Shown: positions 1-39,702 of the stretch, in pieces
Numbering within the stretch: the stretch's first letter is position 1
Layout of the letters: each line of letters begins with the position of its first letter
NCBI RefSeq assembly: GCF_900167955.1
Contig: NZ_FUYK01000011.1
Span: 35,495-75,196 of the forward strand
Length of the DNA: 39,702 bases
Direction of reading: 5' to 3'
DNA from: Candidatus Nitrosotalea bavarica
GTDB lineage: Archaea > Thermoproteota > Nitrososphaeria > Nitrososphaerales > Nitrosopumilaceae
The notes under the pieces: model-generated
Told to the model about the DNA's origin: nothing
The model's database searches: none
What the model saw: the letters and a program-made list of their open reading frames with translations, nothing else
Program-made: the position numbers and the translations under genes

Positions 1-66
1 TACTGGTGTAGTTACTGGATTGTTTGAAGTATCTACTGGTGTAGTTACTGGATTGTTTGAAGTGTT
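1..66. repeat. 33-bp direct tandem repeat inside the partial surface-protein gene
   Basis: Bases 1-29 recur exactly at 34-62, giving a 33-bp period equal to 11 codons (TSNNPVTTPVD). The array probably continues beyond the left edge. A second, less perfect 36-bp repeat (INGTLNNSTSSS) lies at about 75-165. Confidence 0.8.
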
Positions 67-357
67 GTTTGTTGATGAGGATGTGGAGTTGTTCAATGTA
101 CCATTAATTGATGATGATGTTGAATTGTTCAATGTACCATTAATCAACAATGATGTCGAATTGTGAAGTGTTGTACTAATTGGTAATGTTGGGTTGTTCA
201 GTGTTGCATTAACAGTTGATGTTGTCGTAGTTCCATTGGTTTGGCCACTATCGGCAAAAGCATTTGTTGTTGCAAGTGAGGCAGTCATTACAACTCCAAG
301 AATTGCGACTAGAGACAAGATTTGGAGTTTGTTTCCATTAGGATTCATTTTCAACAT
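1..357 (-). CDS. Secreted Asn/Ser/Thr-rich repeat protein, partial (N-terminus)
   Basis: The reading frame stays open from an ATG at 357 to the left edge, giving 119 residues; the C-terminus is outside the window. Residues 10-35 form a signal peptide (hydrophobic run, then TNAFA). The rest is low-complexity N/S/T/P: two copies of INGTLNNST, then two copies of TSNNPVTTPVD. NxS/T sites are dense, so a heavily N-glycosylated surface or stalk region is a reasonable inference. ATG 348 is an in-frame alternative start. No enzymatic domain is visible. The call as exported repeat protein is firm; its function is unknown. Confidence 0.7.
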   Translation of the reverse strand, partial: MLKMNPNGNKLQILSLVAILGVVMTASLATTNAFADSGQTNGTTTTSTVNATLNNPTLPISTTLHNSTSLLINGTLNNSTSSSINGTLNNSTSSSTNNTSNNPVTTPVDTSNNPVTTPV

Positions 358-545
358 TTTTACTGTAAATTATTTATAAAGAATTACTACTCATTGTACA
401 CTAACAAAGTTCTCGAACAGTTAAAGTATAACCTCGACAATTTTTTTTTCAAATATTTCAATTCATGGAATAATCTAATTCGTACAAGATCGACAAAAAA
501 TTACTAAATTATTTACATTTTTTCAAGCCAGGTACCTCTCAATGC

Positions 546-551
546 TTATAT
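546..551 (+). promoter_or_regulatory. TATA box for the DUF3311/symporter operon
   Basis: TTATAT about 26 bp before the start codons at 570 and 576, as expected for a leaderless or near-leaderless archaeal transcript. The 358-569 gap otherwise holds only AT-rich sequence serving divergent promoters. Confidence 0.4.
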
Positions 552-569
552 CTTTACCACAGAAGAAAG

Positions 570-776
570 ATGAAGATGCATTTCAAGCGAATTCATCTTG
601 CCTTGGCATTATTGATTTTGATACCATCATTTGTAAACTTGGGAGTTCCAATTTACAATAGAGCGTCACCAGAGTTATTTGGACTGCCATTTTTCTACTG
701 GTTTCAGACATTTTGGCTATTTGCCTGCACAGGTTTCTATTTGGCATATGCCAAACTAGTGGAGAAAAAGCCATGA
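570..776 (+). CDS. DUF3311 small membrane protein, symporter partner
   Basis: This 68-residue protein has two predicted membrane helices (about 7-27 and 42-64) and the FYWFQTFW segment typical of DUF3311. Family members are regularly encoded directly before a sodium:solute symporter and are thought to be its small accessory subunit. Here the stop codon overlaps the symporter ATG (ATGA at 773-776), so the two are translationally coupled. ATG 576 could be the true start, as it sits 26 bp from the TATA box. Role is by family context. Confidence 0.8.
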
Positions 777-2269
777 TAGGCTGGGATGTTATCACAGTAT
801 TTGTCTCATTATTTATCATCTTTATCGGATTAGGATTTTACGGTAAATATTGGAGAAGGGGAGATCTTAATCAGGTACATGAATGGTCTTTAGGCGGAAG
901 AAGACTTGGAACAACACTAGTCTTTTTCCTCATCGGAGCAGACTTGTATACTGCATATAGTTTTGTAGCAATACCATCTGGAGTATTTGCAAAAGGCGCG
1001 CTATACTTTTTTGCAATTCCCTATGTGATGTTAACTTTTGCAGTTGCATTGGTTACAATGCCAAAACTTTGGACATTATCTAGAGAAAAGGGATACATCA
1101 CTGCTTCAGATTTTGTAAAAGACAGATTCAGTAGTAGAACACTATCTATAATGATTGCAATTACTGGAATTGTTGCCGAACTGCCCTACATCGCACTACA
1201 GATAGTTGGCATGCAGGCTGTCTTGACTGTAATGCTTGCAGGATATGCAAATGCGCAAATGGTTACAGAGATCTCGCTTCTTGTTGCTTTTGTAATTTTG
1301 GCAGCTTTTACATATTCAAGTGGATTACGAGGTGCAACCCTGACTGCAATCTTCAAGGACATTTTAGTTTGGATAACAGTGATTGTGGTAATTATTGCAG
1401 TTCCAATTAGTATTGGAGGATTTGGAAATGCATTCAAGGCTGCCAAGGACAATTATGTTACACTGCCAGATAATCTAGTTCCAGCATATGCAACTTTGAT
1501 CTTGGGTAGTGCATTGGCTCTATACCTCTACCCACATGCAATAACAGGAGTCTTGAGTGCCCAAAGCGTACAAAAGCTTCGCTCAAGTACGGCACTTTTG
1601 CCATTATACGGAGTAGGACTGGCAATACTTGCGCTGATGGGAATACTGGTCTTTGCAGTCCCAGGGGCCATGCACTTTTTGGCAGGATTTCCTGAGAGTT
1701 CGCGGGGGATATTGGTAGTACCATCACTGATACTATACTCGTTGCCTGGATGGTTCTCAGGAATTGCGCTACTTGGAATTTTTGTCGGAGGTCTAGTACC
1801 TGCAGCAATCATGGCAATGGCACAAGCAAATCTCTTGACTCGAAACATAATCAAAGAGATTAAACCAAATCTTTCAAACACATCAGAGATTAGAATTACA
1901 AAGATGTCGTCAACGGTTTTCAAATTCATTGCCCTTGCATTTGTGTTTTCAGTTCCTGCAACATATGCAATATCACTTCAGCTCCTTGGAGGAATACTAA
2001 TTGTCCAGATTTTGCCTGCAGTATTTTTTGGACTATATGTAAAGTCGCTTAGAAAAATTCCTTTGATTGTGGGTTTGGTTGCAGGAATATTTTCTGGAAT
2101 ATACATGCTAGAGATGGCAAACAGTTTTGGTCAGTTAACATCATCACTTTTCAAGACTGGTTTTGGTCCGATATACATTGCAGTCATTGCACTTGGAATA
2201 AATCTTGCAATATCATTTGCAGGAAGTGCAATATTACACAAACGCGAGATTAAAAACCAGACGAGTTAA
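773..2269 (+). CDS. Sodium:solute symporter (SSS family, monocarboxylate-permease-like)
   Basis: A 498-residue polytopic membrane protein with about 13 hydrophobic helices. The segments [21 protein letters not shown] and [13 protein letters not shown] match the SSS family, closest to MctP-type monocarboxylate permeases. It would import a small organic acid or similar solute with sodium. The start at 773 is chosen because ATGA overlaps the DUF3311 stop; an upstream in-frame ATG at 713 lies wholly inside DUF3311 and lacks support. Substrate cannot be read from sequence. In an ammonia oxidiser such a carrier could serve mixotrophy, which is inference. Confidence 0.88.
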
Positions 2270-2301
2270 AATATAATAAAATATAGTTGAGTGGTTTACG
2301 A

Positions 2302-2862
2302 CTACTCGTATTCCATCAATTTCTTTTCTTCTAATAGTGTGTGAAGATTGTGCACTGCGCGATAAACTTCTGCTTCTTTCTTAGTTCCAGTACAGACTAG
2401 TTTTCCAGAAGCAAAGATAAGAACTACGGAGCGCGGATCAAGCATTCTGTGTATAAGACCAGGAAATTGTTCTGGTTCGTACATACTTCTTGGAAGACTT
2501 CTTGCTGCCTTTTCCAAGTGAACTTTACCGCCAAGGCTGACAGATGCTACAATGTTTTGAATTGTAATTTCTGCATTCTTTTTGATTTTTATCTTACCTT
2601 TTCTTAGTCTTTGTACTACAGTGTTTACGGCATTTATTGCAGCCTCTTCTGACTTGGAGCCAGTACAGACCATTTTGCCCGAGCTGAAGATTAATGTTGC
2701 AGTCTTTGGAGACTTTAATCTAAATACTAGACCTGGAAACTGTTCAGGATGATACTCTACGTCGGGGAATTCTTTTGTAATTGCTACAAGATCAATTTTT
2801 TGATCAACTGTTGCAGAAGCTACTACGTTTACAATGTCAACAATCGGTTTTGTTTGTGGCAT
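2302..2862 (-). CDS. tbp: TATA-box-binding protein (TBP)
   Basis: A 186-residue general transcription factor made of two direct repeats of the TBP saddle fold (about residues 8-93 and 99-184). Each repeat has the EQFPGL motif and a GK.VCTG segment, as in archaeal TBPs. It binds TATA boxes and, with TFB, recruits RNA polymerase. Length is usual for archaea. The gene has its own promoter: TTATATAT at about 2885-2892, 27 bp before the ATG, indicating a leaderless mRNA. Call is firm. Confidence 0.97.
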   Translation of the reverse strand: MPQTKPIVDIVNVVASATVDQKIDLVAITKEFPDVEYHPEQFPGLVFRLKSPKTATLIFSSGKMVCTGSKSEEAAINAVNTVVQRLRKGKIKIKKNAEITIQNIVASVSLGGKVHLEKAARSLPRSMYEPEQFPGLIHRMLDPRSVVLIFASGKLVCTGTKKEAEVYRAVHNLHTLLEEKKLMEYE

Positions 2863-2884
2863 TTAAATAGAATATAAAGTGGTA

Positions 2885-2893
2885 CCATATATA
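2885..2893 (-). promoter_or_regulatory. TATA box of tbp
   Basis: TTATATATG on the minus strand, centred about 27 bp before the tbp ATG at 2862; leaderless spacing. Confidence 0.5.
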
Positions 2894-3078
2894 ACCAATT
2901 ACATAGAAACCGTGACTGCAAAGGTAAAAGATCTTACAGTATGTTTTTAAGATAGAAAATTTTCGATCTAAAATTTGATCGCAATTTTACAGACTAGAAA
3001 AACTTGACACACATTCAGATCGTCAGCACAAAAATATTTTCATGACATATATTTTGGTAAAAAATCACTACAATTCAA

Positions 3079-3444
3079 ATGCATTATGATGGAGATCATA
3101 GAAGATCTGAAGATGACAGACATTCAGAAACTGCAGAGATGTTTAAAATAAAAAAAGAGATGGAAACTGCAGACAGGATATTCTACGATGAACTTGCTAG
3201 CAAATATTTTCTGCTCGACAAATTTAGCCTCGAGCAATTAAAGAATATGTGCAATAGCCTGCTTGGAAAGGGTCCGGATATAGAATATTACGAAGACAAG
3301 CATACAAACAAAATTACAGAGATTCCACAGTACAAAGAAGATTTCATTCATTGTATCATTGAGGAATTCCAATTTTCTGAAATCAAAGATTACGCGCTAA
3401 GAGAGTGCATTCTTACAAGTTATTTTTTTGATAACAGAAAATGA
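3079..3444 (+). CDS. Hypothetical acidic cytosolic protein
   Basis: 121 residues, no signal peptide or membrane helix. The first 20 residues are rich in His, Asp and Arg and likely disordered; the remainder looks helical with scattered Cys (three) and no recognisable metal motif. A TATA-like ATATATTTT at about 3045-3053 is placed for a short leader before ATG 3079. It ends one base from the convergent beta-propeller gene. I do not recognise the family. Confidence 0.65.
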   Translation: MHYDGDHRRSEDDRHSETAEMFKIKKEMETADRIFYDELASKYFLLDKFSLEQLKNMCNSLLGKGPDIEYYEDKHTNKITEIPQYKEDFIHCIIEEFQFSEIKDYALRECILTSYFFDNRK

Positions 3445-3445
3445 G

Positions 3446-4882
3446 TTATTTTTTCAATATAGTCAAGTTAAGAAATACAGTCTTTATCACATAGCCATCA
3501 GATGCACTAATTCCAACCGTATAATTCCCAGAAGAGACGCCCCCATCATGAATAGACGCCAAGACTTGTTGATCATGTGAGAGATCTACCACATTAGACG
3601 CAAACTCTACGGTGAGATTACCCAGTTCAGCAGTTGGAGTAATTGAGCTTGACGCATTTAAAAAGACAGAATTTGGAGAGTGTAAGCCGCCTTGAATTTC
3701 CAGATTAACCGTATCATCTGTTTTATTAGAACTAAGAGTAATTTCTTTTTTGCTAGAGGTTATTTCAAATGGAATTTGGATATGCCCGTTTATCACTGCA
3801 ACTTTATCAGTATTCCATTCAGAGAACCACAGGATTTTTTCATCTCGTGGGTCTTGCGATATGTTAAGAGGGTAAGTAATATAGCCATCCGTTGGAACTG
3901 AAGGAATAAAGTATTCAGTTAGTGTGTTATTTTCCAAGTCAAAACATCCAATCTTATTTCCCTGATGTTCATTAAACCATAAAATTTTGGGATTTTCTGT
4001 AGCATGAATCCAAAAAGGCAATGTGGTTGTATGAAAAAGATTTTGCGAGGTAGGATAACGAACTAGTTTTCCAGTATCAAGATCATATCTAGTAAGAAAA
4101 CTTGTTCCATGTTCTGTAAGCCAAACAGAATTATTATTTACTATCAGATCAGTTGGCGATGAAAACATAGTATCGTTGTACATGGGTATGTTTTGTAGTG
4201 TAGTAATATTTCTGACAAAATTATTTTCCCTAGTAACATGATATTGTGAAATTTTTTGAGAAGCAATGTTAGCTGTCCATATTGAATCATTTTGTAAAAA
4301 TATACCAGCAGGAGTTGTGTTATTGCCAGTTTCAAAAGACGAGATTTTATAATTACCATCTATAGATTTTTCTAACACACCAATTGTATCACCACGCAAA
4401 GTGGTAAACCAGATCTCCCCATCATGGGAAACTTTCATCTGAAAAGGAGCTCCCGATTCAGAATGAAATAGGTGAAATGTGTCATTTTTGGGTTCTAGTT
4501 GCCAGATTGATTTAGTGCCAAGACCTGCAAACCATATCTTTCCGTCATGGTCTTGCACCATAGTCCACACCATGGTTGAATTCCCATGCACTGCTTCAGG
4601 TAGCGAATTATCTCTAATCCCAAAATTTGTGATATTTCCACTTTTTGGGTCAAGTGAGAGCAGCCTCTTGGAATCAGAAGTCGTTATCCATACAATACCA
4701 TGGGCATCCACCAGCAAGGCATTTGGCCTTGATCCTTCTTGTAAAGAATATTCTTTAACATATCGCACATGTGTGTTTGTCATATTTTTTGCCAAATCAT
4801 TGTCTTGCCAAGTAACCACAAGTACAAAGAGCGTAATTGCAATTATCGCCACTGCGGATACCAAGATTAGTTTGAGGTTCAA
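3446..4882 (-). CDS. Membrane-anchored Vgb/SMP-30-like beta-propeller protein
   Basis: 478 residues. Residues 5-25 are an N-terminal membrane anchor or uncleaved signal; about 40-370 hold repeated blades with IVWITTSDSKRLLSLDPKSG, KIWFAGLGTKSIWQLEPKND and ILWFSEWNTDKVAVI, the pattern of virginiamycin-lyase-like (Vgb) propellers. The last 100 residues form an Ig-like domain. It would act outside the membrane; a lyase activity should not be assumed. The same kind of propeller forms the C-terminus of the CopC-CopD fusion at 25426. The frame begins with TTG at 4882 (no nearer ATG). It is divergent from the YtkA-like gene at 4974. Confidence 0.8.
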   Translation of the reverse strand: MNLKLILVSAVAIIAITLFVLVVTWQDNDLAKNMTNTHVRYVKEYSLQEGSRPNALLVDAHGIVWITTSDSKRLLSLDPKSGNITNFGIRDNSLPEAVHGNSTMVWTMVQDHDGKIWFAGLGTKSIWQLEPKNDTFHLFHSESGAPFQMKVSHDGEIWFTTLRGDTIGVLEKSIDGNYKISSFETGNNTTPAGIFLQNDSIWTANIASQKISQYHVTRENNFVRNITTLQNIPMYNDTMFSSPTDLIVNNNSVWLTEHGTSFLTRYDLDTGKLVRYPTSQNLFHTTTLPFWIHATENPKILWFNEHQGNKIGCFDLENNTLTEYFIPSVPTDGYITYPLNISQDPRDEKILWFSEWNTDKVAVINGHIQIPFEITSSKKEITLSSNKTDDTVNLEIQGGLHSPNSVFLNASSSITPTAELGNLTVEFASNVVDLSHDQQVLASIHDGGVSSGNYTVGISASDGYVIKTVFLNLTILKK

Positions 4883-4973
4883 ATTACTCCGAGTCTCTTT
4901 TGATATTGTCTTTGCATATTAGTCTCTCGAAAATAGAGGCAATATAATATAGGAAATCAAAGTATGAAACTTT

Positions 4974-5489
4974 GTGAAGAAACGATTCTATCTTTTTCTC
5001 CCAATCTATTTAAGTTTCTTCATAGGTCTTGGAGTCTATGAAGTAATCCATCCTACATTTAGTACAGATTCAACAAGAATTGGAAATTATGAAATAAAAA
5101 TAGAAACCACCCCAACAGTTCCAGAGATAGGAAAGAATACCATCATACACATTCTAGTTCTTGATGAAAGTGGAAAACCCATAGATAATTTCAGAATGGG
5201 GATTCAAATTTATTATAATGATAATTTACAAAATTCATTTCCACCTGCTGACCACAATTCAGGAAGATATGATTTAGATCATGTATTTGAGGAATCTGGA
5301 AATCATGTAATCAGAGTTGATCTTTTTGATCTAAAGAATGGCGATGTATTATCACATGCGTTCAATGTCGGAGTACTAAACTTTTACATGAGCATGTTCA
5401 CGTATCTAATAATAGCAGGATTAGCAGGAGCCGCAGGTATCATAATCGCAATAATAATTTTTCAGAAGAAAATCAGCAAGACAAGGTAA
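4974..5489 (+). CDS. Membrane-anchored YtkA-like/Ig-fold protein
   Basis: 171 residues: an N-terminal signal or anchor (5-25), an extracytoplasmic Ig-like domain (about 38-130; TTPTVPEIGKNTIIHILVLDESGKPI... then AFNVGV) and a C-terminal membrane helix (about 138-160). The domain resembles YtkA/FixH-type beta-sandwiches often linked to copper delivery, but no Met/His copper motif is visible, so that role is inference. The start is GTG 4974; the ATG at 4963 is out of frame. Its 3' end overlaps the terminator region of the convergent RNA candidate. Confidence 0.75.
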   Translation: MKKRFYLFLPIYLSFFIGLGVYEVIHPTFSTDSTRIGNYEIKIETTPTVPEIGKNTIIHILVLDESGKPIDNFRMGIQIYYNDNLQNSFPPADHNSGRYDLDHVFEESGNHVIRVDLFDLKNGDVLSHAFNVGVLNFYMSMFTYLIIAGLAGAAGIIIAIIIFQKKISKTR

Positions 5490-5608
5490 AAAAATACGGC
5501 ATGGCCCTATTGGCAGAATGCTTGGAGATTACCTCCGTTGAATCAGACGCCATTGCGCGGATTCGTGTGAGATTTCTGCCGGACCATGCATCGTCAAGCC
5601 ATCAACTG
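5488..5608 (-). ncRNA. Candidate structured small RNA with three-way junction
   Basis: Read on the minus strand, GCATGGTCC (5589-5581) pairs with GGGCCATGC (5507-5499) over 9 bp. The one non-Watson-Crick pair is G-U in this orientation but a C/A mismatch on the plus strand, favouring minus. The helix continues through GGCAGA/TCTGCC (5580-5575 with 5517-5512) and encloses two hairpins: AATC..GATT around CGC/GCG, and GGAG-GTAAT-CTCC. The helix is followed by a run of seven T (5494-5488), an archaeal-type terminator. A TATA-like TTATAATAT at about 5628-5636 predicts a start near 5606. No T-loop or 5S loop-C motif, so it is neither tRNA nor 5S rRNA. Confidence 0.55.
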
Positions 5609-5627
5609 TGACTTTACGATCACGTCT

Positions 5628-5637
5628 ATATTATAAT
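5628..5637 (-). promoter_or_regulatory. TATA box of the candidate structured RNA
   Basis: ATTATAATAT on the minus strand, about 26 bp before the predicted RNA 5' end near 5606. Confidence 0.4.
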
Positions 5638-5728
5638 TACAAGTTATTTAAGAATTTGTGTCAATAAATACGCTAACCTATAATATATATAAAAATTCTA
5701 CATTAAAAAAGAGTTTTTTTAAGAATAA

Positions 5729-5923
5729 TTATTCAAGCATGTTCCAGAATCTAGAATATCGAAACAGCCCCACCCAACCAGATATGAAACATGCAAGAGA
5801 CAAACCAAATAACAGATAGAAACCAATCTTATTTTTTGCAACATCAAGATCTAAGAAAATAAACGCACCTAATCCTATCAAACCAAAAAAAAGTATCAGC
5901 CTGCCCAATCTTTTTAGATTCAA
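5729..5923 (-). CDS. Small two-helix membrane protein, unknown
   Basis: 64 residues, almost entirely two membrane helices (about 7-25 and 34-53) with basic N-terminus (NLKRLGR), ending RFWNMLE. The start is TTG 5923, there being no in-frame ATG. It lies on the same strand as msrA upstream, with 94 bp between. No family recognised; the composition and lack of stops support a real gene, but its small size keeps confidence moderate. Confidence 0.5.
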   Translation of the reverse strand: MNLKRLGRLILFFGLIGLGAFIFLDLDVAKNKIGFYLLFGLSLACFISGWVGLFRYSRFWNMLE

Positions 5924-6017
5924 TTATTGACACAACCAAGACGGCCGGATATAAAACAGATCTACTGATGCAATTTCATGCCCAAGATGAATTTTTCACA
6001 AGTCATTGATAAGAAAA

Positions 6018-6470
6018 TCACACCAATCCGCATTTTTCATAATACTGTTGGTGATAATCTTCTGCCTTGTAAAATTCTGTTGCTGGAACTATCTCAGTTA
6101 CAATTTTTTTTCCATATTTTCCAGATTTTTCAAGATCATCTTTGGACTGTTGTGCCTCTCTTTCCTGTTCTAGAGTATGAAAAAAAATTGTCGACCTGTA
6201 TTGTTTTCCAATATCCGGACCTTGTCTGTTCAGTGTTGTAGGGTCATGATTTCTCCAAAAAATATCTAAAAGTGTACCGTATGAGATTTTTGATGAATCA
6301 TATTCGACTTGGATAACTTCAGCATGTCCTGTTGTATCAGTACAGACATCCTCATAAGTTGGATTTTTAAGATGCCCTCCCATATAACCAACACTTGTGG
6401 ACATTACCCCATTTTTTCTAAAGTCATTTTCAATACACCAAAAACATCCCGCTCCAAATGTAGCTTTCAA
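6018..6470 (-). CDS. msrA: Peptide-methionine (S)-S-oxide reductase MsrA
   Basis: 150 residues. It reduces methionine-S-sulfoxide in proteins and free methionine, repairing oxidative damage in the cytosol. The catalytic motif GAGCFWC is at residues 6-12, followed by the family segments [19 protein letters not shown] and [23 protein letters not shown]. The second Cys of CFWC and the Cys near the C-terminus (EKCGLV) are candidate resolving residues. The start is TTG 6470; the ATG at 6477 is out of frame. Complete and of normal length for compact archaeal MsrA. Confidence 0.93.
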
Positions 6471-6502
6471 TACACATGATACGATTTAGCCTAAATTAAA
6501 TT

Positions 6503-7726
6503 CTATTGTGAAATCAGATAAAGCGACTGGGCAACATCTTGATCAGATACTTTACCGTTAGCCCACGAACACATCGTTGTTTTGTCAGGCACTTGACCTA
6601 AAATTTCAGATTCACCCTGAACAGACATCAGATTATTAGAAACAAGATATTTCATAAGAGAACCTAATTGTTGATCATCTACATATCCATCACACCAAAA
6701 TCCCACCGTTTTCTTGGTCCATGATGGGATTTTATCCTGACCTACCGCTACACTGATTACAAATGATTTGATTACAGAATTCCCATTTTGATCCTTAGCT
6801 GCACATGTGACTGTTGTTGTACCCACCATAAAAAAAGAACCAGATGGTGGAGCACAGACAGGGGACTGGAAGTTAGACAGCAGGCTAGAATTTAGATAAT
6901 TTACAGTGGTTCCAACAGAATTTGTTGCATAAAAAACCAGAGATGGTGGAGATGAGTATGGTGCAGCATTTACATTTGAATTAGAGCTAGACATAGAAGG
7001 TCCAGAAGAACCTCCAACGGTTACGAAAACACTTGATGGATCAGAGGGATCATCGAATCTAAATTCCAATATAGAACCCATCAGTACTGGAAATCCACCA
7101 ATTTCTTGAGGGATCTTGACAGTTACTGCAAATATACCAGTATTAGGCCCTGTTTCCCTCAATGCATATGGATTTGCTTGAAAGACCGCATCAGCTAATG
7201 TAGTTTGAGCTCCGCCCATGTGAACTTCAACCATATTTAATGAAATATCATCAGGCGTTTGAGAATCTAAATTATAATTTGGAGCATTGATATCAAGTGT
7301 GAAATAGTGACCAATTATAACATTTGAAGCCGAGCTTGACACAGGACTAGAAACAGTAGTTGTAAGAACTTTTGATTGAGTCTGTGTCGTTGGATGTCCC
7401 GAATAATCTGCTTGTTGATGATATGTCATAACTACAACGTCGCCGTCTTGCAAAGGTTGCCCGTTAACAGAGTCTGGCAATGTCAGTTGAATTTGAAAAG
7501 TCCCAGTATCTATTCCAGTTTCTACCATGGCATCAGGCCCAGAGACTGGAACTCCATTTATTGTAAAATCAACCAGACCTCCTGTTGGTATAGTCATTAC
7601 TGCACGATGATCAGTTGACAGATTACTATCAGTAATATAAAAAGTCAGAATGGTGCCAGGTACAGCAGGCTCTGCATAGCATAGAGATAACGGCAACAAA
7701 AGCAGAATGAGAAAAAGTCTTTTCAT
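6503..7726 (-). CDS. Secreted multi-domain surface protein with HYR domain
   Basis: 407 residues. Residues 1-18 are a signal peptide (LFLILLLLPLSLCYA). Two related Ig-like domains follow (about 20-125 and 135-235, each with an ETG.[DN]TG.F motif), then a Ser-rich linker and a HYR-type domain (about 258-330; VGTTTVTCAAKDQNGNSV). The C-terminus from residue 333 (IPSWTKKTVGFWCDGYVDD..) is a Trp/Cys module widespread in thaumarchaeal exported proteins. Likely an envelope adhesin or S-layer-associated protein. Its ATG overlaps the MarR stop (7723-7726), so it is co-transcribed with that regulator. Confidence 0.8.
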   Translation of the reverse strand: MKRLFLILLLLPLSLCYAEPAVPGTILTFYITDSNLSTDHRAVMTIPTGGLVDFTINGVPVSGPDAMVETGIDTGTFQIQLTLPDSVNGQPLQDGDVVVMTYHQQADYSGHPTTQTQSKVLTTTVSSPVSSSASNVIIGHYFTLDINAPNYNLDSQTPDDISLNMVEVHMGGAQTTLADAVFQANPYALRETGPNTGIFAVTVKIPQEIGGFPVLMGSILEFRFDDPSDPSSVFVTVGGSSGPSMSSSNSNVNAAPYSSPPSLVFYATNSVGTTVNYLNSSLLSNFQSPVCAPPSGSFFMVGTTTVTCAAKDQNGNSVIKSFVISVAVGQDKIPSWTKKTVGFWCDGYVDDQQLGSLMKYLVSNNLMSVQGESEILGQVPDKTTMCSWANGKVSDQDVAQSLYLISQ

Positions 7727-8196
7727 GTCGCAGATTGCTCAGATGATTTGAGTTCGTTTATTATCGTATCGGAGTTTTTAATCATAGTTGCTAGAATTTT
7801 TCTAGTTGAATTAATTTCGTCTCCGGATATTCCACGGTAGATCATTTTTCTCAGTTGGAGAACAATCAATGTTATTGAATCTACAGTTGACTCAGATTTT
7901 TTTGTAAGGAAAATTCTATTCATTCTTCGATCATTTGGATCTGCTCTTCTTTCCACCAATCCATTTTGCTCCATTTTATCTATCACTGGAACAAGCGTAC
8001 TTCCATCAACATAGATCTTGTCAGCAAGTTCCTTTTGAGTAAGCCCGTCTGAGATATTTAATGCAAGTATAACCCTCCAGTGAGCAGGTGTCAGTCCAAG
8101 TTGTTTTCTCATCTCAAGATCTGCCAACCTTTCCTGCGATTTTGAGGCAAGAGCAATAAGCATACCTATACTATCATTGAGGTCCAATTTACGCAT
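7723..8196 (-). CDS. MarR-family transcriptional regulator
   Basis: 157 residues with the winged-helix core at about 35-105: LTPAHWRVILAL, LTQKELADKIYVDGSTLVPVIDKMEQNGLVERRADPNDRR, matching MarR. N- and C-terminal helices should form the dimer. ATG 8196 is preferred; a GTG at 8214 lies within the TATA-like AT stretch. It heads a two-gene unit with the HYR-domain protein and faces the secreted coiled-coil gene at 8272; a perfect palindrome in between suggests it controls both. The ligand is unknown. Confidence 0.9.
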   Translation of the reverse strand: MRKLDLNDSIGMLIALASKSQERLADLEMRKQLGLTPAHWRVILALNISDGLTQKELADKIYVDGSTLVPVIDKMEQNGLVERRADPNDRRMNRIFLTKKSESTVDSITLIVLQLRKMIYRGISGDEINSTRKILATMIKNSDTIINELKSSEQSAT

Positions 8197-8212
8197 AGTG
8201 TATAATATATTC

Positions 8213-8241
8213 ACTGGTATACAAATGATTGGTATACCAAT
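8213..8241. promoter_or_regulatory. Palindromic operator between marR and divergent secreted-protein genes
   Basis: ATTGGTATACCAAT (8228-8241) is a perfect 14-bp palindrome, and its GGTATAC core recurs at 8216-8222. The pair sits between the MarR start (8196) and the divergent ATG at 8272, close to the TATA-like AGTTATATACC at 8242-8252. This is the usual location of a MarR autoregulatory site; binding is inferred. Confidence 0.6.
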
Positions 8242-8271
8242 AGTTATATACCTTCAAGTCAATATTATGTC

Positions 8272-8958
8272 ATGTCTACACAAAGTAAGACATCTACAAG
8301 GATACTCACTCTTGCCATGGTCACACTTTCAGGCATGGCATATGTGGGCACATACAACCCAGCATTTGCAACAACACCAACCCAATTTGAGAGTCAGACC
8401 ATAACAGGAATAGATCTAAAGAACAATCCCATGGCTGCAAAGATCCTTAGTGAGATAGAATATTCTAAAAAACAAATAGCAGACTTGCAAAAAAGTCAAA
8501 AAGATCAAGAAGCGAATCAGAAACTTGTTGCACAGCAAAGATTGATTGCAAAACAGCTCCAAGATCAAGCATATCAAATGCTTCAGATACAAGTTGCACA
8601 AAATAGCTCAGAAAATGCATATAGTAGATTTCTTGCCTCCATCCCAACCAATGATACAAAGATGGTATTTCATGACGAATTTGCATTTACAGAACAGAGA
8701 GTAGGTGCAGGAGATGCTGCAATGCATAAAGTGCTTGCAAGTGGAGGCACGTGGGATGAAGCAATGCAACAATTTTCAAAATATGCAGCAATAAAATATG
8801 TTGAAATGATATCAGTGAATCAGGCGCTCAATGACAAATACATTCATCATCAAAACAAAGCAAACATGGTTGAAACTGGAGTGATACCATTTGATCAAAA
8901 TGGTCATGTTCCTGCGAATTACATCCAAATTCCAGGTACGGTGTCAAGTCATGCATAA
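8272..8958 (+). CDS. Secreted coiled-coil protein, unknown
   Basis: 228 residues: signal peptide 1-33 (TLAMVTLSGMAYVGTYNPAFA), a Gln/Lys-rich coiled coil (about 55-110), then a globular helical part with the tract VLASGGTWDEAMQQFSKYA. No known domain. It is likely co-transcribed with the following secreted SRPBCC-like gene (8-bp overlap) and may be controlled by the MarR palindrome just upstream; a TATA-like element at 8242-8250 is suitably placed. Confidence 0.7.
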   Translation: MSTQSKTSTRILTLAMVTLSGMAYVGTYNPAFATTPTQFESQTITGIDLKNNPMAAKILSEIEYSKKQIADLQKSQKDQEANQKLVAQQRLIAKQLQDQAYQMLQIQVAQNSSENAYSRFLASIPTNDTKMVFHDEFAFTEQRVGAGDAAMHKVLASGGTWDEAMQQFSKYAAIKYVEMISVNQALNDKYIHHQNKANMVETGVIPFDQNGHVPANYIQIPGTVSSHA

Positions 8959-9493
8959 ATTTAATTTAAAATCGCCATCTAGTTTTTTTTTCATCGTTTT
9001 ACTAGTAATCGGAGTCTTTTCATTCATACCTCCATCTTATGCGGACCGAGTCATTACAATACAAAAGGTTTCCAACGTAAACGAGTTATCACTGCTCAAT
9101 GCATTATCTAACGTATCAGAATACCCACAGATATTTCCTGACAATGTAAAATATGTCAAGATACTAGACAATAACACAAAACTTGTTGAAATGGATGCTG
9201 GCATAAATGGCATATTTTTTGACACCAAGGCAATATGCACAACCGATGCAAATGGGAATTATGTTGTCCAAATAGTTTCTGGCGACCTCAATGGAACCGT
9301 TATGACCACAAGCCTACAGCAGACATGGGGCTTTCAAGGTCAAAAAGACGGAGGAACAATTGCAAATATAGATTTGAATGTAAAAACAACCGGAATTCTA
9401 TCGTGGATGCTTAACTTTATCCCAGATAGTACAGTGTCAGATGCTCTCGGATATGGATTTGACAAGTTCATCGAATATGTCCAGACAACATAA
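8951..9493 (+). CDS. Exported SRPBCC/START-like protein
   Basis: 180 residues from ATG 8951, which overlaps the preceding stop. The N-terminus is a signal peptide (FFFIVLLVIGVFSFIPPSYA). The mature part reads like a polyketide-cyclase/SRPBCC ligand-binding fold: ALSNVSEYPQIFPDNVKYVKIL, then alternating strands and a C-terminal amphipathic helix. Such domains bind lipids or small hydrophobic ligands; an exported version is unusual. The longer start at 8891 lies inside the upstream gene and would spoil the signal peptide. Fold assignment is by pattern only. Confidence 0.65.
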   Translation: MHKFNLKSPSSFFFIVLLVIGVFSFIPPSYADRVITIQKVSNVNELSLLNALSNVSEYPQIFPDNVKYVKILDNNTKLVEMDAGINGIFFDTKAICTTDANGNYVVQIVSGDLNGTVMTTSLQQTWGFQGQKDGGTIANIDLNVKTTGILSWMLNFIPDSTVSDALGYGFDKFIEYVQTT

Positions 9494-9536
9494 TTTTCTT
9501 TTCATAATAAAGTAAAATTCAAAACTGTTTATATCA

Positions 9537-10034
9537 TTATTTTTTTAAAAATTTTGGTTTTAGTTTTACGTTATTTTTCAAAAGTTCAAGTGCGATTGTT
9601 TTATTGTTTAACGCCAAATCAAATTTTTTATCTATCTTTAATGCAGCGTTAAAACATTTTATTGCATCCTTTAGCAAACCTAGTTCTCCAAGCGATAGAC
9701 CCTTGTATGCTATTGCCATGGCATATTTTGGTTGAATCTTTAATGCTTTATCATAACAGTCTATTGCATCATGGTATTTTCCAAGTGTGTGCAAGGCAGA
9801 ACCCTTGTTTACTAGAGCATCCATGTTTTTCTTTTCAATTTCAAGTGCTTCATCATAACACTTGATTGCTTTAGCATGCTTGTCAAGAGTTTGGAGTGTA
9901 ACGCCCTTGTTTATTAGAGCAGTAATATTTTTCGGATCCTTGAATAAGATAAGATCAAAATATTCTAGTGCAAGAGTGTATTTCCCTTCTTCACATAGTT
10001 CGTATGCTTCATCAAGAAGGGAAGAATTTTTCAT
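9537..10034 (-). CDS. Tetratricopeptide repeat protein
   Basis: 165 residues with four TPR units of 34 residues from about residue 4 to 140 (ALEYFDLILFKDPKNITALINKG, AIKCYDEALEIEKKNMDALVNKG, AIDCYDKALKIQPKYAMAIAYKG, AIKCFNAALKIDKKFDLALNNK). No signal peptide, so a cytosolic protein-interaction scaffold is likely. The neighbours give no clue to a partner. Confidence 0.9.
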   Translation of the reverse strand: MKNSSLLDEAYELCEEGKYTLALEYFDLILFKDPKNITALINKGVTLQTLDKHAKAIKCYDEALEIEKKNMDALVNKGSALHTLGKYHDAIDCYDKALKIQPKYAMAIAYKGLSLGELGLLKDAIKCFNAALKIDKKFDLALNNKTIALELLKNNVKLKPKFLKK

Positions 10035-10098
10035 TGTTTTGAGTTAAAAATCTGTAGATATTATTCTTTTAGAAGACATCATATCGGAGCGTGCCATA

Positions 10099-10317
10099 TT
10101 GATTATCAGATCTGATAACCAGTATAGTGCATATATTTATCGAGATCGATGTTCATATAATTTGGAAAGCCCAAAGTGTGAAAACTGTGGAAAGGTATTA
10201 GAAAATTCCCAATACACGCATTGCTCTGACAAGTGCCTATTTGATTCAATCAAGAATAGTCAACCTTTTGCAGGAGAAGATACAAAAGACAATTCAGGTT
10301 CAACCAGCGATTACTGA
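10099..10317 (+). CDS. Small zinc-ribbon-like protein
   Basis: 72 residues with a CENCGK...HCSDKC arrangement (C-x2-C, then C-x3-C), suggesting a single zinc-binding knuckle of the kind seen in short DUF2116/ribbon proteins. The start is uncertain: TTG 10099 is the only in-frame candidate upstream, and an internal TTG follows the RDRC segment. The Ser/Asp-rich tail is probably disordered. Confidence 0.5.
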   Translation: MIIRSDNQYSAYIYRDRCSYNLESPKCENCGKVLENSQYTHCSDKCLFDSIKNSQPFAGEDTKDNSGSTSDY

Positions 10318-10430
10318 CTATGTAGATCCCGTGTCTGCAAATACATGAAATATGTTCAATTTCTCTACTAGAAAATTCAAGAAATTCTAATTCACAACAG
10401 TCTTTAACGGCATTTTCTTGCGAAATTCTA

Positions 10431-11054
10431 ATGCCTACCATAGTATTTGATTTTGATGGAACAATTGCAGATACGCTATCAGTAGTCATAAAAATTGCAA
10501 ACAAATTTGCCGACCATTACGGTTATAAAAAAATTCCCCTCAGTGACTTGCCGAAGCTTAGAGAAAAAAAGCCAAGTGCAGTATTAAAACACTTGGGGAT
10601 ATCAATATTCAAGCTTCCCATAGTGGTAAGGAAGATAAGATTTGAGATGAACAAGGAAATCGTTAATTTGAAAACTGCCGTAGACCTTAAAGATACACTT
10701 GTCCACCTCAAAGAAAATGGCTGTATCCTAGGAATCTTAACTACAAACTCTAGAGAAAATGTTACCGAGTTTTTAAAGAATAATGATTTACAATTGTTTG
10801 ATTTTATATATTCTGGTAGGGCAGTGTTTGGAAAAAGTAGGTTGCTAAAAAAATTGATGAAGGAAAAGAAAATACCTCATGCAGATCCAATTTACATTGG
10901 AGATGAGATAAGAGATGTCGAAGCTGCCAAGAAAGCAGGAATCAAAGTTATAGGAGTGACATGGGGGTATAACACTAAAACTGCTTTGTTAACATCCCAC
11001 CCGGATCATGTTGTAGAAAAACCTGAAGAGCTCAAAAGTATAATTTTAGGCTAG
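10431..11054 (+). CDS. HAD-superfamily hydrolase (phosphoglycolate-phosphatase-like)
   Basis: 207 residues with all HAD motifs: I, DFDGT at 7-11 (Asp7 nucleophile, Asp9 acid/base); II, ILTTNS; III, the Lys of GKSRLLKKL; IV, YIGDEIRDVEAAKKAG. A helical cap (about 15-85) follows motif I, as in subfamily IA. It should dephosphorylate a small phosphorylated metabolite; phosphoglycolate is the family's common substrate but is not proven here. Stands alone with its own promoter region. Confidence 0.88.
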   Translation: MPTIVFDFDGTIADTLSVVIKIANKFADHYGYKKIPLSDLPKLREKKPSAVLKHLGISIFKLPIVVRKIRFEMNKEIVNLKTAVDLKDTLVHLKENGCILGILTTNSRENVTEFLKNNDLQLFDFIYSGRAVFGKSRLLKKLMKEKKIPHADPIYIGDEIRDVEAAKKAGIKVIGVTWGYNTKTALLTSHPDHVVEKPEELKSIILG

Positions 11055-11115
11055 TAGAAACATCTTGAACAAAATAACTTTAGTCATTATAATCGTAGAT
11101 TATCAATAGGTATAT

Positions 11116-12084
11116 GTGTCCATACAGTTGATCAAGTGTTACTTGACTAGAAATTTAAGATCTATTGTTTTGTTAACTATATTTTTAACAGCTTCTGGTA
11201 CAGGAATTGCATACGCCCAAGATACATCCATCACTAACCAGTTTTACGGTCCTGAAACTGAAGCATTAAAGGCATTTGCAACAGAGATTGCAGATGCTGC
11301 ACCAAAGATAATTGCTGCAGCTGCATTATTGATAATCGGTCTGGTGGTAGGAAAAATTGTATTTAGAGTAATAGAAAAAACAGCAAGAAAGATCCTAACG
11401 AAGGCAAACATGAACACCCTTTCCGAATCTAGTATTGTCGAAGAGACTGTTGGAAAGATTGATTCCGCACGCCTGATTGCAGCAACAGTCAAGTGGTTTG
11501 TCTACTTGTTTTTCATCGTAGCAGCAGTAAACGAATTGCATCTCCAACAGCTTACAAGCGCACTCACATCTCTGTGGCTTTGGATTCCAAATTTGCTTGC
11601 ATTTGTAATGATCATAATCATTGGTTCTATAATAGCAAACTATGTCACAAAGTGGGTAAATCATGAGCTTGTTACACACAACTATGGCGGCAGCAGATAC
11701 ATTGGCACTGGTATCAAGATAGTTATTTACAGCATAATATTTGCAGTAGGTCTCACTCAAATAGGCATTGGCAAATCAGTCATACCAACACTTGTTGCAG
11801 CATTCTCATGGAGTATTGCAGTAGCAGTGGGCGCTGCAATCGCAATAGGTCTCGGGTTTACATTAAAAGAGATACTGCCAACTATGGCCGGAGCATCTCA
11901 AAATCGTTCCATATACAAAGTAGGCCAAGTAATTAAAATTGGAGATATAACAGGTACAATCACTTCTTCTGAAATGTTCCACGTAATAGTCACCAATGAA
12001 AGAAATGAGAGCGTTGTAATTCCAACCAAGGAACTAGTAAACAAATTAGTTACAATACTACACTCTGACTCAAAGAAAAACTAA
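11116..12084 (+). CDS. MscS-like mechanosensitive channel
   Basis: 322 residues: a signal or first helix (about 15-34, ending IAYAQ), helices at about 53-75, 120-140, 150-172, 200-222 and 225-250, then a beta domain (about 255-305; VGQVIKIGDITGTITSSEMFHVIV... VVIPTKELV) matching the MscS pore-proximal fold. The large C-terminal alpha/beta chamber of E. coli MscS is missing. It would release osmolytes during hypo-osmotic shock. The start is GTG 11116; the overlapping ATG at 11114 is out of frame. Confidence 0.85.
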   Translation: MSIQLIKCYLTRNLRSIVLLTIFLTASGTGIAYAQDTSITNQFYGPETEALKAFATEIADAAPKIIAAAALLIIGLVVGKIVFRVIEKTARKILTKANMNTLSESSIVEETVGKIDSARLIAATVKWFVYLFFIVAAVNELHLQQLTSALTSLWLWIPNLLAFVMIIIIGSIIANYVTKWVNHELVTHNYGGSRYIGTGIKIVIYSIIFAVGLTQIGIGKSVIPTLVAAFSWSIAVAVGAAIAIGLGFTLKEILPTMAGASQNRSIYKVGQVIKIGDITGTITSSEMFHVIVTNERNESVVIPTKELVNKLVTILHSDSKKN

Positions 12085-12139
12085 AATAAAATTCTCTCCA
12101 AGTTAATTTCAAATAGTGTATCATACAGCATGATAGACT

Positions 12140-12343
12140 ATGAGTTCAGATGTAACAGGAGAGGAAAAAAATGCACTGACACCGGAATCAGGTTTTGATC
12201 TATGTGGAATTGATTATTTTGAATCACTTGGAAGAAGGCTCTATTTCATAGAGCATTATGACAAATACCAAGATGCGCTCAATGCAAAAAAAGAACGAGA
12301 CCGTCCAGATGAATATCTAATATTATACAAAGGAGCCCAGTAA
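12140..12343 (+). CDS. Hypothetical small cytosolic protein
   Basis: 67 residues, acidic, with the tract FESLGRRLYFIEHYDKYQDALNAKKE followed by DEYLILYKGA. It reads like a compact conserved domain in which the last strand ends the protein. No family name recognised. Convergent with the SWIM protein gene. Confidence 0.6.
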   Translation: MSSDVTGEEKNALTPESGFDLCGIDYFESLGRRLYFIEHYDKYQDALNAKKERDRPDEYLILYKGAQ

Positions 12344-12379
12344 GACAACCTCATATCAATTATTTTTCCAAGTTAATTT

Positions 12380-12640
12380 CTATTTTTCATTCATAGTCTT
12401 TTCATCTGACATTTTTTTGAAGATCCTCATAGCTTCAAGATGTGAGCAGTTTGCCTTTAGTCCCTTGCCATGGTGAAATTTATAAAAATTTTTGAATCCC
12501 TCGCAGTCACAGCTGTCAGATGTTACCATGTATGACTTTGATGGGTCACTTGATGATTTTACCTGAAACAGATCGTCTTCAATCATAACAACACCATTTT
12601 TTGCCAGGGCTGTGGCCTTTTTTATGGTATTTGCACTCAT
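12380..12640 (-). CDS. SWIM-type zinc-finger protein
   Basis: 86 residues. The CDCEGF...KANCSHLEAM segment gives the SWIM pattern C-x-C-xn-C-x-H (about residues 44-67), preceded by a strand-rich part (DLFQVKSS...SYMVTSD). SWIM modules bind nucleic acid or protein and occur with SWI2/SNF2 helicases and Rad51-paralogue partners; here it is free-standing. Its role is unknown. Confidence 0.78.
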   Translation of the reverse strand: MSANTIKKATALAKNGVVMIEDDLFQVKSSSDPSKSYMVTSDSCDCEGFKNFYKFHHGKGLKANCSHLEAMRIFKKMSDEKTMNEK

Positions 12641-12689
12641 GACTTTCAGTATATGTTCAATTAAATAATCTTTAACTTTTCAAACAAGT

Positions 12690-12944
12690 TTATTTTTTTT
12701 CATCTATAGAACCACCCTGACCTCTAATTGCGGCAAAGGTTGCAGTACGTGTAATATCTGGTACATCCCTTACACCAGTTATTGCGGCATGTAGATCTTC
12801 TTCCTTTTTTGCAGATACCTTGACAAATACATCATATCTGCCCATGATACCGTTTACTTCGACAACATTTGACAATTTCTTAATTTTAGATATTGCGTCA
12901 TTTTCCTGACCCGGCATACATGTTGCAAAGATATATGCAATCAT
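12690..12944 (-). CDS. Lrp/AsnC-type RAM-domain protein without DNA-binding domain
   Basis: 84 residues forming only the RAM ligand-binding domain: AYIFATCMPGQENDAISKIKKLSNVVEVNGIMGRYDVFVKVSA, then helix and final strand. No helix-turn-helix precedes it. Stand-alone RAM proteins are common in thaumarchaea and may modulate full-length Lrp proteins or bind amino acids. The related 76-residue protein at 34509 is a second copy. Confidence 0.85.
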   Translation of the reverse strand: MIAYIFATCMPGQENDAISKIKKLSNVVEVNGIMGRYDVFVKVSAKKEEDLHAAITGVRDVPDITRTATFAAIRGQGGSIDEKK

Positions 12945-13022
12945 GAGATATATAGGAAATGATCAAATAAAAGCTTAGAGTTAAAATTTAACTTTATTAT
13001 GATTAAATGTCAACTATACATC

Positions 13023-13229
13023 ATGCCTACAAAACCAGAGGATGTAGAATCCGAGTTAATCAAGCAAATGTTTGATGAGATCATGAAAATGATTCGTGAA
13101 AAACACATCAAGTTAGAATCCATTGTTCAGAGAATGGTAGAGCAGGGCAGCATATCCCAGAAATCATTTGATAGAGTATATGCACTTCTCACAGAATATG
13201 GTAAAAAGAAGCAATGGATCAAAGTTTAG
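13023..13229 (+). CDS. Hypothetical helical protein
   Basis: 68 residues from ATG 13023 (MPTKPEDVESEL). An earlier ATG at 12999 adds eight residues, but the TATA-like TTAAAATTTAA at about 12980-12990 better suits the later start. It is strongly charged and helical, with FDEIMKMIREKHIKLESIVQRMVEQGSI resembling a small helical bundle. Function unknown. Confidence 0.6.
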   Translation: MPTKPEDVESELIKQMFDEIMKMIREKHIKLESIVQRMVEQGSISQKSFDRVYALLTEYGKKKQWIKV

Positions 13230-13343
13230 ATCTAGTCAGAAAATGGAGGATGTGATAAAAATTCCTCAAAAAGACAAGATTAGTTTTTACAACATCAGTA
13301 CAGTCAAAATATCAAGACATTTTCCCAACAATTTAGAATATAA

Positions 13344-13727
13344 TCAAAGTGGGCTGTTTAGATTTTTGATTTTAGTAATTATTTCATCATGATTTGAATC
13401 AGGGGCGGTTGAAAGTATCAAAAGACCATCATTAAGAAACAATGTAATTAGTTTTATTTTTTCTTTGGATGTTATCATCCAGTTTGTCCTACCTAGTTTT
13501 TCGTTGAACATTTCATCCCATGAGGCCTTGACAGATGCCTGATAATGCACCATGTTACTTAGCTCTTCGTCAAGCAATGGTGATGCATTGGCCTTTCTGA
13601 CAAACGTAATCAATTTTCTATCTTTTATCCGGCCAACAAAACGAATGTCAGTGTCAAGGCTTAGGATCTGAGCATATGGATTTGCTTGTTTTATACGCTG
13701 GGCCATTTGTTGGATAGTAATCTCCAA
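13344..13727 (-). CDS. Hypothetical protein, DUF6659-like
   Basis: 127 residues with a profilin-like pattern: ILSLDTDIRFVGRIKDRKLITFVRK, PLLDEELSNMVHYQ, then LGRTNWMITSKEKIKLITLFLNDGLLILST. From memory this resembles thaumarchaeal DUF6659 proteins, often present in several copies and possibly sensory; that assignment needs a profile search. The frame starts at TTG 13727; ATG 13706 is an alternative. Divergent from the gene at 13766. Confidence 0.6.
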   Translation of the reverse strand: MEITIQQMAQRIKQANPYAQILSLDTDIRFVGRIKDRKLITFVRKANASPLLDEELSNMVHYQASVKASWDEMFNEKLGRTNWMITSKEKIKLITLFLNDGLLILSTAPDSNHDEIITKIKNLNSPL

Positions 13728-13765
13728 AGGAAATTTAACTCTATTGTAACATCAAAAAAGAGACC

Positions 13766-14587
13766 ATGATCGATAAAATTGATAAGACCATACTAGATGA
13801 GATCATAATAAAATATCACATCGATAAGAAGACTGCTTCTGTGATGAGAGAATCTCTAAATAGAATAAACGCAATAAACGAATCTAAAAATTTCAGATAT
13901 GAACCTCTCGTAGAATTTGAAAAGAGACTGGTAAAGCTAAACAGCCTAAAAGAAAAAGCAACTGAATCATTTAGACCATTTGCCAACAAATATCACACAT
14001 CACTTTGTGCATCTATGGGAGTTCCCATGATGGAGTCAATCTCCATGTCCAAAAAGTCAGGAAATTATGAGGCATTTCAAGAGTTATTTGGGTTAACAAA
14101 TGCCAAAGCCAAAAGATTTGGCCTTGCAGCACTATATTCTGCACTGGAGGGCCAAAAAAACGACATTCCAAACACGGGAGCCATTTACAATATAGTATTT
14201 GATAGAGACTCACCCTGGACATATAGAAATGAGGTAGAACATATGGAAGAATATGCAAGATACCATTTCAACAGCTATGTCATAAATGAAGTAGAAAACT
14301 CAGCATCAAATCCATTTGAACCAGTAATATCACTATACGAATATGGTTCTGTAGATTTCATATTCATGCAAACAGAATATGATAATGTAAAAACTGAGAA
14401 ATTGTGTACGTTTCATACTGTTAACATTCCAAACAAGGGAAATGTTCTTGCCGTTCACATGACAGGAGATGAAAAATTAATGCATTATAGAAAATGGGGA
14501 GATCCGTATTTTATAATTCATCCAATTGAAGGCAAGACAAAATTAAGAGTTGTAGGAATTGCAGATCAGAGATTCATGGTAGACTAG
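13766..14587 (+). CDS. Hypothetical 273-residue protein
   Basis: No signal peptide or membrane helix. The N-terminal 75 residues are helical and charged (MRESLNRINAINESKNFRYEPLVEFEKRL); the rest is mixed alpha/beta with conserved-looking acidic and aromatic residues (WTYRNEVEHMEEYARYHF, HYRKWGDPYFIIHP). Not a family I recognise. Coding quality is good, and it ends three bases before the convergent gene at 14591. Confidence 0.65.
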   Translation: MIDKIDKTILDEIIIKYHIDKKTASVMRESLNRINAINESKNFRYEPLVEFEKRLVKLNSLKEKATESFRPFANKYHTSLCASMGVPMMESISMSKKSGNYEAFQELFGLTNAKAKRFGLAALYSALEGQKNDIPNTGAIYNIVFDRDSPWTYRNEVEHMEEYARYHFNSYVINEVENSASNPFEPVISLYEYGSVDFIFMQTEYDNVKTEKLCTFHTVNIPNKGNVLAVHMTGDEKLMHYRKWGDPYFIIHPIEGKTKLRVVGIADQRFMVD

Positions 14588-14590
14588 ATT

Positions 14591-14797
14591 TTAGCTCATC
14601 TTCTCAGCATTTTTTTTCCAGATTCTAATACCATCAACGAAGACTTGTTCTGGTTCCTCAAATACAGTATGCCACTTGCCGTCATGTGGAAAGAGTTTAT
14701 CCATTTCCTTTATTTTGGCATTTGTCGGAAATGCATTGGTTAACGCTCCCCACTTCATATTAGGAACTTTGGGCATAATTTCGTTGATATCTCGCAT
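14591..14797 (-). CDS. Hypothetical small protein
   Basis: 68 residues from ATG 14797 (MRDINEIMPKVP). An upstream in-frame ATG at 14839 would add a short hydrophobic stretch. The sequence NEIMPKVPNMKWGALTNAFPTNAKIKEMDKLFP, then FVDGIRIWKK, is compact and has no known motif. Function unknown. Confidence 0.5.
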   Translation of the reverse strand: MRDINEIMPKVPNMKWGALTNAFPTNAKIKEMDKLFPHDGKWHTVFEEPEQVFVDGIRIWKKNAEKMS

Positions 14798-14947
14798 GTT
14801 ACAACATAATACAAAATCATGGGATAAAATACTATGCATTTACCTTATGAAAAATATAAAACACTTTGAAAAACCATACGTGTGATTCTAGAGTGACTGA
14901 TTCGTATAATCCCTAATCAATTAATTCATGGGTACAGTATAACTTGC

Positions 14948-15130
14948 ATGACAACAATAGTTGGAATCAAAACAAAAGACGGAGTACGGGGTTCAGACAA
15001 AAGAGCAAGCAAGGGCTTTTTCATCGGATCTAAAATGGTACAAAAAATTGCAAGGATAGATGAGACACTAGCTGTTGCAATTGCTGGTCAAGTCTCAGAT
15101 GCAGAACACATAATCAAGATGGCAAAATAG
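14948..15130 (+). pseudogene. psmB: Truncated proteasome beta-subunit copy
   Basis: The 60-residue frame matches the N-terminus of archaeal 20S proteasome beta subunits: TTIVGIKTKDGV, SDKRASKGFFIGSKMVQKI and LAVAIAGQVSDAEHIIKMAK. Thr after Met corresponds to the catalytic nucleophile, and DKRAS and the SK-x-V Lys are the other active-site elements. A beta subunit is about 200 residues; this one stops at TAG (15128-15130). The usual DGVVLASDK stretch reads DGVRGSDK, one residue short with the buried strand broken. No recognisable continuation in other frames follows. I infer a decayed duplicate; a functional psmB must lie elsewhere. Confidence 0.7.
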
Positions 15131-15202
15131 TCTAAAGTCGATCCCGCTCTAGATTCAGGAATAATAATCTACCAGCAACTAAAATACAACATGTGCAAAT
15201 GA

Positions 15203-15964
15203 ATGATAGAGTTGAACCTACCAAAAAATATCACTACAGGTATGATTTCAAAATCTCCACAAACCTCCGATGACATAGTACTAAAAATTGAACATGTCAC
15301 CAAGATATTCGATTCAGCTTCTGGCAGAGTTGTTGCACTAGAAGACATAAATTTTACAGTAAAACGTGGCCAGTTTGTATCCATCATGGGTCCTTCCGGA
15401 TGCGGAAAATCTACACTTCTCAACATCATAGGTGCACTTGATAGGCCAACATCAGGCAATGTATCCATAAATGGACATGAGATATTTTCGCTGGGAGACT
15501 CTGAAATTGCGACCATGCGAAATCGTCTCATAGGATATATCTTTCAATCATATAATCTGGTCAACAGGAGCACAGTTGAGATCAATGTAAAACTTCCTGC
15601 AATCATAGCTGGAATGTCTACTTCAGAGGCAAATCGCAGAGCAAAGAAAGTTTTAGAAGAGCTTGGGATAGCAGACAAGGCAAAACAAAAACCAGCCAAC
15701 CTAAGTGGAGGTCAGCAGCAAAGAGTTGCAATTGCAAGATGTTTGATTAACAATCCAGCAATAATTTTAGCAGACGAGCCAACAGGAAATTTGGATACAA
15801 AGACAGGTCAAGACATATTTGATATGCTAAAGCTGTTATCGCATAAGTTTGGACGCACTATCATAATGGTCACACATAATCCTGAACTTGCAGCAGCTAC
15901 TGACAGATCAGTTCTAATCAAAGACGGTAAAATTGAAAAGGATATCCTAAATAAAAATAATTAA
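15203..15964 (+). CDS. ABC transporter ATPase, MacB/LolD type
   Basis: 253 residues. Walker A GPSGCGKST at 63-71, Q-loop FQ at 114-115, signature LSGGQ at 167-171, Walker B IILADE at 187-192, and H-loop His225 are all present, so it should hydrolyse ATP. The sequence is of the MacB/LolD/lipoprotein-release class, which energises efflux or extraction of envelope molecules. No matching permease lies next to it here, which is odd. ATG 15242 (MISKSPQ) is an alternative start that removes a non-homologous 13-residue N-terminus. Confidence 0.92.
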   Translation: MIELNLPKNITTGMISKSPQTSDDIVLKIEHVTKIFDSASGRVVALEDINFTVKRGQFVSIMGPSGCGKSTLLNIIGALDRPTSGNVSINGHEIFSLGDSEIATMRNRLIGYIFQSYNLVNRSTVEINVKLPAIIAGMSTSEANRRAKKVLEELGIADKAKQKPANLSGGQQQRVAIARCLINNPAIILADEPTGNLDTKTGQDIFDMLKLLSHKFGRTIIMVTHNPELAAATDRSVLIKDGKIEKDILNKNN

Positions 15965-16102
15965 TACATGATTGTAAAGTGATAAACAATTTTTCGACCA
16001 AGTCAATATTGTTGTAATTTTTGAATTAATCTTATTTGTATATATTATCAAGCATAATAATTTAGATCTATCTTAAAATACGATTCAGTGATAAGTATAC
16101 CT

Positions 16103-16456
16103 ATGCAAGGTTCAAGTGCATTAGACAAATATGATTTAAAAAAAGCTCACAAAGCTTTGAAAATGCTACTCATCGATAGAAGTAACGAATTTCGAGTATT
16201 TGCCCATGGTATTGAATACCCAACGAATACGGAAAACTGGGAAGTCATAGTCTTGAATTTTTGCCTTGATTTTGTAGAGTGTTTCAAAGAAATGGCAGGA
16301 GAAAATCAGCTTGATCACAATCAGATTCACAAGTGTATGACACATATTAGACAGATTACAAGAGGCAAAACAAACATGACCGAAGTCACACACCTTGAGA
16401 ATACTGCATATCTAATCGCAGAAGACTTCAAATCAATTTACAAAAGAATGGAGTAG
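16103..16456 (+). CDS. Hypothetical helical protein
   Basis: 117 residues from ATG 16103; a GTG at 16088 is in frame, but the TATA-like CTTAAAATA at about 16073-16081 fits the ATG. All-helical and soluble, with ALDKYDLKKAHKALKMLLIDRSNEF and ICKCMTH-like HKCMTHIRQITRG tracts. It may be a small thaumarchaea-specific family; no function can be given. Confidence 0.6.
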   Translation: MQGSSALDKYDLKKAHKALKMLLIDRSNEFRVFAHGIEYPTNTENWEVIVLNFCLDFVECFKEMAGENQLDHNQIHKCMTHIRQITRGKTNMTEVTHLENTAYLIAEDFKSIYKRME

Positions 16457-16537
16457 TACAGTCTATCACCGACATGGATTTGAAACAGAAATTATCTGCA
16501 AGATTGATATCAATTATTGCATTTTAGATACTAATTT

Positions 16538-17269
16538 TTAATTATACGAACTAAAAGAATTAAATCTGTTTTTGTCATCAGGTCTTTCTTGTCTTTCTTT
16601 TAGTAGTTTTGTAATCTGTTCAAGTATTTTGTGAGCATGGATTATAGACTCTGACTTGAGATTGGCACCTGAAGCGTCACTTTCCACAACCGCATATCGC
16701 GAGACAAGTTTTAGATTGACATGATATTTGTCACTACTTGCCCACTGGAGCACATATCCCCCATCTCCTTGAACAATCCCTATCCAGCGTAGAGTGCCAA
16801 ACCATTTTCCAAGTAATTTGTTTATTACATCTTCTACTTTGATATCAGTTGGGATGTATAGTTGGAGTATCTGTTCAAATTGTTCGTACTGATTGGATAT
16901 TCTCTTTGATAAATTTTCAAGATCAATTCTAGACTTTTTGACAAGTATGGAATCCAAATTCTTTGCGAGTCTATAACCATAATCTGTTTTTTTTACCAAG
17001 CCTGCACTTTCCAGTCTATATAATGAGCGTGTTAGGCTTTGTTGGTGAATTCCCAACTTTCGTACAAGACCGTTAAACGTATACTGGTTATCACTAATAT
17101 CACTGTCCTGGTTGAATACCGACAAGACTTTTTTGTCGTTTGTCTGAAAATCATCAAGCGATACATCAGTTGAATTATCAATTATAATCTGAACCATTTT
17201 ATCATCCACCTTGACCTCTTTTTCGTTTACTGGCTTGTCCACTTTTTCTTGCGAGTCTTTGTTTTGCAT
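16538..17269 (-). CDS. Winged-helix transcriptional regulator
   Basis: 243 residues from ATG 17269 (GTG 17278 also in frame). After a charged, likely disordered 45-residue N-terminus comes a winged helix (about 55-110; YTFNGLVRKLGIHQQSLTRSLYRLESAGLVKKTDYGYRLAK). The C-terminal half is a separate domain (about 145-215; GTLRWIGIVQGDGGYVLQWAS), perhaps ligand-sensing. A TATA-like TTTAAATAA at about 17293-17302 is placed for a leaderless transcript. Target genes are unknown; the zinc-ribbon gene upstream is on the same strand. Confidence 0.75.
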   Translation of the reverse strand: MQNKDSQEKVDKPVNEKEVKVDDKMVQIIIDNSTDVSLDDFQTNDKKVLSVFNQDSDISDNQYTFNGLVRKLGIHQQSLTRSLYRLESAGLVKKTDYGYRLAKNLDSILVKKSRIDLENLSKRISNQYEQFEQILQLYIPTDIKVEDVINKLLGKWFGTLRWIGIVQGDGGYVLQWASSDKYHVNLKLVSRYAVVESDASGANLKSESIIHAHKILEQITKLLKERQERPDDKNRFNSFSSYN

Positions 17270-17289
17270 TACTATCACAATTGTGCGTA

Positions 17290-17598
17290 TTACTTATTTA
17301 AAACTAGTTTAGCTGTTAACACTTGATCTGATTCCAATATTATAGAATTTCTAAATTTTATCAAATTACTTGCATTTTCTAGCATAGAATAATGTGGTAG
17401 ATTAAATCTATTTTTTCTTGACTTGGTATTTCTTGAATTTAACCTTAGTTTATTATTACAACACGGACAATGTATTCCAGACGATAGCGAGTCTACAAAT
17501 ATTCCACATACAGAACAAGGTCTCTGTCCCACTGCAAATCTATATCCTCCCAATGGTTTTTTTACTGCAAACCTATAGCAAATTCCTTTGCACTTCAA
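17290..17598 (-). CDS. Zinc-ribbon protein of a thaumarchaeal family
   Basis: 102 residues. Cys3 and Cys7, then CSVC (28-31) and CPCC (44-47) give a treble-clef or ribbon-like zinc site, followed by a basic stretch (KLRLNSRNTKSRKNRF). The MKCKGIC...KP..GRYA-type opening is, from memory, a recurrent thaumarchaeal small protein. The frame starts at TTG 17598. Nucleic-acid binding is plausible from the basic tail but unproven. Confidence 0.7.
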   Translation of the reverse strand: MKCKGICYRFAVKKPLGGYRFAVGQRPCSVCGIFVDSLSSGIHCPCCNNKLRLNSRNTKSRKNRFNLPHYSMLENASNLIKFRNSIILESDQVLTAKLVLNK

Positions 17599-17720
17599 GC
17601 CTTACTGTTCAATACCACATTTCAAATAAAATAGACTAGGATCAGTAAAACCCAGTCACAGGTATTTTTATACTCGTCCAAAAATAAATACTTGCTACAA
17701 TCAGTAAGTAAAGAGAGCAA

Positions 17721-18515
17721 ATGGTAGAGATTTGGACGTTAGTTGCAATATCTATTCCTACAATGATCTTGTTAGGGATGCGTCATGCCTTAGATGTGGA
17801 CCATATAACAGCAATAGACAGCCTAGTACGACTACATAATGCCGTAAAAAAATCTCGGTGGGTAGGAACTGGATTTAGTGCAGGTCACATGATCTCTGTC
17901 CTAGCAGAGATGATTTTCATAATTTACATAATTGGAAGTATAACCAGTACCAACAATCTTGCGTTCTGGGGCGGAGTAATAGGCGCTATTGCATTAGGTA
18001 CAATCGGAGGAATCAATATCTATTCAATGAAAAAATGGGGCAAGAGTGGCTCTGCAATACTTGCAAGCAAGATTTTGAACAGGACCAGAGTTTTAGGTCC
18101 TACGGGTTCTGCATTAGTCACAGGAGTTGTGTTTGGATTAGGGTTTGATACTGCAACACAAATTTCTGCCATAACTTTGTCTGCAGTAGCATCGGCGGCA
18201 GTTGGCATTCAAACTGCTTTGATCCTATCAGGCTTTTTTGCATTAGGTATGATTCCAGTAGATACCTTTGACAGCATCATACTGCGTTCTGCATTCTCCA
18301 AGATACTTCATGCAAAAGGATTCAGATACATGTCATATGCATTGAGTGCAATGGCGTTGACCATTGCTTCAGTTACAGCATATGAAGCGTTGACAAATTC
18401 AGAGATATTTCCTAAATTAACAGGTCCAGTTTTGGCAGTGACAATAGTCTCGGCATCATTTGGATATGCTTTTGCTACAAGGAAAAAAATTCAAGGAACA
18501 AGTTCCACAAATTAG
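17721..18515 (+). CDS. NiCoT-family nickel/cobalt permease
   Basis: 264 residues and about seven membrane helices. The signature RHALDVDHI (21-29) in helix II is the NiCoT metal-recognition motif; FSAGHMIS (52-59), LGFDTATQ and GMIPVDTFDS are the other family motifs. It imports Ni2+ and/or Co2+ at high affinity. In thaumarchaea cobalt is needed for cobalamin and nickel for urease where present, so the physiological metal cannot be chosen here. The promoter region contains GGTATTTTTATACTC and AAATAAATAC elements at 17660-17691. Confidence 0.92.
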   Translation: MVEIWTLVAISIPTMILLGMRHALDVDHITAIDSLVRLHNAVKKSRWVGTGFSAGHMISVLAEMIFIIYIIGSITSTNNLAFWGGVIGAIALGTIGGINIYSMKKWGKSGSAILASKILNRTRVLGPTGSALVTGVVFGLGFDTATQISAITLSAVASAAVGIQTALILSGFFALGMIPVDTFDSIILRSAFSKILHAKGFRYMSYALSAMALTIASVTAYEALTNSEIFPKLTGPVLAVTIVSASFGYAFATRKKIQGTSSTN

Positions 18516-18552
18516 AACTTTCATTTAGTCAAATGTGTGAAGTAAAAATAGA

Positions 18553-19035
18553 TTAGATCGACTTTCCTTCTATGAAAGCCCTCAACATCCACGCCATCTT
18601 TTCATGCTGTTCCATCAATCCAGTTAGAAAGTCTGCAGTTCCAGCATCCTGATATTTTGTGCACGCCTCAAGGTCTTTGCGTAAGGTTCTGATTATGGAA
18701 TCTTGATCGTTTAGCAGATTGTTTAACATAGTTTTTGCATCGGGGTATGTGTTTGGTTCTTCTTTTAATCTAGCATTCTTTGTAAATTCTACAAGTGTTG
18801 CAATACTCTTACTTCCAAGTTCTCGGATTCTTTCGGCAACATCGTCGATTATGATATCAAGTTCTCCACATTGTCCTTCAAAGAACTTGTGTAGATCATT
18901 GAACTGAGGTCCTGTTACATTCCAATGATAGTTTCTTGTTTTTGTATACAATATGTATTCGTCTGATAACAACTTTTTTAGAATTTCAATTACAGCCTTA
19001 CGGTTTTGTGGTAAAATTCCTATATTTGGTTCCAT
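18553..19035 (-). CDS. dps: Dps-family ferritin-like protein
   Basis: 160 residues with the Dps four-helix bundle and intersubunit ferroxidase site: YHWNV (His37), DLHKFFE (His49), DDVAERI (Asp64, Glu68). It should form a 12-subunit shell that oxidises Fe2+, often with H2O2, and stores it as mineral while shielding DNA. Full length. It stands alone on the minus strand, downstream of the multicopper oxidase. Confidence 0.93.
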   Translation of the reverse strand: MEPNIGILPQNRKAVIEILKKLLSDEYILYTKTRNYHWNVTGPQFNDLHKFFEGQCGELDIIIDDVAERIRELGSKSIATLVEFTKNARLKEEPNTYPDAKTMLNNLLNDQDSIIRTLRKDLEACTKYQDAGTADFLTGLMEQHEKMAWMLRAFIEGKSI

Positions 19036-19120
19036 AACAGACCTGCTATTTTATTTTCTCGGATAAAAGTGTGATCCTAATCTTCACTAGTGGGTAAAGT
19101 GAAAAATTACTCTTGTCATA

Positions 19121-19240
19121 TCAAAGACCTTCAGTTTTCCCGTCTTTTTCTAGTGTTTCCAAGTGTTCAATCTATTTATTCCCAATCATCCAGATATTTC
19201 AAACAATAATCGCAGATTGGATAACCTGCGTCTTATCCAT
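19121..19240 (-). pseudogene. Possible broken mini zinc-finger gene
   Basis: Three short minus-strand segments in different frames read MDKT (from ATG 19240), GYPICDYCLKYLDDWE, and IEHLETLEKDGKTEGL before TGA at 19121. Joined, they would make a 40-residue protein with C-x2-C and a following His, as in a C2H2-type finger. Two frameshifts are required. Seen in sequence, but the interpretation is weak; chance similarity is possible. Confidence 0.22.
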
Positions 19241-19248
19241 ATTCCGTT

Positions 19249-20781
19249 TTACATCAACTTGTATGAACTTGCAACGTTAATTTGAAATTCTGCCGTTTCT
19301 GAAACTGGCATAAACCAGATTCCATCCACTTCAACTACTACTTGGTAAGATCCTACATCTTGAAACTGATATGGGATAGTAACAGAGCCATCTGCGGTGT
19401 GTAAAAGTGAAGTAGAATATACCTGAGTTGTTCCTTTCATGACTGTAACTTTGTAATCAACGTGCTCCTCAATTGAATTGGTTGGGGTGTTGATAAAATC
19501 TACCTTGAGTTGAGTTGGTTGTCCAGTAGTTGGATTTGCAACATCAGTTGAAAATCCTATTTTGAGATTTTCGCCAGATGAATTTGTGCCTTGTGTCCCA
19601 TTATTTTTTTCTACAGTGTATAATGCCAACATTCCACCTTGCATGTGATCATTTACATGACAGTGAAAGAGCCAAGTGCCAACGTTGTCAGGGTACATGT
19701 CTAACACCTTCATGCTCATAGGAAGAAGCTCTACCATGTCTGTACGCATGCCATCAATTAACAATGTATTGCCGTGCCAATGTGGTGAGTGTATATCACT
19801 CTCACCACCCATGCCGGCTACATACCAACGCACATGTGTATTTTGCTTCATATCCAATCCGGGCGTATTTCCAAAGATGTAACCATTAATAGAATACTTT
19901 AGATTGCTTTCCCAGAAATTTGGGTCAGTCATGTTTACTTGCGACATATCCTCACCAGTAAATGTCTTGATGTTATCTGCTAAATACGGACTACGAGTTT
20001 CATTGAATATTGTAAACAATGTAACAAACTCTCGGTCCACACCTTTTGGAGTACCATCTGGGTTTGCTTCTCCATTTCTTGTTATTATAATCGGTCCGAC
20101 AAGCCCTGCACTTGTATCTGTTATCTCATTGACATGTGAATGATACATCCACAATATTGAACTTGGATCATGTGGTCCAGGACCTGCCCTCTCCGGTACA
20201 TTCCAGACATACGTAAAGTTGCCACCTGGTGGTATTGCTTCACCAGGTTTTTCAGAATCTGGCACTCCGTCATTGTATGGTGCCCCCTCTGAAGCCTTGT
20301 CATACAAAACTCCATGAGGATGAATGCTGGTAGGAATACGACAATCGTTCTTGAATACTACCTTGATTGTATCGCCTACCTCAGCATGAATCACAGGTCC
20401 CAGTACTCCAAGATGTTCCCATTGAGCGGTTCGCGGTTGTAGTGTGGTAAATGTATCATCAGTATATCCTCGGTAGAGGCATTTGAGATACACGCTACCA
20501 ATCCTGTCTACTCCATTTTGTGTATAGAGTGCTGTTACGGAATCATTTGCAAGTGGCTTTCCTGTTATCACGTTCATCCCAGTTGGAGCATAATTCCATT
20601 TTACCTCGTCTGATGCAATGTAATAGGTTCTGGTAACACCTTGGAATACAGTAGGTGTTGCCGTCTTGGTTATCATTGTGGCCTGATTTGAATTTGCAGT
20701 AAAGTGATAAACAACAACTCCAGTTAATGCAGATGAAAGTACAATGATTATACCAAACATTATGATAGTTTTTGATATCAT
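19249..20781 (-). CDS. Multicopper oxidase with C-terminal Ig-like domain
   Basis: 510 residues. An N-terminal signal or anchor (5-26) is followed by two cupredoxin domains. Copper ligands are visible: HPHG (154-157), HSH (214-216), HSPHWHG (331-337), and HCHVNDHMQGGM (373-384) with type 1 Cys374, His379 and Met384. The ceruloplasmin-like architecture and KASEGAPYNDG segment match extracytoplasmic thaumarchaeal MCOs. Residues 405-505 form an additional YtkA/FixH-like beta domain. It would oxidise Cu+ or another one-electron donor using O2; a nitrite-reductase role cannot be excluded. A palindrome overlaps the start. Confidence 0.92.
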   Translation of the reverse strand: MISKTIIMFGIIIVLSSALTGVVVYHFTANSNQATMITKTATPTVFQGVTRTYYIASDEVKWNYAPTGMNVITGKPLANDSVTALYTQNGVDRIGSVYLKCLYRGYTDDTFTTLQPRTAQWEHLGVLGPVIHAEVGDTIKVVFKNDCRIPTSIHPHGVLYDKASEGAPYNDGVPDSEKPGEAIPPGGNFTYVWNVPERAGPGPHDPSSILWMYHSHVNEITDTSAGLVGPIIITRNGEANPDGTPKGVDREFVTLFTIFNETRSPYLADNIKTFTGEDMSQVNMTDPNFWESNLKYSINGYIFGNTPGLDMKQNTHVRWYVAGMGGESDIHSPHWHGNTLLIDGMRTDMVELLPMSMKVLDMYPDNVGTWLFHCHVNDHMQGGMLALYTVEKNNGTQGTNSSGENLKIGFSTDVANPTTGQPTQLKVDFINTPTNSIEEHVDYKVTVMKGTTQVYSTSLLHTADGSVTIPYQFQDVGSYQVVVEVDGIWFMPVSETAEFQINVASSYKLM

Positions 20782-20794
20782 TAGGCAAGCCTAA
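20781..20794 (-). promoter_or_regulatory. DtxR/IdeR-like operator at the multicopper oxidase start
   Basis: TTAGGC-AA-GCCTAA is a 6-bp perfect inverted repeat with a 2-bp spacer. It spans the region just before the ATG, downstream of a TATA-like ATTAAATA (about 20804-20812), where a bound factor would block initiation. The TTAGGC/GCCTAA arms resemble DtxR/IdeR metal boxes; the binding factor is inferred. Confidence 0.5.
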
Positions 20795-20928
20795 TTGTAA
20801 CAAGTATTTAATTGGCTCAACTGACACAATTGCTGAAAACAGATTCTAATTCTAATAACATGTAATGCACCATGAGTTGAAAATTAAAAAAATAATTCAT
20901 TATAATCTAAAAGATGAAGAGGATAAGA

Positions 20929-21657
20929 CTAGTTATGACAGATTGGACTTCCGTGACACGACATGACTGTACCGGAATAGTCAAAACCTTTCACATTGGC
21001 TCCAGTAAGATCAGAATATGCCAAGCTACCTCCATCTAGAGATGCTTGTTGAAGATCTGCACCATAAAGAGCCGCATCAATAAAAGTTGCACTCCTCATA
21101 TCAGCACCTACAAGATTAGTATTTACAAGATACGTGCCAGTCAGATCTGCACCTATCATATTAGTATGCGACATGTCAAGACCCGATAAATTGGCATTAC
21201 TAAATTCTACACCTACAAATCTTGCACCAAGGACATTTGCACCGCGTAGATCTGCACCGGAGAGATTTGCGTGATAAAAGTCAATATTTCTCAGATCTGC
21301 ACCTCTAAGATCTGCACCAGACAGATTAGAGTATGAAAAATCACCTCCAGACATGACAGAGTTTGTCATGTTTGCACCTGAAAGATTTACATCATAAAAT
21401 AATGGGTTTTGCATAACAGTCCCTGAGAGATTTATGCCTGCCAAGTTAGAAAAATGATACTGATTCTGGGCCATGTTACAATTACTCCAGTCACTATTTG
21501 GAGTTGGTGTTCCAAGACATATTTTTACATTATTAGACATAATGATTGTTTTAGGTTGCACAAAAGAAGATGATGCTGACGCAGGTGAAACATAGACGGA
21601 CATAATCAACAAAACTGAGATAATGCCCATTAACAACACCGAGTTTTTCTTGGTCAT
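20929..21657 (-). CDS. Secreted pentapeptide-repeat protein
   Basis: 242 residues from ATG 21657. A signal peptide (LLMGIISVLLIMSVYVSPASA) precedes about 28 tandem A(N/D)LSG-type pentapeptides (for example ANLSGADLRGADLRNIDFYHANLSG, two stretches), which fold into a right-handed quadrilateral helix. A Cys pair at the extreme C-terminus (MSCHGSPICHN) may bind metal. An upstream ATG at 21687 lies only 6 bp from the TATA box and would precede the transcript start. The gene is headed by the best-spaced island operator (21701-21723). Confidence 0.85.
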   Translation of the reverse strand: MTKKNSVLLMGIISVLLIMSVYVSPASASSSFVQPKTIIMSNNVKICLGTPTPNSDWSNCNMAQNQYHFSNLAGINLSGTVMQNPLFYDVNLSGANMTNSVMSGGDFSYSNLSGADLRGADLRNIDFYHANLSGADLRGANVLGARFVGVEFSNANLSGLDMSHTNMIGADLTGTYLVNTNLVGADMRSATFIDAALYGADLQQASLDGGSLAYSDLTGANVKGFDYSGTVMSCHGSPICHN

Positions 21658-21700
21658 TTTTTGATCGTTTGAATGTATTTGGAACATAATTTAAAAGGAA

Positions 21701-21723
21701 TGGTACATTCGTAGAATGTACTA
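21701..21723 (-). promoter_or_regulatory. Island operator S1 (full inverted repeat) before the pentapeptide gene
   Basis: TGGTACA at 21701-21707, spacer TTCGTAGAA, and TGTACTA at 21717-21723. On the minus strand the repeat is followed after 4 bp by TTTTAAAT (TATA), then the start codon at 21657, 36 bp past the TATA centre. Confidence 0.7.
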
Positions 21724-21751
21724 AATCATCAATGAATAAGTACAGATTAGC

Positions 21752-21877
21752 CTATTTTCCATATTTTGATAGCATGTAATACGTTTTCAAGTGAACCCTG
21801 GCAGAGGATGTCCAATCATATCTGCCAGAGTCATCGTTGTGATGAACAAACGATACACTATGTTTGAATACAATCAT
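21752..21877 (-). ncRNA. Operator-driven small transcript: hairpin RNA or 41-residue ORF
   Basis: Island operator S2 with its TATA-like ACTTATTA predicts a transcript from about 21866. The transcript contains a perfect 8-bp inverted repeat, CTGGCAGA/TCTGCCAG (21798-21828), with a 15-nt loop. A 41-codon frame also exists here (ATG 21877 to TAG 21752; MIVFKHSVSFVHHNDDSGRY..., ending LSKYGK), but its ATG is only 15 bp past the TATA centre, so it would lie before the predicted start. RNA is slightly favoured; neither is proven. Confidence 0.35.
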
Positions 21878-21900
21878 ACCAGTTCAAATAATAAGTGAAA

Positions 21901-21923
21901 TGGTACATTCGGTAATTGTACCA
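21901..21923 (-). promoter_or_regulatory. Island operator S2 (full inverted repeat)
   Basis: TGGTACA / spacer TTCGGTAAT / TGTACCA with perfect 7-bp arms. On the minus strand it is followed after 4 bp by ACTTATTA. Its 23 bp are identical to S3. Confidence 0.65.
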
Positions 21924-22007
21924 TGAATTTGCTCAAAGAATAATGAGTCACATACAATCAAAATACACATTAATTGAAAGTAATAAAAAATATCCATTAA
22001 AATAGAA

Positions 22008-22088
22008 TTAATTTTTGTCTCTTTTTAGAAACGAAAACCATTTTCTTTTTGATTTTTCTTTGAGCATTGTTGGTTGATCGTCTTTCAT
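22008..22088 (-). CDS. Possible 26-residue basic micropeptide
   Basis: From ATG 22088 to TAA 22008 the frame encodes MKDDQPTMLKEKSKRKWFSF then LKRDKN, a strongly basic amphipathic peptide. ATG 22088 is 27 bp past the centre of a TATA-like TGTTATTA, itself 4 bp after operator S3, which is the leaderless spacing seen for other island genes. An in-frame ATG at 22097 adds three residues. Too short for coding statistics; promoter placement is the main support. Confidence 0.35.
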   Translation of the reverse strand: MKDDQPTMLKEKSKRKWFSFLKRDKN

Positions 22089-22122
22089 GAATATCATGAG
22101 AGTTTAATTTTAATAACATCGT

Positions 22123-22145
22123 TGGTACATTCGGTAATTGTACCA
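22123..22145 (-). promoter_or_regulatory. Island operator S3 (full inverted repeat)
   Basis: TGGTACA / spacer TTCGGTAAT / TGTACCA, identical over 23 bp to S2, 222 bp away. A TATA-like TGTTATTAAAA follows 4 bp downstream on the minus strand. Confidence 0.65.
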
Positions 22146-22318
22146 GACTTTTTTTATCTTACAATCTATCATCATACAATGACTGGAATGTCATAAGTAT
22201 ATTTGTCAACGAGCAAATTGCTATTCATATATGATATTCCAGTTTTTTATTTTCAATATTTGTAAACAAAAAAATTTATTTCCACCATTACGATGTATTA
22301 ATTTTCATTTTTCTAATA

Positions 22319-22341
22319 TGGTACATTTCTCGATTATACCA
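22319..22341 (+). promoter_or_regulatory. Island operator S4 (near-perfect inverted repeat)
   Basis: TGGTACA / spacer TTTCTCGAT / TATACCA (6 of 7 in the right arm). On the plus strand TCTTATTA follows after 4 bp, matching the S2/S3 promoter layout and pointing to a plus-strand transcript from about 22377. Confidence 0.5.
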
Positions 22342-22376
22342 TCGATCTTATTACGTCACATTGCATCATTTGAGAA

Positions 22377-22436
22377 AGGGACGACAAAACCACGCCAGAC
22401 CATATTGAACACATGTAGGTCTCGTCTTATTTTATA
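22377..22436 (+). ncRNA. Possible operator-driven small RNA
   Basis: The start is predicted from the S4 TATA box. The segment holds GACGA (22380-22384) pairing with TCGTC (22422-22426) and an inner AGACC/GGTCT pair (22397-22401 with 22418-22422), then a T-rich tail (TTATTTTA). The two pairings share one base, so the fold is approximate. No credible ORF is present on either strand in this stretch. Confidence 0.25.
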
Positions 22437-22473
22437 TCACAAAAAATTGGTGTATTGTAGTCCACAGTTTATT

Positions 22474-22944
22474 CTAGTGAACTATCACTACAGGACAAGA
22501 AGCATTCTCAAGTACCTGACGGCTGACACTTCCAAGAACTTTGATCTTGTTAATGCCTCGTAGTCCTTGGCTGCCCATAACTATGAGACCATTACTGTTT
22601 CTTTTTGCATGATCAAGAATAGCTTTGGCAGGATTATCTGATACTACTTTGTAGATAGCCTTCACTCCCTTGTTTTGGCAATATGCCGCGCATTCTTGCA
22701 TAAATCCAGTGGATTCACTCACTGCTTTTTTCACAAATGCATCTATTGATTTGGTTGCGCCTTTGCCTCGGACGGCACCTGAGAGAACTATCCCAGCAGG
22801 TCGTGCGGCAGATGCACTCACAGCTGCCAAGAGTTCAATCTCAGAATCAAGTCTTTTTGATATTTCGATTGCTTCGTCTAATGCTCTTTTAGAATACTCG
22901 GACCCATCCAATGGAACAAGTATACTAGAATAACTTTTTACCAT
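22474..22944 (-). CDS. Universal stress protein (UspA family)
   Basis: 156 residues with the Usp alpha/beta fold: SILVPLDGSEYSKRALDEAIEIS at the N-terminus and the nucleotide-binding G-x2-G-x(8-9)-G-S motif in VMGSQGLRGINKIKVLGSVSRQ, then CPVVIVH. It is likely an ATP-binding cytosolic stress protein. It lies inside the metal island but lacks the island operator, so it may belong to a different regulon. Confidence 0.93.
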   Translation of the reverse strand: MVKSYSSILVPLDGSEYSKRALDEAIEISKRLDSEIELLAAVSASAARPAGIVLSGAVRGKGATKSIDAFVKKAVSESTGFMQECAAYCQNKGVKAIYKVVSDNPAKAILDHAKRNSNGLIVMGSQGLRGINKIKVLGSVSRQVLENASCPVVIVH

Positions 22945-23245
22945 AAACTGTATTTGGGTTTTAGACTATTATAGACATTGGAGAATATCATTTTTGATAA
23001 TCATTGAAGAAACTTTTGTTAAACATAAAAACTATTTTGGAATAGGAAAATAAATTTGTATTTTATTTTGTAATAGAATCCACCATTATGATTATGAACT
23101 AAAATATCCATGGTGTGATGATTGTAGAATTAAGATAATCCAATATAGGAGGCCATAAAATCTAAACTTTAATTATCAATTATGACAATCTGTACTGTCA
23201 AATCTGCGTGGAAATTCTCTCTGTCAGAATTCGTCGAGTGTTAAT
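22945..23245. other. Intergenic region with no supported gene
   Basis: About 300 bp of AT-rich sequence upstream of the Usp gene. On the plus strand a startless frame ending at 23158 reads ELKYPWCDDCRIKIIQYRRP with a C-x2-C pair, but it has no initiation codon and no promoter with the island layout. Nothing else is supported. Confidence 0.4.
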
Positions 23246-23713
23246 TTAAGGATGCATTATACTACTCATGTTGCCCATGCCACCCATTGAACCTTGATTT
23301 GACTTACTATTCATCCCTCCCATTCCGCTCATATTGCTCATACCACCCATGCCATGCATCATACCACCCATCATTCCATGACCCATCATGTTCTGCATTG
23401 ATTGCATAGATTGTGGATTGTTCATCATAGTATTACACCACGATTGCATAGCTTGTGGATGATCAGTCAAATACTGTGACATTTCTTCTCTGTATTTAGT
23501 ACTATCAAACATACTGGAATACATTTGCTGTCGAAATTCAGAATCTTGCATCATGTATCCATCATATTTTCCATAATGATGCCATCCGTCATACTGACCG
23601 AAATGACCATGCATCCGGTATGAATCATGATGACTAGAAACCGCATAGCCGATCTCAATTCCTCCAACTATGCCGACAATTACTATTGCTATCCAAACGT
23701 ATTGATTATTCAT
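23246..23713 (-). CDS. Membrane-anchored Met/His-rich metal-binding protein
   Basis: 155 residues. An N-terminal helix (5-26) anchors an exposed domain with a His-rich stretch (SSHHDSYRMHGHFGQYDGWHH) and about 25 Met in the last 100 residues, in MxxM and MMGGMM patterns typical of Cu(I) thioether binding. It also has a DHPQAMQSW-type helical segment. It likely buffers or sequesters copper outside the membrane. A TATA-like ATATAATATATAG at about 23735-23746 suggests leaderless transcription; the island operator is not at the standard distance (S5 lies 55 bp upstream, oriented the other way). Confidence 0.8.
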   Translation of the reverse strand: MNNQYVWIAIVIVGIVGGIEIGYAVSSHHDSYRMHGHFGQYDGWHHYGKYDGYMMQDSEFRQQMYSSMFDSTKYREEMSQYLTDHPQAMQSWCNTMMNNPQSMQSMQNMMGHGMMGGMMHGMGGMSNMSGMGGMNSKSNQGSMGGMGNMSSIMHP

Positions 23714-23767
23714 AATTTTATTTGTTTTTTCTATATATTATAGTTAAAGCTAGAATATCACAATTGA

Positions 23768-23790
23768 TAATTAATTCGAGAATTGTACCA
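23768..23790 (+). promoter_or_regulatory. Island operator S5 (half-site), possibly antisense-directed
   Basis: The right arm TGTACCA (23784-23790) and spacer TTCGAGAAT are conserved; the left arm is degenerate. On the plus strand ATAATTTA follows after 4 bp, so the layout predicts a transcript antisense to the 3' end of the gene at 23822. It may instead act on the Met-rich gene starting at 23713. Confidence 0.4.
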
Positions 23791-23821
23791 CGACATAATT
23801 TAATAAAATTATTTTAAAAAA

Positions 23822-24133
23822 TCAGTTTTGTTGCTTATTTCGCGTTATAGCAATTACTGCAATTACTACTCCGGCAATACCAATACCAATTGAAGTCATG
23901 CTTATCATGTATAGTTTATCAGTAGTATCTTTTACATCCTGAAAAGATTGTGCCACCCGTGAATAACTCTGGGCAGCACCATTAGCTGTATTTTTTGCAT
24001 CGTTAATTTCACTAGTTAGTTGATTGATAACATTTTGTGATGTTTGTGCAGATGCAGGATGAATCATAAAATTAGAAACTCCAATTAAGCACAATGCAAG
24101 AACCAGTGAAGTTATAAAATTTCTAGTTTTCAT
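23822..24133 (-). CDS. Small exported coiled-coil membrane protein
   Basis: 103 residues: signal peptide ending HPASA-Q (about 29), a coiled-coil stretch (about 35-72; INQLTSEINDAKNTANGAAQSYSRVAQSFQDV) and a C-terminal membrane helix (about 78-97) with a short basic tail. Topology suggests an extracytoplasmic helix hung from the membrane. No metal motif is visible, but its promoter has the island half-site (TGGTACA at 24171) 4 bp before ATATTTAA. Confidence 0.7.
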   Translation of the reverse strand: MKTRNFITSLVLALCLIGVSNFMIHPASAQTSQNVINQLTSEINDAKNTANGAAQSYSRVAQSFQDVKDTTDKLYMISMTSIGIGIAGVVIAVIAITRNKQQN

Positions 24134-24170
24134 GTGTTATCAAAAATTGCCAATTTTCTTAAATATGTTT

Positions 24171-24177
24171 TGGTACA
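24171..24177 (-). promoter_or_regulatory. Island operator S6 (promoter-proximal half-site)
   Basis: TGGTACA, read on the minus strand as TGTACCA-N4-ATATTTAA, about 31 bp from the TATA centre to ATG 24133. The distal arm is not conserved. Confidence 0.5.
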
Positions 24178-24194
24178 AGATCAAAATAAATATC

Positions 24195-24809
24195 CTAGAA
24201 GTTTAGAAAACCTCTAGTCTTTCCTGTTACTACAATAACACTAACTATAGCAATTACAAGAACTAGTGATGAAACAGGACCAAATTCTGGCACTGCGTTG
24301 TTAGACATGTTCATCCCAGTCATGTTGCCAGACATATTCATTCCAGTCATGTTGCCAGACATTGGTGGAAAGTAATAACTGTCCTTGGCTTCAACATCTT
24401 GCATAGCATAGGTGGTAGATGGGATAGTAGTTCCGTTTATGCTGCCTTGAATAATCATGTTATAAGTTCCAATTTGAGAAGGGGTCAAAGCTGAAACATA
24501 CAATCCAGGTGTATCATCGCTTGCATCAAAACTGAGCTTTTTAGATTGACCTCCATATTGAGCAGTAACAGTCATCTGATCTAATGCAGTTCCGACTATC
24601 GGTGGTGCACTATCACTAGTTCCATTATACACATAAACATCAACTTCGTTCAAGTCACCAACAAACGGTGGTTCATTTAACCAGCCAATTTTTACTGAAA
24701 TCTTATCAAAAGTTTTCAAAGTATGAGCCTCTGCAGGATGGATTGCGTATGGTGCAACAATAACTGCAACCAATGCAAGTATGACTGGGATTATTATTTT
24801 TCTATTCAT
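24195..24809 (-). CDS. Exported YtkA/CopC-like copper protein with MxxM repeats and PEFG tail
   Basis: 204 residues. The signal peptide ends HPAEA, so the mature protein should begin with His29, a possible amino-terminal copper ligand. A beta-sandwich domain (about 35-145) precedes two NMTGMNMSG repeats, then VPEFGPVSSLVLVIAIVSVI and a basic end: a PEFG-type archaeosortase sorting tail with membrane helix. It is 18 bp downstream of its paralogue at 24828 and probably shares its promoter. Copper binding is inferred from the Met motifs and neighbours. Confidence 0.8.
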   Translation of the reverse strand: MNRKIIIPVILALVAVIVAPYAIHPAEAHTLKTFDKISVKIGWLNEPPFVGDLNEVDVYVYNGTSDSAPPIVGTALDQMTVTAQYGGQSKKLSFDASDDTPGLYVSALTPSQIGTYNMIIQGSINGTTIPSTTYAMQDVEAKDSYYFPPMSGNMTGMNMSGNMTGMNMSNNAVPEFGPVSSLVLVIAIVSVIVVTGKTRGFLNF

Positions 24810-25292
24810 ATTTACTTGTCTCCATCATCAAGGAAAGTTATACTTGTCCTTGGCTTCAACTTCTTGCATTGGATAAGTAGTAGAAGGAATATTCACTCCG
24901 TCTATGGTTCCTTGGATTATAGTGTTGTAGGTTCCAAGTTGAGTTGGAATTACAGCAGAACTATACAAGCCAGGTGTGTCATCACTTGCATCAAAGCTAA
25001 GCTTTTTGGTTTGACCACCATATTGTATAGTGATAGTCATATTATCCAGACCGTTACCTGCTATCGGTGCAGCAGAGTCATTAGTACCGTTGTAAAGATA
25101 AACATCAATCTTGTTTGTATCTCCAATAAGTGGCGGTTCACTATCCCAACCAATTTTTACTGAGACATTTGGCGCAAAATTCTTTAAAATATGTGCCTCG
25201 GCAGGATGGAGAGCATATGGTGCAACAATAACTGCAACCAATGCAAGTATGACTGGGATAATTATTTTTTTAGTGTTCATTTTAATATTCAT
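24720..25292. repeat. Tandem gene duplication with near-identical signal-peptide DNA
   Basis: The stretch at about 24728-24798 and that at about 25202-25270 (signal-peptide codons of the two paralogues) differ at only a few positions, whereas the downstream beta domains are clearly diverged. Confidence 0.7.
24828..25292 (-). CDS. Exported YtkA/CopC-like protein, paralogue without sorting tail
   Basis: 154 residues. It shares the signal peptide, the mature N-terminal His (AEA-H) and the whole beta domain with the protein at 24195, ending at EVEAKDKYNFP without Met repeats or membrane tail. It is therefore likely soluble or released. The signal-peptide regions of the two genes are almost identical at DNA level, indicating recent duplication or gene conversion. 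ATG 25280 aligns with the paralogue's start and is an alternative. First gene of the operon, with operator S7a upstream. Confidence 0.8.
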   Translation of the reverse strand: MNIKMNTKKIIIPVILALVAVIVAPYALHPAEAHILKNFAPNVSVKIGWDSEPPLIGDTNKIDVYLYNGTNDSAAPIAGNGLDNMTITIQYGGQTKKLSFDASDDTPGLYSSAVIPTQLGTYNTIIQGTIDGVNIPSTTYPMQEVEAKDKYNFP

Positions 25293-25325
25293 TGGAATGT
25301 GTCTAATATTCGAATATATACATTA

Positions 25326-25332
25326 TGGTACA
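25326..25332 (-). promoter_or_regulatory. Island operator S7a (half-site) for the YtkA/CopC-like operon
   Basis: TGGTACA on the plus strand; on the minus strand TGTACCA is followed by 4-5 bp and GTATATATT (TATA), about 25 bp from ATG 25292. Confidence 0.55.
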
Positions 25333-25371
25333 ACTGTAGAATAGCATACAATTCTTTTCTTGTTTGAAATT

Positions 25372-25378
25372 TGTACCA
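25372..25378 (+). promoter_or_regulatory. Island operator S7b (half-site) for the CopC-CopD fusion
   Basis: TGTACCA followed after 4 bp by ATATTAAA; ATG 25426 lies about 38 bp past the TATA centre. Together with S7a, 46 bp away, it serves the divergent promoters. Confidence 0.55.
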
Positions 25379-25425
25379 AATGATATTAAATTTTAAATGC
25401 ATACCAGAGAGTAGAATGTGATATA

Positions 25426-28416
25426 ATGAGATTTAAAAATAACGCATTATCAAAGCCGTCGAACAAAATAATTTTGTCAGTATTTGTTTCACTATTTGTT
25501 TTAGCAATAATTTCCGACATTCCCAAATCATATGAACATGCCTTTGTCATAGACAGTAGTCCTGCACCAGCGTCATCAGTAAACACGGCTCCATCACAGG
25601 TTGAGATAGAGTTTGTTGATCCCATTGACATGCGTTATAGTCAGATTAAAGTCATGGATGCAAATGGTAAAGCCATACAAAATAATGACTGGCATTTTAC
25701 AAATAACGAACATACAAAAACTGCTGTTTCCCTTCCACCAGATACTCCAAATGGGATTTATACGGTGTATACCAAAGTACTTGATGCAACAGACGGCCAT
25801 ACAACTACAAATGCTTTTGTTTTTGCCATAGGACAACCAATACCACAAAATCTTTTGAATGCAAAAACAAACATTAGTTTTGCAGATATTGTATCCATTC
25901 CCGATGCCATTGCAAGATATCCATCACTAGTAGGACAAATTATTGTTGTAGGAGCAGTCTTCTCATCATTCTGGCTATGGAGACCAGTTTCTAGAATTCC
26001 TGCACTAAATGATGCATCAAGACTAATGCGTTTCAAGATCGATAAGAGCACAACCAAGATTGTATTGATTGGCTCCATAATTATTTTGGCAGGAGATTTG
26101 GCAATGATTGCATCAGAAGCATTGTCAATAAATTCTGGCATACTAGAAGCAATGGGCACAACATTTGGAAATTTGTGGATTGTCAGGATGGTATTATCAT
26201 TAGTACTATTTGGTGTTGCTTTATTTTCCTATCTTAAACAAAAAAAATCAAATATAATTTTATCAAAAAGCCAAATCATCATACTATTTGCATTAGGTAT
26301 TGCAGTACTTACCACTACTACTTTGATAAGTCATGGTGCAGCAAGCGGCAAATTGCTGCCTCCAATACTTGATTTCGTACACAATGTCGTAGCATCATTA
26401 TGGATTGGAAGTATAATTTACTTGGCATTTGTTGCAGTTCCACAATTAAGACAATTACAAGATGAAAAAAGTAGCATGGCTATTTTGTCATTGATAATAC
26501 CACAATTTTCCACCATAGTTGTTGCGCTTCTTGGATTAGTAGTGATCACGGGGCCATTTCTCCTCTATGTACTTGAGAATAATCTTTCACTAACGCTTGT
26601 ATCAATATACGGTGAAATTCTCATCATCAAGCTTTCATTAGCTGGAGCAATGATTGGAATAGGCGCTTTTAATCAAAACGTCATTCATAGAAACGCACTC
26701 AAAACAATTGCCTTGTCATATATTCCAAGGAGTTCTACAACAACTCAACATAGCGAAACTAACAAGAATAATACAGGAAGATCAATTCTTGCAAAGTTTG
26801 ACAAAAGCATAAAAATCGAGGCAATAATAGGGTTAGTTCTAATTGCCTCAATTGCAGTATTGGCAGATTCCGGACTTCCAGCCATTCAATTTCAAGATGA
26901 ATTAGTACAACAGCAGCAACAAATTCCGCATGTTTTTGCATTTACTTCACTCGAGAGTTTAGTTCAAAACAAATTTACTGAAACAAGTTTTACAAATAAT
27001 GGAAACATAATACTAACAGCAGATCCATTCTTTGCCGGAAAAAATAATATCACCATATCTTTTGTAGATTCAAAAAATAATCCAATAGACATAAACTCAA
27101 CAAAAATAACACTTAACCAAGTAGACAAAGGAATTGGTCCAATTGCAGTTAATGATGCCGTGAAGATATCACAAGGAGTATTTTCTGTAAATACTGCCGC
27201 ACTGGCAATACCTGGTCACTGGGAAGCACAGGTAGAAGGTATAACAACAACATATGGAGCACTCAATGTTGTTACAAATTTTAATGATCTATATGTAAAG
27301 CCAAATTTGAATCAGTTACAAGCCAACATAACAGAATTCAAAATACCAGACAGTAAGGCTTTGCCACTATATCCAATTTATGACATCATCCGAAATGTAA
27401 TTTGGGTTGGAGACTCTGAAATTAATAGTGGAAGAATATGGGAGTTTGATCTAAACTCTAAACAATATACAGAGCATAAAATTAATGGAACAAACATAAT
27501 TACTGGCACGGCAATGGACTTTCAAAATAACATATGGTATATCGATCCTATAACAAAAATTATAGGTCAATACATGCCAGATGTTGGAAAAGATCAAAAA
27601 TATCACATTCCAAACAATGGTACTGTATCAGGCATTGTTGTAGATAATTCAAACAATATCTGGTTAACTGTATCAAGTACTAGTGAGGTTTTGAAATTAG
27701 ATGCAAAAACAAAAACATTCCAATCAATCAAGTTACCAGATAATTCCGTGCCACTTGGCATCTCCATTGACCAGTCAACAGGCCAAGTATGGGTAGCAGA
27801 GAGTGGCTCAGGAAAGATTGCAAATATAGATCCTGCCCAAAACTACAAGATCACAGAATACAGTCCGTTCAACAGTACGCTTGCAAGTCCCACTACTGTA
27901 TTATTTGATTCTGTGACTGACCAGGTCTTTGTTTCAGAACATGACGGCAAGGCAGTATCAGCTTTTGATCCGTTACTCAAGACTTTCAAAAAATATAACA
28001 CAGATCCACAAGGTTTACCGTTTGGCATGGTCTTTGATCAAAATCACGATCTTTGGTTGACACAACATACTCTAAACAAAATAACAGTCATAGATCCAAG
28101 AACTAGCAAGAATGTTGAATTTAACATACCATCCCCATCATCATTTACTCAATGGATAACAGTCGATTCTCAAGGAGACCTAATAATAGCAGAGCAACGT
28201 GCAAATGCACTTGGGATAATCACCACTAGTCTAAAGCCAGGATTTGTTGAAAACACTGAAACAAGTGTCACGCTAGGTTTACCATTAGGAGTAGGATATG
28301 CAGATGTGTCAGGTCCTTCAATAGCAGCAGGATTAGTAGCTGTTGCCTTTTTCTATTCAAAAAGTGTAATAGATCTTAGGAGTAGCATAAAACAAGTAAA
28401 GAAAAGCTACAACTAA
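25426..28416 (+). CDS. CopC-CopD-beta-propeller fusion, copper transport/sensing
   Basis: 996 residues in three parts. CopC (about 38-136): N-terminal HAFVIDSSPAPAS with His38, and the DGH motif Asp123/His125, spaced as the Cu(II) site of CopC. CopD (about 165-485): eight or so membrane helices with SHGAAS (His303) and DFVHNVVASLWIGSI (His319). A 110-residue linker domain leads to a Vgb-like propeller (about 620-935; NNIWLTVSSTSEVLKLDAKT, VWVAESGSGKIANIDP) and a final helix (about 950-972). CopC-CopD takes copper across the membrane; the propeller is an unusual addition. It shares the island operator with its divergent neighbours. Confidence 0.88.
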   Translation: MRFKNNALSKPSNKIILSVFVSLFVLAIISDIPKSYEHAFVIDSSPAPASSVNTAPSQVEIEFVDPIDMRYSQIKVMDANGKAIQNNDWHFTNNEHTKTAVSLPPDTPNGIYTVYTKVLDATDGHTTTNAFVFAIGQPIPQNLLNAKTNISFADIVSIPDAIARYPSLVGQIIVVGAVFSSFWLWRPVSRIPALNDASRLMRFKIDKSTTKIVLIGSIIILAGDLAMIASEALSINSGILEAMGTTFGNLWIVRMVLSLVLFGVALFSYLKQKKSNIILSKSQIIILFALGIAVLTTTTLISHGAASGKLLPPILDFVHNVVASLWIGSIIYLAFVAVPQLRQLQDEKSSMAILSLIIPQFSTIVVALLGLVVITGPFLLYVLENNLSLTLVSIYGEILIIKLSLAGAMIGIGAFNQNVIHRNALKTIALSYIPRSSTTTQHSETNKNNTGRSILAKFDKSIKIEAIIGLVLIASIAVLADSGLPAIQFQDELVQQQQQIPHVFAFTSLESLVQNKFTETSFTNNGNIILTADPFFAGKNNITISFVDSKNNPIDINSTKITLNQVDKGIGPIAVNDAVKISQGVFSVNTAALAIPGHWEAQVEGITTTYGALNVVTNFNDLYVKPNLNQLQANITEFKIPDSKALPLYPIYDIIRNVIWVGDSEINSGRIWEFDLNSKQYTEHKINGTNIITGTAMDFQNNIWYIDPITKIIGQYMPDVGKDQKYHIPNNGTVSGIVVDNSNNIWLTVSSTSEVLKLDAKTKTFQSIKLPDNSVPLGISIDQSTGQVWVAESGSGKIANIDPAQNYKITEYSPFNSTLASPTTVLFDSVTDQVFVSEHDGKAVSAFDPLLKTFKKYNTDPQGLPFGMVFDQNHDLWLTQHTLNKITVIDPRTSKNVEFNIPSPSSFTQWITVDSQGDLIIAEQRANALGIITTSLKPGFVENTETSVTLGLPLGVGYADVSGPSIAAGLVAVAFFYSKSVIDLRSSIKQVKKSYN

Positions 28417-28517
28417 CGCAAATTTTTAATCAAGTATTTGTCAATTACAATTTTTGTACAAATTTATTTATACAATTTTTCAAAAATTAATCTTAATACT
28501 AGTAAAAAAATTTGTTG

Positions 28518-29483
28518 CTAGCGTATCTTTGGCAGAGCCTTGGTAATAATAATTACAGAAATAAATGAAAGCATTACAAGCAAGATAGGCATTGGAAACT
28601 CTGGCACTACTTGAATATTCAATCCAGATATAAAATTAGGATGTATATACATATGCACTATCATCATAACATTGTTTCCAGATTCTTTTGCGCCAATAGC
28701 TTGCTGCAAATTACCTAATGCGGTTCCAATCTTATCAAGATAGGAAGATGTGCTTGATGGAGCCATTGAGTTCAAATCTTGAAACATGGATTGAGCTGTG
28801 GTTGTGAGTTCTTGAGCACTTTGGTATGCTGCCTCATCAACAATAATACTTGACATTCCAGACATACCACTCATGCTTCCAGACTGCATCCCAGACATAC
28901 CTTTCATTCCTGACATACTACCAGAACTCACAGATGATGAATTATTCATGCTCATACTACTCATGTTCATATTTGCCATATTAGTGAGATCAACATTTGA
29001 GCCAATAGCATCACCATAATCTACTAGTACTTGATTTAAGACATTAATTATTGCAAGAGATTTTACAGTTGCGTTATTTTGTATAGAAGCTGAAATTTCT
29101 GTAGATTCAACCTGATCCAAAAGTTGATTCAGTGCATAAGATTTTTGTGATGCAATAGTCGGATCTACATTAGTGCTACCAGATAAAGAATACAAGTCAT
29201 TAATTGCTGTTGACAGACTATTAGCCAAAGTTGCGTTTTGTTGAGTAAGTGTATTCATATCATTCAACCCCCAATATTCTTGACTTTTTGCAATATGCCA
29301 GTGAGACATCTTACTGTCAGAAATATTATTTGCAATAAGCTTTGATTCTACCTTGAATTCTTGTATTTTTGCAATAAGATCTGCATCAGAATTTTTTACA
29401 AAGGAATGAGCAAATACTGGATGAACGAATAGCACGCCCACAAGTGCAATTACCATTAATGATGCAACTATTTTCTTTGTCAA
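28518..29483 (-). CDS. Exported Met-rich protein with PEF sorting tail
   Basis: 321 residues from TTG 29483. The signal peptide ends HPVFA, leaving His26 as the mature N-terminus (HSFV). A helical region follows, then a Met cluster (about 170-215: MANMNMSSMSMNN, MSGMKGMSGMQ, MSGMSGM), another helix, and VPEFPMPILLVMLSFISVII with a basic end, a PEF-type sorting tail. The MxGM clusters suggest Cu(I) binding. The promoter has the island half-site at 29521 and an ATTTTAAT TATA, 30 bp before the start. Confidence 0.8.
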   Translation of the reverse strand: MTKKIVASLMVIALVGVLFVHPVFAHSFVKNSDADLIAKIQEFKVESKLIANNISDSKMSHWHIAKSQEYWGLNDMNTLTQQNATLANSLSTAINDLYSLSGSTNVDPTIASQKSYALNQLLDQVESTEISASIQNNATVKSLAIINVLNQVLVDYGDAIGSNVDLTNMANMNMSSMSMNNSSSVSSGSMSGMKGMSGMQSGSMSGMSGMSSIIVDEAAYQSAQELTTTAQSMFQDLNSMAPSSTSSYLDKIGTALGNLQQAIGAKESGNNVMMIVHMYIHPNFISGLNIQVVPEFPMPILLVMLSFISVIIITKALPKIR

Positions 29484-29520
29484 ACTATACCCACATCTTT
29501 AAAATAATATTAAAATGTAA

Positions 29521-29527
29521 TGGTACA
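29521..29527 (-). promoter_or_regulatory. Island operator S9 (half-site)
   Basis: TGGTACA with following ATCTTCGAA core. On the minus strand TGTACCA-N4-ATTTTAAT precedes TTG 29483. The distal arm is not conserved. Confidence 0.5.
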
Positions 29528-29655
29528 ATCTTCGAATATTATTAATTTCGGCACAAGATTTCAACAACCATTGGCATCGACTACAAATGATAACTGGACA
29601 GGTAATCGAGAAATGTCTATGTAAAATAAGAAAAAATTAGTCAAATGATTAAATA

Positions 29656-29663
29656 CTATAAAA
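29656..29663 (+). promoter_or_regulatory. TATA box of the metallothionein-like gene
   Basis: CTATAAAA, about 20 bp before ATG 29678, near the leaderless spacing. No clear TGTACCA half-site precedes it, although TCGAGAAATGT at about 29606-29616 vaguely recalls the operator core. Confidence 0.4.
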
Positions 29664-29677
29664 GATATAATCACACC

Positions 29678-29785
29678 ATGAAATGCGGTTGTGGCGGAGA
29701 CAAATGCATATCTCCAGATTGTAATTGTGAAACAACAGGAAAATGTACTTGTGGACCCTCGTGTCAGTGTAATGCTAAAAAGTAA
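29678..29785 (+). CDS. Metallothionein-like Cys-rich protein
   Basis: A 35-residue protein with nine Cys (3, 5, 10, 15, 17, 23, 25, 29, 31), four C-x-C pairs, no aromatic residues, and Lys/Gly/Asp between: MKCGCGGDKC, CNCETTGKCTCG, CQCNAKK. This composition and spacing are those of short metallothioneins, which bind d10 ions such as Cu(I) and Zn(II) as thiolate clusters in the cytosol. It lies between a Met-rich exported protein and a His-rich membrane protein in the metal island, which supports a copper or zinc buffering role. Too short for most gene callers. Confidence 0.8.
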   Translation: MKCGCGGDKCISPDCNCETTGKCTCGPSCQCNAKK

Positions 29786-29853
29786 TCTTTAGCACCTCCA
29801 ATTTTAATTCAATTTATGAAATAATTTATGTGACGGTTTTAATTTTATAAAAC

Positions 29854-30390
29854 ATGGTTAAAGAAAAAGTGTCTGTGAAGAAAGAGTCTTTCAAACTATC
29901 GAAAAAAATTGTAATTATCGCAGTATTGATTTTAGTTGTAGGCATATCAGCAACATACATGAAATTCAGATTACATGCACTCCCAGATATTGATGGAATA
30001 GAGTGTAATCAAATGGAACAGGCAGTCTTTCACATACATGCCCATCTGGATGTGTATGTAGATGGACAACATCGAACGGTGCCTGAATTTATAGGAATTA
30101 TTCCAAATACATGCTTTTACTGGTTGCATACCCATGATCCTACTGGCATAATTCACATCGAGGCACCACAATACAAGACATTCACTCTCGGACAGTTCCT
30201 TGATGTATGGTCTAAATCATTTGAAAACTCTGGGATTCCCACTGGAACACCAAAGTCATATGTAAATGGTAAAGAATTCACAGGAGATTTTAGGGAAATT
30301 CAGCTTAACGCCCATGATGAGATCGTACTGGTGTATGGTTTACCGCCAGATTCAATTCCAATCTCCTTTGATTTTCCCCAAAACTTGTAG
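29854..30390 (+). CDS. Membrane-anchored His-rich extracytoplasmic protein
   Basis: 178 residues. One helix (about 18-35) anchors a domain with FHIHAHLDVYVDG (His60, 62, 64) and FYWLHTHDPTGIIHIEAP (His92, 94, 101), followed by FTLGQFLDVWSKSF. I recognise this HIHAHL...LHTHD..G.IHIE pattern from uncharacterised exported proteins of bacteria and archaea. The six His could form a Cu or Zn site. A TATA-like ATAATTTATG at about 29820-29829 precedes it. Function is unproven. Confidence 0.75.
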   Translation: MVKEKVSVKKESFKLSKKIVIIAVLILVVGISATYMKFRLHALPDIDGIECNQMEQAVFHIHAHLDVYVDGQHRTVPEFIGIIPNTCFYWLHTHDPTGIIHIEAPQYKTFTLGQFLDVWSKSFENSGIPTGTPKSYVNGKEFTGDFREIQLNAHDEIVLVYGLPPDSIPISFDFPQNL

Positions 30391-30526
30391 AAAGATTGTT
30401 TTAGCATGTCGGATTAAAAAGTAGATTATCAGATTCAGAGAATCATATAGAGAATATTTTTAAAAAAGAAAAAATTAAAGACGCCTAAAATATCATAAGA
30501 AAAAAGAAAAGAAGATAGTTTTGTGA

Positions 30527-31330
30527 TTATCCCATACCATTCAGATATCCCTCTAGAACAGAAAATGTTGAAGTATTTCTGTCTGTAAAGGTTACCGAAT
30601 TTTTACCGTCGTTCATCATCACAAAATCTGATGCTCCATCGGGGTTGTTGGTTGTATTACCAATGTCAAAGTGGTATGCACATATTCCACGTCCAGGATC
30701 TGAGATATGCTGGAGGTATTGAATATTAGCCGGCTCTAGAGTATTAACACCGCCATCAAGTATTCCCTCATAGACTCTAACTCTTGGTTGTCCAAGATCA
30801 TCACATGGTAAGATTGTTGCCATGTGTCCCTTCGTAGTCATGAATGGAGTGGTGTCAGCCAAGTCAAGATATTCACCTGGATGTAGTGTCAATCCGCCTA
30901 GTTTGAACCACTCTTCAGTTGGAAGATTTGGTGGGCCTGTAGCGTCAACTTTCCACGAAGTGCTAAACATTTCACAGTGACCTGCTGTCGCGATTCCATT
31001 TGTAATGGTACAGGCATTTTGAATCGAATAGCTTGTAGTGTCAACAATGCATTGTCCATTAGCTGTTGATGGATCACCTGTGAATCCTGTTGGTATAGTG
31101 TAAGTTTTCACCATACTCGTACCAAAGACTGAAGGAGTCACCTGAGTACAGATAGGCAAGGTCGGGTGTGTGACTTGACTTGCTGCTTGAGCTTGCATCG
31201 TGTTTTGCATGTCTTGCATAGAACCCATTCCTGACATGTCCATTGCAGACACATTAGGAATAATGACAATTGCAGCTAAGGCCAATAGGCCAAATAGTGC
31301 CCCTAAGGAGATTGTCTTGTTTTTCGTCAT
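30527..31330 (-). CDS. Exported Met-rich N-terminus, Cys-containing protein, unknown
   Basis: 267 residues from ATG 31330 (TTG 31339 is upstream). The signal peptide (LGALFGLLALAAIVIIPNVSA) leaves a mature start MDMSGMGSMQDMQNTMQ, a Cu(I)-type Met string. The remaining 200 residues are beta-rich with Cys at PICTQ, GQCIV, NACTI, GHCEM, LPCDD and GICAY, which may form disulphides, and EWFKLGGLTLHPGEYLDL. No family recognised. It carries one of the best island operators (31367-31389), with TATTAAAT 4-5 bp beyond and the ATG 28 bp further on. Confidence 0.78.
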   Translation of the reverse strand: MTKNKTISLGALFGLLALAAIVIIPNVSAMDMSGMGSMQDMQNTMQAQAASQVTHPTLPICTQVTPSVFGTSMVKTYTIPTGFTGDPSTANGQCIVDTTSYSIQNACTITNGIATAGHCEMFSTSWKVDATGPPNLPTEEWFKLGGLTLHPGEYLDLADTTPFMTTKGHMATILPCDDLGQPRVRVYEGILDGGVNTLEPANIQYLQHISDPGRGICAYHFDIGNTTNNPDGASDFVMMNDGKNSVTFTDRNTSTFSVLEGYLNGMG

Positions 31331-31366
31331 TACGTACAAAGTATAAAATTTTCAATTTAATAGATC

Positions 31367-31389
31367 TGGTACATTCGATGAATGTACTA
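31367..31389 (-). promoter_or_regulatory. Island operator S10 (full inverted repeat)
   Basis: TGGTACA / spacer TTCGATGAA / TGTACTA. The arms plus spacer give 10 complementary pairs. On the minus strand TATTAAAT follows after 4 bp and ATG 31330 lies 28 bp past the TATA centre: the clearest example of the shared layout. Confidence 0.75.
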
Positions 31390-31608
31390 CATATGTTATA
31401 GTTTTTTTCCTTACCAACATAGAATACTGGAAACATAGAGTAAATGACATTCAACTCATCATCACATATGTAGAAGTTGCTTAATATTATTACAGCATAA
31501 TCCACCCAACAGATATCAAAAATAAAATGAACTCAAAATCTGTTTTATCAACACATTAGACTTTTTACCATAATTTTATGCAAAAATTTTCAGCTCGATC
31601 TTTACTGC

Positions 31609-31713
31609 ATGGGCGCACTATCCATACAGCAAAGACCTGAGCAGGATGAAGTCAAATCATTACGCAGTAATAAGATCACACCATTTTACAAGATAAAGAA
31701 ATTGGTACATTAG
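31609..31713 (+). CDS. Possible 34-residue protein
   Basis: ATG 31609 to TAG 31711-31713 encodes MGALSIQQRPEQDEVKSLRS then NKITPFYKIKKLVH. The base composition is less AT-rich than the flanks, and a TATA-like ATAATTTTATG (31570-31580) is about 32 bp upstream. The frame runs into operator S11, so coding is uncertain. Confidence 0.28.
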   Translation: MGALSIQQRPEQDEVKSLRSNKITPFYKIKKLVH

Positions 31714-31725
31714 TCGAATATACCA
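31703..31725. promoter_or_regulatory. Island operator S11 (near-perfect inverted repeat)
   Basis: TGGTACA / spacer TTAGTCGAA / TATACCA (6 of 7 in the right arm). It lacks a convincing TATA at the standard spacing and may be a second, upstream site for the regulator operon whose proximal site is S12. Confidence 0.55.
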
Positions 31726-31770
31726 TTTAGGAACATACTTTGTTCATCCACGAATGAGTCGTTCTATAGT

Positions 31771-31777
31771 TGTACCA
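31771..31777 (+). promoter_or_regulatory. Island operator S12 (half-site) for the regulator operon
   Basis: TGTACCA followed after 4 bp by GTTTAAAT (TATA), with GTG 31812 26 bp past the TATA centre. It implies that the regulator operon is under the same control as the island. Confidence 0.55.
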
Positions 31778-31811
31778 GTTCGTTTAAATTTCTAAAAAGA
31801 GTAAATTCATT

Positions 31812-32204
31812 GTGCTAAAAGAGAGCCATCTATTGGAAAATAGGCCAAAGCTTTTCGCCATAGTCATTTTCACCGTAATCGCAGTTTTTGCAGTACCGGT
31901 AATATTGCCTCACGTATTTCATGAATTTCAAGTCTTCCACATACTATTACACCTAAGCGGAGTTGCAATCGCCAGTTTTCTCACCATAGTTTCCACATTA
32001 GCATATACAAGAATTAGAACAAAAAGACTAATGTTTACAATGATAGCATTTGGTTTATTTGCAGTTGCAGAGGTATTTTCAGTCATAGATGCAGCATGGC
32101 AATATACTTATTATTTCGGATCTGTCTCAGCAGATGAGGTAGGACATATTCTTGAATTATGTACATTGGGGATGTTTGCATTAAGTGTCTTTAGGAGAGA
32201 TTAG
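31812..32204 (+). CDS. Four-helix membrane protein, possible sensor partner
   Basis: 130 residues from GTG 31812 with four membrane helices (about 12-30, 40-62, 72-92, 106-126). The loop and helix between 30 and 50 carry His residues (LPHVFHEFQVFHILLHLSG), which could bind a metal in the membrane. The gene is directly followed by a winged-helix regulator (one base between stop and ATG), so the pair probably works together as a membrane sensor and transcription factor. Family unnamed; role is inferred. Confidence 0.7.
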   Translation: MLKESHLLENRPKLFAIVIFTVIAVFAVPVILPHVFHEFQVFHILLHLSGVAIASFLTIVSTLAYTRIRTKRLMFTMIAFGLFAVAEVFSVIDAAWQYTYYFGSVSADEVGHILELCTLGMFALSVFRRD

Positions 32205-32205
32205 A

Positions 32206-32703
32206 ATGAATAGAGAGACAGAGATCATAAACGTTGTAGAGAAAAATCCAGGGATAAAGTTTCGAGAAATCATGAGAGAGACTGGACTTAAAAACGGAGT
32301 TCTAAGTTATCATGTAAGAAAATTAGAGGAAAATGGAAGTGTAAAGATAGATAGAAAGTCTGGAGAGACGCGATTCTATCCCCTTTGCGTTACAGATGAG
32401 GAATCAAATCTTATAACAAGTCTTAGACGAGACACTCAACGATATATTTTATTGTCTTTGCTTGATGGCAAATCACTTTCATTTAATGAAATAGTACACA
32501 AAGTCAGAAAATCGCCTTCAACTGTTTCCACATTTCTGGGCAAACTCGTTGAGGATAACATAGTAGGAGTTAAGATCATAGAACTAAAGAAAGTCTACTT
32601 TTTAAAAAATGCAGACATGGTTCATGAGATAATTGAAAAATACAATCCAATTCTTCTTGAAAGAACGGCATATAATTTTGCAGACACATTTGCAAACCTT
32701 TAG
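32206..32703 (+). CDS. Double winged-helix transcriptional regulator
   Basis: 165 residues from ATG 32206, preceded by AGGAGAGAT (Shine-Dalgarno-like at 32192-32200), unlike the leaderless neighbours. Two winged helices are visible: about 5-60 (NPGIKFREIMRETGLKNGVLSYHVRKLEENGSVKIDRKSGETRFYP) and about 75-135 (DTQRYILLSLLDGKSLSFNEIVHKVRKSPSTVSTFLGKLVEDNIV). No Cys cluster is present in the protein, so metal sensing would need the His-rich membrane partner or other residues. It is the only DNA-binding regulator encoded in the island and the leading candidate for the operator-binding factor. Confidence 0.85.
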   Translation: MNRETEIINVVEKNPGIKFREIMRETGLKNGVLSYHVRKLEENGSVKIDRKSGETRFYPLCVTDEESNLITSLRRDTQRYILLSLLDGKSLSFNEIVHKVRKSPSTVSTFLGKLVEDNIVGVKIIELKKVYFLKNADMVHEIIEKYNPILLERTAYNFADTFANL

Positions 32704-32754
32704 GAATCATAATTCATACAATTTCACAAGTACACTCATGAATCATCCAATTAT

Positions 32755-32761
32755 TGTACCA
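32755..32761 (+). promoter_or_regulatory. Island operator S13 (half-site) upstream of the surface protein gene
   Basis: TGTACCA with a 4-of-7 distal arm, followed after 4 bp by ACTAAATA. TTG 32834 is about 65 bp further on; a second TATA-like TATTTATTTA at 32797-32806 is better placed for the start, so this assignment is less certain. Confidence 0.35.
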
Positions 32762-32833
32762 TAATACTAAATACGAGCAAATGAGAACCTACTCACTATT
32801 TATTTAGAGTCAAAGAGTAAAACTCGATCAGAT

Positions 32834-34201
32834 TTGATAAAAATTGCAATCCTGTGTACTATAACATGTATTTTATTTCCTAGCGTCATGTTCTTGTTAG
32901 CCTATGGAGACGGACTTGCAAGTGAAACATTACCACCATCAATGATTGGCAACAAAAATGTCACATTATCAATCAACACATCACCATTTTTGATCGACAA
33001 CTATCATGCCGGAACACAGATAAATTTCGTATTGATGGATGTCACTGATCAGCAACCAATTCCAGAAGCAACAATTGCAGTTTCAGTCTTCAAGGATGAC
33101 AAAGCTGTATTGGGTCATGTGTTTATGAGCGATAGTGGAAATTTCCTACTTGATTTAATTCCAGACCCAACAACAAACAATACTTCAATTGATGAGCAAG
33201 GCGGACCATTTCCAGGTCTGCTAGGTCACGGCGGAGAATACAACATCAAAGGACCCGCATTTTCCACCACGGGATTGTACAAATTCAAAATCGAAGTTCT
33301 CACCATGGGATCATATGATTATCAAGTCAGCAAATCATTTGATGCTGGAGTATCACTTCCAGAAACCACCAATTATCAAATCTATGATAAAGACTATGGA
33401 AATCAGACAGTTACAGTAATTGCCTATTATGATCAAATTAATGATTTTCAATACAATTCAAACGATAAGACTATGAGTTTTGTGATGCCGTTTGACTGGA
33501 GTCAGGATAATGTAAAACAGGTATCAGTTGTGCATCAGGAATTAAAGATACCAAAATCATTTAGTGATTTCATAGTTACAAAATATGATGCATCCATTAA
33601 TGGAGTAAAAATACCTGATAAAGAAATCAGTATAGATGATTATTCATCAGATGAACGAATTGTACACCTCATTTTATACAAAACAGATGTAGCAAATGTT
33701 GCAAAAGAGCAGAACGGTACAAAACAAGAGATGGACTTTTTACTGTCCCCTAGTAACACGACCAGTTTTCCAATTGTACAATATACAAGAAATGCACAAT
33801 ACAAAATGAGTCTCAGCTGGGATCCGCCAAAAATTCTTCCAGGTTCAACAACTAGATTTAGTTTTCAAGTTCTAGATCCTTATTTGGTAAACAAGACAGT
33901 TAATTCCATAGACTATGACTTTTCCATAATTGCTGGAAAAAATGGCGTAATATTTCACAACAGCGGTACGACTGACAACAATGGTAATATGAATAATATC
34001 GACGTTCCATTCCCATCTAATTATACTGGTCCAATTACAATTGCTTTTGAGAATCTGAATGGAAACAGTTTTGCCGATTCAGAATTCTCAGGAATTGTTT
34101 CACGCCCCATAATAGTTCCAGAATTCCCAGCAGGAGCACTACTAATAATTGCAATCATATTTTCAATGATCATAGCATTTCCAAGACTAGTGAAGAAATG
34201 A
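32834..34201 (+). CDS. Exported beta-sandwich surface protein with PEF sorting tail
   Basis: 455 residues from TTG 32834 (no earlier in-frame ATG). A signal peptide (IAILCTITCILFPSVMFLLAYG) precedes Ig/YtkA-like domains (about 45-110 and 320-420) and a GPFPGLLGHGGEYNIKGPAF segment. The C-terminus VPEFPAGALLIIAIIFSMIIAF with basic end is a PEF-type sorting tail. It probably sits in the cell envelope. It is followed by an overlapping small membrane protein gene. A metal role is suggested only by location. Confidence 0.78.
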   Translation: MIKIAILCTITCILFPSVMFLLAYGDGLASETLPPSMIGNKNVTLSINTSPFLIDNYHAGTQINFVLMDVTDQQPIPEATIAVSVFKDDKAVLGHVFMSDSGNFLLDLIPDPTTNNTSIDEQGGPFPGLLGHGGEYNIKGPAFSTTGLYKFKIEVLTMGSYDYQVSKSFDAGVSLPETTNYQIYDKDYGNQTVTVIAYYDQINDFQYNSNDKTMSFVMPFDWSQDNVKQVSVVHQELKIPKSFSDFIVTKYDASINGVKIPDKEISIDDYSSDERIVHLILYKTDVANVAKEQNGTKQEMDFLLSPSNTTSFPIVQYTRNAQYKMSLSWDPPKILPGSTTRFSFQVLDPYLVNKTVNSIDYDFSIIAGKNGVIFHNSGTTDNNGNMNNIDVPFPSNYTGPITIAFENLNGNSFADSEFSGIVSRPIIVPEFPAGALLIIAIIFSMIIAFPRLVKK

Positions 34202-34467
34202 AGCGCGGAATTTTAATCATAATTGGAGGAGCATGTATGCTCATAGGAGGCCATTTTCTTTCACAGATGGTACTGGATGTAATTCCAACAATCAATCCAG
34301 CAAACTCAAGCGTAATAGCAGATACAAATTATCACATGGTGACTCTAAGTAACCAATTAACTACAGTCAGCCAATTTGGAATCATAGTTTTGTTTATTGG
34401 TGCAATTACATTTTTTATAGATAGAAAAAAATCCAGTAACTCAGATCCGAGTATTACTAAAATTTAA
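34198..34467 (+). CDS. Small two-helix membrane protein
   Basis: 89 residues with helices at about 4-27 and 58-77 and an outward loop between them. The ATG overlaps the preceding stop (ATGA at 34198-34201), so it is translated with the PEF-tail surface protein and may assist or anchor it. No family recognised. Confidence 0.7.
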   Translation: MKRGILIIIGGACMLIGGHFLSQMVLDVIPTINPANSSVIADTNYHMVTLSNQLTTVSQFGIIVLFIGAITFFIDRKKSSNSDPSITKI

Positions 34468-34508
34468 CATACCAAGTTTCCATAGTTCTTACGTCATATT
34501 GATTTGTT

Positions 34509-34739
34509 CTAGTTAGCACACATCAATGTTGTAGTACATTGAACTTTTCCCAATTGCCTGATTTTTTTTGCTATTGTTTCACTAATCTCATCGATATTAG
34601 GGCACTCTATTTTCACTACAATGTCATAGTTACCAAATACACCTGAAACTTCCTTTACAGAATCTATTGATTTTACTCCTTCAACAATTGCTCCCTCTGC
34701 TCCCATTTCACAATTTATCATGACATAGGCAGTTTCCAA
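34509..34739 (-). CDS. Lrp/AsnC-type RAM-domain protein
   Basis: 76 residues, only the RAM ligand-binding domain: AYVMINCEMGAEGAIVEGVKSIDSVKEVSGVFGNYDIVVKIECP. No helix-turn-helix. The frame starts at TTG 34739. Similar in build to the protein at 12690; it might bind an amino acid or pair with a DNA-binding Lrp protein elsewhere. Confidence 0.83.
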   Translation of the reverse strand: METAYVMINCEMGAEGAIVEGVKSIDSVKEVSGVFGNYDIVVKIECPNIDEISETIAKKIRQLGKVQCTTTLMCAN

Positions 34740-34942
34740 CTACAATATATCACCTTCATAATATATGAAATTTTTGGTATTAGTCCATTCTAAAACATCA
34801 TAATTTGCGATTTTATAAATATATTACAAATTAATTATTTAAAACAACATATTTTTTGAAATACTTTTAGGTCAACATCAGATAATTAGAAATCTCAATT
34901 TTACCTCAAGATTAGTCATATTAAAAAATAAATAATGTAAAA

Positions 34943-35728
34943 CTACTGGTCTTCAATTAAGAATATTACACTTACAGTAGTTGTTACTTGCTGATTTGAT
35001 GAAAATATTGGTGTGGACCTATCAACCATGGCAGACATTGCACCTGGATATATTGGAGGAGGAGGCGCGTTAAATTCAGACAAACTTACCGTTTTTACGC
35101 CAATTATTTTCTGACCTAAAGGATCAATTGCTTTCTCTGCTCGAGATTTCGCATTCAAGACAGCTTTGTCTAGCAAATCATCTTGCATGCTCTGTTCTTT
35201 TTCAGGAGAGAGTGAAAAGGATATGTTGTCTACCCGGTTAGCACCTGCACTGACCGCAGTATCAGTAATATTTCCAGCCATTGATAATTTGGTGGTTTTT
35301 ACATACAAAGTATTTGAAGTTTGATAACCTATCAGTTCTGACTTGTGTATGCCAGTAGTCTGATCTGGTATAGAGTCATTGTATACTGGATAAATGGAGA
35401 AGTCAGCTGTGCTAATCTCGTCTTTACTTATTCCAATATTTTCAAGAGCATTCACTATAGCATTCATCATTTGAGAGTTTGAGCTGATTGAATCTTGGGC
35501 AGTCTTTGCTTGAGTATCAACGCCAAACTGTACAGTGACCAGATCTGGCAATACGGATGCAGTTGCTGAACCTGTAGAAGATACCGTTCTCTCCTGCGAT
35601 GCAGCTATTGCAGGTACTTGCTGTCCATCAGCCTCTTTTTGAGACATCTCAAAACTAACAAACATTGCAGTTGAAACAATTAGAATCGCAGCAAGTGTTA
35701 CAAGCATAGTTTTTTTCCGAGTTGTCAT
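34943..35728 (-). CDS. Exported SIMPL-domain (DUF541) protein
   Basis: 261 residues. A signal or anchor helix (8-28) is followed by the SIMPL domain: RTVSSTGSATASVLPDLVTVQFGVDTQAKTAQDS, GISKDEISTADFSIYPVYN, and AVLNAKSRAEKAIDPLGQKIIGVKTV. Family members (for example bacterial Omp26/YggE-like proteins) are envelope proteins linked to oxidative stress, without a known enzymatic activity. Full length, single gene. Confidence 0.9.
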   Translation of the reverse strand: MTTRKKTMLVTLAAILIVSTAMFVSFEMSQKEADGQQVPAIAASQERTVSSTGSATASVLPDLVTVQFGVDTQAKTAQDSISSNSQMMNAIVNALENIGISKDEISTADFSIYPVYNDSIPDQTTGIHKSELIGYQTSNTLYVKTTKLSMAGNITDTAVSAGANRVDNISFSLSPEKEQSMQDDLLDKAVLNAKSRAEKAIDPLGQKIIGVKTVSLSEFNAPPPPIYPGAMSAMVDRSTPIFSSNQQVTTTVSVIFLIEDQ

Positions 35729-35933
35729 TAACTTGTATTATATCAATAGAGTTTATAGACTTTGATTAAATTTCATTTTAACTTGATTTTTTTTGGAAAA
35801 TTATAATATAACAACCAATATCGTGTATTTTCCATTAAAATTTAATAAAAACACTATTTTTGATTTTTTTCATTTTCTTAAATTTTACAAACTCGTTAAT
35901 TGATACTCATAGACAATGTAAAAATAGCAATGA

Positions 35934-36290
35934 ATGTTATTTTCATGTATCAACATGTTGCCTTTTGTACTAGACCTTTGGGGATGCATGCCAGAACTTT
36001 CCAAGAACTGCGTAGACATGACAAATGCCTCTTCCACATACCTAGGAATTGTAGGAGGAGCAATAGTTGGAGGAGTTGTCAGTTGGTGGATCTACAACAG
36101 ACAAAAATATACTTCTGAGAAACAAGATCACATTCTAGGCAGGGTAAAAGATCTAGAAGAAAATCATACTAATATTTTAAAAAAACTAGAAGACTTTGAT
36201 GATAAACATGAGCATTCGTTTGATGCAGTGCAAGACCTCAATAGGAAAATGGACACTCTTTTGAAAAAATTAGAAGACTCGTCAAAATAA
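35934..36290 (+). CDS. Membrane-anchored coiled-coil protein
   Basis: 118 residues from ATG 35934; ATG 36018 (MTNASSTYLG) is a later alternative that starts just before the membrane helix (about 36-54; YLGIVGGAIVGGVVSWWIYN). The remaining 60 residues form a heptad-rich coiled coil (LGRVKDLEENHTNILKKLEDF... LNRKMDTLLKKLED). It is probably a cytosolic coiled coil tethered to the membrane. No function is apparent. Confidence 0.65.
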   Translation: MLFSCINMLPFVLDLWGCMPELSKNCVDMTNASSTYLGIVGGAIVGGVVSWWIYNRQKYTSEKQDHILGRVKDLEENHTNILKKLEDFDDKHEHSFDAVQDLNRKMDTLLKKLEDSSK

Positions 36291-36295
36291 TATTA

Positions 36296-36454
36296 TTATT
36301 TGTCTGAAAGAGTCCATTTTTGTTCCGTATTCATTTGTAATATTTGATCAGGTGGGATATCTTTATGATCAATACCAATGTGATTTGTATACTCTAGCAG
36401 GCTAGTAAATTTTTTCTTGCATACAGGACAGTTCTTTTCAAATCCAGCCATCAT
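36296..36454 (-). CDS. Small C2H2 zinc-finger protein
   Basis: 52 residues from ATG 36454 (a second ATG follows immediately). CPVCKKKFTSLLEYTNHIGIDH fits C-x2-C-x12-H-x4-H, a single classical C2H2 finger (about residues 9-30), with an acidic/polar tail. Single-finger proteins of this kind occur in several thaumarchaea. It may bind DNA or protein. Missed by size filters, but the intact motif supports a real gene. Confidence 0.68.
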   Translation of the reverse strand: MMAGFEKNCPVCKKKFTSLLEYTNHIGIDHKDIPPDQILQMNTEQKWTLSDK

Positions 36455-36522
36455 TATCTAGGATGTCAATTTTGTATTTTAATATATTCTAGATTATCAT
36501 AGTCTAGATCTTGTAACACATA

Positions 36523-36936
36523 CTAGGAGCGAGGCGGCATATGGAATATTTTTTGAGGTAAAATTTTTAGAAGAATCCTCTTTTCACCAGGCATTGCAAA
36601 TGGATACTTGTCAACTCCCAAGTATTTTTTTGCCATCTTGTCTATGTGTTTGTCAGCATCATGAGTTGTCTGCTCTATTACTTTGCCCCGTATTGTAACC
36701 ATATTGTAAGGATTTTTTTGATCAACTATAGAAATTGCAACCCTTGGATCTCTTGAGACGTTTCTTTGTTTCACTCTCCCCTCAGCAGTATTTACAATGA
36801 TTACGCCATCAACCAAATCAATCCAAGTAGGGGTTATCTGGGGAGAATTATCCTTCATCAAAGTAGCAACAAATGCCAAATTTTTGTCTTCAAGTAATTT
36901 TGCTACTTCTGGAGATATCATACCAGTTTCAGTCAT
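36523..36936 (-). CDS. PPOX-class F420/FMN-dependent oxidoreductase
   Basis: 137 residues of the pyridoxamine-phosphate-oxidase split-barrel fold: LEDKNLAFVATLMKDNSPQITPTWIDLVDGVIIVNTAEGRVKQRNVSRDPRVAISIVD, then YNMVTIRGKVIEQ. Members bind F420 or FMN; thaumarchaea make F420, so F420 is plausible. Its ATG overlaps the stop of the nitroreductase (36933-36936), so the two redox enzymes form an operon. Confidence 0.88.
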   Translation of the reverse strand: MTETGMISPEVAKLLEDKNLAFVATLMKDNSPQITPTWIDLVDGVIIVNTAEGRVKQRNVSRDPRVAISIVDQKNPYNMVTIRGKVIEQTTHDADKHIDKMAKKYLGVDKYPFAMPGEKRILLKILPQKIFHMPPRS

Positions 36937-37541
36937 GGCAGTTCTGCCTTGCTTCCAAATTTGCCATCCATCACTATTTCTGACAAAGGCTTTCTAGTGT
37001 TTGGTATTTCACGTGCCTGAAGTTCTGGGGATAGTTTTTCCTTGGGTCCCCTTTTTCCAATTGCTATCATTGCAACTACTTCGTAATCATCAGGCACCGC
37101 CAAATCCTTTCTTGCTTTTTCATAATCAAATCCTGCCATTGCATGAGTAATCAGCCCTTGGGAGACTGCCTGGATTGCAAGGTTCTCCCATGCAGCACCG
37201 GTATCAAATTGGTGTGTTATCGATGGCTTTCCATTATTCTCAAAGTTTTTTCTAGAAACTATAACAACTAGAGCAGAAGCATCAGAACACCACTGTTTAT
37301 TAAAATCAATAAGAAGATTGAAAAGATCATTCCAGTTTTTTGAGTTTCTTTTTGCATAGATAAATCTCCATGGCTGACTGTTTGAAGATGATGGAGCCCA
37401 TCGTGCAGCTTCAAAAAGAGAAAACAGTTCTTTATCACTTATTTCGTCATTTACAAATGATCTTGGAGACCACCGGTTTACTATCACAGGATTAATTTCA
37501 TATGTGGTACTTCGTGTTTTCCCAACCTCTTGGTCTATCAT
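36933..37541 (-). CDS. Nitroreductase-family FMN oxidoreductase
   Basis: 202 residues. RWSPRSFVNDEISDKELFSLFEAARWAPSSSNSQPWRFIYAKR is the family's FMN-binding start, followed by GAAWENLAIQAVSQGLITHAMAGFD and VAMIAIGKRG. It would form an FMN homodimer reducing nitro groups, quinones or similar acceptors with NAD(P)H; the natural substrate is unknown. First gene of the pair with the PPOX protein, translationally coupled. Confidence 0.9.
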   Translation of the reverse strand: MIDQEVGKTRSTTYEINPVIVNRWSPRSFVNDEISDKELFSLFEAARWAPSSSNSQPWRFIYAKRNSKNWNDLFNLLIDFNKQWCSDASALVVIVSRKNFENNGKPSITHQFDTGAAWENLAIQAVSQGLITHAMAGFDYEKARKDLAVPDDYEVVAMIAIGKRGPKEKLSPELQAREIPNTRKPLSEIVMDGKFGSKAELP

Positions 37542-37676
37542 AAATATTGCAGGCAGTCTTTGATACTTAAGGTTAACAGTACTTTTCTAACAATCTACTA
37601 AACCAGAGTTCTTGATGTAATAGATTTTTTTACGGTAACATTAGATTAGCTATTGAAAAAAATGTGCATCATTGCA

Positions 37677-38303
37677 TTATTTTTTCATGTTATCAATATA
37701 AGAAAATACAGGTGCAAGATATCTACTTGAAGCAATTACAGTGCATGCAATACCTGTCCCAAGAAGTATGCCACCTACCACATCTAGCGGATAATGAGCC
37801 CCAACATAGATTCTAGAATATGATACTAATAATGCCTCAATTCCGAGAATTATTGAAAATATAATTTGTTTTCCTTTATTAAATCTCAAGAAAAGAATTG
37901 CGGCTCCCGCTGAAACAATTGTGGCATGACCTGAAGGAAAAGATGGGTCGGATTCATTGCGTACCAATAGATTCTCGCTAGAGGGTCTGGTCCTATCTAT
38001 CTCATTTTTAAGCACAGTGCCTAGTGGAATTAGAATTAAAAAGGCAATTGTAAGCAACACTGCTGTTTTTCGACCGTCTTTTTTACCCAGTACAGCAAGT
38101 AATAGAATTACAGATATCCAGACTACTTCTCTGCCATATTTTGTAAAGTCAACCATTATTTTATTGAAAGTTTTTCCATGAGGATTGTTAATTGTTAGAA
38201 ATGAAGATGCATCCCATTTGGCAACTTCATTGTTACTAGAAATCAGAAAAGCTAGAATTGCAAAACTTGCAAGTAGTATTGCAGACACTATAACATATTT
38301 CAT
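37677..38303 (-). CDS. PAP2-family membrane phosphatase
   Basis: 208 residues with six membrane helices and all three motifs: KNEIDRTRP (Lys99 to Pro107), PSGH (123-126) and SRIYVGAHYPLD (Arg164, His170, Asp174). It would dephosphorylate a lipid phosphate or pyrophosphate, for example a polyprenyl pyrophosphate carrier, on the outer face. Single gene. Confidence 0.9.
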   Translation of the reverse strand: MKYVIVSAILLASFAILAFLISSNNEVAKWDASSFLTINNPHGKTFNKIMVDFTKYGREVVWISVILLLAVLGKKDGRKTAVLLTIAFLILIPLGTVLKNEIDRTRPSSENLLVRNESDPSFPSGHATIVSAGAAILFLRFNKGKQIIFSIILGIEALLVSYSRIYVGAHYPLDVVGGILLGTGIACTVIASSRYLAPVFSYIDNMKK

Positions 38304-38347
38304 ACAATATAATGAAAATGATGGGCGGTATAAAATAGATTACATAT

Positions 38348-38494
38348 TCATTTGCCAAGGCAAAGATCGTGCACTTGTTCATCACTTTCTCTGCGGCAAG
38401 ACTTGCAGTAGAACTTGTATGGCTTGTTACATACAAGACAAGTCTTTAGGGTTTGAAGTTCATATCCACAATGACGGCATGTATCTATTCTCAT
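38348..38494 (-). CDS. Small zinc-ribbon protein
   Basis: 48 residues from ATG 38494: CRHCGYELQ, CLVCNKPYKFYCKSC and a final Cys. Three C-x2-C pairs within 30 residues give one or two zinc sites. Cytosolic, probably nucleic-acid or protein binding. The intact pattern from ATG to stop supports a real gene despite its size; 190 bp of AT-rich sequence upstream hold nothing else. Confidence 0.65.
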   Translation of the reverse strand: MRIDTCRHCGYELQTLKTCLVCNKPYKFYCKSCRRESDEQVHDLCLGK

Positions 38495-38686
38495 TTTTGG
38501 TTAAACATGTGAATTAAAATATTTAACAATTCTACAGTATTTCATATGGTTAACTTGCAGTAGGATAAGCTAATGCATAGTCAGGCATTCACGCCAAGTC
38601 GACAATTAAATCACTTGAGCATTTTAGTTTAACAATAATAAGACGAGTTAAAAGCCAGATACAATAAACTATTTTTTAATTAAAAT

Positions 38687-39702
38687 TCATTCTACTCTGT
38701 GATGTATGGTAAGTTGATCATAGTATCTGACAGATTTTACATTTACAAATTCCATCATTCCATATCTTGAAAGTTCTCGTCCAAAGCCACTCTGTTTTAC
38801 TCCACCAAATGGAATTCTAGGATCAGATATGACTACATTATTTACAGTGACAATTCCTGATTCTATTTGTCTAGATAATTTTTCTGCTTTTTCCAGATTT
38901 TGTGTCCAGATACTAGCTCCAAGCCCATATTGTGAGGAGTTGGATAGCTTGATTGCTTCATTTTCATCTTCGACCACAGTTACTGGTGCCACGGGACCAA
39001 ATGCCTCCTCATGGGCTACTAGCATGTCAGGAGTAATCCTGTCAAGCACGGTTGGTGCATAAAAATAACCTTTACTTTTGAGCCTCTTTCCTCCTGTGAG
39101 AATTTGAGCACCCTTGTCTACTGCATCTTTTACAATTTCTTCTATTCTTTGCAAACCTTCAGCATTTACAAGTGGTCCCATGTCAGTTGTATCAGACATT
39201 GGATCGCCCACTATGAGTTTTTCTGTTTTTTGGACAAATTTTTCTATAAACTCCTTTGCATGATTTTTTACTACAAAAAATCTCTTTGATGCAATACAGC
39301 TTTGTCCACAATTGATGAATCTACCTTTAACTGCTCCAGTAGAAGCTTTTTCCACATCGGCATCTGAGCATACTACAAATGGATCACTTCCACCCAATTC
39401 CAAAACACATTTTTTGATTTGTGAAGAAGCTCTTTGTGCAACTTTTGCCCCTACAATATTACTGCCAGTAAAAGTCACTGCGTTAATATCAGAATCAATT
39501 AATTTTTCTGCCATTTTAGAATCACTTACCAACGTTTGGAAAATTCCTTCTGGAAATCCAGCACTTCTAAACATGTTTTCCATTTCAATACCACATTGCA
39601 TAGTGACACTTGCAGGTTTTAGAACAATTGTGTTTCCAGCCATAAGTGATGGAGCTGCAAATCTTAATGCCTGCCAGTATGGAAAGTTCCACGGCATTAT
39701 AC
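38687..39702 (-). CDS. NAD(P)-dependent aldehyde dehydrogenase, partial (succinate-semialdehyde type)
   Basis: About 338 C-terminal residues; the N-terminus lies beyond the right edge, since the frame continues through IMPWNFPYWQ upstream of the apparent ATG. Cofactor and catalytic features are present: IVLKPAS, FTGSNIVGAKVA, ELGGSDPFVV (general base Glu), and NCGQSCIASKRFFV (nucleophile Cys). The sequence is closest in feel to succinate-semialdehyde dehydrogenases. Thaumarchaea run a 3-hydroxypropionate/4-hydroxybutyrate cycle with this intermediate, but a role there cannot be assigned from sequence. Confidence 0.88.
   Translation of the reverse strand, partial: IMPWNFPYWQALRFAAPSLMAGNTIVLKPASVTMQCGIEMENMFRSAGFPEGIFQTLVSDSKMAEKLIDSDINAVTFTGSNIVGAKVAQRASSQIKKCVLELGGSDPFVVCSDADVEKASTGAVKGRFINCGQSCIASKRFFVVKNHAKEFIEKFVQKTEKLIVGDPMSDTTDMGPLVNAEGLQRIEEIVKDAVDKGAQILTGGKRLKSKGYFYAPTVLDRITPDMLVAHEEAFGPVAPVTVVEDENEAIKLSNSSQYGLGASIWTQNLEKAEKLSRQIESGIVTVNNVVISDPRIPFGGVKQSGFGRELSRYGMMEFVNVKSVRYYDQLTIHHRVE

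Follow-up and report, generated by a model that had tools for sequence, protein, structure and literature searches.

A small metallothionein-like gene of Candidatus Nitrosotalea bavarica and its relatives across the Nitrosopumilaceae

Positions 29678-29785 of the window, by which we mean the whole 39,702-nucleotide stretch of Candidatus Nitrosotalea bavarica DNA analysed here, are a real gene under purifying selection. Its product is probably a cytosolic metallothionein (MT)-like peptide that holds a metal cluster, most likely of Cu(I), and buffers or sequesters copper. The gene belongs to a family with three forms, which we call types A (the window gene), B and C. More tentatively, we propose that this undescribed MT-like domain is a near-universal core component of the Nitrosopumilaceae, occurring in an accessory form at copper loci, in a stand-alone form and in a membrane-tethered form, and that it may be a cytosolic Cu(I) store replacing the Csp proteins of the sister soil lineage.

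The gene and its conservation

The reading frame translates to a 35-aa peptide, MKCGCGGDKCISPDCNCETTGKCTCGPSCQCNAKK, followed by a stop codon. The peptide contains nine cysteines (26%), with CxC pairs at C3/C5, C15/C17, C23/C25 and C29/C31, and neither His nor any of the aromatic residues F, W and Y. The original prediction, made from the sequence alone, had named the 35 residues, the nine Cys, the four CxC pairs and the lack of aromatics, all of which are exact on translation of 29678-29785. It had also held the gene to be too short for the usual gene callers, which is wrong as to length, as 108 nt exceeds the usual 90-nt floor of such programs, but right in so far as curated family models gave no matches (in NCBIfam, none of the curated models matched the window peptide). 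The gene and its elements are as follows:

29678..29785, forward strand: gene for the type-A metallothionein-like peptide (35 aa, 9 Cys); its transcript is probably leaderless (translation, homologues, alignment, dN/dS)
29720..29770, forward strand: codons of the core C-x-C-x5-C-x-C-x3-C-x-C, residues 15-31 (invariant in alignment A1)
29649..29655, forward strand: TTAAATA, an element resembling a TATA box, 22 nt ahead of the ATG (kept in most distinct type-A genes)

In most of the distinct type-A genes the TTAAATA box stands 21-22 nt ahead of the start codon, which bears out the earlier remark that the TATA box is well placed. Because this spacing is the one expected for a leaderless archaeal transcript, we take 29678 as the start. 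A 46-aa reading from the in-frame ATG at 29645 was rejected: in relatives (L068, L071-L073) the upstream start is lost or the frame broken, the codons upstream of the inner ATG being out of frame in L073, and since this decay occurs while the TTAAATA DNA in the same place stays conserved, the longer reading is unlikely.

Type-A homologues in related genomes show 97-54% identity, and identity to MKCGCGGDKCISPDCNCETTGKCTCGPSCQCNAKK is 97% in L003/L068 and 83-69% in N. devanaterra-type genomes. For pairs of type-A homologues the dN/dS ratio was 0.03-0.2 (pairwise Nei-Gojobori), a range limited to pairs with unsaturated synonymous sites, values of 0.000 being saturation artefacts. Conservation at the protein level in relatives had been set as the check on the original prediction, and the gene passed it, with homologues under purifying selection. 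The gene is short and Cys codons may cluster randomly: nine Cys in 31 residues were reached in 1 of 150 simulated windows (order-1 Markov, same composition), and the CxC-x5-CxC-x3-CxC core, which occurs once in the real window, was found in none of the 150. As composition is therefore insufficient as proof, the strongest evidence against a chance open reading frame is conservation, and the homologues, the purifying selection and the conserved promoter and start refute that explanation, to which we give next to no credence. A viral origin was also considered and rejected, viral contigs having contained no relatives.

AlphaFold modelled MKCGCGGDKCISPDCNCETTGKCTCGPSCQCNAKK with low confidence (pLDDT 68, pTM 0.27); lack of a confident fold is expected for a peptide that is folded by metal, and the model counts neither for nor against the metallothionein-like reading.

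Copper gene neighbourhood and predicted metal

The CxC-x5-CxC-x3-CxC core is invariant in alignment A1, and each of the 48 distinct peptides gathered has it. Together these peptides contain 191 CxC, no CxxC and no CC; because the core motif was the criterion of collection, the CxC counts are partly built in, but this does not apply to the missing CxxC and CC. Cysteines that occur only as CxC would suit bridging thiolate clusters like those of metallothioneins rather than the arrangements of a zinc ribbon, an Fe-S site or CopZ. Small Cys-rich proteins of zinc-ribbon-like, Fe-S or regulatory kind are common in archaea, and the peptide might be a micro-protein of this sort that merely resembles a metallothionein. 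We consider this highly improbable, because CxxC motifs, on which zinc ribbons, rubredoxins and ferredoxins are built, are missing from all 48 peptides, and because no Pfam match was obtained.

The metal island that had been described around the gene is real, and comprises a CopC-CopD fusion, a multicopper oxidase, NicO, a ferritin/Dps-like gene and Met-rich secreted proteins. The following neighbours are referred to below:

25426..28416, forward strand: CopC-CopD fusion with C-terminal Vgb-like propeller (Pfam, NCBIfam, synteny)
28518..29483, reverse strand: Met-rich (MSGM repeats) secreted protein, divergent neighbour (sequence)
29854..30390, forward strand: 178-aa protein with N-terminal hydrophobic segment, downstream neighbour (sequence, synteny)

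Proteins matching the window CopC-CopD fusion with its long Vgb-like beta-propeller were found in 33 of the 37 genomes of the genus. The product of 28518-29483 gave no Pfam or NCBIfam match, a homologue adjoins CopC-CopD in L068, L074 and L075, and by composition only it is a probable extracytoplasmic copper protein. Met-rich secreted proteins with MSGM/MMGGM repeats or MDMSGM motifs, all without a Pfam match, are encoded at 23246-23713, 28518-29483 and 30527-31339 of the window, and the first and last of these are possibly extracytoplasmic copper proteins as well. The gene at 29854-30390 is kept in the nearest relative, with an insertion between.

One gene separates the MT gene from CopC-CopD in the window and in the closest relative, and in G007 and G017 the MT gene follows a CopC-CopD homologue on the same strand at a distance of ~80 bp. 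Type A stands between a DsbD-like gene and copA in three genomes of the Nitrosopumilus group (L063, L095, L097). Type C, the third form, which begins MANCGCGAQHKSHCKCETTGKCDCGSNCTCVDC, was found in two copies in G035, each ~30 bp upstream of a P1B-1-type Cu(I)-ATPase gene on the same strand; the ATPases have CPC, YN and MxxSS motifs, and a gene resembling the DsbD-like one diverges at these loci. That the DsbD/MT/CopA grouping recurs with different MT forms and CopA subtypes points to function, not to descent of one locus. The N. devanaterra-type, G211 and G084 copies have neither CopA nor CopC-CopD adjoining. In three type-A loci (L070:8919-9254, L071:2967-3305, L073:4436-4774) a 111-aa protein with a Cys-rich N-terminus, MKCESGTCNTEEATCSCTSEMECNDCGCG, is encoded ~0.8 kb from type A, and its gene adjoins an HxlR-type regulator with a CC motif.

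The metallothionein-like reading of the original prediction is supported by purifying selection, by a Cys framework found in known metallothioneins and by copper-export neighbours. In the mechanism that we propose, the nine Cys (four CxC and one single) would enclose a small metal-thiolate cluster, with Cu(I) as the most likely metal. The peptide would buffer or sequester copper that enters the cytosol and, in hosts with a Cu(I) P-type ATPase, pass it on for export. We infer metal binding, the identity of the metal as Cu(I), the cytosolic location (a signal peptide is absent) and the buffering role.

An MT-like peptide might also bind mainly Zn(II)/Cd(II), or divalent metals broadly, with the copper neighbours being part of a general metal island. 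The mammalian MT beta-domain layout with nine Cys binds three divalent ions, and the nine Cys here, in a beta-domain-like layout, could likewise hold three; several Nitrosotalea copies have a His (CHC) that could favour Zn, and the island includes the NicO transporter and the ferritin/Dps-like gene. We nevertheless think this unlikely, if worth keeping in view, because the recurrent partners are of Cu(I) type (CopA with CPC/YN/MxxSS; CopC-CopD), the window member has no His and the catabolism of the hosts is copper-dependent (PMC7554672).

The positions of the MT gene, just ahead of copA and co-oriented with it for both type-C copies and beside copA and the DsbD-like gene elsewhere, would also suit a peptide dedicated to CopA, a Cu(I) chaperone or accessory factor that delivers to the pump and is not a multi-metal buffer. 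This appears quite improbable, as the single CxxC site of chaperones such as CopZ is absent, nine Cys exceed what a chaperone needs, and seven of the nine type-A carriers of the genus are without CopA above the cut-off, though the phylogenetic contrasts behind that count are too few to be decisive. A copper-buffering peptide is the reading that we prefer.

Across the genus, CopA above the cut-off was found in 2 of 9 type-A carriers versus 24 of 28 non-carriers (Fisher p 0.0009, a raw association), and the ~628-aa ATPases inspected in five type-A carriers have TPC, not CPC. It may be suggested, as a hypothesis only, that type A substitutes sequestration for CopA export; because the rpoB tree gives only 3-4 independent contrasts for type A versus CopA, we treat the substitution as a lead only.

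Distribution of the MT-like domain in the Nitrosopumilaceae

With its N-terminal CGC, its core and its small leaderless gene, the window peptide fits the MT-like family of the Nitrosopumilaceae. Type-A homologues occur in nine Ca. Nitrosotalea genomes (including N. devanaterra, LN890280.1) and five Nitrosopumilus-group genomes. On LN890280.1, type A is found near position 658,241 and type B near 383,616. A strict type-A profile matched 14 of 250 Nitrosopumilaceae genomes and, in the phylum sample, none outside that family, for which reason we regard type A as accessory. The broad profile, which is alignment A1 with 16 sequences, found a member in 230 of the 250 Nitrosopumilaceae (GTDB) genomes, representing 22 of 22 genera, and in 128 of the 131 near-complete Nitrosopumilaceae genomes. 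The MT-like domain was present in all 52 Nitrosopumilaceae genomes of the order sample versus none of the 149 from other families, and among the matches listed for the class sample none lies outside the Nitrosopumilaceae. Type B is the core branch of the family, in nearly every member of the Nitrosopumilaceae sensu lato, and type A is the accessory branch. The single gene of the original prediction is therefore real, but its extent had been underestimated, the domain being a core feature family-wide that is found both stand-alone and fused to a membrane protein. As a separate observation, G132 carries an extra divergent A-like gene (L097:5193-5366, MDSCGCDKRGCIDTSCDCLDSQVCMCGEHCNCN...) near type A and CopA, for a total of four MT-like domains.

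Type B is 44-49 aa long with Cys spacing 1-9/10-1-5-1-3-1-4, and its synteny is fixed at all loci inspected, between a ~295-aa protein of nucleotidyltransferase fold and a ~440-500-aa secreted protein; no recognisable copper genes were found among its neighbours. The ~295-aa upstream neighbour (L114:3656-4540 and homologues) has GGCR near its start and is confidently predicted to adopt a nucleotidyltransferase-like (ANT/MNT) fold (pLDDT 92, Foldseek E ~1e-4).

In many Nitrosopumilus-group genomes a membrane protein of ~460 aa ends in a type-B domain, which makes up its final ~48 residues. The family of this protein (L113:4888-6255, L111:4056-5450, L058:2961-4343) is present in all sampled Nitrosopumilaceae genomes and also occurs in some of the order's other families. 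In crown genomes of the Nitrosopumilus group its C-terminal tail is MT-like; in other genomes the tail is RGSMPKGWKP or is missing. Because the tail is absent from the Nitrosotalea homologues and is 57-68% identical to Nitrosotalea type B, the fusion is taken to be derived. Basic residues after the transmembrane segment that precedes the tail suggest that the tail is cytosolic.

Published accounts of metallothioneins in archaea differ: one review has them absent (PMC4187156), another has them present, details not given (PMC6215804), and they were reported as not found in Haloferax mediterranei (PMC9240420) and Thermococcus gammatolerans (PMC3407056). In the literature that we searched, with bioRxiv and most subscription journals outside the search, there was no description of an archaeal metallothionein. 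The energy metabolism of ammonia-oxidising archaea depends on copper enzymes, yet their cytosolic copper buffering is poorly known; for Nitrosotalea sinensis, a 2026 study suggested that the mechanisms of copper homeostasis may be insufficient (PMC13003922). The MT-like family would provide these copper-dependent organisms with a metal buffer of a kind described as missing from archaea, and concrete small genes can be named for it, some of them in strains available in culture, N. devanaterra (LN890280.1) for one.

Comparison with known metallothioneins and copper proteins

By the sequence criteria of composition and Cys framework the peptides are MT-like, yet they lie outside all catalogued MT families. 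MKCGCGGDKCISPDCNCETTGKCTCGPSCQCNAKK has the low mass, the Cys content of 15-35% and the few or no aromatics of metallothioneins, and of the clusters that characterise them (CxC, CC or CxxC in a conserved framework) it has CxC, in an invariant core. Types A, B and C gave no Pfam match above the curated cut-off (PF00131, PF02069, PF12749 and others), type C reaching an E of 0.93 with PF12749, under the cut-off.

A profile search of PDB sequences gave no significant homology to vertebrate or fungal MTs (best E ~0.1). The beta domain of vertebrate MT-1/MT-2 (1DFT, 2MRT) has the same CxC-x5-CxC-x3-CxC, ungapped, and nine Cys per domain, with DPNCSC aligning with SPDCNC; at E ~0.1, however, the archaeal peptide places its remaining Cys otherwise and is without an alpha domain. 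The resemblance is likely to be convergence. The Cu-MT of Neurospora crassa (1T2Y) shares CxC-x5-CxC-x3-CxC with the archaeal peptides, and in type C of G035 the final x2-C is there too, so that the seven-Cys Neurospora spacing is complete, with an extra CGC at the N-terminus. The archaeal peptides differ in being longer, with the added CGC and, in type A, also a single Cys, and the profile search gave no statistically significant homology to fungal MTs such as the Neurospora protein.

Bacterial MTs (SmtA/BmtA, PF02069; MymT) are likewise small, cytosolic and Cys-rich, with a metal-linked gene neighbourhood; there was no match to their Pfam family and a weak local similarity to Pseudomonas 6GRV (E 0.18). 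SmtA-type MTs have a zinc-finger-like fold with His, which is absent from the archaeal window peptide. Compared with the CopZ/HMA chaperone (GMxCxxC, ferredoxin-like fold, ~65 aa), the peptides have no CxxC and no HMA Pfam match.

Csp (DUF326, PF03860) of other ammonia-oxidising archaea, in the same order, is likewise a proposed thiol-based Cu(I) storage protein (PMC7554672), but Csp proteins are folded four-helix bundles, unlike the MT-like peptide. The ancestor of the Nitrososphaerales has been reconstructed as having Csp (PMC7554672), and the distribution found here is in keeping with that reconstruction. Within the order sample, Csp was found in 16 genomes of other families and in none of the Nitrosopumilaceae, where the MT-like domain is present instead.
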